Shown here in pieces: positions 1-57,464 of a stretch of 57,464 nt of DNA. A program made the translations under genes and the position numbers. The number at the start of each line of letters is the position of its first letter. Within the stretch, counting starts at the first letter, position 1. Below the pieces are notes generated by a model that had not been told where the DNA came from, did not search any database, and saw only the letters and a program-made list of their open reading frames with translations. Source of the DNA: Roseburia sp. (lineage in GTDB: Bacteria; Bacillota; Clostridia; Oscillospirales; Ruminococcaceae); assembly GCA_023666265.1 (NCBI GenBank), contig JAMPCH010000011.1, positions 1-57,464 of the forward strand. Reading direction: 5' to 3'.

Positions 1-646
1 GACTGTCGTCGCGGATCAGCCCGTTCGGGCGAGGGAGACCGCCCAAGCCGCGCCCCCGTCGACCCCCGATCCCCCGTCGACACGGGCGGAACGGGCGAAA
101 AGAACCCTTCCTTATAAAAAAATAACGCTCATCGCCGCGGCGGCGGTCGTCGTGATCCTCGCGGCGATCGGGATCGCCGCCGCCGTCGATACGCCCCAAA
201 ACGTGACGGATATGACCTATACCTATCTCTCCGAGGCGACCTGGAGCGAGATCGTCGGGACGTATACGGGCGAATGGAAGCACGACGAGCCGAACGGCGA
301 GGGGACGATCGCCTATACCAACGGCGAGAGCTATACCGGCGGATGGCGAAACGGTCAAAAGAGCGGGCGCGGCGTTTATACCTACGCGAGCGGGAGCGTC
401 TATGACGGCGAATGGCGCGACGATCAGCCCAACGGTCAAGGGACGATGACCTATAGCGACGGGCGGCGCTATGAGGGCGGCTTTAAAAACGGAAATCGGC
501 ACGGGAAGGGGAAGTTTATCGCCGCGAACGGCGAAATATCCGAGGGCGAATGGAAAAACGGGATCAAGGACGGCGTTTTTGTCATTACCACGCCCGACGG
601 ACGGTCGTCGGCGGAGATCTGGAAAAACGGCGAAAAGGTCGGGTAA
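1..646 (+). CDS. MORN-repeat membrane protein (5' end outside window)
   Basis: The reading frame is open from base 2, so the N-terminus lies left of the window. What remains is a Pro/Ala/Arg-rich cytoplasmic stretch, one hydrophobic segment (about residues 40-60 of the visible part, rich in Ala, Val and Ile), then about five MORN repeats of the form Y-x-G-x-W/F-x-x-G-x-x-x-G-x-G-x-x-x-Y, such as 'YTGEWKHDEPNGEGTIAY'. MORN repeats form beta-hairpin ladders that bind lipids or proteins. A single TM with the repeats C-terminal suggests an anchored protein with the repeats outside. What precedes the TM (for example a kinase or zinc-ribbon domain) cannot be seen. A strong hairpin terminator follows. 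The repeat call is firm; the cellular role is unknown. Confidence 0.8.
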   Translation, partial: TVVADQPVRARETAQAAPPSTPDPPSTRAERAKRTLPYKKITLIAAAAVVVILAAIGIAAAVDTPQNVTDMTYTYLSEATWSEIVGTYTGEWKHDEPNGEGTIAYTNGESYTGGWRNGQKSGRGVYTYASGSVYDGEWRDDQPNGQGTMTYSDGRRYEGGFKNGNRHGKGKFIAANGEISEGEWKNGIKDGVFVITTPDGRSSAEIWKNGEKVG

Positions 647-679
647 ACCGCCTATCTCTAAAACTACATAAAAAACAAC

Positions 680-713
680 GCGGGGTCGCCGAAAAGCGAC
701 CCCGCCTTTTATT
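680..713. terminator. Rho-independent terminator after the MORN gene
   Basis: Perfect 10-bp arms GCGGGGTCGC / GCGACCCCGC (680-689 and 696-705) around a 6-nt loop, followed by CTTTTATT. It lies between two converging genes and could serve both. Confidence 0.85.
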
Positions 714-729
714 CGTTGATTTTACTTTT

Positions 730-1320
730 TTAACACTCCGCCCGGATCGCCGCGATCCGCGCCGAAAGCTCCTCATACCCGGTCTTAAACAGATCCGGGT
801 CGTCCTTATGGAGGACGATCGTATCGTCGGGCGCGATCCCGAGCTTCTCCATATTGATCGTAAAGTCGGTCATGAGGAAAAACTTCCATTTATAAACGTC
901 GCGCTGGTGCGCGATCATCTCCGCGAGACGGTCATAGGTGCATTTTTTACTGGCGTTGTCGCGCCCGAATACCGAGATCGTCACGATGACGCGCGAGGGG
1001 CGCTCCTCCTCGGGGGTCGCGCTCAGCCGCGCGCCCACGTCGTCCATGAGCTGAGCGACCGCGTCGAGCATCCGACATTCGCCCTGACCGTTCCCCGTCT
1101 CAAAGCGGTAATCCTTGGCGGCGATCTTCGCGATCGGCTTATTCTCAAAAAACGGGATTATTTCGTTATGGAACGAGTACCCGGTAAGGTTCGCCTCGCC
1201 GTCGAGCTTTTTTTGTGCGCCGACGAAGGCTTTAAACGCCTTGACCGCGCCCTCGCTCTGACGCTCCGCTTCCGAGCCGCAATCGAACGCAAACAACATT
1301 TCGACAAAATGATCTTTCAT
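730..1320 (-). CDS. vWA-like domain protein with degenerate MIDAS
   Basis: A 196-residue soluble protein. It begins like a von Willebrand factor A domain: a hydrophobic first strand 'MLFAFDCGSE' where the metal site DxSxS is expected, then a helix, then 'LTGYSFHNEI' resembling the strand with the second MIDAS Thr. Later segments 'RVIVTISVFGRDNAS' and 'WKFFLMTDFTIN' fit the central strands. The first motif reads D-C-G-S, so the metal site is incomplete. TerY-like or CoxE-like single vWA proteins have similar size. The start is ATG preceded by a purine-rich AGGGTAGGGTG. It converges on the MORN gene. No partner gene suggests a pathway. Confidence 0.6.
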   Translation of the reverse strand: MKDHFVEMLFAFDCGSEAERQSEGAVKAFKAFVGAQKKLDGEANLTGYSFHNEIIPFFENKPIAKIAAKDYRFETGNGQGECRMLDAVAQLMDDVGARLSATPEEERPSRVIVTISVFGRDNASKKCTYDRLAEMIAHQRDVYKWKFFLMTDFTINMEKLGIAPDDTIVLHKDDPDLFKTGYEELSARIAAIRAEC

Positions 1321-1504
1321 TGGAAATCACCCTACCCTTTCCGCGCGAGGAAAACCCGCCATTATTTCGCTGTCCGTTAATATTTTGACAAAGCCGGGAA
1401 CGACCTTCGCGGATCGAGCTTCCCTTCTTTAGCACATTATACCATAATTTTTAACAAAAAGCAAGCGTTTTTTGAATATTTTACAAAATTTTTATTTTTT
1501 CTTT

Positions 1505-1679
1505 AGGCTACACCGTACAATTATTGTCGTTCCAGCGGCAGTCAGATTTTTCGTCAGATTGTACAGAAGTTTTGCAGAAAGGCTTTGTGCCTTTCAAAAA
1601 AATTATGTGCGATATGGCGGAAAATATGGCTGTCGATGGGACGGCAAAGGCGTAGCCGGTAATTGTGCGGTGTTGCCTT
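1505..1679 (-). mobile_element. TIR element copy 1 (MITE-like, ~175 bp)
   Basis: Reverse-oriented copy of a family also found at 30731, 31020, 38812 and 43435. Ends read AAAGGCAACACCGCACAAT and ATTGTACGGTGTAGCCT on the minus strand, an imperfect 18-bp terminal inverted repeat. An internal stem (AAAGGC / GCCTTT with loop ACAA) is kept although its loop differs from other copies. It abuts the stop codon of the AGCS gene, in the same sense as that gene. It carries no gene. Confidence 0.9.
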
Positions 1680-3421
1680 TATTTTTTTGGGGAAGGCGTG
1701 CTATCCGCCCGCTCCTCCGAGGCGGACAAGAGCGGCGGGATCGCCGTGCCTTTTTCCCGAGCGAGATAGTTATCCGCGATCCTTACCGCCTTCCCCGAGA
1801 GGAGGATCAGCCCGATCAGGTTCGGGATCGCCATGATCCCGTTAAAGAGATCCGACAGCTCCCACGCCAGCCCGATACCGACCGTACTCCCGACGGCGAC
1901 AAAGACGACATAGCCCGCCCGATAAAAGCCCGCCGCTCGCCGCCCGAAAAGGTAACAGAGCGCCTGAAGCCCGCAGTAGGACCAGCCGACGATCGTCGAG
2001 AAGGCGAAAAAGAGGATGGCGAGGGCGAGACCCTTCCCCGCGAGATCGCCGAACCTTTGGGCGAAGGCGAAGGAGGCGAGCGCCGCGCCGCTCACCTCGC
2101 GAAGCTCGACCGCGACGAGGACGGGGTCGCCCCGCTCGTCGACGAGCGGCGAGCCGTCGGGCGCTTTCCCCGCGACCCCGCGAATTTCCATCAGATTGAC
2201 ATAGCCATAGTCCGACGGCGTGAGCGCTTCGGGCTTTTTAAGGCGGAGCGTGAGCGCTTGACCGTATGCGCTTTTAGCGGCGACCTCGACGTATGTCCCC
2301 GCCGCCGCGTCCTCGTCCGCGAGACGGAGATACGCGTTCGGTGTCCCGACGATGAGCGGGGCGTCCTCGGCGGGGTCGAGCGAGAAGTACTGCGCCGTCT
2401 CGGAGAGGCTCGTCACCGCCTCCTCAAAGCCGACCGCCGAGGCGGGCGCGGAGAGGAGGGCGAAGGCGGTAAGGCTACACATCACGATCGTATCAAAAAA
2501 GACCTCAAACATCCCCCACATTCCCTGTCGCGCCGGCTCGCGGACGTTAGAGGCGGCGTTGACCGCGACGGCGGTTCCGAGTCCCGCTTCGTTCGAGAAA
2601 ACGCCGCGCCGAAACCCCGCCGAGACCGCCCGCGAGATGAGATAGCCGCCCGCGCCGCCCGCCGCCGCGCGTAGGTCAAAGGCGCCGGCGACGATCGCCG
2701 TAAAGACCGACGGGATACGCCCCGCGTCCGCGAAAAGCGCGAGGAGACACGCGGCTATGTAAAGGATCGCCATCAGAGGGACGAGCCGCTCGGTCACGCG
2801 CCCGATCCGCCCGATCCCCCCGACGAGGATCAGCGCCGTCAGGATCGAGAGGACGACGCCCGTCACGACGGCGGGTACGCCAAATTCCGCCTTCATCGCC
2901 TCGGCGATCGAGTTCGCCTGTGTCATATTCCCGATCCCAAAGGCGGCGAGGGAACAGGAGACGGCGAACACCGACGAAAGCACCCCGCCGAGCTTTTTCG
3001 GCAGCCCGTCGCGCAGGTAATACATCGCCCCGCCCAGCCATTCGCCCGTCTCGCTCCTTCGGCGGTAATAGATCCCGAGGAGGTTCTCGGTAAAGCTCGT
3101 CGCCATCCCAAAGCCCGCCGAGACCCACATCCAAAAGACCGCCCCCGGTCCCCCGACGGCGAGCGCCGCCGCGACCCCCGCGATATTCCCCGTCCCGAGC
3201 GCCGCCGCGAGCGCGGTCGAGAGCGCCTGAAACTGACTGATCCCGCGCTCGCCGCCCTCCCGTTTCGTCAGCGAAAAAAGCGTATTTTTGAGCCAAAGCC
3301 GCGCCTTGGTGACCTGAAAAAATCGGAGGCGGAGCGTTAAAAAAACGCCCGTCCCGAGGAGGAGCGCCGGGAGCGGCGTCCCCCAGAGTAAGCGGTTGAT
3401 CTGACGTATCTGTTCTTCCAT
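1679..3421 (-). CDS. Alanine/glycine:cation symporter (AGCS family)
   Basis: Na+- or H+-coupled uptake of alanine or glycine at the membrane. Family landmarks are 'LGTGNIAGVAAALAVGGPGA' (about 75-94), 'FWMWVSAGFGMATSFTE' and 'GVFSNEAGLGTAVAVNA' (about 273-289). I choose ATG 3421 (MEEQIRQ) over the longer frame because GAAAGGA stands 7 bases upstream. Length is 580 residues against about 450-500 usual for the family. The excess is a soluble insert of about 125 residues (about 325-450, after the eighth or so hydrophobic segment) without membrane character. The C-terminus 'STPSPKK' and the stop are encoded by a dispersed CCTTCCCCAAAAAA motif, and the stop TAA abuts TIR element copy 1. Confidence 0.9.
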   Translation of the reverse strand: MEEQIRQINRLLWGTPLPALLLGTGVFLTLRLRFFQVTKARLWLKNTLFSLTKREGGERGISQFQALSTALAAALGTGNIAGVAAALAVGGPGAVFWMWVSAGFGMATSFTENLLGIYYRRRSETGEWLGGAMYYLRDGLPKKLGGVLSSVFAVSCSLAAFGIGNMTQANSIAEAMKAEFGVPAVVTGVVLSILTALILVGGIGRIGRVTERLVPLMAILYIAACLLALFADAGRIPSVFTAIVAGAFDLRAAAGGAGGYLISRAVSAGFRRGVFSNEAGLGTAVAVNAASNVREPARQGMWGMFEVFFDTIVMCSLTAFALLSAPASAVGFEEAVTSLSETAQYFSLDPAEDAPLIVGTPNAYLRLADEDAAAGTYVEVAAKSAYGQALTLRLKKPEALTPSDYGYVNLMEIRGVAGKAPDGSPLVDERGDPVLVAVELREVSGAALASFAFAQRFGDLAGKGLALAILFFAFSTIVGWSYCGLQALCYLFGRRAAGFYRAGYVVFVAVGSTVGIGLAWELSDLFNGIMAIPNLIGLILLSGKAVRIADNYLAREKGTAIPPLLSASEERADSTPSPKK

Positions 3422-3463
3422 GCCGTCCGTTCCTTTCGTCGATGACACCATAATAAAAGCTGT

Positions 3464-3895
3464 TTATTCTTTTGGGAAGGCGTGCGCCGACGGCGGGTCG
3501 CCGCCCTCGGGGGGCGTATCTCCCTCGGGGGACGTATCTCCCTCTTGGGCTTTCTTTTTGTGAAAAAGCTCGCGCAGGGCGACAAGGAGGAGAAGCCCCG
3601 CGAAAAGCTTTTGTAAGACCGCGTCGTCGAGCGCCGCGCCGACGAGCGTCCCGACCGCCGCGCCGACGATCCCCGCGCCCGCCGCGAGAGGAAGCTTTTT
3701 CCACGCGACGAGCCCGTTTCGCGTATGGAGGATCACGGAAAAAAGCGCGATCGGGAGGAAAAAGAGGAGGTTCGCCCCCTGAGCCGCGAGCTGGGGGACG
3801 CCCGCGAAAAGCGTCAGATAGAGGATCAGGATAAATCCGCCGCCGAGTCCCATTGAGGCGGCGATTCCCGTTAAAAAGCCGACCGCGAGGCTCAT
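3464..3895 (-). CDS. TSUP (TauE/SafE, DUF81) family half-protein, second gene
   Basis: 143 residues with about four hydrophobic segments, beginning 'MSLAVGFLTGIAASMGLGGG', the Gly-rich motif of TSUP anion exporters and permeases. Classic TSUP proteins are about 250 residues with two such halves; here the halves are separate overlapping genes, as in a number of Clostridia, and probably form a heterodimer. The hydrophilic tail holds a short tandem repeat (EGDTSPEGDTPPEG) coded by a duplicated GTATCTCCCTC unit. The last residues 'AHAFPKE' come from the dispersed CCTTCCCAAAA motif. Substrate unknown (sulfite, sulfonates or organic acids in studied members). Confidence 0.85.
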   Translation of the reverse strand: MSLAVGFLTGIAASMGLGGGFILILYLTLFAGVPQLAAQGANLLFFLPIALFSVILHTRNGLVAWKKLPLAAGAGIVGAAVGTLVGAALDDAVLQKLFAGLLLLVALRELFHKKKAQEGDTSPEGDTPPEGGDPPSAHAFPKE

Positions 3896-4254
3896 CGGAT
3901 AAAGATACGGATCGCGGCGAAAAGGAGCAAGCCCCCGAAGATCCGCCGTAAGAGGTCGTTATCGATCTTTTTTAAGATCGCCGCACCGACCGCCGCCCCG
4001 AGGAAGCCCCCGGGGATCATCGGGAGGATCGGCGCGAGGTCGAGATTACCGCCGAGCCAATAGCCGATCGTCGCCGAGAGGCTCAAAAAAAAGATGAGGG
4101 CGACCGAGGTCGCGTGGCTCATACGCGGCTCGAGCCCCGTCCGCTCGAGGAACGGGACAGCCGCCGTCCCCCCGCCCGAGCCAAAAAGCCCGTTTAATAC
4201 CCCGCTCAAAAGCCCCGCCGTCGTGAATTTCGCCTTTTCCCCCGCTTTTTTCAT
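3892..4254 (-). CDS. TSUP (TauE/SafE, DUF81) family half-protein, first gene
   Basis: 120 residues, about four hydrophobic segments, with the paired motif 'GVLNGLFGSGGGTAAVPFL' near the N-terminus and 'HATSVALIFFLSLSATIGYW' after it, both typical of TSUP halves. Its stop overlaps the start of the downstream half by 4 bases (ATGA), so the two are translationally coupled. A GGAGGAGGGG stretch lies upstream of the ATG. Probably one transporter made of two subunits. Confidence 0.85.
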   Translation of the reverse strand: MKKAGEKAKFTTAGLLSGVLNGLFGSGGGTAAVPFLERTGLEPRMSHATSVALIFFLSLSATIGYWLGGNLDLAPILPMIPGGFLGAAVGAAILKKIDNDLLRRIFGGLLLFAAIRIFIR

Positions 4255-4450
4255 CGCGCTCCGACCCCTCCTCCGTAAATACGGTCATTCTCCGCGAGCC
4301 GCCCTGCGGCGTACGCCTTCCCCAAAAAAATAAAAATCGAATTTCTCTTTCGTTCCTATTTTATCCGAAAAGGGCTTGTTTATGAATCCTTTTTTTCAAA
4401 AAAAACGCCGATTTTCCAACATTTTCCGTCAAATTTTTTCTTGTTTGATA

Positions 4451-4479
4451 TTGACAAAAGTGTAAAAGGCTAGTATAAT
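4451..4479 (+). promoter_or_regulatory. Consensus sigma-A promoter for the BY-kinase operon
   Basis: TTGACA (4451-4456), 17-bp spacer, TATAAT (4474-4479). The rest of the 295-bp gap (4255-4549) holds one dispersed CCTTCCCCAAAAAA motif near 4313 and, just upstream of the gene, a doubled CGATCCCGTCGG unit in the leader. Confidence 0.9.
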
Positions 4480-4549
4480 AGAATAGAATATACAGAGGGT
4501 ATATTTCGCCGATCCCGTCGGCGATCCCGTCGCGAAGGGGGCGAGGCGC

Positions 4550-5281
4550 ATGGCGGCTTACAGCGGGGCGGACGCCGACTTTATCACGCGTCAGTTTATC
4601 CTGAACGAAAATACCCCTCCCCTCATTATGGAGACCTATAAAAATATCCGTACCCACCTCCTTTTCGCGATGAAGTCCTCGGGGCTTCCCTGTGTCGCGA
4701 TCACGAGCCAGTGTAAAAACGAGGGGAAGACGACGACCGCCGCCAATCTCGCGATCGCCCTCGGTATGCTCGATAAGCGCGTCCTCCTGATCGACGCGGA
4801 CTTACGCCGACCCTCGCTCGGCGGGCTGTTTCGGCTAAAGAGCCGTTTCGGGCTGAGTACCGCGCTAAAGGGCGAGAGCGATCTTTTAAGCGCGATCTCG
4901 CCGGACGTCCTGCGTAATTTCCATGTGATGCCCTCGGGTCCCGTCCCCGAGAACCCCGCCGACCTTCTCGGGGGGGCGAATATGGAGCGGCTGATCCGTC
5001 TCCTTTATGATTTTTACGACTTTATCATACTCGATACCCCGCCGCTGAGCGTGGCGAACGACGCGCTCCTTTTCGGCGGCTATACGGCGGGCGTGGCGCT
5101 TGTCGTCCGCGAGAACCGAACGACCCACTCCGACGTAAAAAAGGCGCTTTTAACGATCTCGCTCGCGCGGGCGAACCTCATCGGCGCGATAAAGACCTAC
5201 TGCTCCTCCGTGAAAGACGAGGTCTCGGATTATAAGAGCCTCTTACTCGCGGCGGAGGAGGAGGAAGAACGGGAGGGATAG
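4550..5281 (+). CDS. CpsD/CapB-type tyrosine kinase-like ATPase
   Basis: A 243-residue cytoplasmic P-loop ATPase of the bacterial tyrosine kinase family that controls capsule or exopolysaccharide assembly. Walker A 'SQCKNEGKTT' (about 53-62), Walker A' 'VLLIDADLRRPS' (78-89) and Walker B 'FIILDTPP' (158-165) are intact. The C-terminus is a short acidic run (EEEEER) with a single Tyr (SDYKS) instead of the usual Tyr cluster, so classical cluster autophosphorylation is doubtful. No CpsC/Wzz activator gene adjoins it; two unknown membrane protein genes follow (3-base gap, then AAGGAG-led start), suggesting an operon for a surface polymer. A start at 4628 (METYKN) is also possible. Confidence 0.85.
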   Translation: MAAYSGADADFITRQFILNENTPPLIMETYKNIRTHLLFAMKSSGLPCVAITSQCKNEGKTTTAANLAIALGMLDKRVLLIDADLRRPSLGGLFRLKSRFGLSTALKGESDLLSAISPDVLRNFHVMPSGPVPENPADLLGGANMERLIRLLYDFYDFIILDTPPLSVANDALLFGGYTAGVALVVRENRTTHSDVKKALLTISLARANLIGAIKTYCSSVKDEVSDYKSLLLAAEEEEEREG

Positions 5282-5284
5282 CCG

Positions 5285-6304
5285 ATGGCGTATTATCTCG
5301 CGCTACCCGTGATCCTCGCGCTTTTGGGGCTTATAAAAAAGAAAGCTCCGTCCTGCTTTTTTTGCGGGCTCGCGATCTTCCTCTTTTTGGCGCTGACGCT
5401 CCCCGAGAATACCGCGCTCGGCGAGAGCTGTGACCTCCTCCTTCGCTATCCCGTGTCGATGATCGGCGGGATCGGCGGCGGGGTCGGGCTGCTCCTCCCC
5501 GCGAAGCTTTTTCTGACGCTTTTCCCGTCCCTTCGGGCGCTGACGACGGCGATCGCCGCCCTCCTCGCGCTCGGAACGGCGACCACCTTATATCGGAGCG
5601 AGACGCCCGCTTTTTCGGCGCTCCTCGCGGCTTGTCTCGGCTTTCTCCCGCTCGCGGCGGGCGACCCCGCGCTTTACGCGGCGGCGCTGACGACGGCGAT
5701 CGCGCTCCGCTTTGCCGCCGAGCGGCGGTTTCTCCGCTACGCGGCGCTGATCCTTGTCGCCGCCTGTTTTCGGGCGGAGGCGATCCTTTTTCTTTTGCTT
5801 TACTTCCTTTTGATCCCGCCTCCCGGGCTGATCCTATTCCTCGGCGGGACGGCGGCGACGGCGGCGCTTCTTTTAACGGACGTGTCCGACCCGGTCTTCG
5901 CCTTTTTAAACGCCGAGATCCCGTCTTATTTTTGGGAAGGGTTCTCCCCCGCGATCCCCGCGACGCTCGGCGGTCTCGCCCTTCTCGCGGCGCTGATGCG
6001 GCGAATGTTCCCCAAAAACCGCGAGCGGGAATATGAGACCGCGCTGAATCTCTTATTCGCGGCGGCTTTCCTCGCGCTGATCGGCGTGTATAAGCCGGAA
6101 TATTGCGTTCCGGCGATGATCGCGGCTTTTCCCTCGGTGCTTCTCTTGGGCGGCGCGCTTTTAAAGCTCGCCGATCGGCTGATCGCCCTCACCTTTAAGG
6201 AGAAGAAAAAGCCGGTTCGGATCGTCGGCGCGGCGCTCGGGCTGATCCTCCTCGGCGGCTTTTATCTTTGGCTCTTAGCCGAGAACGGGATCATCACGAG
6301 ATAA
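5285..6304 (+). CDS. Polytopic membrane protein, possible polysaccharide polymerase
   Basis: 339 residues, almost wholly hydrophobic, with about ten predicted membrane segments and Leu/Ala-rich helices. It resembles in size and profile the Wzy/EpsG type of polymerase or a GT-C glycosyltransferase, and 'VAACFRAEAILFLLLY' recalls the RPEA-type segment of such enzymes, but I see no diagnostic motif. It follows the BY-kinase gene after 3 bases, so a role in the same surface-polymer pathway is inferred from context only. One dispersed repeat motif (TTTTTGGGAAGG, near 5932) is read through in frame as 'YFWEGF'. Confidence 0.55.
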   Translation: MAYYLALPVILALLGLIKKKAPSCFFCGLAIFLFLALTLPENTALGESCDLLLRYPVSMIGGIGGGVGLLLPAKLFLTLFPSLRALTTAIAALLALGTATTLYRSETPAFSALLAACLGFLPLAAGDPALYAAALTTAIALRFAAERRFLRYAALILVAACFRAEAILFLLLYFLLIPPPGLILFLGGTAATAALLLTDVSDPVFAFLNAEIPSYFWEGFSPAIPATLGGLALLAALMRRMFPKNREREYETALNLLFAAAFLALIGVYKPEYCVPAMIAAFPSVLLLGGALLKLADRLIALTFKEKKKPVRIVGAALGLILLGGFYLWLLAENGIITR

Positions 6305-6319
6305 GGAGTGAGACGCGTA

Positions 6320-6868
6320 ATGAGCGCATTTTCGCGATTTCCGTTTTTAGAGGCTCTCGCCCGACAAAGGCTCGAAAGCTTGTTTCGGACAAAGACCTCG
6401 GAGAATATGGCGATCTGTGCGGCGGCGACCTTCGCCTGTGGGCTTTTTTCGCTCTCGGCTGAGCCGCTCGGGACGCTCTATCCGTTCGCGGCGGTCGTCG
6501 TCCTTCTCGTCTGGGCGGTCGCCTCGGTCTCGGCGGGATTTTTAAAGCAGTGGTTTTTCCCCGTTTTTTCGGCGGTGTTCCTGCTCCTCCCCCACCTCCT
6601 GATCGACGCGGCGCAAAGCCCGACCCGCTCGGAGAGCTTCACCGCGCTCAACGACGTCTTAGCGCTCCTCGGCGAGCTGATCGCCGAAGCCGCGCCCCGC
6701 TTTTTCCTCGAGCGGTTCGGGGTCGGGCGGCTGATCTTCTCCGAGATTTACCTCGGCGCGACGCTCCTTCTCTTTTTGGCGGGCGCGATCGCGCGGAGAA
6801 GGGCGCGAGGCTCGCGGTTTTACTGCGAGGCGCGGCTGAATATGCTCGAGGGCGGGGGAGAACGATAG
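6320..6868 (+). CDS. Membrane protein of unknown function
   Basis: About 182 residues. Hydrophobic segments at roughly residues 28-45, 53-75, 80-100 and 145-165 suggest four membrane passes. The C-terminus is basic (ARRRARGSR) and so probably cytoplasmic. I prefer ATG 6320 to the in-frame GTG at 6308 because AAGGAG (6303-6308) is then 11 bases away, whereas GTG overlaps it. Third gene of the BY-kinase operon; not recognised as any family. Confidence 0.6.
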   Translation: MSAFSRFPFLEALARQRLESLFRTKTSENMAICAAATFACGLFSLSAEPLGTLYPFAAVVVLLVWAVASVSAGFLKQWFFPVFSAVFLLLPHLLIDAAQSPTRSESFTALNDVLALLGELIAEAAPRFFLERFGVGRLIFSEIYLGATLLLFLAGAIARRRARGSRFYCEARLNMLEGGGER

Positions 6869-6894
6869 CCCGACGCGGGAAGTCAAGCCGCGCG

Positions 6895-6919
6895 GGGCGC
6901 ACGCCTTCCCCAAAAAAAA
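6895..6919 (+). repeat. Dispersed CCTTCCCCAAAAAA motif
   Basis: Reads GCGCACGCCTTCCCCAAAA followed by more A, 27 bases after the stop of the membrane protein gene. Same motif as at 1682, 3468, 4313, 11332, 32964, 40564, 46207 and 53948 (see findings). Confidence 0.7.
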
Positions 6920-7014
6920 TAGATCAAAAAAGAAATCTCCCGACCAAGTCGGTCCTCGATAAAAACAGTCTTTTTAAGGCAACTCGCCTATCATAGAAAG
7001 GAATGGTCTTAAAC

Positions 7015-9084
7015 ATGAAATTAAAAAAGCTGGTCAGTTTGATGCTCTCCTTCGCGATCGCCTCGTCTTACGCGGTCGGCGCGTCCGCCGAGTCGTGGCT
7101 CTTACCCGATTCACAGGTCGACGCGGGGTGGGCTACGCCGAGGGTCACAGCCGACGTCAATTATCGGAATTACGGGGAGGATACGATCCGCGGCGTCACA
7201 AAAGATTACTATCAGCAGGCGATTGAGAGCGAAGCGTTTACGTTCAGCGAATATTTGGAGACGATCGGGAACACAAACGCGAACGTCTATCTCCCCACCG
7301 CGACGATCGGTATCAGCGACACTACCGACTTTACGGATTCTTTTGGGAATAAGATCTATTACCTTCCCACAAAGCTCCGGGTCGGCGACCTAAAGAGGAT
7401 CAACCAAAATCTCGGCTCGTCGAAAAAAGTCTATCTCCCGATCGACGATCCGAGTAAAGGGGTCTCTTATACGGTAAGGCTCACAAAAAAGGGCGCGGGC
7501 GATCTCGCCGCCTCTTTTAACAACAACAGCACGGAGATCAATTTTGTGCTGACATTTACGGCGTATCCGACCGATAAGATCCTACAGATCAAGCTTTATA
7601 CCAAATCGATCGGATTAAACGGCGATATTGAGTATTCCATCGGCTACGATCAGTTCCGGGCTTTGTTGGGTACTGCGGGGCTTGAGGACTGCAACCTCTC
7701 ACTCTATAACGGCAGTCCGACCACCATCGGGGCGGGTACGAGCGCGAAACTGCAAAAGGCGATCGTAAAATCGAACGCCGACGCGACATTCACCTTAAAT
7801 AGCGCCAACAGCTACAGCGTTTATTACACGGAATGTGACGAAGAACTGGAATACATCACCCAACAGGAGGCGGACGCCAAGATCCAAGCGGCGATCGACG
7901 AAAAGCTCAAAGAAGCCGACAGCGAATTTCGTCAGCAGGTGATTGAGGAGCTTAAAAAGGAGCTCGCGGGACAAAAATACGTCACCGAATCCGAGGTAAA
8001 GGAGCTGATCAGCGATTATTTCAGCGACGAGGATAACCTAAAGCCCCTCATCGAGTCCGTTTTTGACCAGTCCTTTGATAAGATCATCCGAGAGAAGCTC
8101 AACGAGATCCTCGGCTCGTCGACCGGGTCGACTCAGATCGGCTCATACGGCGACCTCTTAAAGCTCTATATCGTCGGCGAGGTATTATCCGAGCTTAAAA
8201 ACCTCAATACAAAGCTCGACAACCTCGAAACAAAGATCACGGCGGAGATCCAAAAACAGATCAACGCGATCTTTACCCAAAACTCGACGGCGGACACCTT
8301 AACGTCGTTTTTGACCGCGCTCAGCGTTATCCTAAAGGGTCAAGACGGAACGAACGGTACGGACGGGAGAGACGGACGCGACGGTAAGGACGGTAAAGAC
8401 GGCGCGGACGGACGAGACGGTCTCAACGGTCGCGACGGCGCAGACGGTCAGGACGGCGAGGATTTCGCCGAATGGGCGGAACGAAACTATGGCGGGATCG
8501 CCAATTTTATCAATCAGATCAGCTTTGAGGGCTGGGCGAGATATAACTACGGGAGCGTCGATAACTTCATTCGGAGCATCTCGGGGACAAACGGGCTGTC
8601 CGCCTATGAACTCGCGGTACAGAGCGGCTATACCGGGACGCTCGGACAATGGCTCGAATCGCTCAAGGGGAACGACGGTCTATCCGCTTATGAGCTCGCG
8701 GTCGAGAACGGTTATCGCGGGACGGAGAACGAATGGCTCGAATCGCTCCAGGGTGAGGACGGCGAAGACGGCAGAGACGGCGAGGACGGACGTGACGGGC
8801 GCGACGGGAATGTCGTCTATGTAAACGGCGCATACGGTCAGCTCCCGACGACGGACGCGACCAATACCGGGGCGGGCGCGGCGAATACGCCGACCATCAT
8901 CGGGACGGACGCGGACGGCGACGACATCTATCTCACCGTCGACGAAACGCCTCGAAGCTATGCCTCTAAGGGAGCGGTCGCCAACCCCTCGACCGGGGCG
9001 GCGGTCGGGATCTTTCTCCCGGCGGCGGCGGCTTTATCCGTTTTCCTCGTCAAGAAGGGCGGACGGAAACGCGGAAGGAAGTAA
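7015..9084 (+). CDS. Collagen-like surface protein with NPxTG-type sorting signal
   Basis: A secreted protein of 689 residues. The signal peptide 'MKLKKLVSLMLSFAIASS' is followed by AVGASA and a mature start at ESWLLP. ATG 7015 is preferred because GAAAGGA abuts the ATG at 7003 but is well spaced for 7015. After a soluble head comes a charged, helix-rich middle (about 280-420), then a collagen-like Gly-X-Y run rich in GRDG/GKDG (about 442-482), two copies of a W-A-x-x-N-Y-G-x-x-x-N-F-I-x-x-I-S unit, two copies of 'LSAYELAVxxGYxGTxxxWL', and a second short Gly-X-Y run. The end is NPSTG, a hydrophobic stretch, then KKGGRKRGRK: a cell-wall sorting signal layout. Likely a wall-anchored adhesin or stalk. 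No sortase gene is in the window. Confidence 0.85.
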   Translation: MKLKKLVSLMLSFAIASSYAVGASAESWLLPDSQVDAGWATPRVTADVNYRNYGEDTIRGVTKDYYQQAIESEAFTFSEYLETIGNTNANVYLPTATIGISDTTDFTDSFGNKIYYLPTKLRVGDLKRINQNLGSSKKVYLPIDDPSKGVSYTVRLTKKGAGDLAASFNNNSTEINFVLTFTAYPTDKILQIKLYTKSIGLNGDIEYSIGYDQFRALLGTAGLEDCNLSLYNGSPTTIGAGTSAKLQKAIVKSNADATFTLNSANSYSVYYTECDEELEYITQQEADAKIQAAIDEKLKEADSEFRQQVIEELKKELAGQKYVTESEVKELISDYFSDEDNLKPLIESVFDQSFDKIIREKLNEILGSSTGSTQIGSYGDLLKLYIVGEVLSELKNLNTKLDNLETKITAEIQKQINAIFTQNSTADTLTSFLTALSVILKGQDGTNGTDGRDGRDGKDGKDGADGRDGLNGRDGADGQDGEDFAEWAERNYGGIANFINQISFEGWARYNYGSVDNFIRSISGTNGLSAYELAVQSGYTGTLGQWLESLKGNDGLSAYELAVENGYRGTENEWLESLQGEDGEDGRDGEDGRDGRDGNVVYVNGAYGQLPTTDATNTGAGAANTPTIIGTDADGDDIYLTVDETPRSYASKGAVANPSTGAAVGIFLPAAAALSVFLVKKGGRKRGRK

Positions 9085-9089
9085 GCGCA

Positions 9090-9105
9090 AAGGCAACACC
9101 GCACA
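9090..9105 (+). repeat. Solitary left end of the TIR element
   Basis: AAGGCAACACCGCACA, identical to the left 16 bases of the TIR family, 5 bases after the stop of the collagen-like gene. The rest of the element is absent, so this is a remnant or deletion product. Confidence 0.75.
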
Positions 9106-9115
9106 TAAAAATCCG

Positions 9116-9151
9116 ATAAGGGGAGCTTTTAAAAAGTTCCCCTTATTTTTT
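9116..9151 (+). terminator. Rho-independent terminator
   Basis: Arms ATAAGGGGA (9116-9124) and TCCCCTTAT (9138-9146) followed by a T run. It ends the collagen-like gene and lies just before trmL. Confidence 0.85.
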
Positions 9152-9159
9152 AAAAGGAT

Positions 9160-9681
9160 GTGACAAAAACGGAACTGAACATCGTATTGATCGAGCCGCA
9201 GATCCCGCAGAACACGGGGAACATCTCGCGCACCTGCGCGCTGACGGGGGCGAGGCTACACATCGTGAAGCCGACGGGCTTTGAGGTCACGGACAGCCGC
9301 CTAAAGCGCGCGGGTCTCGATTACTGGCATCTCCTCGACCTCACCTATTACGAGAGCCTAAACGATTTTTTTGAGAGGAACGCGGGCGGGAGCTTTTACT
9401 ACTTCACGACGAAGGGTCAACAGCGATACAGCGATATGACCTACCCGGACAAGTCCTTCCTCGTCTTTGGGCGGGAGGATCGGGGGCTGCCCGAGGCGTT
9501 GCTTTTTGAAAACCCCGCCTCCTGTGTCCGTATCCCGATGCTCGACCACGAAGCCGCCCGAAGCCTCAATCTCTCAAACAGCGCCGCGATCGGCGCTTAT
9601 GAAGTCCTTCGGCAATGGGGCTATCCAAAGCTGAAATGTGAGGGCGAACTGACGAAGTATCGGTGGAGTGAGGAGGAGTGA
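9160..9681 (+). CDS. trmL: tRNA (cytidine/uridine(34)-2'-O)-methyltransferase TrmL
   Basis: SpoU/SPOUT-class enzyme that methylates the wobble ribose of some leucine tRNAs with S-adenosylmethionine. Motifs: 'NIVLIEPQIPQNTGNISRTC' at the N-terminus, 'FLVFGREDRGLP' (motif 2) and 'RSLNLSNSAAIGAYEVLRQ' (motif 3, knot region). At about 173 residues the length suits the minimal YibK/TrmL class. The start must be GTG 9160, since the only nearby ATG (9158) is followed at once by a stop. AAAAGGA lies only 2-3 bases upstream, so initiation may be weak. It stands alone between two terminators. Confidence 0.9.
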   Translation: MTKTELNIVLIEPQIPQNTGNISRTCALTGARLHIVKPTGFEVTDSRLKRAGLDYWHLLDLTYYESLNDFFERNAGGSFYYFTTKGQQRYSDMTYPDKSFLVFGREDRGLPEALLFENPASCVRIPMLDHEAARSLNLSNSAAIGAYEVLRQWGYPKLKCEGELTKYRWSEEE

Positions 9682-9754
9682 ATTTTAATTTTTTAATATA
9701 CATACTCCTATAAAAACAAATGAAATTTTTAAAAAAGCAAAAATTTATTGAACA

Positions 9755-9797
9755 GAATCGGCTCTATAAAAAGCAAAAGAGCCGATTCATTCCTTTT
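9755..9797 (+). terminator. Rho-independent terminator after trmL
   Basis: 11-bp perfect arms GAATCGGCTCT (9755-9765) and AGAGCCGATTC (9778-9788), then ATTCCTTTT. The surrounding 9682-9850 stretch is markedly AT-rich for this genome. Confidence 0.8.
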
Positions 9798-9839
9798 AAA
9801 AATTTATTTTAAATTTTAATGAATTTTCTCAAAATATCG

Positions 9840-9868
9840 TTGACAAATCTAAATAAATGTGATATAAT
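9840..9868 (+). promoter_or_regulatory. Consensus sigma-A promoter for the DUF2130 gene
   Basis: TTGACA (9840-9845), 17-bp spacer, TATAAT (9863-9868). A 12-bp palindrome ACTAGTGCTAGT follows at 9909-9920 in the leader and could bind a regulator. Confidence 0.9.
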
Positions 9869-9950
9869 AATTATATCAGCAAATTACGAAAACCGATTAT
9901 TGATTTTACTAGTGCTAGTAAAAAATATCAACCTAAAAAGGAGATCAATG

Positions 9951-11330
9951 ATGCAAAAAATTGAATGTCCACATTGCCACGAGGTCTTTACCGTCGACGA
10001 GGCGGGTTACGCCGCGATCCTCCAACAGGTAAGGAACGACGAGTTTCAAAAGGAGATCGGCGAACGCGTCGCCGCCGAAAAGAAGCACTGGGAGGAAAAG
10101 CGGGAGGACGAAAAAGCGATCGAGGTCGGGAAGGCTGTTTCCCAAAAGGAAAAAGAGATCGCCGAACTCCGAGAGAAGCTGACACGATTAGAAGCCGAGG
10201 CGGAGAAGGGCAATTCCGAAAAAGAACTCGCCGTCCAAAACGCCGTCGCGAAGGCGAGGGAGGAGTATGAGAAAAAACTGAGAGCCGCCGAAGACCGCCT
10301 CGCGAAAAAACAGGAGGAATTTAGCCAACAAAGCGGCTCGATCGCGCTCTTAAAGGAACAGCACGAACGCGCCCTCGAGCGCTCCGCCGCCGAGAAGGAT
10401 AAGGAGATCGCCGAGCTGAACGCCAAGCTCAGCGGGAGCGAGAGCGAACACGCCCTAAAGCTCTCCCAAGCCGTCTCCGCGGTCGAAAAACAGCTCGGCG
10501 AGGCGAGAGCCGCTTATGAGGCGGAGCTAAAGGCGAAGGACGAACAGATCGAGTATTATAAGGACTTTAAGGCGCGGCAATCCACCAAAATGGTTGGCGA
10601 GTCGCTCGAACAGCATTGTCAGACCCAGTTTAACCAAATACGGATGACCGCCTTTCCCCGCGCGTATTTTGAGAAGGATAACGACACCAAAAGCGGGAGT
10701 AAGGGCGACTTTATCTATCGCGAGGAGGACGAGGACGGCGTCGAGATCTTATCGATCATGTTTGAGATGAAAAACGAGGTGGAGACGACCGCGACAAAGC
10801 ATAAAAACGAGGATTTCTTAAAGGAACTCGACAAGGACAGGCGGGAGAAAAAATGCGAATACGCCGTCCTCGTCTCGCTCCTCGAGGCGGACAGCGAGCT
10901 TTATAATACCGGGATCGTCGACGTATCCTATCGCTATGAAAAAATGTACGTGATCCGCCCCCAGTTTTTTATCCCGATGATCACGCTTTTAAGGAACGCG
11001 TCGATGAACGCCCTTCAATATAAGCGGGCGCTCGCCCTCGAACGGGAGCAGAATATCGACATCACGCGCTTTGAGGAAAACCTCAACGAGTTTAAGGATA
11101 AATTCGCGAAAAATTACGACCTCGCGAGCCGAAAGTTCCAAGAGGCGATCAAGGAGATCGACAGCTCGATCACCCACCTTCAAAAAATCAAGGAGGCGCT
11201 TCTTTCGTCGGAAAATAACCTTCGCCTCGCGAACAATAAGGCGGAGGACATCACCATTAAAAAGCTCACCAAAAATAACCCCACGATGGCGGCGAAATTC
11301 GCCGCGCTCCCCACGCGGGAGGAGGAGTAG
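9951..11330 (+). CDS. DUF2130 protein (zinc-ribbon, coiled coil, PD-(D/E)XK-like core)
   Basis: 459 residues. An N-terminal CxxC pair ('ECPHCHEVF') is followed by a charged coiled coil from about residue 30 to 205. The conserved DUF2130 core then reads '[18 protein letters not shown]', '[15 protein letters not shown]' and 'IMFEMKNE', the layout of a PD-(D/E)XK nuclease fold (E, GD, ExK). A second helical region ends the protein. DUF2130 proteins are thought to be nuclease-like; no target is established. ATG 9951 is chosen over 9948 because AAAAAGGAG is 7 bases upstream. The gene has its own strong promoter, and the dispersed CCTTCCCAAAA motif starts 2 bases after its stop. Confidence 0.85.
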
Positions 11331-11331
11331 C

Positions 11332-11388
11332 GCCTTCCCAAAAGAAAAAATCAAAAGCCGCCCGTCGGGAAAAGCCTCTCGACGGGCA
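11332..11388. repeat. Dispersed motif plus inverted repeat
   Basis: CGCCTTCCCAAAAG at 11332 is one copy of the scattered motif. Arms GCCCGTCG (11361-11368) and CGACGGGC (11381-11388) form a hairpin. On the minus strand it is followed by T-rich sequence, so it could act as a terminator in that direction although no minus gene is nearby. Confidence 0.55.
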
Positions 11389-11479
11389 ACATCATAACAC
11401 GCAAAAAAAGACGATATTGTACAAGAAATTTCCCGAGCTTCGGCGTAAAATAGAGGAATGGGAGAATGGAGGCGAGAAT

Positions 11480-12316
11480 ATGGCGGAAAAGGAAACGGCT
11501 TTTTACGACGAGGCGTTAAGGCTCGAGGTCTATCGGTTCGAGGGACTAAGCCGCCCCTTCCCCGACCATTTCCACGATTTTTACGTGATCGGCGGGGTCG
11601 AGGCGGGCGAGCGGCTATTGACCTGTAAAAACCGCCGCTATCGGCTCGGGCGCGGCGACCTCCTCCTCTTAAACCCGAGCGACAGCCACGGGTGTATCCA
11701 GGCGGGCGACGAGCCGCTCAGCTACCGCGCCCTGAACCTCACGCGGGAGCGGATGGCGTACTTCGCCGAACGCGCGACCGGGCGGCGGGGCGCGCCCGCC
11801 TTCGGAGAGAGCGTCCGATCCGACCCGTCTCTTTGCGCGGCGCTTTTTACGCTTTGTCGGGCGATCGAGCGGGGCGACCCCGACCACGAGGCGCTCCTTC
11901 TTTCTTTTTTGGGGAAGGCGGAAAAGCGGGGGTGTCTTTGTTTCCCGACCGCCGTCCCCGACGAGCCGACGCGGGGAAGCGCCCTCGCGGTCGAGCGTGC
12001 CTGCGCCTTTATGGAGCGTCATTTCGCCGAGCCGATCTCGCTCGACGCGCTCTGTCGCCGAGGAAATCTCAGTAGATCCGCGCTCCTCCGCGCCTTCACA
12101 AAGGAAAAAGGCGTGACCCCCTATCGCTATCTCCAAGCGATCAGGATCGCGCGGGCGAAGGAGATGCTCGAGGCGGGGGCTACGCCGCTCGAGGCGGCGA
12201 TGAGGACGGGCTTCGCCGATCAGAGCCATTTTTCCCGCTTTTTTCGCCTTTATATCGGGCTCTCGCCCGCCCGCTACGCGAAAATATTTCGGGAAGGAAA
12301 GGAAGCGAAAAGATGA
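11480..12316 (+). CDS. AraC-family transcriptional regulator
   Basis: 278 residues. The N-terminal half is a cupin-type AraC sensing domain ('PDHFHDFYVIGGVEAGER', then 'LGRGDLLLLNPSDSHG'), and the C-terminal ~100 residues carry the double helix-turn-helix ('ISLDALCRRGNLSRSALLRA' and 'AMRTGFADQSHFSRFFRLYI'). ATG 11480 is used because GGAGG stands 7 bases upstream. The stop overlaps the EamA exporter start (ATGA). AraC regulators beside EamA exporters usually control that exporter, probably in response to an amino acid or other small molecule. A dispersed-motif copy (TTTTTTGGGGAAGGCGG, near 11910) is read in frame as 'FLGKAEK'. Confidence 0.9.
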   Translation: MAEKETAFYDEALRLEVYRFEGLSRPFPDHFHDFYVIGGVEAGERLLTCKNRRYRLGRGDLLLLNPSDSHGCIQAGDEPLSYRALNLTRERMAYFAERATGRRGAPAFGESVRSDPSLCAALFTLCRAIERGDPDHEALLLSFLGKAEKRGCLCFPTAVPDEPTRGSALAVERACAFMERHFAEPISLDALCRRGNLSRSALLRAFTKEKGVTPYRYLQAIRIARAKEMLEAGATPLEAAMRTGFADQSHFSRFFRLYIGLSPARYAKIFREGKEAKR

Positions 12317-13218
12317 AACAAAAGGAAACGGCGGCGCACGCCGCCGCGCTCGTCACGGTCCTGATCTGGGGGACGACCTTTATCTCGACGAAGCTCCTTT
12401 TAACGGACTTTACGCCGATCGAGATCCTCCTCCTCCGCTTTACGCTCGGCTTTCTCGCGCTCCTCGCGGCGTACCCGAGACCGCTCGGGAAAGCGGGCGC
12501 GAAGCGGGAGCTGACCTTCGCCGCCGCCGGGCTATGCGGGATCGCCCTCTATTATCTCCTCGAGAATATCGCGCTCACCGACACCTCCGCCTCAAACGTC
12601 GGCGTGATCTTATCGACCGCGCCGTTTTTTACCGCGATCCTCTCGCGCCTTTTCGGCGCGGAGCGGGATCGGCTCTCGGTCGGGTTTTTCATCGGCTTCG
12701 CGGCGGCGATGGCGGGGATCGCGCTGCTAAGCTTCGGCGGGTCGGGGGTCGAGCTTCACCCGCTCGGCGACCTCCTCGCGCTCGGCGCGGCGGTCGTCTG
12801 GGCGGTCTATTCGCTCTTGACGCGGCGGATCGCGGGCTTTGGTCTCCCGCTCCTCGCGACGACCCGCCGCGTATTCGCCTACGGGCTGATATTCCTCCTC
12901 CCGACCCTTCCCTTTTTTCCCTTTGGGGAAGGCGCGGCTCGTTTCGCCGATCCGATCGATCTCGCGAACCTTCTCTTCCTCGGGCTGGGTGCTTCGGCGC
13001 TTTGCTTCGTGACGTGGTCGTTCGCGGTCGGGCGGCTCGGCGCGGTCAAAACGAGCGTCTATATCTATACCGTCCCGGTCATAACCGTCGCCGCCTCGAT
13101 CCTCGTCCTCGGCGAAACGCTCACGCCGACCTCCGCGCTCGGGACAGGTCTCACGATCGCGGGGCTTTTGATCTCGGAAATTAAACCTAAAGGAAGGGAA
13201 CGAAAAAATGGAAAGTGA
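12313..13218 (+). CDS. EamA/DMT-family transporter
   Basis: 301 residues with ten hydrophobic segments in two EamA halves. The first opens 'LVTVLIWGTTFISTKLLL' (typical W-G-x-x-F start), the second 'LLALGAAVVWAVYSLLTRRI'. These proteins export amino acids or other metabolites. It overlaps the AraC gene by 4 bases and the DUF2000 gene by 11, so the three form one tightly coupled operon. A dispersed motif (CTTTGGGGAAGGCGCGGC, near 12920) is read in frame as 'PFGEGAAR'. Confidence 0.9.
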   Translation: MKQKETAAHAAALVTVLIWGTTFISTKLLLTDFTPIEILLLRFTLGFLALLAAYPRPLGKAGAKRELTFAAAGLCGIALYYLLENIALTDTSASNVGVILSTAPFFTAILSRLFGAERDRLSVGFFIGFAAAMAGIALLSFGGSGVELHPLGDLLALGAAVVWAVYSLLTRRIAGFGLPLLATTRRVFAYGLIFLLPTLPFFPFGEGAARFADPIDLANLLFLGLGASALCFVTWSFAVGRLGAVKTSVYIYTVPVITVAASILVLGETLTPTSALGTGLTIAGLLISEIKPKGRERKNGK

Positions 13219-13630
13219 AAAGAAAAAATGCGTCTTGGTGATCGATCGGGCATTACCGCTCGGATTCATCGCCAACACGGCGGCGATCCTCGCCTTCACC
13301 CTCGGGAAACGCGCCCCCGACGCGGTCGGCGAGGACGTATCGGATAAGAGCGGCTTTATCCACAGCGGGATCGTCCGCCTTCCGATCCCGATCCTCCAAG
13401 GCGACTGCGAGACCCTCCGAACGCTCCGCGAGCGGCTTTTTCTAGCCGAATACGGCGACCTCGCCGTCGTGGATTTCACCGAAACGGCGCAAGGCTCCAA
13501 GACCTATCCCGAGTGGATCGAAAAAATGTCCGTCCGCGAGGAGAAGGAGCTGTCTTACCTCGGGATCGCGATCTATGGGGACGCGAAAAAAGTCGGACGG
13601 CTGACGGGGAATTTGCCTTTGTTGAAATAG
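13208..13630 (+). CDS. DUF2000 family protein
   Basis: 140 residues matching DUF2000: 'CVLVIDRALPLGFIANTAAI' near the N-terminus, 'PIPILQGD' in the middle and 'YLGIAIYGDAKKVGRLTGNL' at the end. The family adopts a peptidyl-tRNA hydrolase-like fold, and no activity is established. The gene starts inside the EamA gene, and DUF2000 genes are often neighbours of AraC regulators, so it probably acts with the exporter on the same small molecule. Confidence 0.8.
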   Translation: MESEKKKCVLVIDRALPLGFIANTAAILAFTLGKRAPDAVGEDVSDKSGFIHSGIVRLPIPILQGDCETLRTLRERLFLAEYGDLAVVDFTETAQGSKTYPEWIEKMSVREEKELSYLGIAIYGDAKKVGRLTGNLPLLK

Positions 13631-13724
13631 TACGAATAACCGTTACAAGGCGAGTGATTTGCTTTTTTATGCCTTGCCGCACAGGGTGGCAAGGCGCGGG
13701 AGCGCACTCCTGCGGTTATTCGTA
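13631..13724. repeat. 94-bp nested inverted-repeat element
   Basis: Outer 12-bp perfect arms TACGAATAACCG (13631-13642) and CGGTTATTCGTA (13713-13724) enclose inner arms GCCTTGCC (13671-13678) / GGCAAGGC (13688-13695) and GGAG/CTCC. It starts right after the DUF2000 stop codon. It may be another small non-coding mobile element or a structured 3' UTR. Confidence 0.7.
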
Positions 13725-13727
13725 TAA

Positions 13728-13780
13728 AAACGCCCCCTTTTCGCGATACGGGTAAGTACCGCAGAAAGGGGGCGTTTGTT
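13728..13780. terminator. Rho-independent terminator
   Basis: 13-bp perfect arms AAACGCCCCCTTT (13728-13740) and AAAGGGGGCGTTT (13765-13777) with T-rich flanks on both sides. It separates converging operons. Confidence 0.85.
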
Positions 13781-13798
13781 TGATCCCGCTTTATCCTT

Positions 13799-13876
13799 TT
13801 ATCCCGTGATCCACCGTTTTACAAATTCGTCGACCTTCGCCCGATCGGGGGTCGCCTCGGCGCAGGGGATCAGTTC
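13799..13876 (-). pseudogene. Duplicated 3' end of the DUF4380 gene
   Basis: On the minus strand this reads ELIPCAEATPDRAKVDEF followed by VKRWITG and a stop, matching the last ~25 codons of the intact gene at 15218-16138 (which ends RWIE). Over 13808-13876 versus 15224-15292 about 90% of bases are identical. The rest of the gene is absent. Together with the intact copy it brackets the AT-rich transglutaminase gene. Confidence 0.9.
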
Positions 13877-13893
13877 AGAGCAAATGCTCAACT

Positions 13894-15189
13894 TTATTGA
13901 TCAGTAAGATAACGCGAATTTTCATAAACTCCAAAGAAGCCATACAATCCGTCTTTTTTATTTCCCGCATCAAGAATATACTTCTTCCCGTCAATCGTTA
14001 TCTCGCACCAATAATGACTCCATCGATTATCAGTACCCGTACCTCGATAGCCGCTGACAAGTTTCACATCAAAGCCCATATATGCAAGAAATTCAGCAAG
14101 CGCGCCATTGTACTGATAGCATTGCCCGGAGTGTTTCTTAAAAACAGCCTCCGCACAGCTTATCCCCGAAAGCTTCGCAAAATCATCACCGTAGGCGTAA
14201 TCGACATTGTAATGAATATACTGCGCGAGATATTCCGCTTTTTCATAATAGGACATATTATTTGTAAAATGCTCTTTTTCGAATTGTTGAAAAATTTCTC
14301 GATCGTTCTCACTAATTTTCATTGTCCAAGGCTCGATGTCGCTTCGGTAGGAAATCACCTCGACGGTACTCCTCGTCTTTCCTTTCATACCGTTAAACAC
14401 CGCGTCAACTCGCGAGGCAGGTATTATATCGGAAAACTCACTATACTTTCTTTTCCCATCCTTAATTTTATAAGACCGAACCTTAAAATAATATTTATAC
14501 TTTTTATTGCGCTTAATCGAGAGCGAGTCAGCTGTCGTCCTTTTAAGACGTTTAAAATCCGCCTTTTCTTCAGCGTAATTCAGACTTTTTCGGGACTCAC
14601 CGTAACGAATGATGTTCCCCGACAAGTTGTCATAACCCGATGATCCTTTTAGATCGCTTTTCATTCGAACGGTCTGATAATAATAGACTTCATATCCGTC
14701 CACGCCGGTATCCTTTTTCCAGTCCAGCGTAATCTTACGATCCGTAACCGTTATACGAACATTTACCGGCATGAGGGGAGTTTTGATTGTCACCTTTGAT
14801 GATAACTTACTCTTTTCTCGTTGCGTTCCGTCATCCCGATAAACACGAATTTTATAAGTATAGGAAGCGTTAGAGTTTACGTCGGTATCAAGATACGACG
14901 TATAATTTGTATCGTCGAGTTTTACGTATTCCTTTCTTTTCTTATCATACCGATAAATCCGATAAAAGGACGCATTTTCAACATAATCGAATAAAAGGAG
15001 AACACCGTAGTCGTTTACCTCCGCCGTAAATTTCGGCTTGAGCGAAGTCGAAAATTCCTCATAGTCCGAGAAAAAATCCCAAAAAAAGTAATCAAGCCAG
15101 TCATCTTCCGCCGCACATTCCAAAGCGCCCGCCATAAAAACCACAACAGCGATCAGAAGAGCCGTAAACCTCCTGAATATTTTTTTCAT
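13894..15189 (-). CDS. Secreted transglutaminase-like protein with FnIII-like domains
   Basis: 431 residues. A signal peptide ('MKKIFRRFTALLIAVVVFMA', cut near ECAAED) is followed by two fibronectin-III-like modules (about 50-135 and 138-260; 'SFYRIYRYDKKRKEY', 'GYEVYYYQTV') and a C-terminal transglutaminase/protease-like domain. Its triad is visible: Cys357 in 'HSGQCYQYNG', His392 in 'RWSHYWCEI', Asp407 in 'YILDAGNKK'. It probably acts outside the cell on peptides or wall components. Codon use is clearly AT-richer than in its neighbours, and it is bracketed by a duplication of the adjacent gene's 3' end, so recent acquisition is likely. GAAAGGAAAAGA lies upstream of the start. Confidence 0.85.
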   Translation of the reverse strand: MKKIFRRFTALLIAVVVFMAGALECAAEDDWLDYFFWDFFSDYEEFSTSLKPKFTAEVNDYGVLLLFDYVENASFYRIYRYDKKRKEYVKLDDTNYTSYLDTDVNSNASYTYKIRVYRDDGTQREKSKLSSKVTIKTPLMPVNVRITVTDRKITLDWKKDTGVDGYEVYYYQTVRMKSDLKGSSGYDNLSGNIIRYGESRKSLNYAEEKADFKRLKRTTADSLSIKRNKKYKYYFKVRSYKIKDGKRKYSEFSDIIPASRVDAVFNGMKGKTRSTVEVISYRSDIEPWTMKISENDREIFQQFEKEHFTNNMSYYEKAEYLAQYIHYNVDYAYGDDFAKLSGISCAEAVFKKHSGQCYQYNGALAEFLAYMGFDVKLVSGYRGTGTDNRWSHYWCEITIDGKKYILDAGNKKDGLYGFFGVYENSRYLTDQ

Positions 15190-15217
15190 AAGTATCTTTT
15201 CCTTTCCCTTTCTTTTT

Positions 15218-16138
15218 TTACTCGATCCACCGTTTCACAAATTCGGCGACGTTCGCCCGATCGGGGGTCTCCTCGGCGCAGGAGATCAGCTCCCACCGCT
15301 CCTCGTGTTCGGTCGTCTCGCCCGGCGCGAGCGTTTTTAACGCCCCGAGCGACTCGACCTCCATGATCTCGGGGTCGGTAAAGGTCTCAAAGTTACAGCC
15401 GCCGTCCGGGTATTCGCCCTCGGGGTCATAGCCGAAGCGCTTGATAAACAGCTGACCCTTATTGAGATAGGCGCTCCAGCCGTCCTCGTTATTCATCCCG
15501 AGCTTAAATTTCTCCGCCTTATCCGTCTGACGGAGGAGGAGGTAGTCGTTCCCGAGCGTGAGCCGTTCGTCGCCTATATCGGTATAAGCCCAAAGGACGA
15601 GCCGACGGTTCGCGAGAAGCCCCGTGTCCTTTCGGGATTGCGGTATGATCTCGACCCCGCCGCGATCCGCGACCGTGAGACACCACGGCGCGAGCCTTAG
15701 GGGGCGATCCGCGATATTCGTGATCGTATGCCCGATCGTGAGGCGCGAGCCCGTCTCCGCCAGCTCGACCGTCATCCCGTGGCGCTCGCCGACCCTTACG
15801 CGGTCGGCGGGCGAGAGGATCACGCGACCGCCCTCGACCCGATAGGAGACCGCGCCGTTATCGGGCGTATAGCTCTCGGGGAAGCTCTCGGGACTTGACC
15901 AAAGCCGATGACCCCCATAGATATACCAGTTCTCCTCCGTCGCGAAGTATTGATGGAGCGCGTCGCCGTCGCGATAGGTCCGCCGCTCGACGTCCTCCTT
16001 TAAGACGTTCTCCGCCCCGTTCAGCGCGTAATAAACGATCCGCGGACCGACGTCGACGGTGATCTTAACGACACAATCCCCGTTGTCGAGGACGATACAC
16101 TTCCCGAAATTTTGATAGCTTTCTTCGCTTATTCTCAT
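15218..16138 (-). CDS. DUF4380 family protein (galactose-mutarotase-like fold)
   Basis: 306 residues. Diagnostic segments include 'WYIYGGHRLWSSPESFPESY', 'YRVEGGRVILSP', 'TIGHTITNIADRPLRLAPWC' and a late 'LAPGETTEHEERWELI', the pattern of beta-sandwich DUF4380 proteins related to aldose epimerases. It may bind or modify a sugar; no reaction is known. It follows the U32 gene after 3 bases. A 70-bp copy of its 3' end lies 1.4 kb downstream, beyond the transglutaminase gene. Confidence 0.75.
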   Translation of the reverse strand: MRISEESYQNFGKCIVLDNGDCVVKITVDVGPRIVYYALNGAENVLKEDVERRTYRDGDALHQYFATEENWYIYGGHRLWSSPESFPESYTPDNGAVSYRVEGGRVILSPADRVRVGERHGMTVELAETGSRLTIGHTITNIADRPLRLAPWCLTVADRGGVEIIPQSRKDTGLLANRRLVLWAYTDIGDERLTLGNDYLLLRQTDKAEKFKLGMNNEDGWSAYLNKGQLFIKRFGYDPEGEYPDGGCNFETFTDPEIMEVESLGALKTLAPGETTEHEERWELISCAEETPDRANVAEFVKRWIE

Positions 16139-16141
16139 TTT

Positions 16142-17389
16142 TTAAAGCCTTCCCTCCGATAGTTTTTTCGTGAGCCGCTCGATCAGCTCCCGCCGAATTT
16201 GATTGAGCGCCGAGGCGGGGACGGACAGCCCCTCGCCTAAGGTACATCGGACCTCCCCGAGAGTAAAGACCGTCCCGCCGAGCTTCCCGAGGCGCTCGGC
16301 GATCTCCTCCGCCGTGACCGCGCGGCTACGCGCCTCCTCGGGGTAAAACGGGCTTTGATAAGCCGCCGCGACCCGTTCGCCGCCGCGCGTGACCGCGACC
16401 TCCGCCGCGATCGGCTCGCCGCGCGCGACCCGGATCGAGACGTCCGCCGTATAGCGCTTATACGGCTTATCATAAAGCCGCCTTATCTCTTTTAAGACAG
16501 GCGCGGCGCTCTCCGCGTCCTCACGCGTCCTCGTCCCCCCCATCTCCGTAAGGCTGGCGTCGAGATAGGCGGACGTAAAGCCGCTTCGCGAAAAGACGGC
16601 GCGAAGGAGCGCGAGATCGGGCGCTTCGCCGTTTAAGGCGGCGCGGGCGGCGGAGACCGCCGACGCGACATATTCGGGGCGCTTCATCCTCCCCTCGATC
16701 TTCGCCGAGGTCACGCCGATCTCGTCGAGACGGGGTAAAAGCTCGATCGCCGAGAGATCCTTGAGCGAGAGGACGTATTCCCGCCCGCCGCAGGTATGAC
16801 GTAAGCGACAGGGCTGGGCGCATTCGCCGCGATTACCGCTCCGCCCGCCGTAAAACGCGCTCATCAGACACTGACCGCTCAGCGAGACACAAAGCGCCCC
16901 GTGGATAAAGACCTCGGTCTCGATCCCGACGCTTTTAACGACCCGCTCGATCTCGTCGAGCGACATTTCCCGCGCGAGGACGACGCGGCGAAAGCCGACC
17001 TTCCGCGCGAACTCCGCGCCCGCCGCCGACGTGACCGTGAGCTGGGTCGAGGCGTGGAGGGGGAGATCGGGGATCGCCTCGCGTAGAAGCCTCGTAAACC
17101 CGAGATCCTGCACAATAAGGGCGTCCGCCCCCATCTCATAAAGCGCCTCGGCGGTCTTTAGCGCCCGCGAGAGCTCGTCGTCGTATAAAAGCGTATTCAT
17201 CGCGATATGGACTTTAACGCCGGAGGCGTGACAAAGGCGGATCGCCGCCCTCGCCTCCTCCGGCGTAAAATTTCTCGCGTTTTTACGCGCGGAGAAGTCG
17301 GTTGCCCCGAAATAGACCGCGTCCGCGCCGGTACCAAGCGCGGCGCTTAAATGATCCGCCCCGCCGCAGGGCGCTAAGACCTCGATCAT
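16142..17389 (-). CDS. U32 family peptidase-like protein (RlhA/YhbU type)
   Basis: 415 residues. The U32 signature is clear: 'EVFIHGALCVSLSGQCLMSA' followed by YGGRSGNRGECAQPCR (about 160-200), whose Cys residues probably hold an iron-sulfur cluster. The N-terminus 'MIEVLAPCGGADHLSAALGT' and 'GADAVYFGATDFSARKNARN' fit the TIM-barrel start. Family members hydroxylate 23S rRNA or tRNA or are annotated as collagenases. Many clostridial homologues run well past 600 residues; this one stops soon after the beginning of the C-terminal region. It starts 3 bases after the ZapA-like gene, a common pairing in Clostridia. Confidence 0.85.
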   Translation of the reverse strand: MIEVLAPCGGADHLSAALGTGADAVYFGATDFSARKNARNFTPEEARAAIRLCHASGVKVHIAMNTLLYDDELSRALKTAEALYEMGADALIVQDLGFTRLLREAIPDLPLHASTQLTVTSAAGAEFARKVGFRRVVLAREMSLDEIERVVKSVGIETEVFIHGALCVSLSGQCLMSAFYGGRSGNRGECAQPCRLRHTCGGREYVLSLKDLSAIELLPRLDEIGVTSAKIEGRMKRPEYVASAVSAARAALNGEAPDLALLRAVFSRSGFTSAYLDASLTEMGGTRTREDAESAAPVLKEIRRLYDKPYKRYTADVSIRVARGEPIAAEVAVTRGGERVAAAYQSPFYPEEARSRAVTAEEIAERLGKLGGTVFTLGEVRCTLGEGLSVPASALNQIRRELIERLTKKLSEGRL

Positions 17390-17392
17390 CGT

Positions 17393-18478
17393 TTAAGAAT
17401 CAAACGTCGTCTGGACATACGCGGCGCTAAGGCGCTCGTCCTTGATGCTTAACTGATCCTTTAGCTTCTCGATCTCGTCTTGTAGGGCGATGATCTCCTC
17501 TTCCTTCCGCGCCATACAGATCCCGTAAGAGCTTTCGTAATTTTTGAGGATATTCCTGAGCTTTTGGTTCTCCTCCTCTTTTTCCTCGGTCTTTTGACGG
17601 ACGGAATGCTCCGTCTCGGCGAGGATCGCGCGGAGCTTATCCATCTCGCCCGAGCGGCTCTCTAAGCGGCGAAGCTTTTTTTCGTATTCCTCGATCCGCG
17701 CGGATAGCTCCGCCTCGGTCGGGCTCGGCTTATCCGCCGAGTTTTTTAGCTTCTCGATCTCCTCGTTCGCGATCGCGAGCTCGATCTCGAGATCCTCCTT
17801 CTCGCGGCGAAGCCGTCTCAGCTCCTCGGGGATCTCCGCCGCGTCGTCGGATACGTCGGAGTGGATCTCCATTTTTGTGAGCTTACCGTTTAGCTCGGCG
17901 ATCGTCTTATTCGCGTTCTCGAGCCGCCCCTGAGCGCCGTCGAGCTCGTTCCTGAGCGCCTCGTTCGCGGCGACCTCGGTGAGCTTCTCGGTATTGAGCT
18001 GGGCGATGAGCTTATTCGCGGAGGAGAGCGCCGCTTTTACGTCGGCGATCTCGTTAAGATTACCGCTATACTGTTCGCTGAGCGCCCGCCCCTGTTCGTT
18101 CGCGTCGCTGAGGCGGCGCTCGAGCTCGGTTCTGTCGGCGCGAGCCTGTTCGATCTCGGCGTTTAGGGCGCTCTCCGCCTCGTGGCGACGGTCGACCTCG
18201 CCGTTTAGCGTCCCGATCCGCTCCTCTAAGACCTCGATCTTTTCGTTAAGGGCGGCGATGAGCGCCTCGTCCTCGTCGCTCCGCGTCTTTTTTAGGGAAT
18301 CGCCCATCAAGAGGAGCGCCGAGAGCGCGGTCGCCTCCGCCTCGCTGATCCCGGGCATTTTTGTCATAATGTATAAAATTTTATCCTCATAGCTTTTGGC
18401 GAAGCTCAAAACCTCGTCGCGATTGTCCGTTTTTAGGTAATAACCCCGTCCGTTGACCTGAACCCTTAGCTTATCCAT
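17393..18478 (-). CDS. ZapA-like protein with long coiled-coil extension
   Basis: 361 residues. Residues 1-90 resemble ZapA, the FtsZ-ring stabiliser ('MDKLRVQVNGRGYYLKTDNR', then 'GISEAEATALSALLLMGDSL' as the helical segment). The remaining ~270 residues are a nearly continuous Glu/Lys/Leu coiled coil. Ordinary ZapA is about 90-110 residues, so this is an extended form. The start at 18478 is chosen over 18589 because GGGAGGT stands 6 bases upstream and the preceding 37 codons lack homology. TATATAAT-rich sequence around 18538-18550 may be its -10 region. Confidence 0.75.
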   Translation of the reverse strand: MDKLRVQVNGRGYYLKTDNRDEVLSFAKSYEDKILYIMTKMPGISEAEATALSALLLMGDSLKKTRSDEDEALIAALNEKIEVLEERIGTLNGEVDRRHEAESALNAEIEQARADRTELERRLSDANEQGRALSEQYSGNLNEIADVKAALSSANKLIAQLNTEKLTEVAANEALRNELDGAQGRLENANKTIAELNGKLTKMEIHSDVSDDAAEIPEELRRLRREKEDLEIELAIANEEIEKLKNSADKPSPTEAELSARIEEYEKKLRRLESRSGEMDKLRAILAETEHSVRQKTEEKEEENQKLRNILKNYESSYGICMARKEEEIIALQDEIEKLKDQLSIKDERLSAAYVQTTFDS

Positions 18479-18606
18479 GAGCCGACCTCCCGCAAAATTC
18501 CGCGTCCTGACTTTTGTACAAAAACCGCGCCTTTTTACTATTATATAATATTTTTTTAAAAAAGGAAAGACTTTTTTAAAAATTTTCATACATTTTTAAA
18601 AATTTA

Positions 18607-18635
18607 TTGAAAAATCCGCCAAAATCATGTATAAT
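18607..18635 (+). promoter_or_regulatory. Sigma-A promoter for the esterase gene
   Basis: TTGAAA (18607-18612), 17-bp spacer, TATAAT (18630-18635), inside an AT-rich divergent gap. An apparent upstream start at 18607 is this -35 element, not a codon. Confidence 0.85.
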
Positions 18636-18687
18636 GGAAGGAGATCAAGCGAGGACACGTTCATCAAAAAGGAAAGGAAACGAAAAA

Positions 18688-19497
18688 ATGACGATCAAAA
18701 CCTTTTATCTCAACAACGAAAAGACCGTTTCGATGCGCGCTTATCTTTTAGGGCAGGTCGAATCCCTCGAATGGTGTAAAAAGCGCCCGGCGATCCTGAT
18801 ACTCCCCGGCGGGGGATACGAATACTGCTCCGAGCGCGAGGGCGAGCCGATCGCCATGCGCTATCTCGCCGAGGGCTTTAACGCCTTTATCTTAAACTAT
18901 TCCTGTAATAAAAAATACCCCGCCGCCTTGATCAACGCGGCTTACGCGATCTTAAAGATCCGCGTGAGGGCGGAGGAATTTGGGATCGACCCCGATAAGC
19001 TCGCGGTCTGGGGCGCGAGCGCGGGCGCTCACCTCGCGGGCTGTACCGCGACGATGTGGAACGATAAGGCGGTCGTCGAGGCGCTCGGCTGTACGCCCGA
19101 GGAGCTTCGCCCGAACGCCGCGATCCTCTCTTACCCCGTCGTGAGCGGGATCACGAACCCCCACGCCGGCTCGTTCGAGGTGCTTCTCGGGAAGCACGCG
19201 ACCCATAGCGAGCTTTCGCGTCTCTCGCTCGAGAACCGCGTCACGCCCAAAACACCGCCGATCTTCCTCTGGTGTACGGCGAACGACGACTGTGTCCCCG
19301 CCCAAAACAGTCTCGTCCTCGCCAAGGCTTGCGTCTCGAACGGCGTCCCCTGTGAGCTCCATATGTTTGACGAGGGTCCGCACGGGCTGTCGACCTGTGA
19401 CAAGGCGACGGGCTGGAACGAAGCCTTCTTCCTCGACAACTGTAAACAATGGATCCCGCTCTCCATGCGCTTCCTCGAAAAGTATATGAAGCTATGA
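18688..19497 (+). CDS. Alpha/beta hydrolase, carbohydrate acetyl-esterase-like
   Basis: 269 residues, cytoplasmic (no signal peptide). Oxyanion motif 'ILPGGGYEYCSERE' (about 35), nucleophile elbow 'WGASAGAHLAG' (Ser about 113), acid 'TANDDCVPAQ' and base 'DEGPHGLS' are all present and ordered as in acetyl-xylan esterase-like serine hydrolases. It probably removes acyl groups from imported sugars. ATG 18688 is preceded by GGAAAGGAAACG. It shares direction with lysA 58 bases downstream, but a metabolic link is not evident. Confidence 0.85.
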   Translation: MTIKTFYLNNEKTVSMRAYLLGQVESLEWCKKRPAILILPGGGYEYCSEREGEPIAMRYLAEGFNAFILNYSCNKKYPAALINAAYAILKIRVRAEEFGIDPDKLAVWGASAGAHLAGCTATMWNDKAVVEALGCTPEELRPNAAILSYPVVSGITNPHAGSFEVLLGKHATHSELSRLSLENRVTPKTPPIFLWCTANDDCVPAQNSLVLAKACVSNGVPCELHMFDEGPHGLSTCDKATGWNEAFFLDNCKQWIPLSMRFLEKYMKL

Positions 19498-19555
19498 GGG
19501 GAGAACCCTTCACAAAAAAGAAACAAAAGAAACCAAGGAAAGGATCGACCGAAAA

Positions 19556-20818
19556 ATGAAAAAACCGTTTGTCACGAAGGAAAAGCTCGAGGAGATCATC
19601 GCCGAATATCCGACCCCCTTTCACCTCTACGACGAGAAGGGGATACGGGAGAACGCGCGGCGCTTAAAGGCGGCTTTCGCTTGGAACAAGGGCTTTCGCG
19701 AATACTTCGCGGTCAAGGCGACCCCGAACCCGTATATTATGAAAATTTTACGCGAGGAGGGCTGCGGCTTTGACTGCTCGTCCTATACCGAGCTGATGCT
19801 CTCGGATAAGGTCGGCGCTAAGGGTCACGATATGATGTTCAGCTCAAACGCGACCCCCGACGCGGACTTTCGCCTCGCCTACGATCTCGGCGCGATCATC
19901 AATCTCGACGACTTTACCCATATCGACGTTCTCGACCGCTTAACAGGCTTCCCCGAGACGATCTGTTTCCGCTATAACCCCGGCGGCGAGTTTAAAACGA
20001 GCGAAAAGGGCAATGTTATGGATACCCCAAAGGACGCGAAATACGGTCTCACCCACGAACAAATTCTCAAAGCATACGGGATCGCGCGGGATAAGGGCGT
20101 TAAGCGCTTCGGCGTTCACGCCTTCCTCGCGAGTAACACCCTGACGAACGACTATTACCCCGTCCTCGCGGCTCAGCTCTTTCGGCTCGCGGTCGAGGTC
20201 AAGGAGAGGGTCGGCGTTTCGCTTGATTTTATCAATCTCTCCGGCGGGGTCGGGATCGCCTATAAGCCCGACCAGCCCGCTAACGACATCGCCGAGATCG
20301 GTCGGCGGGTCAAGGGCGCGTATGAAGAAATTCTCGTCCCGGCGGGGCTCGGCGAGACCGCGATCTTTACCGAGCTGGGGCGGTTCATGCTCGCGCCCTA
20401 CGGCTGTCTCGTCGCGACGGCGATCCGCGAGAAGCATATCTATAAAGAATACATCGGCTTGGACGCTTGCGCGGCGAACCTGATGCGCCCCGCGATCTAT
20501 GGCGCGTATCATCATATCACCGTGATGGGGAAGGAGGACGCGCCCCTCGACCATGTCTACGACATTACGGGCGGGCTTTGTGAGAACAACGATAAATTCG
20601 CGATCGACCGCGCCCTCCCCGCGATCGACCTCGGCGACCGCCTCGTGATCCACGATACCGGCGCACACGGCTTCTCCATGGGCTATAACTATAACGGGAA
20701 GCTCCGCTCGGCGGAGATTCTTTTAAAGGAGGACGGGAGCTTTACGCTGATCCGCCGCGCCGAAACGCCGAGGGACTACTTCGCGACCTTTGACTTCTCG
20801 GAAGAATACAAATTTTAA
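19556..20818 (+). CDS. lysA: Diaminopimelate decarboxylase
   Basis: A PLP-dependent group IV decarboxylase that turns meso-diaminopimelate into lysine. The PLP lysine is in 'YFAVKATPNPYIMKIL' (about residue 53). 'HAFLASNTLTNDYYP' follows the first barrel half, 'INLSGGVGIAY' is the Gly-rich phosphate loop, and 'DITGGLCENNDKFAIDR' is the catalytic Cys-Glu-Asn loop. At 420 residues the length is normal. GGAAAGGA precedes the ATG. Loop spellings differ from the E. coli type (GLCENND for CESGD), a variant common in gut Clostridia. A strong terminator follows. Confidence 0.88.
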   Translation: MKKPFVTKEKLEEIIAEYPTPFHLYDEKGIRENARRLKAAFAWNKGFREYFAVKATPNPYIMKILREEGCGFDCSSYTELMLSDKVGAKGHDMMFSSNATPDADFRLAYDLGAIINLDDFTHIDVLDRLTGFPETICFRYNPGGEFKTSEKGNVMDTPKDAKYGLTHEQILKAYGIARDKGVKRFGVHAFLASNTLTNDYYPVLAAQLFRLAVEVKERVGVSLDFINLSGGVGIAYKPDQPANDIAEIGRRVKGAYEEILVPAGLGETAIFTELGRFMLAPYGCLVATAIREKHIYKEYIGLDACAANLMRPAIYGAYHHITVMGKEDAPLDHVYDITGGLCENNDKFAIDRALPAIDLGDRLVIHDTGAHGFSMGYNYNGKLRSAEILLKEDGSFTLIRRAETPRDYFATFDFSEEYKF

Positions 20819-20831
20819 TAATTCAATAAAA

Positions 20832-20877
20832 AACTTCCGCCTCAAGGTCGATCCCCCGAGGCGGAAGTTGTTATTTT
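20832..20877. terminator. Rho-independent terminator between lysA and a convergent gene
   Basis: 12-bp perfect arms AACTTCCGCCTC (20832-20843) and GAGGCGGAAGTT (20858-20869), then GTTATTTTTTA; A-rich on the other side, so usable in both directions. Confidence 0.85.
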
Positions 20878-20903
20878 TTATCTTTTTTGAGAAGGAGCAT
20901 AGA

Positions 20904-22286
20904 TCACGTCGTCTTTTTGTCTTCCTTCGGCGGGTGGTTAAAGGTGATCGTGACCGCCCCATTAACGGTGAGCGGCTGAGCGCCGCCGCTGTGGAGCGTC
21001 GTGGGGGTACGACCCTCGCGCTCGACCGTCGCCGTTACGCCGCTCTCGATCGTGACCGTGAGCACCGTCCCCGCGAAGAACTTCGCGCCGCTCTTGATCG
21101 ATTTCTCGTTATACCGGATATAATTCGCCTTATCGCCGCCGACGATCGTGACGGGATAAGTTTTCCCCGCGATGATCTCGACCGTCTCGTCCTTGATCTT
21201 ATAAGAGCCGCCGGATTTAAGCGTCTTACCGTTCACTTGGATCTCGTCGACCTCCGCTCCCTCGGCGGCGGTGACTTGGAGCGACGCGCCGTTAATGATC
21301 CGATCGCCCGACGAGACCGCGACGGGATTTTTCTTATCGCTGATGTCGCTGACCGTGACGAGACGACTGTCAAAGTTGACGGCGTACATCGCCTTGACCT
21401 CGACGGTGAGCTTCGCCGCCTTACCGCTTTGGATATTGACGATATTGAGCGTCGTCTTACCGACCCCGGTCGGCGTTATCGTTACGGTCGCGTTATCGGC
21501 GCTCACCCGCGCCTGGACGACCGTCGGCGTCTCGGTCTTATCGCCGTTTTTATAGGTCACGGTATAGCCCGAGGTAATATCGGGCGAGTCTTTTTTATCG
21601 CCCAAGGCGAGCTGTTTACTCTCCTGAGTCGCGCGAGAGCCGTCGTTATACGCCATCGTGAGCTTTGTGACCGCCTTAGCGCCCGTATTGAGCTTACGCA
21701 TGGTGACGTCGCCGACCTCGGCGAGGGTGGGCGAGCTCGGCGCGAGCTTTACCTCGGCGGAGTAACATTTCGGGACAACGTTCCTCTCGGGGAGGTAGAT
21801 GACCTGTTTTTGGTTGATCTCATAGACCCAAACGTTGACGCTCCCCGCCTGTTTCCCGGCGGTAAGCGTGATCGTCCCGTCCTTGATCTTAGCGCTGGCG
21901 ATCTGTTTGACCTCCTTGGCGTTTGGGTCGGTGAATTTACCCTTCGCGTCGACGAGACCCATAAACTGGCTCGCGGTCGAGATCGACGTATCCGTGACCG
22001 CGACGTTCCACTTCCCGCCCGTCGACATGGCGATATGCTGGATCTCGCCGGTCTTATACTTGGCGGTCTCGTCGACGTCGGTCGTCTTTTTATCGTCCTT
22101 AATATCCCGTCCGTTCGCCCAGACGGAAAATTCGCTCGCGTAGGAAAAGACCGGACCGGTCGTCGAGGTCGAGCCGGAGGTCCCGGGAATGATCCACGTC
22201 TCCGCCGAGACCGACGAAGCCGCCGAAGCCGCCGTCACGACCGCCGTCAACAGCGCGATATATCTTTTTGTTTTTTTGGTTTTCAT
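20904..22286 (-). CDS. Secreted protein with Ig-like/beta-sandwich repeats
   Basis: 460 residues. The signal peptide (KKTKRYIALLTAVVTAAS, cut after SSVSA) gives a mature start ETWIIPG. The body is Thr/Val/Lys-rich and strand-rich. A segment about 230-310 ('VSADNATVTITPTGVGKTTL') looks like a bacterial Ig-like (BIG2) module, and later segments resemble small beta domains. No anchor or catalytic motif is seen, so it is probably a released or loosely bound surface protein. ATG 22286 is preceded by AAAGGAAGGAA. It is driven by a consensus promoter with an overlapping palindrome. Its mature N-terminus resembles that of the collagen-like protein (ESWLLP). Confidence 0.75.
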   Translation of the reverse strand: MKTKKTKRYIALLTAVVTAASAASSVSAETWIIPGTSGSTSTTGPVFSYASEFSVWANGRDIKDDKKTTDVDETAKYKTGEIQHIAMSTGGKWNVAVTDTSISTASQFMGLVDAKGKFTDPNAKEVKQIASAKIKDGTITLTAGKQAGSVNVWVYEINQKQVIYLPERNVVPKCYSAEVKLAPSSPTLAEVGDVTMRKLNTGAKAVTKLTMAYNDGSRATQESKQLALGDKKDSPDITSGYTVTYKNGDKTETPTVVQARVSADNATVTITPTGVGKTTLNIVNIQSGKAAKLTVEVKAMYAVNFDSRLVTVSDISDKKNPVAVSSGDRIINGASLQVTAAEGAEVDEIQVNGKTLKSGGSYKIKDETVEIIAGKTYPVTIVGGDKANYIRYNEKSIKSGAKFFAGTVLTVTIESGVTATVEREGRTPTTLHSGGAQPLTVNGAVTITFNHPPKEDKKTT

Positions 22287-22386
22287 ATTCAGATTCCTTC
22301 CTTTCTTGCGAAGATCGGTGGCGCTCATCGCCCTCCTCCGCGATTCGCGGAGCATATCGCCCCGATAAGCCGAGATCCCTTCGTAC

Positions 22387-22429
22387 TTATACTTATTTTA
22401 AGTATAACCGCTTCGGGGAAATTTGTCAA
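22387..22429 (-). promoter_or_regulatory. Promoter with overlapping palindrome for the secreted protein
   Basis: On the minus strand TTGACA (22424-22429), 17-bp spacer, TATACT (22401-22406). A perfect inverted repeat TTATACTTA-TTT-TAAGTATAA (22387-22407) covers the -10 and start point, a good site for a repressor. Confidence 0.8.
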
Positions 22430-22565
22430 TACTTTTTTGGAAAATTTTCGGGGAAAATGCGATTTTTTCCCTTTGGGAACGCCTTCGGCGGGCGGTCGCG
22501 GCGGGTCTCCTTCCCCCCTCCCCGATCGCTTCCCCCGGATTTTTCGGCGATTTCCGCCCAAAAGG

Positions 22566-22594
22566 TTGCAAAAAAGGAAAAATTGTGTTATACT
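22566..22594 (+). promoter_or_regulatory. Sigma-A promoter for the dnaD operon
   Basis: TTGCAA (22566-22571), 17-bp spacer, TATACT (22589-22594). The 356-bp gap 22287-22642 otherwise holds only the divergent promoter and a CTTTGGGAACGCC sequence resembling the dispersed motif. Confidence 0.8.
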
Positions 22595-22642
22595 GTATGT
22601 GTATGCGAAAAAGCAAGGATTTCTGTATTTAAGGGATAGATC

Positions 22643-23638
22643 ATGAATTATCAACTCAATCTCGGCGCGTGGGGGAGCGTTTTCGCCGTTCCGACCTGCG
22701 TCGTCGATCACTATATCAAGATCGCCGACGAAAAAAAGCTGAAGGTACTCCTCTACCTTCTCCGAAACACCTCCGTCCTCCTTCGGAGCGAGGACATCGC
22801 CGTTATGACGGGGGTCTCCGCCGCCGACGCGGAGGACGCGCTCTTATTTTGGGAAAACGTCGGGGTGGTCGCCTCCCACGAGGGCGCGCTCGTCCCCGCC
22901 GGGGAGAACCCTTCCCAAAACGAAAAGTCAACCGCCCCGATCGCCTCGGTCTCAAACGACGGCGAAAAAGCCGCCGCGCGGGTCAAGCTCACCGCCGAGC
23001 CGCAATTCCCCCCGAAGGAGATCGCCTCCGCCGTCAAAAGCGACGAGGCGGTACGCTATCTTTTTGAGACATTCGAGCGGCTCGCGGGTCGCCCGACCAA
23101 GCATAGCGAGCGAAACGCGCTCATGATCCTCGTCGAGGAGGTCGGGATGCCGACCGAGGTCGCGGTCATGCTGGTAGAGTACTGCTTCTCGATCGACCGC
23201 GCGACCCCCGCCTATATCAAGGCGGCGGCGCTCGAATGGTGTGACAGCGGGATCGACACGATCGGGAAGGCGGAGGAGCGGATCAAGCTCTTACGCGCCC
23301 GCCATACGCTCGAGGGTCGCCTACGCGGACTTTTCGGGCGGACAAGCGCCTTCTCAAAATCGGAGAGGGAGCTGATCGCCCTTTGGGCGGGGGCGGCTTA
23401 TCCCGACGAGCTTTATGAGGAGGCGTATGACCTTTGTATGAAAAACGCGGGGCGTTTAAGCCTCAAATATATGGATACCGTCCTTAAAAGCTGGGCGGAG
23501 AAGGGCTATACCACGGCGGCGCAGACCCGCGCGGAGAAAAAGCCCGAGAAGGTCGAAAAAACCGCCTCCTTTAATGTCGGCGATTTTGGACAGGCGGCTT
23601 ACGCGCGGTATCAAAAGCTCGGGGAGAAGAAGGAGTAG
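22643..23638 (+). CDS. DnaD-domain replication initiation protein
   Basis: 331 residues. The N-terminal winged-helix part (about 1-80) is followed by a linker and two DnaD/DnaB_2-type C-terminal domains (about 125-200, 'LFETFERLAGRPTKHSERNA' and 'YIKAAALEWCDSGIDTIGKA'; and about 220-290, 'ALWAGAAYPDELYEEAYDLC' and 'YMDTVLKSWAEKGYTT'). DnaD proteins remodel DNA at the origin and help load the helicase. The next gene encodes the DnaI/DnaC-type loader, which supports this. The linker contains a copy of the dispersed motif (GAACCCTTCCCAAAACG, near 22906) read in frame as 'ENPSQNEK'. Confidence 0.9.
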   Translation: MNYQLNLGAWGSVFAVPTCVVDHYIKIADEKKLKVLLYLLRNTSVLLRSEDIAVMTGVSAADAEDALLFWENVGVVASHEGALVPAGENPSQNEKSTAPIASVSNDGEKAAARVKLTAEPQFPPKEIASAVKSDEAVRYLFETFERLAGRPTKHSERNALMILVEEVGMPTEVAVMLVEYCFSIDRATPAYIKAAALEWCDSGIDTIGKAEERIKLLRARHTLEGRLRGLFGRTSAFSKSERELIALWAGAAYPDELYEEAYDLCMKNAGRLSLKYMDTVLKSWAEKGYTTAAQTRAEKKPEKVEKTASFNVGDFGQAAYARYQKLGEKKE

Positions 23639-23690
23639 CGGGTCGGGTCTTTGAACCCCTATAGACCCCTATAGAAAGGATGATCACGAA

Positions 23691-24677
23691 ATGAGCCTGA
23701 ACGAACGCTTTTACCGCGAGGCGGAACAGATCCTCGATGAGCGGCGGGCGAAAAACGACCGCCTCCTCGCCCGTCGGGAGGTCGAGATCGCGGAGAAATG
23801 CCCCGAGGCGACCGCGCTCTCGCGCGAGCTGTCCGCGACGGGCGCGCGGCTCGTCGAGCTGATCTTAAACCGCGACGGCGACTTCTCACATAAGCTCGCC
23901 GAGCTCGAAAAAAACAATCTTTTATTACAGGAGCGGCTCGCCGCGACCCTCGTTAAGGGCGGCTATCCCGCCGACTATCTCGACCCGCCCCACGACTGTC
24001 CGCTCTGCCGCGATACGGGGGTCGCCGACGGACGGCGATGCTCATGCATCGCCGCGATCGTAAAAAGGCTCGCGGCGGAGGAGCTGAACCGCTCCTCGCC
24101 GCTCGATCTCTGTGACTTCGCGGACTTTCGCCTCGACTATTACGACGCGACGCGGGAAACGTCGCTCGGCTGTACCGCCCGCGAAGCGATGACCGCGAAC
24201 CTGAGCTTTTGCCGCGCCTACGCGGCGGACTTTCACCTCCCCTACCCGAGCGTGCTTATGTGCGGGGGGACGGGTCTCGGAAAGACCCACCTCTCGCTCA
24301 GTATCGCGCGGAAGGTCTTAGAGAAGGGATACAGCGTCGTCTACGGCTCCGCGCCCGAGCTTTTTCGCCGAATGGAGCGCGAGCACTTCGGGCGGAGCGA
24401 GGGCGATACCGCCGCCGCGTTACAGGAGGCTCAGCTCCTCATTTTAGACGACCTCGGCGCGGAATTTGAAAGTAAGTTTTACGCCGCCGCCCTTTACGGG
24501 GTCGTCAATAACCGCCTCAACGCGGCACTCCCGACGATCGTGAATACGAACTGTAGCGGCGAGGAGCTGAACGAGCGCTACGGCGAGCGCGTTTTTTCGC
24601 GCCTCGCCTCGATGGAACAGCTTCTCTTTGTCGGCGGGGACATCAGAATGATCAAGGCGAACCGCCCGAACGCGTAG
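23691..24677 (+). CDS. DnaI/DnaC-type helicase loader ATPase
   Basis: 328 residues. The N-terminal helical region is followed by a zinc-binding 'CPLCRDTG' ... 'RCSC' pair (about 103-118), then an AAA+ domain: Walker A 'GGTGLGKTHLS' (about 190-200), Walker B 'LLILDDLGAE' (about 247-256), sensor 1 'IVNTNCS' and Arg finger region 'YGERVFSRL'. It loads the replicative helicase, working with the DnaD-like protein encoded just upstream (52-bp gap). GAAAGGATGATCACGAA precedes ATG 23691. Confidence 0.92.
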   Translation: MSLNERFYREAEQILDERRAKNDRLLARREVEIAEKCPEATALSRELSATGARLVELILNRDGDFSHKLAELEKNNLLLQERLAATLVKGGYPADYLDPPHDCPLCRDTGVADGRRCSCIAAIVKRLAAEELNRSSPLDLCDFADFRLDYYDATRETSLGCTAREAMTANLSFCRAYAADFHLPYPSVLMCGGTGLGKTHLSLSIARKVLEKGYSVVYGSAPELFRRMEREHFGRSEGDTAAALQEAQLLILDDLGAEFESKFYAAALYGVVNNRLNAALPTIVNTNCSGEELNERYGERVFSRLASMEQLLFVGGDIRMIKANRPNA

Positions 24678-24716
24678 GGATGAAGCATACAAAGACTATC
24701 TTGAAAGGAACTGTCT

Positions 24717-26033
24717 ATGAACCGTTTAATCGCAATCGTCGGACGACCGAACGTCGGGAAATCGACGCTTTTTAATAAACTGATCGGGCGGCGGGTCGCG
24801 ATCGTCGAGGATACCCCCGGGGTGACGCGCGATCGGATCTACGGGCGAGCCGAGTGGCGAAACCGCCCGTTTCGCCTCGTCGATACCGGCGGGATCGAGC
24901 CGGAGAGTAAGGATCTCCTCCTCTCCCAGATGCGGGCGCAGGCTCAGCTCGCGATCGACAGCGCGGACGCGATCATCCTCGTGACCGATCTGACGACGGG
25001 CGTGACCGCGAGCGACGAGAACGTCGCCGCCATGCTCTTAAAGAGCGGGAAGCCCGTCGTCCTCTGTGTGAATAAATGCGACGCGATCGGCGCGCCGCCG
25101 CCCGAGCTCTATGAGTTTTATAACCTCGGGCTCGGCGACCCGATCCCCGTTTCGTCGATCCACGGTCACGGGACGGGCGACCTCCTCGACGCGGCGTTCG
25201 CCCACCTCCCGCCCATAGAGGAGGAGGACGAGGACGAGGCGACCGTTAAGGTCGCCGTTATCGGGAAGCCGAATGCGGGGAAATCCTCGCTCGTCAATCG
25301 GATCGCGGGCGAGGAGCGCGTGATCGTCTCCGAGATCGCGGGGACGACGCGCGACGCGACCGATACCCTTATCGAGCGCGACGGGGGGAAGTACCTTCTC
25401 ATCGATACGGCGGGGATTCGCCGTAAGGCTAAGGTCACCGACGACGTCGAGCGTTACAGCGTCCTACGCGCCTATATGGCGATCGACCGCGCGGACGTAT
25501 GCGTCATTATGATCGACGCGAACGTCGGCTATACCGAACAGGACAGTAAGGTCGCCGGCTATGCCCACGATAAGGGAAAGGCTTGTGTCATCGCGATCAA
25601 TAAATGGGACGCGATCGAGAAGGACGACAAGACGATGAAGGTATTCCGCGAAAAGCTCGACGTGGATTTCTCGTTTATGTCCTACGCCCCCTATGTCTTT
25701 ATCTCCGCCCTCACGGGTCAGCGGATCGATAAGCTTTTTGAGGAGATCCGCCTCACCGCCGAACAAAACGCGCGGCGGATCACGACGGGGATGTTAAACG
25801 ACCTCCTCGCCTACGCGACGGCGCGGGTACAGCCCCCCTCGGATAAGGGGAAGCGTCTCAAGCTCTATTATATGACCCAAGCGTCGACAAAGCCGCCGAC
25901 CTTCGTCGTCTTCTGTAATAAAAAAGAGCTTTTTCATTACTCCTATCAGCGCTATATCGAGAATCAGATCCGCGAGGCTTTTTCGCTCGATCGGACGCCG
26001 ATCAGGATCGTCGTTCGCGAGCGCGGAGAATAA
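24717..26033 (+). CDS. der: Ribosome biogenesis GTPase Der (EngA)
   Basis: 438 residues with two consecutive GTPase domains and a C-terminal KH-like domain, needed for 50S subunit maturation. First G1 'GRPNVGKSTLFN' (about 8-19), G3 'DTGG', G4 'NKCD'. Second G1 'GKPNAGKSSLVN' (about 180), G3 'DTAGIRRK', G4 'NKWD'. The end shows the Der-type 'YMTQASTKPPTFVVFCN' and 'YQRYIENQIREAF'. The start follows TTGAAAGGAA. Length and all motifs are standard. Confidence 0.96.
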   Translation: MNRLIAIVGRPNVGKSTLFNKLIGRRVAIVEDTPGVTRDRIYGRAEWRNRPFRLVDTGGIEPESKDLLLSQMRAQAQLAIDSADAIILVTDLTTGVTASDENVAAMLLKSGKPVVLCVNKCDAIGAPPPELYEFYNLGLGDPIPVSSIHGHGTGDLLDAAFAHLPPIEEEDEDEATVKVAVIGKPNAGKSSLVNRIAGEERVIVSEIAGTTRDATDTLIERDGGKYLLIDTAGIRRKAKVTDDVERYSVLRAYMAIDRADVCVIMIDANVGYTEQDSKVAGYAHDKGKACVIAINKWDAIEKDDKTMKVFREKLDVDFSFMSYAPYVFISALTGQRIDKLFEEIRLTAEQNARRITTGMLNDLLAYATARVQPPSDKGKRLKLYYMTQASTKPPTFVVFCNKKELFHYSYQRYIENQIREAFSLDRTPIRIVVRERGE

Positions 26034-26059
26034 TTTGCTTATATTCAAGGAAATCAACT

Positions 26060-26731
26060 ATGGAACTGTTTCTGAAAATTTTATGCTTCGCGGCGGTCGC
26101 CGTGATCCCCTATCTCCTCTGTGGGGTCAATTCCGCGATCATCGTCACAAGGCTCAAAACGGGGAAGGATATCCGCTCGATGGGGAGCGGGAACGCCGGT
26201 CTCACCAATACGCTCAGGACTCAGGGGAAGCTCGCCGCGCTCTTTGTCCTCGTCGGCGATATATTAAAGGGCGTGCTTTCGATCCTCGCGGTTTCGCTCC
26301 TCTTTCGCCTTCTTCTCGGGGTCGATACCTATTCGATGACCGAGGGCTTTTCATGGGTCAACTACTGCGCGGGCGTTTTCGCCGTCCTCGGGCATATCTA
26401 CCCCGTTTTTTACGGCTTTAAGGGCGGGAAGGGGATCCTCGTGACCTTCGCGATCATGCTGACGATCGACGCCGTCCCCGCCCTCCTCCTCCTCGGCGTA
26501 TTCGGGATCGTGACGGCGCTGACCCGTTATGTTTCGCTCGGGTCGATCGTCGCGGCGGCGCTCTATCCGTTTACCGTCCTCGCCTTCTCTCTGATGGAGG
26601 GGAACGTCTGCGCGTGGGCGGATTTCGCCTTCGCGGCGGGGATCGCCTTCCTCCTCATTTTTATGCACCGCGCGAACCTCAAGCGCCTCAAAGACCATAC
26701 CGAGAAAAAGCTCGGCGAAAAGGCGAGCTGA
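26060..26731 (+). CDS. plsY: Acyl-phosphate:glycerol-3-phosphate acyltransferase PlsY
   Basis: 223 residues, polytopic. Conserved loops: 'GMGSGN'-type motif as 'SMGSGNAGLTNTLRTQGK' (about 40-57), 'GHIYPVFYGFKGGKG' (about 112-126) and a late basic loop 'FMHRANLKRLKDHTEKKLG'. It makes lysophosphatidic acid, the first step of membrane phospholipid synthesis in Gram-positives. The pairing der-plsY (27-bp gap) is common in Clostridia. The restriction-modification pair is inserted right after it. Confidence 0.95.
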   Translation: MELFLKILCFAAVAVIPYLLCGVNSAIIVTRLKTGKDIRSMGSGNAGLTNTLRTQGKLAALFVLVGDILKGVLSILAVSLLFRLLLGVDTYSMTEGFSWVNYCAGVFAVLGHIYPVFYGFKGGKGILVTFAIMLTIDAVPALLLLGVFGIVTALTRYVSLGSIVAAALYPFTVLAFSLMEGNVCAWADFAFAAGIAFLLIFMHRANLKRLKDHTEKKLGEKAS

Positions 26732-26822
26732 GTGCTTCTTATTTTTGGGAAGGTCGTCACTGCCCGTTCCCGCTTTCTTCCCCGAGGGGAAGGACGGTAT
26801 ATGATCAAAGGTCACGCGGCGG

Positions 26823-26874
26823 AAAGGCAGGCTTAGCCTTTATAACCACTTTATTTTTAAAAAACATATAAAGT
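26823..26874 (+). promoter_or_regulatory. Inverted repeats upstream of the methyltransferase gene
   Basis: AAAGGC / GCCTTT (26823-26828, 26836-26841) and ACTTTAT / ATAAAGT (26848-26854, 26868-26874) lie in an AT-rich stretch just before the methyltransferase gene. The second is a plausible operator for self-regulation. I could not place a convincing -35/-10 pair. Confidence 0.45.
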
Positions 26875-26912
26875 AAATTATTACCGTATGCTAACTTTTC
26901 GGAGGTGATCCA

Positions 26913-28097
26913 ATGAATTCGATCGAGCTTTTTTGCGGAACAGGCGGGCTGGCGCTCGGCTTACAGATGTCCGGGTTTCATCATGTGGCGCTCTTTGAGT
27001 GGAATAAAGATTCATGCGATAATATCAAATTTAATATCCAAAGCGGAAATCGGCTCGTTAAGGGATGGAACGTATATCAAAAGGATGTTCGCTCGATTTG
27101 TTATGACGATTATTCCGATAAGATCCAACTTGTTTCGGGAGGTCCCCCTTGCCAACCGTTTTCACTGGGGGGAAAGGCGCTCGCCAATAACGATAAAAGA
27201 GATATGTTCCCCGAAGCCGTCAGAGCCGTTCGCGAGCTTATGCCCCCCGTATTTATTTTTGAAAATGTCCGCGGTCTGCTTCGAAAATCCTTCTCAAAAT
27301 ATTTTAATTATATACTTTTACAGCTCCGATACCCGGAAATTGAAAAAAAGGATAACATGACATGGGAAGATCACCTCTCCGAGCTTGAAAAATATCATAC
27401 ATCCTCCTGCCCAAAAGGGTTGACATACAATGTGATTTGTCGCCCGCTCAACGCCGCCGACTACGGTGTCCCTCAAAACAGGCAACGAGTCATTATCGTC
27501 GGATTTCGCAGCGATTGTAATGCAAATTGGACATTCCCGAGGACTACACACTCACAAGAGGCATTGCTTTATTCAAAATGGATCTCCAAAACCTATTGGA
27601 AGGAACACGATATTCCCGTCCCGTCGGAAATACCCTTCAATAAATCAAAGCTGAATTTGATCGAACGATCGGTAAAATCCGAGGAATACCCCTATCAGAG
27701 ATGGAGGACTGTCAGAGACGCAATAGGCGACTTACCCGATCCGATCCGATCCCAAAGAGATCATTCGGTATTTAATCACGAATTTCGCCCCGGCGCAAAA
27801 TCCTACGCCGGTCACTCCGGGAGCGTGATGGACGAACCCTCAAAAACAATTAAAGCCGGCGTACACGGCGTCCCGGGCGGGGAGAATACCGTAGTATTGG
27901 ACGACGGGACGGTAAGATATTATACGGTACGCGAAAGCGCTCGTATACAGACTTTCCCGGATAACTATTTATTCAATTCCTCGTGGACGGAGAGCATGAG
28001 ACAGATCGGGAACGCCGTACCCGTTAAACTGGCGAACGAAGTGGGAAAATCCATATACCTAAAAATGAAGGAGATCCTTGATGAAAACCAAACATAA
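26913..28097 (+). CDS. DNA (cytosine-5-)-methyltransferase of an Eco29kI-like system
   Basis: 394 residues with the ordered m5C motifs: I 'LFCGTGGLALGLQMSG', IV 'SGGPPCQPFSLGGK' with the catalytic Cys, VI 'FENVRGL', VIII 'QNRQRVIIVGF', IX/X 'MRQIGNAVPVKLANE'. It protects DNA from the partner nuclease encoded next. The Shine-Dalgarno GGAGGTGATCC matches the 16S tail over 11 bases, stronger than neighbours' GAAAGGA. Codon use is AT-richer than the host genes, so the pair was probably acquired laterally. If the partner's family assignment is right, the target is CCGCGG; that site does occur here (for example 135-140, 10477-10482 and inside this gene at 27269-27274). Confidence 0.92.
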   Translation: MNSIELFCGTGGLALGLQMSGFHHVALFEWNKDSCDNIKFNIQSGNRLVKGWNVYQKDVRSICYDDYSDKIQLVSGGPPCQPFSLGGKALANNDKRDMFPEAVRAVRELMPPVFIFENVRGLLRKSFSKYFNYILLQLRYPEIEKKDNMTWEDHLSELEKYHTSSCPKGLTYNVICRPLNAADYGVPQNRQRVIIVGFRSDCNANWTFPRTTHSQEALLYSKWISKTYWKEHDIPVPSEIPFNKSKLNLIERSVKSEEYPYQRWRTVRDAIGDLPDPIRSQRDHSVFNHEFRPGAKSYAGHSGSVMDEPSKTIKAGVHGVPGGENTVVLDDGTVRYYTVRESARIQTFPDNYLFNSSWTESMRQIGNAVPVKLANEVGKSIYLKMKEILDENQT

Positions 28098-28725
28098 CGA
28101 TGATATACCCGTACTTACCCCCTATAATCCTCTAAACAAGCGTCATCTCGGCGAACAAGTGGCAGAAGCTCTCCTTTCCGAGCCCATACACATATTACCG
28201 CCCCAAAAGTTTATCGGCGCGGGTATTTACGCTCTTTATTACATGGGGGATTTTACCGCATACACAATGTTATCAAAATTAAATAAAGACGGTAAATTTT
28301 TATACCCCATCTATGTGGGAAAGGCTGTTCCCGAAGGGGCACGAAAGGGCGGTCAAGGGGAGGACACGGAACCCGGCTTCGCTTTATACAAGCGATTAAA
28401 CGATCACGCTAAATCCATAGAAGCGGCTTATAATTTAAATTTATCGGATTTTCGTTGCCGATTTGTTGCGGTAGACGATATATGGATACCTTTAGCGGAA
28501 TCTATGATGATCGAACGCTTTAAGCCCGTTTGGAACTGCCTACTCGAAGGCTTTGGAAATCACGCTCCGGGAAAGGGCAGGATCTCGATGATGACCCCCT
28601 CGTGGGACTGGTTTCACCCCGGTAGGGAATGGGCAAAAAAATTATTGCCTAATTCAAAATCGGTAGAGCAATTGGAGCTGGAGATCCAACAGTATCTTTC
28701 AAGCTTATTGAAAGGAATGGTCTAG
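28081..28725 (+). CDS. Eco29kI-like type II restriction endonuclease (GIY-YIG)
   Basis: 214 residues. The GIY-YIG nuclease core is visible: 'GAGIYALYYMG' and 'YPIYVGKAVPEGARKGG' for the two tyrosine strands, 'LYKRLNDHAKSIEAA' with the conserved Arg, 'PLAESMMIERFKPVWN' with the metal-binding Glu, then 'GFGNHAPGKGR', which I recognise from Eco29kI-family enzymes (CCGC^GG). ATG 28081 is chosen because GAAGGAGAT is 6 bases upstream; the start overlaps the methyltransferase end by 17 bases, so the two are translationally coupled. The specificity is inferred from family resemblance only. AT-rich codon use matches the methyltransferase gene. Confidence 0.85.
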   Translation: MKTKHNDDIPVLTPYNPLNKRHLGEQVAEALLSEPIHILPPQKFIGAGIYALYYMGDFTAYTMLSKLNKDGKFLYPIYVGKAVPEGARKGGQGEDTEPGFALYKRLNDHAKSIEAAYNLNLSDFRCRFVAVDDIWIPLAESMMIERFKPVWNCLLEGFGNHAPGKGRISMMTPSWDWFHPGREWAKKLLPNSKSVEQLELEIQQYLSSLLKGMV

Positions 28726-28726
28726 T

Positions 28727-29710
28727 ATGAATTTTGTACAAGTCGACGTAACGACGACCTCCGAGGCGGTCGAGGTCTTGGTCATGCGGCTCTCCGAGCT
28801 CGGGATCACGGGCTTTGTCATTCACGACCCCGCCGATTTTGAGGAATTTCTCCAAAATAAGGACATGAATTGGGACTATGTCGACGACGGGCTGATGAGG
28901 CTCAAAAACGAGCCGACCTATCTGACGCTCTATCTCGCCGATAACGCCCAAGGGGTCGAGACCCTCGCGGCGCTAAAGGGCGTCCTCGCCGAGCTTAAGG
29001 CGAAGGACAGCGCTTTTTACGGCTCGCTCGACCTGACGCTCGACCGCGTGAAGGAGGAGGACTGGGCGAATAACTGGAAACAGTATTATAAGCCCTTCGC
29101 CGTCGGCGAAAGGCTCGCGGTCAAGCCGTCGTGGGAGCCGCTCCCCGCCGAGCTTCGCGGGCGGGCGATCCTCGTGATCGACCCCGCCTCCTCCTTTGGG
29201 ACGGGTCAACATCACACCACCCGCCTCGTCATGGAGGCGCTCGAGGAGACGTTAAACGAGGGCGACCGCCTCCTCGATCTCGGCTGTGGGAGCGGTATCC
29301 TCGCGATCGCGGGGATGCTCCTCGGGGCGAAGGAAGCCGTCCTCGTCGATATTTTTGAGAACGCCGCGTCGACCGCCGCCGAGAATATGCGTAAAAACGG
29401 CTTTTTTGACGGACAGTTCCGCGCCCTCTGTGGGAATATCCTCGAGGACGAGCTTCTCCGCGCCTCGATCCTCGCCGACGGGCGCTTTAGGGTCGTGACC
29501 GCGAATATCGTCGCCGACGTGATCGTCGCGATGAGCGGTCATTTCGGCGAATTTTTGACCGAGGACGGAACGCTCATCATCTCAGGGATCATCACCGAGC
29601 GCCTTCCCGAGGTACGTACCGCGCTCAGGATAAACGGCTTCGTCGAGCTCGGGCATACCGAGCGGGAGGACTGGAACATTCTTATTTTAAAGAAGGGATC
29701 GAGCCGATGA
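28727..29710 (+). CDS. prmA: Ribosomal protein L11 methyltransferase
   Basis: 327 residues. The N-terminal substrate-recognition domain (about 1-100) has the PrmA-type 'EEDWANNWKQYYKPFAVGER' and 'LVIDPASSFGTGQHHTTRL'. The Rossmann methyltransferase domain follows with the SAM loop 'LLDLGCGSGILAIAG' (about 184-198) and 'VTANIVADVIVAM'. It trimethylates ribosomal protein L11. The start lies 1 base after the stop of the restriction gene, and GAAAGGA at the end of that gene serves as its ribosome site, so the R-M insertion is neatly joined to this operon. Confidence 0.95.
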   Translation: MNFVQVDVTTTSEAVEVLVMRLSELGITGFVIHDPADFEEFLQNKDMNWDYVDDGLMRLKNEPTYLTLYLADNAQGVETLAALKGVLAELKAKDSAFYGSLDLTLDRVKEEDWANNWKQYYKPFAVGERLAVKPSWEPLPAELRGRAILVIDPASSFGTGQHHTTRLVMEALEETLNEGDRLLDLGCGSGILAIAGMLLGAKEAVLVDIFENAASTAAENMRKNGFFDGQFRALCGNILEDELLRASILADGRFRVVTANIVADVIVAMSGHFGEFLTEDGTLIISGIITERLPEVRTALRINGFVELGHTEREDWNILILKKGSSR

Positions 29711-30732
29711 TCACGATAAGCGTTTGTATGATCGTTAAAAACGAGGAGGGGCGGCTTCGCCGCTGTCTCGAATGTCTGAAGCCGATCGCCGACGAGATCC
29801 TTATCGCCGACACCGGCTCGACCGATCGGACGAAGGAGATCGCGGCGGAGTTTACCGATCATATCTACGACTTCCCGTGGGTCGGCGATTTCTCCGCCGC
29901 GCGAAATTTTATCTTCTCCAAGGCGAGGATGGACTATATCTATACCGCCGACGCGGACGAGGAGCTTGACGCGGCGAATATCCGCCGCTTCCTCGACCTT
30001 AAAAAGGTTCTCCTCCCCGAGATCGAGATCGTCCAGATGCGCTATCTCAATCTGATGGAGGAGAATACCGCCTATAACGCGCGCCGCGAGCTACGCCCCA
30101 AGCTTTATCGGCGGCTCCGTACCTTTGAGTGGATCGACCCGATCCACGAAACGGTACGCCTCGACCCGATCGTCTATGACAGCGAGATCGAGATCCTTCA
30201 TAAAGCCGAGGGAAACCACGCGAAGCGCGACCTCGCCGCCTTCCGAAAAGCGATCGCGGGCGGGACGCGCCTCTCAAAAAAGCTCCACTCGATGTACGCC
30301 AAGGAGCTTTTGATCGCGGGAGACCCCGACGACCTCGCGGCGGCGGAGGGCTTCTTCCGCGAGAGCTATACCGACGAGCGCCGAACGCCCGACGAGCGGC
30401 GCGAGGCGGCGTGCGTCCTCGCGCGGTGTTATCGCCTTAGGGGGGAGGTCGCCGCGTTTTTTCGGGTGATCCTCCGCGAGCTCCCCTATGGCTATACCGC
30501 CGAGCTTTGTACCGAGATCGGGGCGTATTTTTACGAGGCGGGCGACTTCGCCGAGGCGCTCTGTTGGTACAACGACGCGATCTATGAGGTCGAGGCGGTC
30601 GTCTCTGTTTTTGTGAAGGGGAGCGAGTCCCTGCGCCGTTTGGCGGACTGTTACGAAAAAACGGGCGACCCGATCACGGCGGAGCGCCTGAGGCGGGAGG
30701 CGGACGAATGGACGCTCCCCGAGACAGTTTAA
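29707..30732 (+). CDS. Family 2 glycosyltransferase with C-terminal helical repeats
   Basis: 341 residues. A GT-A fold N-terminal domain begins 'ISVCMIVKNEEGRLRRCLEC', has 'IADTGSTDRTKEIA' and the metal/nucleotide site 'YTADADEELD' (about 80-89). After about residue 190 the sequence becomes TPR-like helices ('YAKELLIAGDPDDLAAAEGF' and following). The layout is like SunS/ thiopeptide-type or other clostridial GT2-TPR proteins; acceptor unknown. It overlaps prmA by 4 bases (ATGA). Its stop codon TAA is also the first bases of TIR element copy 2. Confidence 0.85.
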   Translation: MITISVCMIVKNEEGRLRRCLECLKPIADEILIADTGSTDRTKEIAAEFTDHIYDFPWVGDFSAARNFIFSKARMDYIYTADADEELDAANIRRFLDLKKVLLPEIEIVQMRYLNLMEENTAYNARRELRPKLYRRLRTFEWIDPIHETVRLDPIVYDSEIEILHKAEGNHAKRDLAAFRKAIAGGTRLSKKLHSMYAKELLIAGDPDDLAAAEGFFRESYTDERRTPDERREAACVLARCYRLRGEVAAFFRVILRELPYGYTAELCTEIGAYFYEAGDFAEALCWYNDAIYEVEAVVSVFVKGSESLRRLADCYEKTGDPITAERLRREADEWTLPETV

Positions 30733-30905
30733 GGCAACACCGCGCAATTACCGCCTGCGGCTTTGCCGTCCGATTGACAGCCATATTTTCCGCCATATTG
30801 CACAGATTTTCTTTGAAAGGCGTCAGCCTTCCTGCATAAAATCTGTACAATCTGACGAAAAATCTGACTGCCACTCAAACGACAATAATTGTGCGGTGTA
30901 GCCTT
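30731..30905 (+). mobile_element. TIR element copy 2 (175 bp)
   Basis: Ends AAGGCAACACCGCGCAATTA and TAATTGTGCGGTGTAGCCTT. Internal stem ACAGATTTT / AAAATCTGT differs from copy 3 (ACAGAATTT / AAATTCTGT) by changes on both arms that keep pairing. Nested AAGGC-GTCA-GCCTT tops the hairpin. Starts within the stop codon of the glycosyltransferase gene, in sense orientation. Confidence 0.92.
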
Positions 30906-30970
30906 CACTCGCCGATCTCAACGCCTTCCGTAAAAAAATTAAAAAAAGACTTTCTTTTTGTCGGAAATTG

Positions 30971-30979
30971 TGATATACT
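30971..30979 (+). promoter_or_regulatory. Extended -10 promoter element for parA
   Basis: TGATATACT is an extended -10 (TG-n-TATACT). No good -35 stands 17 bases upstream. TIR element copy 3 lies between this promoter and the parA start, so the parA leader would contain the element. The 508-bp gap 30733-31241 otherwise holds only the two TIR elements. Confidence 0.55.
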
Positions 30980-31019
30980 GTACGATGTGTGGAATAAAAA
31001 AAGACAGGATCGGCGGATA

Positions 31020-31193
31020 AAGGCAACACCGCACAATGACCGGCTACGCCTTTGCCGTCCCATCGACAGCCATCTTTTCCGCCATATCGCACAGAATTTT
31101 TTTGAAAGGCGTCAGCCTTCCTGCAAAAATTCTGTACAATCTGACGAAAAACCTGACTGCCGCTGGAACGACAATCATTGTGCGGTGTAGCCT
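31020..31193 (+). mobile_element. TIR element copy 3 (174 bp)
   Basis: Ends AAGGCAACACCGCACAAT and ATTGTGCGGTGTAGCCT give a perfectly paired 15-16-bp core. Internal arms ACAGAATTTTT / AAAAATTCTGT are perfect. It is about 95% like copy 4 by eye and lies in the leader of parA, 48 bases before the start codon. Confidence 0.92.
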
Positions 31194-31241
31194 AAAAAAG
31201 CGCCGCGAGCCGGGAGCTTCCCCGGCGGAAAGGACAGAAAG

Positions 31242-32036
31242 TTGACAGCGATCATCTCTATTGTAAACCAAAAAGGCGGCGTCGCCAAGACGACGACCGC
31301 GATCAATCTTTCCGCCGCGCTCGGCGCGATGGGACAGCGCGTCCTCCTCGTCGATCTCGACCCACAGGGGAACGCGACGGCGGGCTGTGGCTACGCGGGC
31401 GCGGCGAAGAAAAAATTTGAATATACGACCTATGACGTGATCATGGGAGAGGCGCGACCCGCTCAAGCGGTCGTTAAAACGCGGTTCAAGAACCTGTCCC
31501 TAATGCCCGCGACGGCGAGCCTCGCCGAGGCGGAGGTGAGACTGATGCGCTTTGAGAATAAGACGCTCTGTCTCAAAAAAGCACTCCTCCAGATCAAGGA
31601 CGACTATGACATTATGATCGTCGACTGTCTCCCCTCGCTCGGGGTACTCGCGCTGAACGGACTGAGCGCCTGTGATCGGCTCATTATCCCCATGCAATGC
31701 GAGCCGTACAGCCTCGAGGGGGTCGCGGAGCTGCTCGCGACGGTGAAGCGGATCAAAAAGTCGAGCAACCGCGGGCTACAGATCATGGGGATCGTCTTTA
31801 CCATGCTCGACCGCCGCTTAACGGTGAACCGCGAGGTCATGCGGAGTATCAAGGCGAAATTTCCCGAGGACGTGATCTTTAAGACCGAGATCCCGCGAAA
31901 CGTCCGTATCTCCGAAGCGCCGAGCCACGGCGAACCGATCCTCTATTACGCCCCCGACTCTAAGGGCGCGGAGGCGTATGACCGCCTCGCGAAGGAGGTA
32001 CTGAAAAAATGCCGCGAGCTGGAAGAAATGCTCTGA
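31242..32036 (+). CDS. parA: Chromosome-partitioning ATPase ParA (Soj)
   Basis: 264 residues. A deviant Walker ATPase beginning 'IISIVNQKGGVAKTTTAINL' (Walker A', about 3-22), 'VLLVDLDPQGNAT' (A') and 'IMIVDCLPSLGVL' (Walker B). It binds DNA non-specifically in the ATP state and drives origin segregation with ParB, whose gene follows after 15 bases. The start is TTG 31242, supported by AAAGGA 7 bases upstream; there is no ATG option. TTG initiation plus a TIR element in the leader suggests low or tuned expression. Confidence 0.94.
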   Translation: MTAIISIVNQKGGVAKTTTAINLSAALGAMGQRVLLVDLDPQGNATAGCGYAGAAKKKFEYTTYDVIMGEARPAQAVVKTRFKNLSLMPATASLAEAEVRLMRFENKTLCLKKALLQIKDDYDIMIVDCLPSLGVLALNGLSACDRLIIPMQCEPYSLEGVAELLATVKRIKKSSNRGLQIMGIVFTMLDRRLTVNREVMRSIKAKFPEDVIFKTEIPRNVRISEAPSHGEPILYYAPDSKGAEAYDRLAKEVLKKCRELEEML

Positions 32037-32051
32037 AAGAAAGGATAAACT

Positions 32052-32903
32052 ATGGCAAAAAAAACGGGACTCGGCGATATTTTAAACGACTCGATCTTTG
32101 ACGACGACGGGTTATTCGGCACGGAGGAGAATATCGCGCCCCAAAAGCTCAAAATCTCGGAGATCGAGCCGAATAAGAAGCAGCCGCGAAAGACCTTTCA
32201 CGAGGAGGGGTTAAACGCCCTCGCGGACTCTATCCTCGAGCATGGGGTCATCCAGCCGCTCACCGTCCGCCCCTATGGCGGGGTCTATCAGATCGTCGCG
32301 GGCGAGCGCCGCTGGCGCGCGGCGAAGATCGCGGGGCTAAAAGAGGTTCCCGTCAGGATCATGGAGCTGACCGACGAACAGACGGCGCAGATCGCCCTCA
32401 TCGAGAACCTCCAGCGCGAGGACCTGAACCCGATCGAGGAAGCCCTCGGGTATCAACAGCTCATCGATACCTATCATATGAAACAGGAGGAGGTCGCCAA
32501 ACAGGTCGGTAAGGCGCGGTCCTCGGTCGCTAACGCGCTCCGCCTCCTCACCCTCCCCGACGAGGTAAAGGCGCTCGTCCGCGACGGCGAGCTCTCGGCG
32601 GGTCACAGTAAGGTCTTGACCGGGATCGCCGACCCCGCGAAACAGATCGCGCTCGCGAAGCGCGTCATCGACGATGGGATCAGCGTCCGAACGCTCGAAA
32701 AGCTCGCGAAACAGGACGGCGAAGCCGCCGCGAAGCCCAAGCCGCCGAAGGAGACCTTCCTCGTCGAGGCGGAGATCAGTATGACGGATTATTTCGGGAA
32801 GCCCGTCACGATCGAGAAGGCGCGGGGGCGCTACACCATGCGAATCGACTGTAAGTCCGAGGAGGAGCTTCGCGAGCTGGTCTCTTCCCTCGCGAGAGAG
32901 TAG
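32052..32903 (+). CDS. parB: Chromosome-partitioning protein ParB (Spo0J)
   Basis: 283 residues. The N-terminal CTPase/ParB domain (about 30-120) shows 'NKKQPRKTFHEEGLNALADS', 'ERRWRAAKIAGL' (the GERRxRA box) and 'IALIENLQREDLNPIEEA'. The helix-turn-helix is 'EEVAKQVGKARSSVANALRL' (about 148-168). A short linker leads to the C-terminal dimerisation segment. It binds parS and spreads along DNA. No TGTTTCACGTGAAACA-type parS was found in this window. Confidence 0.94.
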   Translation: MAKKTGLGDILNDSIFDDDGLFGTEENIAPQKLKISEIEPNKKQPRKTFHEEGLNALADSILEHGVIQPLTVRPYGGVYQIVAGERRWRAAKIAGLKEVPVRIMELTDEQTAQIALIENLQREDLNPIEEALGYQQLIDTYHMKQEEVAKQVGKARSSVANALRLLTLPDEVKALVRDGELSAGHSKVLTGIADPAKQIALAKRVIDDGISVRTLEKLAKQDGEAAAKPKPPKETFLVEAEISMTDYFGKPVTIEKARGRYTMRIDCKSEEELRELVSSLARE

Positions 32904-32961
32904 AGAATGAATAAGAGAGCGGGGGCGTTGCCCCGTAAGCGGGACGCCGCGCCCGTCGCTC

Positions 32962-32990
32962 GCACGCCTTCCCAAAATAAAAAAAAACAA
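32962..32990 (+). repeat. Dispersed CCTTCCCAAAA motif before serS
   Basis: GCACGCCTTCCCAAAATAAA, preceded by GC-rich inverted segments (GGGGGCGTTGCCCC at 32921-32934). No T-box leader features (no GGGTGGNACCGCG) are present before serS. Confidence 0.6.
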
Positions 32991-33010
32991 AAAGAAAGGA
33001 ACCGCGAAAT

Positions 33011-34303
33011 ATGTTAGACATCAAATTTTTACGCGAAAACCCCGAGATCGTCAAGGAAAATATCAAGAAAAAGTTTCAGGATAAAAAGCTCCCGCTCGTC
33101 GACGAGGTCATCGCGCTCGACGCGGAGAACCGCGCGGCTCAACGCGAGGCGGACGGGCTACGCGCCGACCGTAATCGGATCTCAAAGGAGATCGGGGCGC
33201 TGATGGGTCAAGGGAAGAAGGACGAGGCCGAGGAGGCGAAAAAAAAGGTCGGCGAGTTCTCCGCCCGTCTCGCCGAGCTCGAGGCGAAGGAGACCGAATA
33301 CGCCGATAAGATCCGCGAGATCATGCTGACGATCCCAAATATCATCGACCCGAGCGTCCCGATCGGGAGGGACGACAGCGAGAACGTCGAGGTCACGAGA
33401 TACGGCGAGCCGTATACGCCCCCCTTTGAGATCCCCTATCATACCGACATTATGGAGAAGCTCGGCGGGATCGACCTCGACGCGGCGCGTCGGGTCGCGG
33501 GGAACGGCTTTTATTATCTCATGGGCGACGTCGCGCGGCTTCATTCGGCGGTGATCTCTTACGCCCGCGATTTTATGATCGGGCGCGGCTTTACCTACTG
33601 CGTACCGCCGTTTATGATCCGTAGCGCGGTCGTCTCGGGCGTGATGAGCTTCGCCGAGATGGACTCGATGATGTATAAGATCGAGGGCGAGGATCTTTTC
33701 CTGATCGGAACGAGCGAGCATTCCATGATCGGGAAGTATATCGACACGATGATCGCCGAGGAGACGCTCCCGCATACGCTGACGAGCTATTCCCCCTGTT
33801 TTAGGAAGGAGAAGGGCGCGCACGGGATCGAGGAGCGCGGCGTTTATCGTATCCATCAATTCGAGAAGCAGGAAATGATCGTCATTTGTAAGCCCGAGGA
33901 CAGTATGATGTGGTTCGATAAGCTCTGGCAGAATACCGTCGATCTCTTCCGCTCGATGGAGATCCCCGTTCGGACGCTCGAATGCTGCTCGGGCGACCTC
34001 GCGGACTTAAAGGTGAAGTCCTTCGACGTCGAGGCTTGGTCCCCGCGCCAACAGAAGTACTTTGAGGTCGGGAGCTGTTCCAACCTCGGCGACGCGCAGG
34101 CGAGACGGCTCGGGATCCGCGTCAAGGGCGCGGACGGGAAAAAATACCTCGCCCATACGCTCAACAATACCGTCGTCGCTCCGCCGCGTATGCTGATCGC
34201 CTTCCTCGAGAATAATCTGAACGAGGACGGGACGATCCGTATCCCCGAGGTGCTTCGCTCGTATATGGGCGGGAAGTCGCTGATCGAGTTACCTAAAAAA
34301 TAA
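33011..34303 (+). CDS. serS: Seryl-tRNA synthetase
   Basis: 430 residues. The N-terminal coiled-coil arm (about 28-105, 'LRADRNRISKEIGALMGQGK') holds tRNA-Ser. The class II catalytic domain shows motif 2 'YSPCFRKEKGAHGIEERGVY' and motif 3 'NNTVVAPPRMLIAFLENN', plus 'LIGTSEHSMIGKY' for the serine site. Standard length. GAAAGGAACCGCGAAAT precedes the ATG. parA-parB-serS is a recurring clostridial order. Confidence 0.96.
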   Translation: MLDIKFLRENPEIVKENIKKKFQDKKLPLVDEVIALDAENRAAQREADGLRADRNRISKEIGALMGQGKKDEAEEAKKKVGEFSARLAELEAKETEYADKIREIMLTIPNIIDPSVPIGRDDSENVEVTRYGEPYTPPFEIPYHTDIMEKLGGIDLDAARRVAGNGFYYLMGDVARLHSAVISYARDFMIGRGFTYCVPPFMIRSAVVSGVMSFAEMDSMMYKIEGEDLFLIGTSEHSMIGKYIDTMIAEETLPHTLTSYSPCFRKEKGAHGIEERGVYRIHQFEKQEMIVICKPEDSMMWFDKLWQNTVDLFRSMEIPVRTLECCSGDLADLKVKSFDVEAWSPRQQKYFEVGSCSNLGDAQARRLGIRVKGADGKKYLAHTLNNTVVAPPRMLIAFLENNLNEDGTIRIPEVLRSYMGGKSLIELPKK

Positions 34304-34370
34304 TGCTTGATTTTTTGGAGAAGGGGGCGCTTTCGCGCCCCTGCTCCTTTCGGAAATTTCAGCGAAAACA

Positions 34371-34418
34371 AAAAGCTCCCCTTCCTTTTGAGAAGTCTCA
34401 AAGAGAAGGGGAGCTTTT
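34371..34418. terminator. Bidirectional terminator between serS and the small gene
   Basis: 14-bp perfect arms AAAAGCTCCCCTTC (34371-34384) and GAAGGGGAGCTTTT (34405-34418). T run on one side and A run on the other, fitting convergent genes. A second GC hairpin GGGGCGC/GCGCCCC lies at about 34324-34341. Confidence 0.9.
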
Positions 34419-34426
34419 CGTAAAAA

Positions 34427-34651
34427 CTACTTTTTTAACCCGCCGAGGAAGCCGCCGACCTTATCCTTTAGGTCGTCCGCCGAGATCTTCGCCTTGATCC
34501 CGTCGACGAGGGACTTGATCTGATCGTCGGGGAGGTCGACGCCGAGAACGCCCTCGACCGCGCCGATCGGGTTCGCCTTAAACTTCTCCGCGAAGTCCTT
34601 ATCGTTCTTTACCTTCGCGACGAGCTCGTCGATTTTCGCCTTGATGTCCAT
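34427..34651 (-). CDS. Small helical protein, Nif11-leader-like
   Basis: 74 residues starting MDIKAKIDELV; the longer frame is rejected because GGAAAGGAACGG stands just upstream of this ATG. It reads as a helix ('LVAKVKNDKDFAEKFKANPI'), 'GAVEGVLGVDLPDDQIKSLV', and a Gly-rich end 'KVGGFLGGLKK'. The pattern of a charged helix, 'F...NP..A', then 'DLPDDQI' recalls Nif11-type leader peptides and similar small proteins abundant in gut Clostridia. No modifying enzyme is nearby. The consensus promoter suggests strong expression. Confidence 0.7.
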   Translation of the reverse strand: MDIKAKIDELVAKVKNDKDFAEKFKANPIGAVEGVLGVDLPDDQIKSLVDGIKAKISADDLKDKVGGFLGGLKK

Positions 34652-34696
34652 TTTCGTTCCGTTCCTTTCCTTGAGATTTCGGTTTTCGCTATTCAT

Positions 34697-34725
34697 ATTA
34701 TAACCGCCTTTTGGGGATTTGTCAA
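34697..34725 (-). promoter_or_regulatory. Consensus promoter for the small helical protein
   Basis: On the minus strand TTGACA (34720-34725), 17 bp, TATAAT (34697-34702). The -35 faces the divergent promoter's -35 across 11 bp. Confidence 0.9.
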
Positions 34726-34736
34726 CCCGTTGCGGC

Positions 34737-34765
34737 TTGACATTTTCCGCGTTTGGGTGTACAAT
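34737..34765 (+). promoter_or_regulatory. Promoter for the aminotransferase-queA operon
   Basis: TTGACA (34737-34742), 17 bp, TACAAT (34760-34765), back to back with the previous promoter. Confidence 0.85.
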
Positions 34766-34825
34766 AAGGCTTGGTTATAAAAAACGACAAAATCGACAGG
34801 ATTTCAGAAAGGAATGACCGTATTT

Positions 34826-35998
34826 ATGGAGATCCGACTTTCCGAGCGCTCGAGCCGCTTCGGCGAAAATATCTTTAATCGGCTCGACACGATCAAATCA
34901 CAGCTTTTAAACGAGGGGAGAGCCGTTTATAACTTCTCGGTCGGCTCGCCCGACTTCCCGCCCGACGAACACGTTATGAAGGTCGTGAGCGAGGCGGCGC
35001 TCGACCCAAAAAATTACAGCTATACGCTCGGCGATATACCCGAGCTGACCGAGGCGGCTCGGCGCTGGTATAAGCGCCGCTATGGCGTAACGCTCGATAA
35101 GGACGAGATCCTCGGTGTTTACGGGTCGCAGGAGGGGATCGCCCATATCGCGCTCCCGCTCTGTGACCCCGGGGACGTGATCCTCGTCCCCGATCCGTAT
35201 TACGCGGTGTTTGAGCTGGGTCCGTTTTTTTGCGGCGCTAAGATCGTCCATTACCCCCTCTCGGCGGAGAACGGTTGGCTCCCGCGCCTCGACGAGATCC
35301 CGCCCGAGACGCGGCGGGCGGCGAAGGCGATGCTCGTCTCGTACCCCGCGAACCCGATCTGTAAGACCGCGCCCGACTCCTTCTACGACGAGCTGATCGC
35401 CTTCGCGGAGGAGAACGAGATCTTTATCATTCACGATAACGCCTATTCCGAGATCATCTACGACGGGCGGCGCGGCGGCTCTTTCCTCGCCCATAAGGGC
35501 GCGAAGGAGGTCGGCGCGGAGTTTAACTCGCTCTCTAAGACCTATAATATCCCGGGGCTTCGCGTTTCTTTTATTTTGGGAAATCGTGCGCTGATCGAGC
35601 GTTTCCGCGCCGTTCGGAGTCAGATCGATTACGGCGCTTGTCGGATCGCCCAGCTCGGCGCGATCGCCGCGCTCGACGGACCTCAGGACAGCGTCGCCAC
35701 GCATCGGAAGATCTATGAGGAGCGGCGAAACGCCCTTTGCGGCGGGTTTCGCTCGATCGGGTGGGACTTCGCCGACTCCGAGGGGACGATGTTCGCTTGG
35801 GCGAAAGTCCCCGAGGGCTTTAAAAGCTCGGAGGAATTCGTCTTAGAGCTTTGTCGTAAAACGGGCGTGATCTGTACTCCCGGGTCGAGCTTCGGCGAGC
35901 GCGGGGAGGGCTACGTGCGCTTCGCGCTCGTCCTCCCCGCCGAGCGGATCGCCGAGGCGGTCGCGGCGGTCGGGGAAAGCGGGATCTTAGCGAAATGA
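34826..35998 (+). CDS. Class I/II PLP aminotransferase, LL-diaminopimelate aminotransferase-like
   Basis: About 390 residues. Motifs: 'YNFSVGSPDFPPDEHV' (substrate entry), 'YTLGDIPELTEAARRWYKRR', 'LVSYPANPICKTAP' (Asn ring contact), 'IIHDNAYSEIIYDG' and the PLP lysine in 'FNSLSKTYNIPGLRVSFILG'. The spelling is closest to DapL-type/DAP aminotransferases of Clostridia, which feed the pathway completed by lysA elsewhere in this window, but alanine or aspartate aminotransferase activity cannot be excluded. ATG 34826 is chosen because GAAAGGA abuts the ATG at 34814. Overlaps queA by 4 bases. Confidence 0.85.
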   Translation: MEIRLSERSSRFGENIFNRLDTIKSQLLNEGRAVYNFSVGSPDFPPDEHVMKVVSEAALDPKNYSYTLGDIPELTEAARRWYKRRYGVTLDKDEILGVYGSQEGIAHIALPLCDPGDVILVPDPYYAVFELGPFFCGAKIVHYPLSAENGWLPRLDEIPPETRRAAKAMLVSYPANPICKTAPDSFYDELIAFAEENEIFIIHDNAYSEIIYDGRRGGSFLAHKGAKEVGAEFNSLSKTYNIPGLRVSFILGNRALIERFRAVRSQIDYGACRIAQLGAIAALDGPQDSVATHRKIYEERRNALCGGFRSIGWDFADSEGTMFAWAKVPEGFKSSEEFVLELCRKTGVICTPGSSFGERGEGYVRFALVLPAERIAEAVAAVGESGILAK

Positions 35999-37035
35999 CG
36001 GAAAAAGAAACGCTTTATCGCTCGGATTTTTATTACGACCTCCCCGAGGAGAGGATCGCTCAGACCCCGCTCGAGCCACGCGACAGCGCCCGCCTTATGA
36101 CGGTCGACCGCGCGAGCGGCGCGATCGGTCACCGCCGATTTTTTGAGCTTCCCGACCTTTTAAAAAAAGGCGACCTCCTCGTCCTCAACGACTCTAAGGT
36201 CTTCCCCGCGCGGCTCTACGGCGTGAAGCGCCCGACGGGCGTCCCCTGTGAGGTGCTGCTGCTCAATCGGCGGGAGGAGACGGTCTGGGAGGCGCTCGTC
36301 CGCCCGGGACGGCGGCTCAAAAAGGGAACACAGATCGATTTCTCGGAGGAACTGAGCGCCGAGATCGTCGACAAGGTCGAGGGCGGTAACCGCCTCGTAA
36401 AATTTCGCTATGAGGGCGTTTTTTTTGACATCCTCGATCGGATCGGGAAAATGCCCCTCCCCCCCTACATCACCGAAAAGCTCGCGGACAACGCCCGCTA
36501 TAATACGATCTACTCGAATGAGCTCGGCTCCGCCGCCGCGCCGACGGCGGGGCTTCATTTTACGGAGAACGTCTTCGCGGGGCTAAGGGAAAAGGGCGTG
36601 GACACGGCTTTTGTGACCCTCCACGTCGGTCTCGGGACGTTTCGCCCCGTCAAGGAGGAGAAGATCCTCGACCATAAGATGCACGCCGAGCATTATACCG
36701 TCCCCGCCGAGACCGCCGAAAAGCTCCGCGCCTGCCGCGCGCGGGGCGGTCGGGTCATCGCGGTCGGTACGACGAGCTGTCGGACGCTCGAGGCGACGGT
36801 AAAAAAATACGGCGAGGTCGTCCCCTGTACCGAGGACACCGATATTTTCATCTACCCGGGCTATCGGTTCGGCGCGATCGACGGCTTGATCACGAACTTT
36901 CACCTCCCCGAGAGTACGCTGATCATGCTCGTGAGCGCCTTCCTCGGGCGCGAGCGGACGCTCGCCGCCTATGAAACGGCGATCCGCGCGGATTATCGAT
37001 TTTTCAGCTTCGGCGACGCGATGATGATCTTGTAA
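35995..37035 (+). CDS. queA: S-adenosylmethionine:tRNA ribosyltransferase-isomerase QueA
   Basis: 346 residues. It makes epoxyqueuosine from preQ1-tRNA using SAM as ribosyl donor. Typical stretches: 'FYYDLPEERIAQTPLEPRDS', 'LLVLNDSKVFPARLYG', 'GKMPLPPYI', 'SAAAPTAGLHFTE', 'FVTLHVGLGTFRPVK' and 'DGLITNFHLPESTLIMLVSA'. Full length. Its last 28 bases (37006-37033) are exactly repeated at 37626-37653 beyond a toxin-antitoxin cassette, and either copy of the repeat would give the same C-terminus DAMMIL before a stop. Confidence 0.95.
   Translation: MTEKETLYRSDFYYDLPEERIAQTPLEPRDSARLMTVDRASGAIGHRRFFELPDLLKKGDLLVLNDSKVFPARLYGVKRPTGVPCEVLLLNRREETVWEALVRPGRRLKKGTQIDFSEELSAEIVDKVEGGNRLVKFRYEGVFFDILDRIGKMPLPPYITEKLADNARYNTIYSNELGSAAAPTAGLHFTENVFAGLREKGVDTAFVTLHVGLGTFRPVKEEKILDHKMHAEHYTVPAETAEKLRACRARGGRVIAVGTTSCRTLEATVKKYGEVVPCTEDTDIFIYPGYRFGAIDGLITNFHLPESTLIMLVSAFLGRERTLAAYETAIRADYRFFSFGDAMMIL
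37006..37033 (+). repeat. 28-bp direct repeat, left copy (inside queA 3' end)
   Basis: Begins AGCTTCGGCGACGCG and ends GATGATCTTGT; identical at 37626-37653, 620 bp away. It looks like an attachment-site duplication around the first toxin-antitoxin pair. Confidence 0.9.
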
Positions 37036-37041
37036 AAGCGA

Positions 37042-37070
37042 TTGACAGGATCGAGTGATCGCTGTATAAT
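37042..37070 (+). promoter_or_regulatory. Consensus promoter of toxin-antitoxin cassette 1
   Basis: TTGACA (37042-37047), 17 bp, TATAAT (37065-37070). It begins 9 bases after the left direct repeat, so the cassette brings its own promoter. Confidence 0.92.
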
Positions 37071-37110
37071 GATAGAGAAGGATCGATCCTATCTTTTGAG
37101 GAACACATAT

Positions 37111-37380
37111 ATGAACAATATATCCATAAAATATTCTAAAGACGCAATAAAATTTCTTTCAAAGCTGGATAAAAGATCCGTAGCGCGTATCAGAAACGCG
37201 ATCGCGGGACTCACTCGAGAACCGCCGATCGGAGATATAAAAACAATGCAGGGTTACGGCGACGGTCGGAAACGGCTTCGTGTCGGCTCTTGGAGAATTA
37301 TTTACCGACAAGATCGCGAGGGAACGGTTGAGATCATATTAGTGATCGATATTGGCAATCGCGGAGATATATATAAATAG
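37111..37380 (+). CDS. RelE-family toxin (cassette 1)
   Basis: 89 residues: 'ISIKYSKDAIKFLSKLDKRS' (N-terminal strand and helices), then 'DIKTMQGYGDGRKRLRVGSW' and 'RIIYRQDREGTVEIILVIDI', the RelE/ParE-type core with basic residues for ribosome-dependent mRNA cleavage. ATG 37111 is preceded by GAGGAACAC; the longer frame begins in the promoter's -35 and is rejected. Toxin-first order with the antitoxin 22 bases downstream. AT-rich relative to queA. Confidence 0.85.
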   Translation: MNNISIKYSKDAIKFLSKLDKRSVARIRNAIAGLTREPPIGDIKTMQGYGDGRKRLRVGSWRIIYRQDREGTVEIILVIDIGNRGDIYK

Positions 37381-37402
37381 ATAATAAATAGGAGGTGTTT
37401 TT

Positions 37403-37627
37403 ATGTCAAGTATTGCGCTTGAGGCGGCACGCTTGATCGATACCCTACCCGAGGAGGATAAGGTATTGGCTTACGAATATGTCAAAAAATTGGTTCTCGC
37501 TTGGGACCCCGATTTTACCAAAGTGACCGCCGAAGAGGCAAAGAAAATAGAAGCGGCGGAAAACAGCGGTTTTATCGATGAAGAGGATATTGATTGGGAG
37601 CATATCGGGACGGGAGAACGTTTTTAG
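37403..37627 (+). CDS. Antitoxin of cassette 1
   Basis: 74 residues, acidic. 'LEAARLIDTLPEEDKVLAYE' and 'YVKKLVLAWDPDFTKVTAEE' form helices seen in clostridial antitoxins paired with RelE toxins, and the C-terminal 'SGFIDEEDIDWEHIG' would wrap the toxin. No clear DNA-binding motif is visible. A strong AGGAGGTGTTTTT ribosome site. Its stop TAG overlaps the start of the right 28-bp repeat. Confidence 0.75.
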   Translation: MSSIALEAARLIDTLPEEDKVLAYEYVKKLVLAWDPDFTKVTAEEAKKIEAAENSGFIDEEDIDWEHIGTGERF

Positions 37628-37653
37628 CTTCGGCGACGCGATGATGATCTTGT
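37626..37653 (+). repeat. 28-bp direct repeat, right copy
   Basis: Exact copy of 37006-37033. Followed by GATCTT..., which would supply a TGA stop in the queA frame, so this is probably where queA ended before the cassette arrived. Confidence 0.9.
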
Positions 37654-37686
37654 GATCTTCATCTACTGCCCAAAAAATGAAAGCTA

Positions 37687-37715
37687 TTGACAACGAGCGA
37701 TATTTCGGATATAAT
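37687..37715 (+). promoter_or_regulatory. Consensus promoter of toxin-antitoxin cluster 2
   Basis: TTGACA (37687-37692), 17 bp, TATAAT (37710-37715). The -10 region lies between CGGAT and ATCCG arms, a possible operator for the HTH antitoxin. Confidence 0.9.
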
Positions 37716-37755
37716 AAATATAGGATAAATCCGATTTTTTGAGGAGATAACATCC

Positions 37756-38109
37756 ATGCAGGATTTTGAAATTATCTTTTACGATAAACCCGACGGAACC
37801 GAGCCGGCAAGAGAATTTATTTTATCACTTGATAAAAAGATGAAAGCCCGAATGATAAAATTGGTCGATATGCTTGAGAAAAACGGTTCTGAACTTCGAA
37901 TGCCGTATTCCAAACACATTGACGACGGAATTTTTGAATTGAGGGCAAAGGTCGGCTCAGACACTTCTCGTGTTTTATACTTTTTTATAATCGGAAGTAA
38001 GGCGGTATTAACAAACGGCTTTATTAAAAAAAAGCAGAAAACCCCTCAAAGCGAGATCAAACTCGCAAAGAAATATCGCAATGAATTTTTGAATAGGGAG
38101 GAAAAATAA
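37756..38109 (+). CDS. HigB-like toxin (phage-derived Gp49-type)
   Basis: 117 residues. 'FEIIFYDKPDGTEPAREFIL' at the N-terminus, 'LRMPYSKHIDDGIFELRAKV' in the middle and 'RVLYFFIIGSKAVLTNGFIK' then KKKQKTPQSEI match the HigB/Gp49 family of ribosome-dependent RNases. The HTH antitoxin gene starts 1 base after its stop, the usual higBA order. AT-rich. Confidence 0.88.
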   Translation: MQDFEIIFYDKPDGTEPAREFILSLDKKMKARMIKLVDMLEKNGSELRMPYSKHIDDGIFELRAKVGSDTSRVLYFFIIGSKAVLTNGFIKKKQKTPQSEIKLAKKYRNEFLNREEK

Positions 38110-38110
38110 T

Positions 38111-38542
38111 ATGACAAAATTCCGAGATTTTTTAAACGAACAACTGAAAGACGAAGGATTTAGAAAAGAATACGAAGCGCTTGAACCGGAATTTGCTGTC
38201 ATTCAAGCAATGATCGACGCGAGAAGATCAACGGGTCTTACGCAAAAAGAGCTGTCCGAACGCACCGGGATCGCGCAGGGCGACATCAGTAAGCTCGAGA
38301 ACGGGAGCGCGAACCCCTCTCTCCGAACGCTCCAAAGGCTTGCCGAGGGGCTGGATATGCGGCTAAAGGTCGAGTTTATCCCCTTAAAGCGCGCGTTAAA
38401 AAATAAAAACGGTTTGTCCGAAATGCGGGCGGAGATCCCCAACGCCCTGACCGAAAAAGAAATGATCGCCGCGGAAAAAAGAGAAAATATGTACGGACCT
38501 TTTGACACGGTGGAAGCCCTCATGGAGGCGCTGGATGCTTAA
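38111..38542 (+). CDS. Hybrid antitoxin: HigA-type HTH fused to RelB/DinJ-type C-terminus
   Basis: 143 residues. Residues 1-92 are a complete HigA antitoxin: helix, then XRE helix-turn-helix 'STGLTQKELSERTGIAQGDI' (about 40-59) and 'PSLRTLQRLAEGLDMRLKVE', ending where HigA normally ends (FIPL). Residues about 101-143 instead read as the C-terminus of a RelB/DinJ antitoxin: 'RAEIPNALTEKEMIAAEKRE' followed by MYGPFDTVEALMEALDA. HigB is encoded upstream and a YafQ-type toxin downstream, with an 8-base overlap. Base composition shifts from AT-rich to GC-rich near 38260, suggesting recombination between two loci. It may neutralise both toxins; this is inferred. Confidence 0.75.
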   Translation: MTKFRDFLNEQLKDEGFRKEYEALEPEFAVIQAMIDARRSTGLTQKELSERTGIAQGDISKLENGSANPSLRTLQRLAEGLDMRLKVEFIPLKRALKNKNGLSEMRAEIPNALTEKEMIAAEKRENMYGPFDTVEALMEALDA

Positions 38543-38813
38543 AATCGAATACAGAGGTCAATTTAAAAAGGATTATAAGCTCGCGATAAAAAGAGGCTGT
38601 GATCCGAATGAAATGATCAAGGTGCTGAATCTGCTCGTAAACGAGCAGCCCTTACCCGAGAAATACAGGGATCACGCTCTTACGGATTCCAAAAATTATA
38701 AAGGTATGAGAGAATGCCACATTCAGCCCGATTGGCTTTTGGTTTATAAGATCGAGCATAAGCTCTTGATCTTGGAGCTGATCAGAACCGGCACGCACAG
38801 CGACCTGTTTTAA
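38535..38813 (+). CDS. YafQ-family toxin
   Basis: 92 residues: 'MLKIEYRGQFKKDYKLAIKR' followed by GCDPNEMIKVLNLLVNEQPL, 'YRDHALTDSKNYKGMRECHI' and 'QPDWLLVYKIEHKLLILELI' then RTGTHSDLF. These are the hallmarks of YafQ/RelE-type endoribonucleases (D...L...G..E.HI.PDWLL.Y). ATG 38535 overlaps the hybrid antitoxin end by 8 bases. In known loci YafQ pairs with a DinJ antitoxin, which here survives only as the C-terminal part of the upstream gene. Its stop TAA leads straight into TIR element copy 4. Confidence 0.88.
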   Translation: MLKIEYRGQFKKDYKLAIKRGCDPNEMIKVLNLLVNEQPLPEKYRDHALTDSKNYKGMRECHIQPDWLLVYKIEHKLLILELIRTGTHSDLF

Positions 38814-38986
38814 GGCAACACCGCACAATTACCGGCTACGCCTTTGCCGTCCCATCGACAGCCATCTTTTCCGCCATATTGCACAGAATTTTTTTGAAAG
38901 GCGTCAGCCTTCCTGCAAAAATCCTGTACAATCTGACGAAAAATCTGACTGCCGCTGGAACGACAATAATTGTGCGGTGTAGCCTT
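38812..38986 (+). mobile_element. TIR element copy 4 (175 bp)
   Basis: Flanked TTTT-AAGGC ... GCCTT-AATC; ends AAGGCAACACCGCACAAT / ATTGTGCGGTGTAGCCTT pair perfectly except one base. Internal stem has one mismatch relative to copy 3. It starts within the stop codon of the YafQ gene, sense orientation. Confidence 0.92.
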
Positions 38987-39023
38987 AATCGATCCCCCTA
39001 CCGCTAAAAGAGAGGAAACCGCT

Positions 39024-39656
39024 ATGCCCCAACGAGATAAAGAGGATCGCTTCGGCTTTCATATCACCGGCTATTTCCGCTGTTCGAGAGAACAGGAGCG
39101 GATCGAGCTCGCCGCCGCCTATGTCGGGATCGTTCTCCTCCTTACGGTCAATCTCGCGATCCTCGTGATCCGGGTGATCCTCCTCTATCCGACGATCGGC
39201 GGCGAGAACCGCGCGGAGGCGCTTCTTTTGGCGCTCCTTACCGCGCTCCCTCCGCTTTTGATCTTTTCCGGCGCGGAGTATCTCCTGTTTCGCCTCTTTC
39301 GCGGTCGGGTCTTTGAGGGGGTCTTATACTACTACTTCGCGGACGAGACGATCTTTGTCTTTCGCTGTCCGGCGCGGCGGCTCAACTTCTCCGTGAGATA
39401 CGAGGAGGTCGCCGCCGTCGAGTATTATAAGCGCCATACCTTCCTCCTCCCGCGCGGATATACCGTGATCCTCGAGACGACGGACGGGAAACGGCGGAGA
39501 TTCCCCTGTATCTCCTATGAAAAAACGGATCGGCCTTTTTTGGAGAAGCCCGCCGCCTTTCTCCTCCTCGAGGAGCGGATCGACGAAATGCGCCGCACCC
39601 ACGGGAGAGAGCTGGCGGAGCGATTCGACTGGAGCAAATACAACGAAGATGATTGA
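39024..39656 (+). CDS. Two-TM membrane protein with PH-like C-terminal part
   Basis: About 210 residues. A short hydrophilic N-terminus, two membrane helices (about 30-55 and 67-92), then a soluble strand-rich part ('YYYFADETIFVFRCPARRLN', 'VRYEEVAAVEYYKRHTFLLP') that resembles bacterial PH-like membrane-associated domains (YcxB type). ATG 39024 follows AGAGAGGAAACC; the upstream extension would lie in the TIR element. Function unknown. Confidence 0.6.
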   Translation: MPQRDKEDRFGFHITGYFRCSREQERIELAAAYVGIVLLLTVNLAILVIRVILLYPTIGGENRAEALLLALLTALPPLLIFSGAEYLLFRLFRGRVFEGVLYYYFADETIFVFRCPARRLNFSVRYEEVAAVEYYKRHTFLLPRGYTVILETTDGKRRRFPCISYEKTDRPFLEKPAAFLLLEERIDEMRRTHGRELAERFDWSKYNEDD

Positions 39657-39846
39657 CCACCTCGGAAATTTCCGAAATACTGTCTGACTAGTCCTTTTTG
39701 TGCCGCGCTTTGCCGTCTTTCCTTGAAATACATGCAGTATCCTGCGGCTTTTTGCCTCGAAACACGAAAAATCCGCTTGCGATCCGAGCATTTCGGATCG
39801 CGTCAACAAGCCCTAAAGCGAAAGCACTCGGCTTTCGCTTTTCTGT
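39657..39846. other. Intergenic stretch with two hairpins, terminator
   Basis: GCGATCCGA / TCGGATCGC (39779-39787, 39793-39801) is one hairpin. AAAGCGAAAGC / GCTTTCGCTTT (39815-39825, 39831-39841) flanked by T-rich sequence is a bidirectional terminator between converging genes. The first ~110 bases (CTGTCTGACTAGTCC ... CTTGAAATACATGCAGTATC) hold no gene or clear repeat I can name. Confidence 0.7.
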
Positions 39847-40527
39847 TTATTCATTTTCGATCTCGTCAAAGATCTCGTATTCCCCCGCCCGGATCAGTCG
39901 GATCAGGTGGGCGGAGTCGGTGATCCGCTCCTGTGTCTCGATCCCGCAAAAGCGAGCCTGTTCGTCGTGGTGATTGTCGCTCCCCGCGAGCGGGCGAAGC
40001 CCGTATTTCTCGGCGTAGATCGCCGCCATTTCGTTCGCTCGGTCGCTGTTGTGGGCGTTCACGACCTCACAGCCCGTACACACGCGCGGGAAAAGGCGGA
40101 TCATCGGGATATAGTCCGCCTCGCGGAAGGGGTGCGCCTGGACGATCATCCCGCCCTCGGCGTGAACAAATTCACAATAGCTGTTTACGTCCATCTCGAG
40201 AAGGAGCGGGTGGCGGAGAAGCCATTCCTTATCGAGCCCGTAGGTCAAAAGATCCGCCCCGTAAAAGGAATATTCCCAGCCGAAGAATACGTCGAGACCG
40301 ATCCTTTCGCCACATTCCCGCGCCCGCTCATACCCCGCGCAAAAAAGCTCGACCCGCTCGCGCCAGCCGAGATTTTTGGGGACGGTCGTGTTCCCGTTTA
40401 AAAAATGGTCGGTGACGATGATCCCCCGATACCCTCGGCTCTTATAAAACATCGCCTGTTTTTCCCCGCTCGCCGACGCGCAGGCGCTCGATTCGGCGGT
40501 ATGCAGATGCGTTTCGTATCGATACAT
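39847..40527 (-). CDS. PHP-domain metal-dependent phosphoesterase
   Basis: 226 residues. The four PHP metal motifs are visible: 'YETHLHTAESS' (motif 1), 'IIVTDHFLN' (motif 2), 'GMIVQAHPFRE' (motif 3) and 'LAGSDNHHDE' (motif 4). Stand-alone PHP proteins hydrolyse nucleotides or histidinol phosphate, and this short type is commonly annotated as PHP hydrolase. It is encoded downstream of alr on the same strand, with a palindromic repeat in the gap; alr and the PHP gene are not obviously linked. Confidence 0.85.
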   Translation of the reverse strand: MYRYETHLHTAESSACASASGEKQAMFYKSRGYRGIIVTDHFLNGNTTVPKNLGWRERVELFCAGYERARECGERIGLDVFFGWEYSFYGADLLTYGLDKEWLLRHPLLLEMDVNSYCEFVHAEGGMIVQAHPFREADYIPMIRLFPRVCTGCEVVNAHNSDRANEMAAIYAEKYGLRPLAGSDNHHDEQARFCGIETQERITDSAHLIRLIRAGEYEIFDEIENE

Positions 40528-40563
40528 TGATCAAAAAATCCTTTCCTTTGCTTTTCTTTCCTC

Positions 40564-40602
40564 TTTTGGGGAAGGAGCGGCTCTCCGCGCCTTCCCAAAA
40601 AA
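40564..40602. repeat. Palindromic form of the dispersed motif
   Basis: TTTTGGGGAAGGAGCGG facing CCGCGCCTTCCCAAAAAA, i.e. two motif copies head to head. It lies between alr and the PHP gene, and the adjoining AATTAAAA supplies the alr stop codon. Confidence 0.75.
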
Positions 40603-41727
40603 TTAAAATAAGATTTTATCCCCGCGTACCGCGACACGCGGGACGCGCGCCCCCACCGCGCAAAGCAGCTCATAGCCGATCGTCCCGATCGAGTCGGCGA
40701 CCGCGTCCGCCGTGATCTCGGGGATCGAGGCGGAATAAAGGATCGCCGTATCGCCGACGGAGACGTTTTTCCCCGTTACGTCGACGATCGTCTGATCCAT
40801 ACAGACCCGCCCGAGGATCGGACACCGCGCCCCCCCGATATAGACCGCGCCCTTATTCGAGAGCGCGCGGGAATAGCCGTCGGCGTACCCCGCCGGGATC
40901 ACCGCCGCCTCGGTCGGGCGGTCGGTCACGAACGTCCGCCCGTAGCTCACCGCCGTCCCCGGGGGGAGGCGCTTCACCTGACAGACCCGCGACTTTAGGG
41001 TCATGATCGGCGTCAGCCCCGGCGGGATCTCCTCGGCGAAGCCCGGCTTACAGCCATAGGTGATGATCCCGCTCCGTACCCGATCGCCCGTATAATCGCC
41101 GTGATAGAGGATACCGCCGCTGTTTTGGGAATAGACCGCGATCCCCGCCCGCCGCGCCTCCGCCGAAATTTCGAGGAGCCTTCGCTCCTGTTCGTCGGTA
41201 TAGGCTTTATCCTCGAGCGCGAGACTGTCCGCCGAGGAAAAATGGGTATAAACGCCCTCGACCCTAAGCCCCGGGAGCGCGAGGATCTCACCAAGCTCCG
41301 CCGCCGTGTCGACCCCGACCCGCGCCATACCCGTATCGACCTTGATCTGTACCCGCGCCCGCGTCCCCCGCGCGGCGGCGTAGCCCGAGAGCGCCCGCGC
41401 GAAGGGGACGCTCCCGACGGTCTGGACAAGATCCCCGCCGAGAAGCTCCCCGAACCATTCCTCGTCGCAGTAGCCGAAGATCAGGATCTCCGCCGTCGGG
41501 AGGAGCGCGCGAAGCTCGAGCGCCTCCTCTAAATTTGAGACGGCGAAATCGCTCACCCCGAGCCGAAACAGCTCGGGCGCGACGATCGAAACGCCGTGTC
41601 CGTAGGCGTTCGCCTTTACGACCGCCACGATCCGCCGCCCCGGCGCGAGGCGGCGGATCGTTTCGAGATTTTTTCCGAGCGCGTCGAGGTCGATCTCCGC
41701 CCAGACGCGATGATAAAGCTTTTTCAT
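40603..41727 (-). CDS. alr: Alanine racemase
   Basis: About 374 residues. PLP lysine in 'IVAVVKANAYGHG' (about 36), 'QIKVDTGMARVGV', and the catalytic Tyr region 'VSYGRTF'; 'GRVCMDQTIVDVT' and 'GTIGYELLCAVGARVPRV' close the C-terminal beta domain. It supplies D-alanine for peptidoglycan. ATG 41727 with AAGGTG upstream is preferred to the GTG at 41736. The last codons and stop run into the dispersed repeat. Confidence 0.95.
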   Translation of the reverse strand: MKKLYHRVWAEIDLDALGKNLETIRRLAPGRRIVAVVKANAYGHGVSIVAPELFRLGVSDFAVSNLEEALELRALLPTAEILIFGYCDEEWFGELLGGDLVQTVGSVPFARALSGYAAARGTRARVQIKVDTGMARVGVDTAAELGEILALPGLRVEGVYTHFSSADSLALEDKAYTDEQERRLLEISAEARRAGIAVYSQNSGGILYHGDYTGDRVRSGIITYGCKPGFAEEIPPGLTPIMTLKSRVCQVKRLPPGTAVSYGRTFVTDRPTEAAVIPAGYADGYSRALSNKGAVYIGGARCPILGRVCMDQTIVDVTGKNVSVGDTAILYSASIPEITADAVADSIGTIGYELLCAVGARVPRVAVRGDKILF

Positions 41728-41885
41728 AAAAGACACCTTTTTTATGTATGTGTATGGTTGTGTGGGGAAAAATTATTGTACCGAGAAGCGCTTTGAACCC
41801 GAGTACGATCCCCGCCGATAAAAGTTCGTGCGGATCGGATCAAAAAAGACGGTATGCCTTGGTAAATACTTTTCTTTGTTTCCTA

Positions 41886-41914
41886 TTGAATTTTGTTTGA
41901 TTTTGTGGTAAGAT
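41886..41914 (+). promoter_or_regulatory. Probable sigma-A promoter of the LCP-like gene
   Basis: TTGAAT (41886-41891), 17 bp, TAAGAT (41909-41914). The 305-bp gap 41728-42032 otherwise shows no feature I can support. Confidence 0.65.
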
Positions 41915-42032
41915 AAGAGTGGTGAAGTTCAGGACTTTCTTACAACTATTCTATTATATACTTTTTACCGTCGGATTTCAACCGTTTTTCGGAGAAAAAC
42001 GCGTGAAATTTTTCGACGGGGAGCGAGGCCGT

Positions 42033-42998
42033 ATGAAAAGAAAAAGCAACTGGTATATCTACGTGATCTCCCTGGTGATCTCGTTTGTGATCCTCGGATT
42101 TTTTGTGAGCAGTATCTGGGACTCGCTCTTCCCCGCCGCGCGGGGGGAGGAGAGCGTCTTTAACGTCAACAGCGCCGACTATCGCCCGAGCGCCGAGATC
42201 ACGCCGAATATCCTCGTCATGCTCTCCGAGATGAAGGCGGGGACGCCGACCTATTATATGCTGATGAATTACCGCCCGCGCGACGAGGTGATCGTCTTTG
42301 TCCCGCTCCCCGAGAATATGCGGGTCGATTTCGGCGGGAATACGGGGAGCCTTTACGAAATGTACGATAACCTCGGCGCGAGGGCGGTCGTCGGCGGGAT
42401 CAACGCCGCGCTCGGGATCGAATGTGAGTATTACATAAAATTTGACCGCCTCTCGCTGATCGACTTCGTCGACCTCACGGGGGAGGTATATGTCAATATC
42501 CCCTCGGATATTACCGAGAAAAAGACGGAATTTTCGCTCGAGACCGAGATCGTCGAGGTCGACGGCGAAGAACAGGAGGTCACCCGCCAGGTCAAAAAAG
42601 AGGTCGAGAACGTGATCTTCCCCTCCGGGGCGCAGTATCTCGACGGCGAAACGCTCTATGACTATCTCGTCTATCCGTTTACGATGGGGCGGGATTATAC
42701 CCTCGCCGTTCACGGGTCGGCGGCGATGAATATGCTCAACCGGAACTTCCGCGACCTCTCCTCGACCGAGCTTCAGAGCTACGCCGAAAAGATCATCGGG
42801 AGTACCGAGACGAACCTCACCTTCTCCGATTACGTCGAGTATCAGCCCGTCTTACAGTACACGACCGAGAACAGCATCAACCCCTGTGAGTATTACATTC
42901 CCTACGGCGAGGACGAGGGCGGCTATTTTGTGATCGCCCAAAATTCGATCGGGACGATCCGCGACCGCTTTGGGATCGTCGAGACGGGCGATCAATAA
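42033..42998 (+). CDS. Divergent LytR-CpsA-Psr (LCP) family protein
   Basis: 321 residues: short cytoplasmic tail, one TM ('YVISLVISFVILGFFVSSIW', about 9-28) and an extracellular domain. 'YEMYDNLGARAVVGGINAAL' then GIECEYYIKFDRLSLIDFVDLTGEVYVNIP corresponds to the LCP core (GA..L...VE.LLGI..DYY..VD...F..LVD..GGV.V..P), and 'YLDGETLYDYLVYP' to the following segment. LCP enzymes attach glycopolymers to peptidoglycan using conserved Arg residues; here the S-I-P-R-D and R-x-R segments are replaced ('VPLPENMRVDF', 'TMGRDYTLAVHG'), so catalysis is doubtful. ATG 42033 is chosen over 41919 because the TM then starts properly. Confidence 0.75.
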   Translation: MKRKSNWYIYVISLVISFVILGFFVSSIWDSLFPAARGEESVFNVNSADYRPSAEITPNILVMLSEMKAGTPTYYMLMNYRPRDEVIVFVPLPENMRVDFGGNTGSLYEMYDNLGARAVVGGINAALGIECEYYIKFDRLSLIDFVDLTGEVYVNIPSDITEKKTEFSLETEIVEVDGEEQEVTRQVKKEVENVIFPSGAQYLDGETLYDYLVYPFTMGRDYTLAVHGSAAMNMLNRNFRDLSSTELQSYAEKIIGSTETNLTFSDYVEYQPVLQYTTENSINPCEYYIPYGEDEGGYFVIAQNSIGTIRDRFGIVETGDQ

Positions 42999-43100
42999 AT
43001 TTTTTCTTTTGTTTAGGGAAGGCGTGCGGGCGGCGGGTCGGCGCTCCTGTCCTCGGGCGGGGGAAAAGCTCGGTATAACAAAACGGGAAGGAAACAGCTT

Positions 43101-43358
43101 ATGTGTAAATTATTCGACGACTGGACTTCCGAGATAAAAAGCTTTTGTGAGCGAAACGGATTTGATTTTGAGAAGGCGAAAAAGCTCTCTCAATGTTGGG
43201 GAGAGAACGAGCTGTATCTTCAATACTACGACCCGAACGAAAACAGCGGCTTGGGGCTGCTCGACGAAACGCCGCTCCCGCTGGTTTTGAGCATTACCAA
43301 AGGACCGGCGGGGCTTGTGTTCGGTATGACCGAGCATACCCGGAAATACCTGATGTAA
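43101..43358 (+). CDS. Small conserved-looking protein of unknown function
   Basis: 85 residues: 'MCKLFDDWTSEIKSFCERNG', FDFEKAKKLSQCWGENELYL, ending 'GPAGLVFGMTEHTRKYLM'. Soluble, two Cys in the N-terminal third, no motif I know. GGGAAGGAAACAG precedes the ATG. The preceding gap holds another dispersed motif (TTTAGGGAAGGCGTGC, near 43011). A hairpin and TIR element copy 5 follow. Confidence 0.6.
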   Translation: MCKLFDDWTSEIKSFCERNGFDFEKAKKLSQCWGENELYLQYYDPNENSGLGLLDETPLPLVLSITKGPAGLVFGMTEHTRKYLM

Positions 43359-43399
43359 TACGAATGACCCGCTCACCCCGTCAAGCTCGGTATCACGAC

Positions 43400-43434
43400 A
43401 GGCGCACAAGCCCGCGCGTTTGTGCGCCTTCCTT
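43400..43434 (+). terminator. Hairpin after the 85-residue gene
   Basis: Arms AGGCGCACAA (43400-43409) and TTGTGCGCCT (43420-43429), followed by TCCTT and then TIR element copy 5. Weak T tract. Confidence 0.55.
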
Positions 43435-43508
43435 AAGGCAACACCGCGCAATGACCGGCTACGCCTTTGACGCACAGTTGCACGACAATCATTGTGCGGT
43501 GTAGCCTT
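43435..43508 (+). mobile_element. TIR element copy 5, internally deleted (74 bp)
   Basis: Both ends are intact (AAGGCAACACCGCGCAAT / ATTGTGCGGTGTAGCCTT) and flanked by TT on the left and AA on the right, but about 100 internal bases including the central hairpin are missing. Internal deletion with intact ends is typical of non-autonomous elements. Confidence 0.9.
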
Positions 43509-43557
43509 AAAAAACAGGTATAGCTAAAATCTATCGTCAATGATAGGATTTTCGGAT

Positions 43558-43586
43558 TTGACAAATACCAAGTTATATGATATACT
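43558..43586 (+). promoter_or_regulatory. Promoter of metY
   Basis: TTGACA (43558-43563), 17 bp, TATACT (43581-43586). An imperfect inverted repeat AAAATCTATC / GATAGGATTTT lies just upstream (43526-43554) and may bind a sulfur regulator. Only 62 bases separate the -10 from the start codon, too short for a SAM riboswitch. Confidence 0.88.
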
Positions 43587-43648
43587 TTCGGTAAAGAACA
43601 GGAACAAACGCCGAAAGGCGTACCGAAAAAGAAAGGCAGGCAATCCTT

Positions 43649-44938
43649 ATGGCACAGAAAAATTACCGTTTTGAGACGCTCCAGCTCCACGTCGGACAGG
43701 AGCAGGCTGACCCCGCGACCGACGCGCGCGCCGTCCCGATCTACGCCAGCACATCCTACGTCTTCCACAACGCCGAACACGCGGCGGATCGCTTCGCGCT
43801 CCGCGACGCGGGGAATATCTACGGGCGGCTCACAAACCCGACCGAGGACGTATTCGAGAAGCGGATCGCGGCGCTCGAGGGCGGCTCGGCGGCGCTCGCG
43901 ACCGCCTCGGGCGCGGCGGCGATCACCTACGCTTTCACGGCGCTCGCGGGGGCGGGCGATAATATCGTCGCCTCAAAAACGATCTATGGCGGGACGTATA
44001 ACCTCCTCGCCCATACCCTCCCGCTCTACGGGATCACGGCGAAATTCGCCGACCCCGACGAGGACGGCGCTTTTGAGAAGGCGATCGACGAAAAAACAAA
44101 GGCGGTCTTTGTCGAGACGCTCGGAAACCCGAACTCGAACGCGATCGACCTCTCGGCGATCGCCGAGATCGCCCACCGTCACGGCGTTCCGCTCGTCGTC
44201 GACAATACCTTCGCGACCCCCTATCTCGTTCGCCCGATCGAGTACGGCGCGGATATCGTCGTCCACTCGGCGACGAAGTTTATCGGCGGTCACGGGACGG
44301 CGATCGGCGGCGTGATCGTCGAGGGCGGGAAGTTTGACTGGAGCGCGGGCGGGAAGTACCCCCGGATCTCCGAGCCGAACCCCTCCTACCACGGCGTAAG
44401 CTTTACGGCGGCGGCGGGCGCGGCGGCGTTCGTCACCTATATCCGCGCGATCCTCCTGCGCGATACGGGCGCGACCCTCTCCCCCTTCCACGCCTTCCTG
44501 TTTTTACAAGGGCTTGAGACCCTCTCCCTTCGCGTGGAGCGCCACACCGAGAACGCGCGGCGGATCGTCGAATACTTATCCAAGCACCCTCAGGTCGAGG
44601 CTGTTCACCACCCGCTCCTCGCGAGCGAGCCGAGCCACGCGGTCTATCAGAAATACTTCCCGAACGGCGGCGGCTCGATCTTTACCTTTGAGGTGAAGGG
44701 ATCGGAGGACGACGCAAAGCGCTTTATCGATCACCTTGAGATCTTCTCGCTCCTCGCGAACGTCGCGGACGTAAAATCCCTCGTGATCCACCCCGCCTCA
44801 ACGACCCACGCCCAGCTGACCGAGGCGGAGCTTTTAGACCAGGGGATCAAGCCCAACACGATCCGCCTCTCGATCGGGACGGAGCATATCGACGATCTCA
44901 TTGAGGACTTAGAGAGCGCTTTTCAAGCCTTAAAATAA
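43649..44938 (+). CDS. metY: O-acetylhomoserine aminocarboxypropyltransferase (MetY)
   Basis: 429 residues, Cys/Met metabolism PLP family: '[20 protein letters not shown]', '[20 protein letters not shown]', PLP lysine in '[20 protein letters not shown]' and the MetY-type insert '[20 protein letters not shown]' with YHGVSF. It makes homocysteine from O-acetylhomoserine and sulfide. At 429 residues it is of the longer MetY type, not MetB (about 380). A LysR regulator follows and cysK lies 1.3 kb downstream, forming a sulfur assimilation group. Confidence 0.94.
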
Positions 44939-44977
44939 GAATTATCCCGATGTTCGTCGGCGAAAGGAGGCGATCCG

Positions 44978-45934
44978 ATGACCCTTCAACAGCTCGGCTA
45001 CGCGATCGCCGTCGCGGAGGAGGGGTCGATCAGCCGCGCCGCCGCGCGACTCTATATCGCCCAGCCCTCGCTCACAGCCGCGATCGCCGCTCTTGAGCGA
45101 GAGACCGCGATCCGCCTTTTCGTCCGAACGAACCGAGGGGTCGTCCCGACCGCCGAGGGCGAGGATTTCCTCGCCTACGCGCGTCAGGTCTGTCAACAAT
45201 ACGACCTCCTCCTCGACCGCTTCGGCGGGAAAAAGCGGCGGCGGCGCTTCGCCGTCTCGACCCAGCATTACTCCTTCGCGATCAAGGCTTTTGTCGATAC
45301 GGTGAAAAAATACGACACCCTCGATTTTGATTTCGCGATCCGCGAAACGCGGACGGATACGGTGATCCGCGACGTCGGCTCGCTCAGGAGCGAGATCGGT
45401 ATCCTCTTTTTGAGCGACCTCAACCGTAAGGTCTTGACCCGCCTCTTCGCGGAACAGGAGCTTACCTTTCACCCGCTCGCGGAATGTAAGGCGTATGTCT
45501 ATTTATGGAAAAATCACCCCCTCGCCCGCGAAAGCTCGATACGTTTCGAGCGCCTCCGCGATTATCCCTGTCTCTCTTTTGAACAGGGCGAGCGTTCCTC
45601 GCTTTTTCTCGCCGAGGAAATTCTCGCGGAGAACGATTATCCCCGCGTGATAAGGACGGAGGATCGCGCGACTATGCTCGACCTTATGATCGGGCTGAAC
45701 GGGTATACGCTCTGTTCGGGGATCATCTGTGAGGAGCTGAGCGGGAGCGACTTTTGTACCGTCCCCTTTGAGGACGACGAGACGAACCGCAACAGCGTTA
45801 TGGAGATCGGCTATCTCACAAAAAAACACGGGGCTTTAAGCGACATCGGCGAGACCTATATCACGGCGGTACGCCAAACGCTCGCTATGGCGCAGAAAAG
45901 CTTGGAGGCTTCGCCTCCTCAGATTGTCGAATAA
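44978..45934 (+). CDS. LysR-family transcriptional regulator
   Basis: 318 residues. N-terminal winged HTH 'LGYAIAVAEEGSISRAAARL' then YIAQPSLTAAIAALERE (about 6-45), linker helix, and a two-lobed effector domain ('FAVSTQHYSFAIKAFVDTVK', 'IGILFLSDLN'). It lies 39 bases after metY behind AAAGGAGGCGATCC and probably controls the sulfur genes around it; O-acetylserine-type effectors are common for such regulators. The 3' end (CTTGGAGGCTTCGCCTCC) is a small hairpin, and the stop codon lies within a larger inverted repeat (45920-45964). Confidence 0.9.
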   Translation: MTLQQLGYAIAVAEEGSISRAAARLYIAQPSLTAAIAALERETAIRLFVRTNRGVVPTAEGEDFLAYARQVCQQYDLLLDRFGGKKRRRRFAVSTQHYSFAIKAFVDTVKKYDTLDFDFAIRETRTDTVIRDVGSLRSEIGILFLSDLNRKVLTRLFAEQELTFHPLAECKAYVYLWKNHPLARESSIRFERLRDYPCLSFEQGERSSLFLAEEILAENDYPRVIRTEDRATMLDLMIGLNGYTLCSGIICEELSGSDFCTVPFEDDETNRNSVMEIGYLTKKHGALSDIGETYITAVRQTLAMAQKSLEASPPQIVE

Positions 45935-46205
45935 CCTCCCGCCGGTCGGTTCTCCGACAATCTGTCGCCGATTTTTGGCATAGCCAAAAATCCAAAATCA
46001 AAAAAATCCTTTGGATTTTTCCGATTTTTAGGCTATGATCTGAATTTGAGGAAAAACCCTGATGGTTAGACACGGAAGTCGTGTTGCGAACGCCCGGGGT
46101 TGCCGCACGGACGCGGCAACAAAAAACGTTCGCAAAATCCTCAAGCTCCTTTTCCTTCCGAAACAAGTCAGTTTTGACTTTTTCCAACAGTCTATGGAGA
46201 CTTAG
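45920..46205 (+). ncRNA. Dense hairpin region before cysK (candidate structured RNA)
   Basis: Inverted repeats in order: CAGATTGTCG / CGACAATCTG (45920-45929, 45955-45964); ATTTTTGGC / GCCAAAAAT (45971-45979, 45983-45991), which can also pair with GATTTTTAGGCTATG downstream; AAAAATCC / GGATTTTT (46002-46009, 46013-46020); then a branched unit with outer stem TTGAGGA / TCCTCAA (46046-46052, 46138-46144), inner CACG/CGTG, and TTGCGAACG / CGTTCGCAA enclosing GTTGCCGC / GCGGCAAC; then AAGTCA / TGACTT and AGTCT / AGACT. It matches no riboswitch consensus I know. It could be a cis-regulatory RNA for cysK, a small RNA or decayed repeat DNA. Confidence 0.45.
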
Positions 46206-46255
46206 CCTCCTTCCCCAAAAAATTAAAACAAATAACCGAAAGAAAGGAAAGTATT

Positions 46256-47191
46256 ATGAAAGTCTATCAAAGCGTCACCGAGCTGATCGGGCGTACCCCG
46301 CTCTTAGAGCTCGTCAACACCGAAAAAAAGGAGGGTCTCGGGGCGAAAATTTACGCCAAGCTCGAGCTTTTTAACCCCGCCGGGAGCGTCAAGGATCGCG
46401 TCGCGGCGGGTATGATCGAAGACGCGGAGAAGCGCGGCGTGCTTAAAAAGACGAGCGTCCTTATCGAGCCGACGAGCGGGAATACCGGGATCGGTCTCGC
46501 CGCGATCGCGGCGGCGAAGGGCTATCGGATCATTATCGTGATGCCCGAGACGATGAGCGTCGAGCGGAGAAGGCTCATGAAAGCCTACGGCGCGGAGCTT
46601 GTCCTCACCGAGGGCGCGAAGGGCATGAAGGGCGCGATCGCGAAGGCGGAGGAATTAGCCGCCTCGATCCCCGACAGCTTTATCCCCTCCCAGTTCACCA
46701 ACCCCGCGAACCCCGCCGCGCACGAAAGAACGACGGGCGTCGAGATATGGGAGGACACCGACGGCGCGGTCGATATTTTCGTCTCGGGGGTCGGGACGGG
46801 CGGAACGATCAGCGGCGTCGGAAAGTATCTCAAGTCAAAGAACCCCGCCGTCAAGGCGGTCGCGGTCGAACCCGCCGCCTCGCCCGTCCTCTCAAAGGGT
46901 ACGGCGGGCGCGCATAAAATTCAGGGGATCGGCGCGGGCTTCGTCCCCGAAACGCTCGATCAAGCGATCTACGACGAGATCATCGCCGTCGAGAATGACG
47001 ACGCGCTAAAGACCGGGCGCGAGCTCGCCAAGACCGAGGGCGTACTCGTCGGGATCTCGTCGGGCGCGGCGCTTTTCGCCGCGATCGCCCTCGCCAAGCG
47101 CCCCGAAAATCAGGGGAAAAAGATCGTCGTCCTCCTCCCCGATACGGGCGAACGCTATCTCTCCACCGAGCTTTTCGCGACGGAGGAGTGA
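46256..47191 (+). CDS. cysK: Cysteine synthase A
   Basis: 311 residues. PLP lysine in '[15 protein letters not shown]' (about 42), substrate loop '[20 protein letters not shown]', phosphate-binding '[15 protein letters not shown]' and '[14 protein letters not shown]' late. It makes cysteine from O-acetylserine and sulfide. Standard length. Start behind GAAAGGAAAGTATT. Preceded by a dispersed CCTTCCCCAAAAAA motif (46207) and a structured leader region. Confidence 0.96.
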
Positions 47192-47194
47192 TTT

Positions 47195-47640
47195 AGAGAG
47201 ATTTAAAAGAGAGATTAAAAAAGATCAAAAAGACGGGTCATTCGAGGCGGGGGCTCTGCCCCCGCACGCCCCCGCCAAGGGAAATGATTTCCCTTGGAAC
47301 CCTCTGTTCCCATTGCCGCTCCTCCCGTTCTCCATTCTGCGGCTGTAAGGTCGTGAAATTGTACAGACCGAGTTAAAGGATATAAGCATAAATTCCCCCG
47401 TACTCCGAAAAGTACGAGGGAATTTGTATTTACGATTTACACAAAGCTTACGACCTGACAGCCGCAAGGTTGAGATTAGCGGAAAAGCAGTAATGGGCAT
47501 AAAGGATTCTCAAGGAAATTATTTCCTTGAGCGGGGGGATTCGGGGGGTAGCGCCCCCCGCTGTCAAATTATCACTCTTTTTTCTCTTTTTTCTCTTTTT
47601 TCTCTCTTATAACATCTCTTTAAACATCTCTCAATGCACA
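47195..47640. repeat. Large imperfect palindrome of nested hairpins
   Basis: The whole gap after cysK is symmetrical. Centre: CCCGTACT / AGTACGaGGG. Then GCGGCTGTAAGGTCGT (about 47340-47355) opposite ACGACCTGACAGCCGC (about 47451-47466). Each side then has the same series: CAAGGGAAA / TTTCCCTTG on the left matching CAAGGAAA / TTTCCTTG on the right, and GGGGGC-TCT-GCCCCC matching GGGGGG-TAGC-GCCCCCC. Outer ends are GAGAGATTTAAA and TTTAAACATCTCTC. This is best read as two inverted copies of a ~150-bp repetitive element. No gene is inside. Confidence 0.75.
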
Positions 47641-48701
47641 TACGGTGTATCGATCTCGTCGATCGGGCGCTCCGTCCGAAAGGCAGTGCTGTTTCCGTCG
47701 GGGGTCGTCGCGATCACGACCGTCACAAGGACGTCGTCTTGGCGGTAAAAGTAATAGATAAAAAAGTCGGTATACCCATCGAGCGCGGAAGCCGGGACCT
47801 CGGGATCGACGATATACTCGCGCCAGTCCCCGCCGATCAAGTCGTCAGGCGTGAGCGGGCGGAGCGTCCCCGCGTCGAACCAAACGATATACCCGTCGCC
47901 GGCGGAGCTGAACTCGCCCACCTCGTAATATATGCCGTTCGCCGATTTTTTTACCTCGATCCTCCGGCTGAAATCCCGCCCGTGGGATCGAAGCTCCTCC
48001 CGCGCGGCTCTTTCGAGAACGTCAAGGATCTCGTTCTCCGACGCGACCTCCTCGTCGGTATGAAAGCGCGAGCCGGCGTATCGGAGACATTGTAACCCGT
48101 CGACCTCGTAAAACTCCTCGACCCATTCGTAGTCATAGCGATCCTGTACCACCGAGGCGTGATTTTCGTCGAGAAGGACGCTCATATCGCGGTAGACCCC
48201 GAGCGGGCTCAGGTCATAGATCCCGTTCCCGAGCAGGTAATCGTCCGCGAACGGCAGAAAGAACCGCTCGTAGAAGTACGGATTGCCTTCCGCGAAGCCG
48301 ATCCGCTCGATCGTGAAAAGGCTCGGCTCGCCGACGAACACGGAGAAATCCGACTTTCGCGAGTACTCCTCCCGCGAGGGGAGCAATTTTTCGAGGTTGG
48401 AGAGACATTCCGCGTTTAAGACGGAGACAAAGTCCTCGCCCTCGTAAAAGAGATCGGAGAAGCGTTCGATCCGCTCCTTCCCAAAAAGGTCATAGGTAAG
48501 CGTGACCGCGTGGTCAAAAAGATCGGGATAGACCCCCATCGGGTCGAAGGGGTTATCGACGACCGTCTCAAACCCGAGAAGGATCGAGAGATAGCCGTTT
48601 CGCGCGGCGCAGTTGATCGAGACCCCGTCCGCGAGAAATTCCGTATCCGTTATTATAACGACGACCTCTCGCGGATCACGCTCGAGAAAAAGGCGAAGCA
48701 A
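47631..48701 (-). CDS. Unknown protein, probably 5'-truncated and fused to antisense VTC sequence
   Basis: The frame is 356 residues, Asp/Glu- and aromatic-rich, with no signal peptide or motif I recognise (for example 'YDLFGKERIERFSDLFYEGE' and 'GDGYIVWFDAGTLRPLTPDD'). The first ~22 codons (48637-48701) are exactly antisense to VTC-domain sequence on the plus strand, so they cannot belong to the original gene. No alternative start with a ribosome site was found just downstream. I infer that the native N-terminus was lost in the rearrangement that also removed the VTC N-terminus. Confidence 0.45.
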   Translation of the reverse strand: MLRLFLERDPREVVVIITDTEFLADGVSINCAARNGYLSILLGFETVVDNPFDPMGVYPDLFDHAVTLTYDLFGKERIERFSDLFYEGEDFVSVLNAECLSNLEKLLPSREEYSRKSDFSVFVGEPSLFTIERIGFAEGNPYFYERFFLPFADDYLLGNGIYDLSPLGVYRDMSVLLDENHASVVQDRYDYEWVEEFYEVDGLQCLRYAGSRFHTDEEVASENEILDVLERAAREELRSHGRDFSRRIEVKKSANGIYYEVGEFSSAGDGYIVWFDAGTLRPLTPDDLIGGDWREYIVDPEVPASALDGYTDFFIYYFYRQDDVLVTVVIATTPDGNSTAFRTERPIDEIDTPYVH

Positions 48702-49121
48702 AACGGGCTCTGCCGTAAATTCTCCGCCCCGCTCTCCGAGGAGGATTGCCGCGCGATCCTAAGCGGCGAAGCGCCCCCGCCGCTCGAAGCCGAAAGCCCG
48801 CTCGTCCGCGAGCTTTTGGTGAAGATGAAGACCGAGCTTCTTCGCCCGCGCGTCCTCGTCTCTTATACGCGCGAGCCGCTCGTCTATCCGGCGGGGAACG
48901 TCCGCGTGACGTTTGACAGCGATATACGGACCTCGCTTTTTACCCGCCGCTTCCTCGATCGGGATATCCCCGATATCCCCGCCGCCGACGCGCCCGAAAA
49001 AGTGATCCTCGAGGTGAAATACGACGCCTTCCTCCCCGAGGCGATCGCCGCGCTCCTTCAATGCGGGGGGATACGCGTCCGGGCTTTTTCAAAATACGCC
49101 GCCGCACGGCGGTTCGGATAA
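48630..49121 (+). pseudogene. VTC-domain polyphosphate polymerase, N-terminus missing
   Basis: From base 48630 the plus strand reads 'REKFRIRYYNDDLSRITLEK', later 'RPRVLVSYTREPLVYPAGNV' and RVTFDSDIRTS, 'VILEVKYDAFLP' and 'VRAFSKYAAARRFG', the C-terminal two thirds of a VTC triphosphate-tunnel enzyme. The usual first ~70 residues (R-x-E-x-K-Y...Y-x-S-x-Y-F-D) are absent; the frame upstream is antisense to the neighbouring gene. Without the first tunnel strands it should be inactive. DUF4956 and CotH genes follow, the normal partners of VTC genes. Confidence 0.8.
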
Positions 49122-49139
49122 AAAATTAAGGAGTTCATT

Positions 49140-49811
49140 ATGACGACATTCAACGATATTTTTAAATCAAGCTTTCTCGAGAAGGTGACCGAATTTTCGG
49201 CGATCGATCTTTTGATCGCGATGCTTTTTTCGCTCGCGGTCGGGCTTTTTATCTTCCTCGTCTATAAAAAGACGTTTACGGGCGTTCTTTATTCGACGGG
49301 CTTCGCGCTCGCGCTCGTCGGACTTTCGATGGTGACGACGCTCGTGATCCTCGCGGTCACGTCGAACGTGATCCTCTCGCTCGGTATGGTCGGCGCGCTC
49401 TCGATCGTCCGCTTTCGCGCCGCGATCAAAGAGCCGATGGAGATCGTCTTTTTATTCTGGGCGATCGCGGCGGGGATCGTGATCGGCGCGGGGCTGATCC
49501 CGCTCGCCGTGATCGGCTCGGTCGTGATCGGGGTCATCATCCTCCTCCTCGCGAATAAAAAATCGCACGAAAGCCCGTATCTCCTCGTCCTGCGCTGTCG
49601 CGACGAGGCGGGCGAAAAGGCGGCGCTCGCGCTCCTCGCGGAGACGGCGCGATATTCGGTAAAATCAAAGACCGTCAACGCGACGGGGATCGAGCTTACC
49701 GCCGAGCTTCGCCTAAAAAACAGGGCGACCGATTTCGTGAACCGCGCCGCCGCGCTCGACGGGGTCGAGGACGCGACCCTCGTCAGCTATAACGGCGACT
49801 ATCTCTCTTAA
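49140..49811 (+). CDS. DUF4956 membrane protein
   Basis: 223 residues. Three or four membrane segments in the first 140 residues with the signature 'ILSLGMVGALSIVRFRAAIK' (about 79-98), followed by a cytoplasmic ferredoxin-like tail ('PYLLVLRCRDEAGEKAALAL'). DUF4956 genes typically stand between VTC polyphosphate polymerase and CotH-kinase genes, as here. Role probably in membrane-linked polymer or phosphate metabolism; not established. TTAAGGAG precedes the ATG. Confidence 0.88.
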   Translation: MTTFNDIFKSSFLEKVTEFSAIDLLIAMLFSLAVGLFIFLVYKKTFTGVLYSTGFALALVGLSMVTTLVILAVTSNVILSLGMVGALSIVRFRAAIKEPMEIVFLFWAIAAGIVIGAGLIPLAVIGSVVIGVIILLLANKKSHESPYLLVLRCRDEAGEKAALALLAETARYSVKSKTVNATGIELTAELRLKNRATDFVNRAAALDGVEDATLVSYNGDYLS

Positions 49812-49825
49812 AAGGGGGCGGCTTT

Positions 49826-51685
49826 ATGCTCTATCATAAAAGGGGCGGGCTTTTCGCCGCCGCCGCGATCTCGCTCGCGGTCGCCCTCGTTTTTACCTTT
49901 TGGGCAGGACTTCCGCTTTACGCGTCCTCGGAGAGCGGCGGATCGGGGATGTCCTTTCTCTATGAGGAAAAGCTTTTCGGCGATACGATCCTCTCGATCG
50001 ACCTTACGATCGATCCCGCCGACTGGGCGGAGCTTCTCGCGAACGCCTCGGCGGAGGAATATTATCCCTGTGACGTGACGATCGACGGCGAGACCTTTTC
50101 GCGGGTCGGGCTGAGGGCGAAGGGAAACACGAGCCTCAGCTCGATCGCCTCCGACCCGACGACCGACCGATACAGCTTTAAGCTCGAGTTTGATCATTAC
50201 ATCGGGGATCAGACCTGTTACGGACTCGATAAGCTCATCTTAAACAACAACTACTCCGACGCGACGAGTATCAAGGAGGCGATCGTCTACGATCTTTTCG
50301 CCTTCCTCGGCGCGGACGCGTCGCTTTATAATTACGCCAAGATCAGCGTAAACGGCGAATATTGGGGCGTTTATCTCGCGCTCGAGGCGGTCGAGGAGAG
50401 CTTCCTCCTCCGAAATTACGGGACGACCGACGGGAAGCTCTATAAGCCCGACTCGATGGAGATCGGCGGCGGGAACGGGGGAGATCCCGGAAACGGGGGC
50501 TTTCGCGATTTCGGCGGGGGGCGCGGTCAAAACGCCGCGAACGGGCGCTTCGGCGACGGGGAAAGCCCCGGGGGCGATACGGACTTTACGCTCCCCGGAG
50601 GAGCCGCCCTCTCCGCCGAGGCGGCTTCCCAAAATAAAAAGGACAGAAGCGGCGGCTTTAACGGACGCGATACGGGCGGCGCGACCCTCGAATATACCGA
50701 CGACAACCTATCGAGCTATGAGACGATTTGGGACGGGGCGATCAATGATTCCGACGACAGCGACCACGCCCGCGTCGTCGTCGCCCTTAAAAAAGCCGCC
50801 GAAGGGACGGACCTCGCCGAGGCACTCGACCTCGATAACCTTTTAAAATATATGGCTGCCCATATCTTCGTCGAGAACGCCGACAGTCTCTCGGGGAATA
50901 TGGCGCATAACTATTATCTTTATGAGCGCGGCGGGCGGCTGAACCTCCTCCCGTGGGACTATAACCTCGCCTTCGGGGGCATGGGCGGGAGCGCCGCCGA
51001 CACGGTCAACGGCGCGATCGACTACGCCTTCGCGGGGACGAGCTTTTTTGACCCGATCTACGCGGACGAAGCGCTCCTCGCCGTCTATCACGGCTATCTC
51101 CGCCGAATTTGTGAGGAATATGTCGGCGGCGGGGAATTTGAAAAAACTTATCGGCGGCTCCGCGCCATGATCGACGAGCCGACCGCCGCCGACCCGACCG
51201 CCTTTTATACGGCAGAGGAATATGAGGCGGCGGTCGAGACCCTTTATCGCCTGATCTCCCTTCGCGCCGAGAGCGTTTTGGGTCAGCTCGACGGGACGAT
51301 CCCCGCGACCGACGCGGGTCAAGCCGCCGACCCCTCCGCGCTCGTCGATACCTCCGGGCTTCAAATGAACACCCTCGGGACGATGAACGGCGGCGGGAAG
51401 ACCTTTAACCGAAACGATCGGCTTTTCGCCCCGAACGAACAAGCCTTCGGTACGGCGGAAAATTCGGAAAGCGCCGACGAAAGCGCGAACGAGAACGCCA
51501 ACCCGAGCGACCGCGAAGCCTTCTCCCCGAACGGCGGCTTCGGCGGTCAAATGCCGAACGGGGCGGAGAACGCGGAGAACGCGGACGATCTCGCGAAAAA
51601 CCTGATCACCTACGGGATCTCGCTCGCGGTGATCGTCGGCGGGCTGATCTTCGCGCGTCTTTATCGGCGGCGGGGAAGGAGGTAA
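49826..51685 (+). CDS. CotH-kinase family surface protein
   Basis: 619 residues. N-terminal signal/TM segment (about 8-30), CotH kinase core from about 45 ('ILSIDLTIDPADWAELLANA', 'LRAKGNTSL', 'LDKLILNNNYSDATSIKEAI', 'VNGEYWGVYLALEAVEESFL', 'LYKPDS', then after a Gly-rich insert 'FVENADSLSGNMAHNYYLYE' and LLPWDYNLAFG). A low-complexity Asn/Gly/Ala tail and a C-terminal TM plus basic end (ARLYRRRGRR) follow. CotH kinases phosphorylate spore-coat or surface proteins. The Gly-rich insert includes a dispersed motif copy (GGCTTCCCAAAATAAAAAGG, about 50622) read in frame as 'ASQNKKD'. Last gene of the VTC-DUF4956-CotH group. Confidence 0.88.
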   Translation: MLYHKRGGLFAAAAISLAVALVFTFWAGLPLYASSESGGSGMSFLYEEKLFGDTILSIDLTIDPADWAELLANASAEEYYPCDVTIDGETFSRVGLRAKGNTSLSSIASDPTTDRYSFKLEFDHYIGDQTCYGLDKLILNNNYSDATSIKEAIVYDLFAFLGADASLYNYAKISVNGEYWGVYLALEAVEESFLLRNYGTTDGKLYKPDSMEIGGGNGGDPGNGGFRDFGGGRGQNAANGRFGDGESPGGDTDFTLPGGAALSAEAASQNKKDRSGGFNGRDTGGATLEYTDDNLSSYETIWDGAINDSDDSDHARVVVALKKAAEGTDLAEALDLDNLLKYMAAHIFVENADSLSGNMAHNYYLYERGGRLNLLPWDYNLAFGGMGGSAADTVNGAIDYAFAGTSFFDPIYADEALLAVYHGYLRRICEEYVGGGEFEKTYRRLRAMIDEPTAADPTAFYTAEEYEAAVETLYRLISLRAESVLGQLDGTIPATDAGQAADPSALVDTSGLQMNTLGTMNGGGKTFNRNDRLFAPNEQAFGTAENSESADESANENANPSDREAFSPNGGFGGQMPNGAENAENADDLAKNLITYGISLAVIVGGLIFARLYRRRGRR

Positions 51686-51721
51686 GCCCTCGGGGGAAAA
51701 CGCTTTCCGTCGAAAAAGCCC

Positions 51722-51750
51722 TTGACAAAACGCGCGGAATATGGTAAAAT
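51722..51750 (+). promoter_or_regulatory. Promoter of the Thr-rich lipoprotein gene
   Basis: TTGACA (51722-51727), 17 bp, TAAAAT (51745-51750). Confidence 0.85.
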
Positions 51751-51772
51751 CTTCTTGGTCATCGGTATCGTA

Positions 51773-51892
51773 AACAGGCGTCGTACCCCGACGCCTGTTC
51801 GGTATACGAAAAAAGCTGACCGCGAAAAAACATAAAAGCCTTCGCCCGGGACAAGCCTCCTTCGGATAAACAGAGGAGACCGGGTCGGCTTT
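51773..51892 (+). ncRNA. Leader with two strong stem-loops
   Basis: Stem 1: AACAGGCGTCG / CGACGCCTGTT (51773-51783, 51789-51799), 11 perfect pairs. Stem 2: AAAGCC / GGCTTT (51835-51840, 51887-51892) continued by CCCGG / CCGGG (51845-51849, 51880-51884) and CTCC / GGAG (51857-51860, 51875-51878). Stem 2 ends about 20 bases before the start codon. It lacks the conserved bases of c-di-GMP riboswitches. A regulatory leader is likely; its ligand, if any, is unknown. Confidence 0.5.
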
Positions 51893-51912
51893 GGGCTGGG
51901 AAAGGAAACCGT

Positions 51913-52764
51913 ATGATGAGGAAAAAACCGTTGCCGCTTTTTGTGACGCTCTTGATCCTGTTCGCGCCGACGCTCGGCGGCTGTGGGACGCCGGAGCTGC
52001 CCGAGCCGCCGGACTATCTCCCCAAGACCTCGGTCGAGACCCGTCTCTCGGCGGAGACGACCTCGGACGACGAGGAGGAGACCACGCCCCCGACCGAGGA
52101 GACCACGACCCCGTCGGAGACACCGATCGAAGCGGATGAGAGCGACGAGAGCGACGAGAGCGACGAGGGCGACACGACCGACGAAACGGCGGAGACCGAC
52201 GAGGAAACGACGACCACGACCGCCGCGCCCGTCACGACGGCTTATGTCGCGCCGACCACGACGACAGCTTATGTCGCGCCCGCGACGACGGCGGCGACCG
52301 CCGAAGCGACGACCACGACCGTCGAGACCACCACCACGACAACGACAACGACTACTACAACGACCACGACAACAACAACGACGACCGCCGCAACCACGAC
52401 GAGCGCGACCGCCACGTCGGCGGAGACGACCGCTCCGACCGCCGCGATCACGACCGCCCCGCGTACAAGGATCACGACGAGACGACCGATCGCCACGACG
52501 ACGATCCGCACGGGCGGCGGTATCGTCTATACCCCCGGCTCCTCCGCTCCTTCGAGCGAAAGCGGCTCCACCGAGCCGACCGAGCCAACGAGTCCCGCCG
52601 AACCCGATATTACCTCAAATTCGGGCGAAGCGCCCGCCGCCCCCGACATTACCTCGGGCTCGGGCGAAGCGCCTTCGCTGGATGATGATTTCGCCCCGGA
52701 CAATGCCGACAATGCCGGCGTTGCTATCGTACCCGACGTAACCGACGCAAATCCTCCGACCTGA
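51913..52764 (+). CDS. Thr-rich lipoprotein
   Basis: 283 residues (282 if ATG 51916 is used). Signal peptide 'MRKKPLPLFVTLLILFAPTL' with lipobox LGGC; the Cys would be lipidated. The mature part is low complexity: acidic ('ADESDESDESDEGDTTDETA'), then a Thr-rich tract with about 20 consecutive Thr, then Pro/Ser/Glu-rich sequence with two 'PDITSxSGEAP' repeats. It has no folded domain, and resembles a glycosylated spacer. Thr codons in the tract mix ACG, ACC, ACA and ACT, so length changes by slippage are limited but possible. Good AAAGGAAA ribosome site; a terminator follows. Confidence 0.8.
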   Translation: MMRKKPLPLFVTLLILFAPTLGGCGTPELPEPPDYLPKTSVETRLSAETTSDDEEETTPPTEETTTPSETPIEADESDESDESDEGDTTDETAETDEETTTTTAAPVTTAYVAPTTTTAYVAPATTAATAEATTTTVETTTTTTTTTTTTTTTTTTTTAATTTSATATSAETTAPTAAITTAPRTRITTRRPIATTTIRTGGGIVYTPGSSAPSSESGSTEPTEPTSPAEPDITSNSGEAPAAPDITSGSGEAPSLDDDFAPDNADNAGVAIVPDVTDANPPT

Positions 52765-52790
52765 CCTTATATCATAAATATCGGTATCCG

Positions 52791-52828
52791 CGCCATGAAC
52801 CGTTTCTCACGATTCATGGCGTTTTTTA
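52791..52828 (+). terminator. Rho-independent terminator
   Basis: Arms CGCCATGAA (52791-52799) and TTCATGGCG (52813-52821), followed by six T. Confidence 0.9.
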
Positions 52829-52872
52829 TCCCGCTGAAATTATTACAAATTGATTACATTTTCACAAAGTGG

Positions 52873-52901
52873 TTGATTTTAACGAAAAAAAATGTTATAC
52901 T
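52873..52901 (+). promoter_or_regulatory. Promoter of the moxR operon
   Basis: TTGATT (52873-52878), 17 bp, TATACT (52896-52901), 59 bases before the moxR ATG. Confidence 0.8.
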
Positions 52902-52959
52902 GAATGAGCAGCGAAAAAATCAAGGCATAAAAATTCGACAAAAGATAAGGAACGTAACA

Positions 52960-53919
52960 ATGGATAAATACGCAATCGGAAAAAATAAAAAGCTCCAACA
53001 GGTCGCCGACGAAGTCGAAAAGGTCATCGTCGGGAAGCGCGAGGTCGTGACGATGCTCCTGATCGCGCTCCTCTCGGGCGGTCATGTCCTCGTCGAGGAC
53101 GTCCCCGGGGTCGGTAAGACGACCCTCGCGCTCGCGCTCGGGAAGGCGACGGGGCTGATCAGCCGCCGCGCCCAGTTTACGCCCGACGTAATGGTCTCGG
53201 ACATTACCGGCTTTACGATGTATAATAAAGAGACGAACCGCTTTGAATACCGCCAAGGGCTCGTGATGGCGAATATCCTCCTCGCGGACGAGATCAACCG
53301 CGCCACGCCAAAGACCCAGTCCGCGCTCCTCGAGGCGATGGAGGAACAGACGGTGACGGTCGACGGCGTGACCCACCCGCTCCCCGACCCGTTTATGGTC
53401 GTCGCGACCCAAAACGAGCTCGGCTATGTCGGGACGTTCCCCCTCCCCGAGGCACAGCTCGACCGCTTTATGATGAAGATCTCGATGGGATACCCGACCC
53501 TCGAACAGGAGGTCGGGATCATCGCCGACCGCCGCCTCGGCGACCCGCTCGATCACGTCCTACCGATCTGTACGCGCGAGGAGATCCTCTCGGCGATGGA
53601 GACGATACGCGAGGTCAATATCGAGCCGGCGGTCTGTCGCTATATCGTCGAGCTGGTCGCCGCGACGCGTAATCACGCGGCGGTCAGGCTCGGGGCGAGT
53701 CCCCGCGCGTCGCTCGCGCTGATGCGGGCGGCTCAAAGCTACGCCTTCCTCAATAGCCGCGCCTACGTCGTCCCCGAGGACGCGCTCCGTATGACGCCCT
53801 ATGTGATCCCCCACCGCCTCCGCCTCTCTCAGGACGCTAAGATGAAGCGGCTCGACGTCATGGACGTCCTACGCGAGATCGTGAAGTCGGTAAAGCCGCC
53901 CTTCCTAAGAAACGGGTAA
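52960..53919 (+). CDS. MoxR-family AAA+ ATPase
   Basis: 319 residues. Walker A 'EDVPGVGKTTLALALG' (about 43-58), 'RAQFTPDVMVSDITGF', Walker B 'ANILLADEINRATPKTQSAL' and sensor 1 'MVVATQNELGYVGTFPLPEA'. Arg finger 'QLDRFMMKI'. MoxR ATPases act as chaperones with DUF58/vWA proteins and transglutaminases, the next two genes. ATG 52960 behind AAGGAACGTAACA; the longer frame starts inside the preceding terminator and is rejected. Confidence 0.95.
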   Translation: MDKYAIGKNKKLQQVADEVEKVIVGKREVVTMLLIALLSGGHVLVEDVPGVGKTTLALALGKATGLISRRAQFTPDVMVSDITGFTMYNKETNRFEYRQGLVMANILLADEINRATPKTQSALLEAMEEQTVTVDGVTHPLPDPFMVVATQNELGYVGTFPLPEAQLDRFMMKISMGYPTLEQEVGIIADRRLGDPLDHVLPICTREEILSAMETIREVNIEPAVCRYIVELVAATRNHAAVRLGASPRASLALMRAAQSYAFLNSRAYVVPEDALRMTPYVIPHRLRLSQDAKMKRLDVMDVLREIVKSVKPPFLRNG

Positions 53920-53947
53920 GTCGCCCTTCTTTTGACGTTTCGTTTTA

Positions 53948-53988
53948 TTTTTTTGGGAAGGCGCGGCGCTTTGCCGCCTTCCCTAAAA
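53948..53988. repeat. Palindromic form of the dispersed motif
   Basis: TTTTTTTGGGAAGGCGCGGC facing GCCGCCTTCCCTAAAA in the gap between the moxR and DUF58 genes; it would form a hairpin within the operon transcript. Confidence 0.75.
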
Positions 53989-54027
53989 GACCTTTATCGC
54001 GATGACCGCCGGGAAAGGAGCTTATCT

Positions 54028-55227
54028 ATGGCGAAATATCGGATCGGCTATCTCCTCCTCGTGATCGGGGCGGGGGTTTTTGCCGGCGCGTATAACAGTA
54101 AGCTTACCTTCGTGCTTTTTATCGCCGCGCTCCTCCTCCCCGTCGCGACGTTCCTTCTCCTCGTTTGTGAGCGCCTCGCGCTAAAGCTCGAGGTCTCGCC
54201 CGCGCGGGTCTTCTCACAAAAGCTCCAGCAATTCGCCGTCACCGTCACGGTCAGAAACCGCTTTTTGATCCCCGTCTCGCCGATGCGTCTGACGGGCGTT
54301 TTCCCGGACGGGGACGGGAATTTAGTCGCCGATAAGACGATGATCGTGAGCGTGATGCCCTTTCGTAAATCGGAATTTATCTTTAACGGCTGTCTTAAAT
54401 ATCGGGGCGAATATCGGCTGGGACTGAGCGAGGCGGTGATCTATGACCTCCTCGGGATCTTTCACTTTCGTATCCGCCTGACCCCCGGGGTACGGGCGGT
54501 GATCGCGCCGCGCCGGCTCACCGTCGATCAGAGCAACGCGCTCTGCAGCGACGATCACGACAGCGCACGCACCCAAATGTCTTTTTTTGAGAATAATTCC
54601 TTCTCCGCCGTCCGCGAATATGTCGAGGGCGAGCCGCTCCGCCACGTTCACTGGAAGCTCTCGGCGAAGCAGGACAAGCTCATGATCAAACAGATGGAAC
54701 AAAACCTCGGGACAAACGCCCTCGTCATCACCGATACCGCCTCGCGGCTCGCGGACGAAGGAGACCGCGTCCGCGCGGTCGACGCGGCGATCGAGGTATC
54801 GCTTGCCGTAACGGGGAAGATCATCGCCGACGGACGGTGCGCGGTGAATTTCTTTTGTCCGTCCGAGGGGACGCCGTCCGAGCTTTTCGCGGCGGAGACG
54901 GCGGAGGATTATGAGAAGCTTTATTACGCCTTCTCCGTCCTACCGATCCTCGCGAAGGGCGGCGCGGCGGCGCTCGTCCGCGAGCTCGTCGAGCGGCGGA
55001 TCGAGAGCGAGACGATCTTTATCGCGACGGATCGCCTGAGCGCCGCCGAGCTTCGCGAGATGCTCGGCGGGGGGCTGTCCGCCGCCAAGAGCATAAGGAT
55101 CTTTTTAACGGGCGGCGAGCCGGAGCGCGACCTAGCGCTCCTCGCGGACGCGGAGGAGCGCGTAAGGGTGAGGGTCATCGACCCCGACGAGATCGCCCTA
55201 TCGCTCAGAAACGCGCTGGCGGAGTAA
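54028..55227 (+). CDS. DUF58 domain protein
   Basis: 399 residues. Two N-terminal membrane helices (about 5-22 and 27-45), a beta-rich part, then the DUF58 signature 'VREYVEGEPLRHVHWKLSAK' (about 193-212) followed by 'QDKLMIKQMEQNLGTNALVI', continuing as a degenerate vWA-like fold. It is the usual partner of MoxR ATPases and probably takes part in surface or periplasm-side complex assembly. ATG 54028 behind AAAGGAGCTTATCT. Confidence 0.9.
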   Translation: MAKYRIGYLLLVIGAGVFAGAYNSKLTFVLFIAALLLPVATFLLLVCERLALKLEVSPARVFSQKLQQFAVTVTVRNRFLIPVSPMRLTGVFPDGDGNLVADKTMIVSVMPFRKSEFIFNGCLKYRGEYRLGLSEAVIYDLLGIFHFRIRLTPGVRAVIAPRRLTVDQSNALCSDDHDSARTQMSFFENNSFSAVREYVEGEPLRHVHWKLSAKQDKLMIKQMEQNLGTNALVITDTASRLADEGDRVRAVDAAIEVSLAVTGKIIADGRCAVNFFCPSEGTPSELFAAETAEDYEKLYYAFSVLPILAKGGAAALVRELVERRIESETIFIATDRLSAAELREMLGGGLSAAKSIRIFLTGGEPERDLALLADAEERVRVRVIDPDEIALSLRNALAE

Positions 55228-55279
55228 ATCGATAAATCACGAGAAATACTTCCTCCCCGGGAAGGAAACGGTCATATCC

Positions 55280-57464
55280 ATGAAAAAAACAGGTGAAGAG
55301 AGCGCCGTTTTACACGACGCGTATTTTAATCGTCCCCCGCGCCTAATCGGGCTTTTCCTGATCCGGCTGGCTTTGCTTTGCTCGCTTTCGGGGTGCGCGG
55401 TCTGGAGCTTGACCGATCTATACCTCCTGACCGATCATCAGCTCGCGCTGTCGCTCGCGGCGGCGGGCTTTAGCGCCGTCTTTTTTACGCTCGCCTCGCT
55501 TTTCCCCGCGCGCTTCGTCTATCTCGGGGCGGCGGCGGTCGGCGGGGTCGCCGCCTATCTCCTCCGCTCGCCGCTCTTACGCCTGTTGTCCTTTTTCGCC
55601 GATCGCGTCCTCCTTCGGCTCGACAGCCGCCTTATCTCGACCCGATCGATGCTCTTTCATAGCTATGATCGGCTCGTGACGGGCTATTACGACAGCTCGA
55701 TGGATCTGGGGTGGATCGTCGGTATGCTCTTGGTCGGCGCTCTGATCGCCTTTTTATTTACGGTCTGCGCGCGGACGCGCTTTCGCCCCCTCGCGGTCGC
55801 GGCGATCTACGGCGGACTGTCCGCCGCCGCCTTTACCGCCGAGATCAGCGGCTTTCACCCCTCGATGATCGCCTTCCTTACCGTTTACGCGGCGCTTTAT
55901 ACCGTCGATACCGGCTATGAGCTCGACGGGCGGCTCGTATTCGGGAAGCCCCGCGCCGCCCGCGAGGCGCTCCGCCGTAACGAGCGGAGCTATCGGAAAC
56001 GCACGCGTCTCTTTATCCTCGGGCGAAAGCTCGGGAGCGACCTACCGCGCTATTTTAAGTATAACGCCAACAGCTTCGTCGCCCTTTTGATCACGGCGGC
56101 GATCCTCGTCGCGGCGGCGGCGATCATCCCCGAGGGTCAGGGCTTTAACTATGAGGCGTTTTTTAACTCCGTCCGCGACGCGGGCGTCACCGTCGCGGAC
56201 AGCGTCGGCGGGGCGCTCGGCGTAAGCTTTGGCTCGGTGAACGATAACGGGTATTTCAGCTATTCGGGCTATGGCGATCGCTCGGGCGGGATCGGGATCA
56301 GCGAACCCGCCGACGGCGACCTCCCCGTCCTCGACGTGATCCTCGACCGAAACGATACCCCCGTCTACCTTCGCGGCGACATCGGCGTGAGCTATACGGG
56401 CGGCGCGTGGACGGCGATCCGCGACGAATACGGGCGCTTTATCGACGAGAACGGAAACCGCTATTCCGACCTCCTCGCCGATTTTTATCCCGACCTCCAA
56501 TATCAGGTGTTGCGCCAGCGGCTAAGCTCGCTCGGCTATAATCCCGATCGGCTCTTCCCGCTCCAAAAGGTCTCGATCACTTACCGAAGGAACACCAAGG
56601 TCGTCTTTCAGCCCGTCGCCGCCTATGAGCTGAACTTCCGCGACAACGACTATTTTGAGACCTTCGGCGACTATATTCTCCGCGCGCGGAGCGGGAAGGG
56701 GTATTTAAAGACCTTTGAGTGTCTCTCGCTCACGCCGTTTATGGCGAACTCGTATATGTCCGAGGCGATCACGCTCGCGAAGCAGAGCGGCGACCTCGCG
56801 TGGACGCTCCCCGACGGGATGACCAACGCGGAATATGACCAAAAGATCGCCGCTTATCGGGGCTTGATCGACCGCGCGTATATGCCGTCCGACCCGTCGA
56901 TCTTCCCCTTTGTCGAGGAGATGTATAACGCGGGCGTGATCGGCGGACTTTCCGAATTTGATACCGCGACGGCGGTCTGTCGCTATTTTAAGGATCATTT
57001 CACCTACTCGCTGACGACCGATAACGGCGCGGCGGCTGAGTCGCTCTCTAACTTCCTCTATGAGACGCGCGAGGGGCATTGCGCCCTTTTCGCCACGGCG
57101 ATGGTCCTCGCGATGCGCGAGCTCGGGATACCCGCGCGATATGTGACGGGCTACGCCGCGTCGGGCGCGGGCGAGCCGACCGACGACGGGCGCTATCGCT
57201 ATACCCTCCGCGAGGGGGACCTTCACGCGTGGGTCGAGGTCTATTTCGACAACGCGGGCTGGCTCCCCTTTGACCCGACCGCCGCCGTCAGCGGCTTCGG
57301 CGGGACAACGGCGGAAGCGCCCCCGCCCGACGAGAGCGCGGTCACGGAGGAGGGGCAGACCTTCCCCGAAGAGGGAGAGGTCTCGGACGACGACGCCAAC
57401 GCCGATCCCCCGCCCGGGGTCGAGGCGGAGTACGGCGACGAGAGCGGCGACCCCGCCGGGACGC
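55280..57464 (+). CDS. TgpA-like transmembrane transglutaminase (3' end outside window)
   Basis: The frame stays open from ATG 55280 (GGGAAGGAAACGG upstream) to the right edge, about 728 codons. An N-terminal half has six or so membrane helices ('LIGLFLIRLALLCSLSG' onward and 'FVALLITAAILVAAAAII' at about 275-290). A large extracellular part ends in a transglutaminase core: Cys in 'ETREGHCALFATAMVLAMRE', His in 'EGDLHAWVEVYFD', Asp in 'GWLPFDPTAA'. After it the chain turns acidic and Pro-rich. moxR-DUF58-transglutaminase is a widespread operon; the substrate is unknown. A final TM is expected beyond the window. Confidence 0.9.
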   Translation, partial: MKKTGEESAVLHDAYFNRPPRLIGLFLIRLALLCSLSGCAVWSLTDLYLLTDHQLALSLAAAGFSAVFFTLASLFPARFVYLGAAAVGGVAAYLLRSPLLRLLSFFADRVLLRLDSRLISTRSMLFHSYDRLVTGYYDSSMDLGWIVGMLLVGALIAFLFTVCARTRFRPLAVAAIYGGLSAAAFTAEISGFHPSMIAFLTVYAALYTVDTGYELDGRLVFGKPRAAREALRRNERSYRKRTRLFILGRKLGSDLPRYFKYNANSFVALLITAAILVAAAAIIPEGQGFNYEAFFNSVRDAGVTVADSVGGALGVSFGSVNDNGYFSYSGYGDRSGGIGISEPADGDLPVLDVILDRNDTPVYLRGDIGVSYTGGAWTAIRDEYGRFIDENGNRYSDLLADFYPDLQYQVLRQRLSSLGYNPDRLFPLQKVSITYRRNTKVVFQPVAAYELNFRDNDYFETFGDYILRARSGKGYLKTFECLSLTPFMANSYMSEAITLAKQSGDLAWTLPDGMTNAEYDQKIAAYRGLIDRAYMPSDPSIFPFVEEMYNAGVIGGLSEFDTATAVCRYFKDHFTYSLTTDNGAAAESLSNFLYETREGHCALFATAMVLAMRELGIPARYVTGYAASGAGEPTDDGRYRYTLREGDLHAWVEVYFDNAGWLPFDPTAAVSGFGGTTAEAPPPDESAVTEEGQTFPEEGEVSDDDANADPPPGVEAEYGDESGDPAGT

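Follow-up and report, generated by a model that had tools for sequence, protein, structure and literature searches.

Type II antitoxins are widely described as proteins made of a DNA-binding part and a toxin-binding part. The closest solved relatives of the first toxin and of the antitoxin HTH part in the locus described here belong to the HigBA module of S. pneumoniae (6AF3, 6AF4), but the HigA chain of that module has 97 residues, which leaves no room for a DinJ tail, and the module contains no second toxin. The closest solved relatives of the second toxin, and of a stand-alone DinJ from a same-genus locus (L017), are those of E. coli DinJ-YafQ (4ML0, 4Q2U), in which DinJ keeps the RHH DNA-binding half that is replaced by a HigA HTH in the hybrid antitoxin of the present locus.

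A C-terminal HigA extension that recruits a third partner is presented in passages of PMC5105189 for the toxin-antitoxin-chaperone HigBA of M. tuberculosis, where ChAD tails were also moved between antitoxins; that third partner is a chaperone, whereas the third gene here is yafQ, a second toxin. Excerpts of PMC5848175 describe B. subtilis SR6 as a single antitoxin tied to both yonT and yoyJ, two toxin genes, but SR6 is a type I antisense RNA and not a toxin-binding protein. In the sections of PMC4803016 and PMC11980606 dealing with YefM-YoeB, other mixed pairs and RelE/ParE fusions, antitoxin families are swapped between toxin families and gene fusion is frequent, but the cases given join one antitoxin to one toxin or fuse a toxin with an antitoxin, and no antitoxin-antitoxin fusion serving two toxins appears there. 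The Panacea domain, according to extracts of PMC8832971, is one antitoxin domain family serving many toxin families and works by partner swapping between proteins, whereas here two toxin-binding parts would lie in one protein. Searches of open-licence PMC papers, in which text of PMC7192599 and PMC2701414 was also covered, brought up no HigA-DinJ fusion, nor any type II antitoxin that combines two toxin-binding parts to serve a toxin on either side. A preliminary description of this DNA had likewise known of no system with this arrangement. The locus is a variant of type II toxin-antitoxin modules that departs from the usual form of both HigBA and DinJ-YafQ.

The window, meaning the whole stretch of DNA that was analysed, comprises 57,464 nt of the forward strand of contig JAMPCH010000011.1 (assembly GCA_023666265.1, Roseburia sp.). 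The three-gene set within it consists of the following genes:

37756..38109, + strand: higB-like toxin gene, 117 aa (Gp49 / RelE-ParE superfamily, PF05973, E 2.6e-25; closest solved relative HigB of S. pneumoniae, PDB 6AF3_A, E 6.6e-10)
38111..38542, + strand: hybrid antitoxin gene, 143 aa (HTH_3, HigA protein alignments, DinJ profile)
38535..38813, + strand: yafQ-like toxin gene, 92 aa (PF15738, E 4.2e-33; closest solved relative E. coli YafQ, 4ML0_B, E 1.5e-22; 89% identity to the YafQ of L017)

All three frames are open and were located as genes that overlap or lie 1 base apart, as the preliminary description had it: higB ends at 38109, 1 base before the antitoxin ATG at 38111, and the yafQ ATG at 38535 lies upstream of the antitoxin stop (38540-38542), giving an overlap of 8 bases. 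An 8-base overlap with yafQ was found in 13 of 35 distinct antitoxin-position ORFs, window included, with ORF starts extrapolated from tblastn; 3 further yafQ loci yielded no such ORF. The order of HigBA genes is present, with the toxin gene 5' of the HTH_3 antitoxin gene. The set is preceded by queA (35995-37035), with a ParE-like pair in between. On the 3' side lies an element of ~180 bases (38810-38988) with 22-base inverted ends, whose left arm takes in the yafQ stop codon; it is assigned to a MITE-like family because at least 39 further copies are present in the genome at 89-98% (40 of 108 candidates scored).

The antitoxin is a two-part protein in which the following segments were delimited:

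38111..38389, + strand: HigA part, residues 1-93, a complete HigA (HTH_3 at residues 37-83, E 8.7e-13; up to 91% identity to a 94-aa HigA)
38390..38419, + strand: junction, residues 94-103, parentage uncertain (gap between the end of HigA and the start of the DinJ match)
38420..38539, + strand: DinJ/RelB C-terminal part, residues 104-143, RHH half absent (profile, DNA alignment to L017, tail alignment)

The HigA part is up to 91% identical to proteins of ~94 residues that end at this point (protein search, best 120 of 4016 matches), and HigA similarity stops at residue 92-95 in the closest matches. Its closest solved relative is the 6AF3 HigA of S. pneumoniae (E 1e-07), and PADLOC returned 19 weak families centred on the HTH. 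A DinJ profile built from 23 DinJ-type proteins fits residues 104-143 of the hybrid only, through model positions 50-92 of 94 (21.4 bits), and residues 107-143 are 78, 62, 51 and 57% identical to the tails of four same-genus DinJ proteins. At the DNA level, a single alignment of 38420-38814 to the dinJ-yafQ of L017, with few gaps of 1-2 bases, continues into yafQ. Stand-alone DinJ proteins were Pfam RelB members in all three cases tested, and that of L017 matches solved DinJ (4ML0_A); the hybrid gave no match to Pfam RelB (PF04221) at E 1, and as judged from its sequence the RHH DNA-binding half of DinJ is missing. For junction residues 94-103, either parent could be the source. The agreement of HTH_3, HigA alignments and DinJ profile bears out the proposed make-up of a complete HigA followed by a RelB/DinJ tail.

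Such a tail might instead have been a feature of ordinary long HigA proteins, and the HigA relatives examined were found to lack it. In 80 of 80 species-genome loci (L037-L116, retained from 132 confirmed loci), the reading frame of HigA stops 87-110 residues past the start of the match. The present antitoxin exceeds the usual HigA length, at 143 aa with the further DinJ part at 104-143. When the DinJ profile was run on 136 HigA-type proteins, 135 had no match at E 1 or better and the hybrid was the sole match.

The change in base composition within the gene, which had been taken as a sign of recombination, did not hold up as a marker of the join. GC3 rises from 0.30 over codons 1-30 to 0.77 over codons 41-70, a step that falls inside the HTH, ~50-60 codons before the junction; at the junction itself GC3 is flat (0.60-0.67), and base composition was ruled out as a junction marker. 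Over 38111-38386, pS to L037 is 0.39 for codons 1-40 and above 1 (saturated) for codons 41-92. Given the GC3 rise and the change in pS, a mosaic within higA itself is possible.

Both toxin frames are full length. In NCBIfam, YafQ scores above cut-off (TIGR00053, TIGR02385) and higB has no more than a sub-threshold match; PADLOC gave one family for HigB, NsnC (E 5.8e-10), and none for YafQ. A disrupted active site in either toxin was sought as counter-evidence to the hybrid reading: all seven YafQ residues checked, a list taken from E. coli YafQ, are in place, and HigB was examined through its alignment to 6AF3_A only. Values of pN/pS were 0.063/0.865 for yafQ and 0.112/0.603 for the antitoxin tail against L017, and 0.095/0.792 for higA and 0.115/0.739 for higB (last 89 codons) against L037. 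Coding divergence is mostly synonymous, as estimated from these comparisons, and the figures span time before the fusion too.

YafQ-like toxins were also found behind short ORFs of 71-91 aa with no recognised RHH at six loci, one in the same genome (L002) and five others (L186, L188, L190, L195, L196). Pfam gave no match for five of these six short antitoxins and one match below cut-off for the sixth. Because such RHH-less ORFs precede other YafQ-like toxins, natural YafQ antitoxins seem to differ in their N-terminal part.

The unfused tandem higB-higA-dinJ-yafQ is present in three loci of relatives. At L055 the order is queA-higB-higA-dinJ-yafQ-tgt. The same-genus locus L037/L004 carries higB-higA-dinJ-yafQ with an internal stop in yafQ. 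In one genome of the same family (L124/L145), a queA-like frame is followed by parE-like, a 74-aa-like antitoxin, higA, higB, higA, dinJ and yafQ. The same-genus locus L017 reads queA-dinJ-yafQ. Across the 80 species loci, a YafQ match lay near higA in 6, and the needed order was found in 2 (L037, L055). Because relatives keep both toxins with separate antitoxins, the locus appears to be the product of a merger between two adjacent toxin-antitoxin pairs. The likeliest origin, as reconstructed from these loci, is a ~0.3 kb deletion in a higB-higA-dinJ-yafQ tandem adjoining queA, which would have removed the higA stop, the spacer and the RHH part of dinJ and brought yafQ under hig promoter control. 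By the coordinates of L055, removing ~270-300 bases between the final higA codons and mid-dinJ would yield the fused frame. The unfused parents seen in relatives are better evidence of origin than base composition.

A search for other XRE-HigA plus RelB/DinJ proteins and for the toxin genes beside them had been proposed. It recovered the unfused parents with both toxins, but no second fusion in the genomes or among the best-listed proteins. Overlapping samples of 99, 71, 394 and 391 genomes contained no second fusion, the latter two scored at up to 10 candidates per genome. Apart from the window's own, no match starting in the HigA part (E 1e-12 or better) reached past query residue 117, and the one that reached it crosses a stop. 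No other HigA-DinJ protein was present in the best 120 of 4016 or the best 120 of 4955 protein matches, and a search with residues 92-143 alone returned only the query among 2 candidates. Four HigA loci on viral contigs match the hybrid, none of them fused (0/4), and the hybrid itself occurs on one contig in a set of 5.8 billion proteins. Since the fusion was seen in one genome only, a recent event, a short-lived intermediate or a false join is possible.

A protein of 132 aa found on 11 contigs (P0131) is a HigA whose C-terminal extension, ~40 residues long, differs in sequence, and is perhaps a second tail-bearing HigA. As a second hybrid it was rejected (fusion profile A7), the tail being not DinJ-like and having no relative among 9657 ORFs of the collected sequences. 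No full-length match to it was found in viral contigs or in 398 genomes of the phylum.

The three-gene set is preceded by the following sites:

37687..37715, + strand: predicted promoter of the three-gene set, TTGACA-17-TATAAT (12/12 consensus match)
37719..37736, + strand: presumed HigA operator, TATAGGATAAATCCGATT (best of 57447 window positions, score 21.3 vs 10.35 for the next)

The promoter scan gave 9 promoter-like sites against a shuffle mean of 3.6, and 2 of the 9 are perfect. The palindrome consensus TATAGGATATATCCTATA recurs upstream of the higB of relatives: a site with at least 12 of 16 matches was present in 79 of 108 distinct higB upstream regions, against a mean of 1.5/108 in 20 mononucleotide shuffles. 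Window copies, regions with a HigB match starting after residue 25 and regions with fewer than 130 bases upstream were left out of the 108, and the operator profile was built on 98 sites. A HigA-type operator likely precedes higB and the three-gene set, because 37719-37736 ranks top with the profile of the relatives' palindrome. On the same reading of the protein, the RHH part, the expected regulator of a dinJ-yafQ pair, is gone. The claim of one promoter and a single DNA-binding domain is backed at sequence level by the perfect consensus of the predicted promoter and by an HTH with the RHH absent.

The main reading, to which a probability of about two in three is assigned, is that the HigA-DinJ fusion protein neutralises both HigB and YafQ and represses the predicted shared promoter. 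In E. coli DinJ-YafQ, the antitoxin tail wraps around the toxin and blocks it. The HigA part of the hybrid would dimerise on the presumed operator at 37719-37736 and would bind HigB as other HigA proteins do, while the DinJ tail would wrap and block YafQ as in the E. coli pair. Loss of the hybrid, through a protease or through loss of the locus, would then free two RNases at once. We infer the neutralisation of both toxins by one protein from the two parts of the antitoxin and its flanking genes. The four tails of the YGPFD type, the window aside, precede the four YafQ proteins closest to that of the window (89, 74, 73 and 64%), among 34 distinct non-window antitoxin-position ORFs; tail and YafQ are a matched pair, a pairing that common descent of neighbours also explains.

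The antitoxin and YafQ were also modelled as a single chain with AlphaFold. Two runs gave pTM values of 0.41 and 0.37 and no confident interface; pLDDT was below 50 over most of the tail, and confidence was moderate for the fold of the HTH and of YafQ. The alignments consisted of 52 rows (A6: 24 identical query copies, 14 HigA, 14 YafQ) and 54 rows (A10: 28 query copies, 10 antitoxin, 12 YafQ, 4 tails).

It is unlikely that the locus is a half-dead remnant, with a fusion that still counteracts just one toxin, the second being silent, weak or restrained by a different antitoxin. The single occurrence would fit a young or passing state, and toxin decay does occur at such tandem loci, since the yafQ of the unfused tandem in G055 has an internal stop; in the window, however, both toxin frames are full length and each matches its family. 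No match to the tail lies outside the locus among the 4 listed of 5 own-genome matches to the hybrid, and a second YafQ-like toxin of the same genome (C44, 54%) is preceded by an ORF of its own. Both parents adjoin queA in relatives, which makes a false join conceivable, with reads of two strains, one carrying higBA and one dinJ-yafQ, each beside queA, brought together by assembly or strain mixture. The one contig in the protein set would suit such an artefact, but the two parts meet in frame and the 8-base yafQ overlap seen in 13/35 antitoxin-position ORFs (window included) is preserved, the genome has a rated completeness of 99.8% and contamination of 0.2%, and an artefact is considered quite improbable.

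That the tail is an ordinary long-HigA extension, or one of the chaperone-addiction (ChAD) type rather than a YafQ antitoxin, is extremely improbable. HigA extensions of other kinds do exist, as in P0131 and, according to passages of PMC5105189, in M. tuberculosis HigA1 with its ChAD tail; the present tail nevertheless matches the DinJ profile, is 51-78% identical to DinJ tails and lies in one DNA alignment that runs into yafQ, and a chaperone was found in none of the 5 ORFs scanned around the antitoxin (up to 38990). Two antitoxins might also be made from one gene, since an in-frame ATG at residue 105, where the DinJ part begins, could yield the DinJ tail as a separate product in addition to the full-length hybrid. 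By eye, no purine-rich ribosome site lies just 5' of that ATG, and this reading is very unlikely.

Between queA and the three-gene set lie the following features:

37042..37070, + strand: predicted promoter of the ParE-like pair, TTGACA-17-TATAAT (12/12 consensus match)
37079..37090, + strand: operator-like palindrome before the ParE-like pair, AGGATCGATCCT (promoter plus AGGATNNATCC pattern; GGATNNATCC in closest relatives)
37111..37380, + strand: ParE/RelE-like toxin gene (ParE_toxin, E 2.3e-08)
37403..37627, + strand: 74-aa ORF at the antitoxin position of the ParE-like pair (relatives of the ORF follow ParE relatives)

The 74-aa ORF matched no Pfam or NCBIfam family above cut-off and has no recognised DNA-binding domain. 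The combination of TTGACA-17-TATAAT with AGGATNNATCC 2-12 bases after it has exactly two occurrences in 2.81 Mb, before higB and before the ParE-like pair. From 25 same-genus ParE-like loci fetched, window included, 22 had a usable match; GGATNNATCC lay upstream in 1 of these 22, that of the window, the other 21 being at most 52% identical, and a small ORF lay downstream in 14 of those 21. The notion that the ParE-like operator is unique to the window was rejected as too narrow, since it rested on these 21 distant loci, and closer relatives outside the genus have the operator: L145 (76%) and L138 (79%), the closest ParE relatives compared, both carry GGATNNATCC at their promoters. A HigA-type gene lies a few bases 3' of the 74-aa-like antitoxin in L145, overlaps the antitoxin in L137 (no ParE match) and appears as a HigA match beside the ParE-like pair in L138; in the window, no HigA-type gene follows the 74-aa ORF. 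The ParE-like toxin, 74-aa antitoxin and HigA-type repressor of L145 (994-1785), L138 and L137 resemble a module of three genes that carries a HigA-type operator.

The flanks of the ParE-like pair carry a repeat, the 33 bases of the queA 3' end (37001-37033) recurring at 97% at 37621-37653, where the 74-aa ORF takes its final codons and its stop from them. The promoter and ribosome-site regions that follow the two copies also resemble each other. By its sequence, the repeat resembles the trace of an insertion or recombination event at the end of queA.

The ParE-like promoter may also be repressed by the hybrid, because the operator core remains while the pair's own HigA-type gene is missing here. 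One antitoxin might then serve three toxins, neutralising HigB and YafQ while its single HTH represses its own and the ParE-like promoter. This wider reading is tentative and somewhat doubtful. It gains weight because the relatives' ParE-like pair has both an operator and its own HigA-type gene; against it, the ParE site is absent from the best 14 matches of the 18-base operator profile, and a different HTH protein of the genome could be active at that site. If the reading is true, a toxin-antitoxin island would have been caught as it collapses to a single regulatory unit.

As a natural case of two adjacent antitoxins joined in frame, whose unfused parents are seen in relatives, the locus makes direct tests possible. 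It offers a rare natural test of how addiction modules combine, in which one protein would have to restrain two likely RNA-cutting toxins. It raises the questions of whether one protein can be the antitoxin for two unrelated toxins at once, and whether binding of one toxin alters repression or the neutralisation of the other. It also asks whether adjacent modules merge by deletion because losing either toxin-binding part kills the cell, while keeping both spares it.
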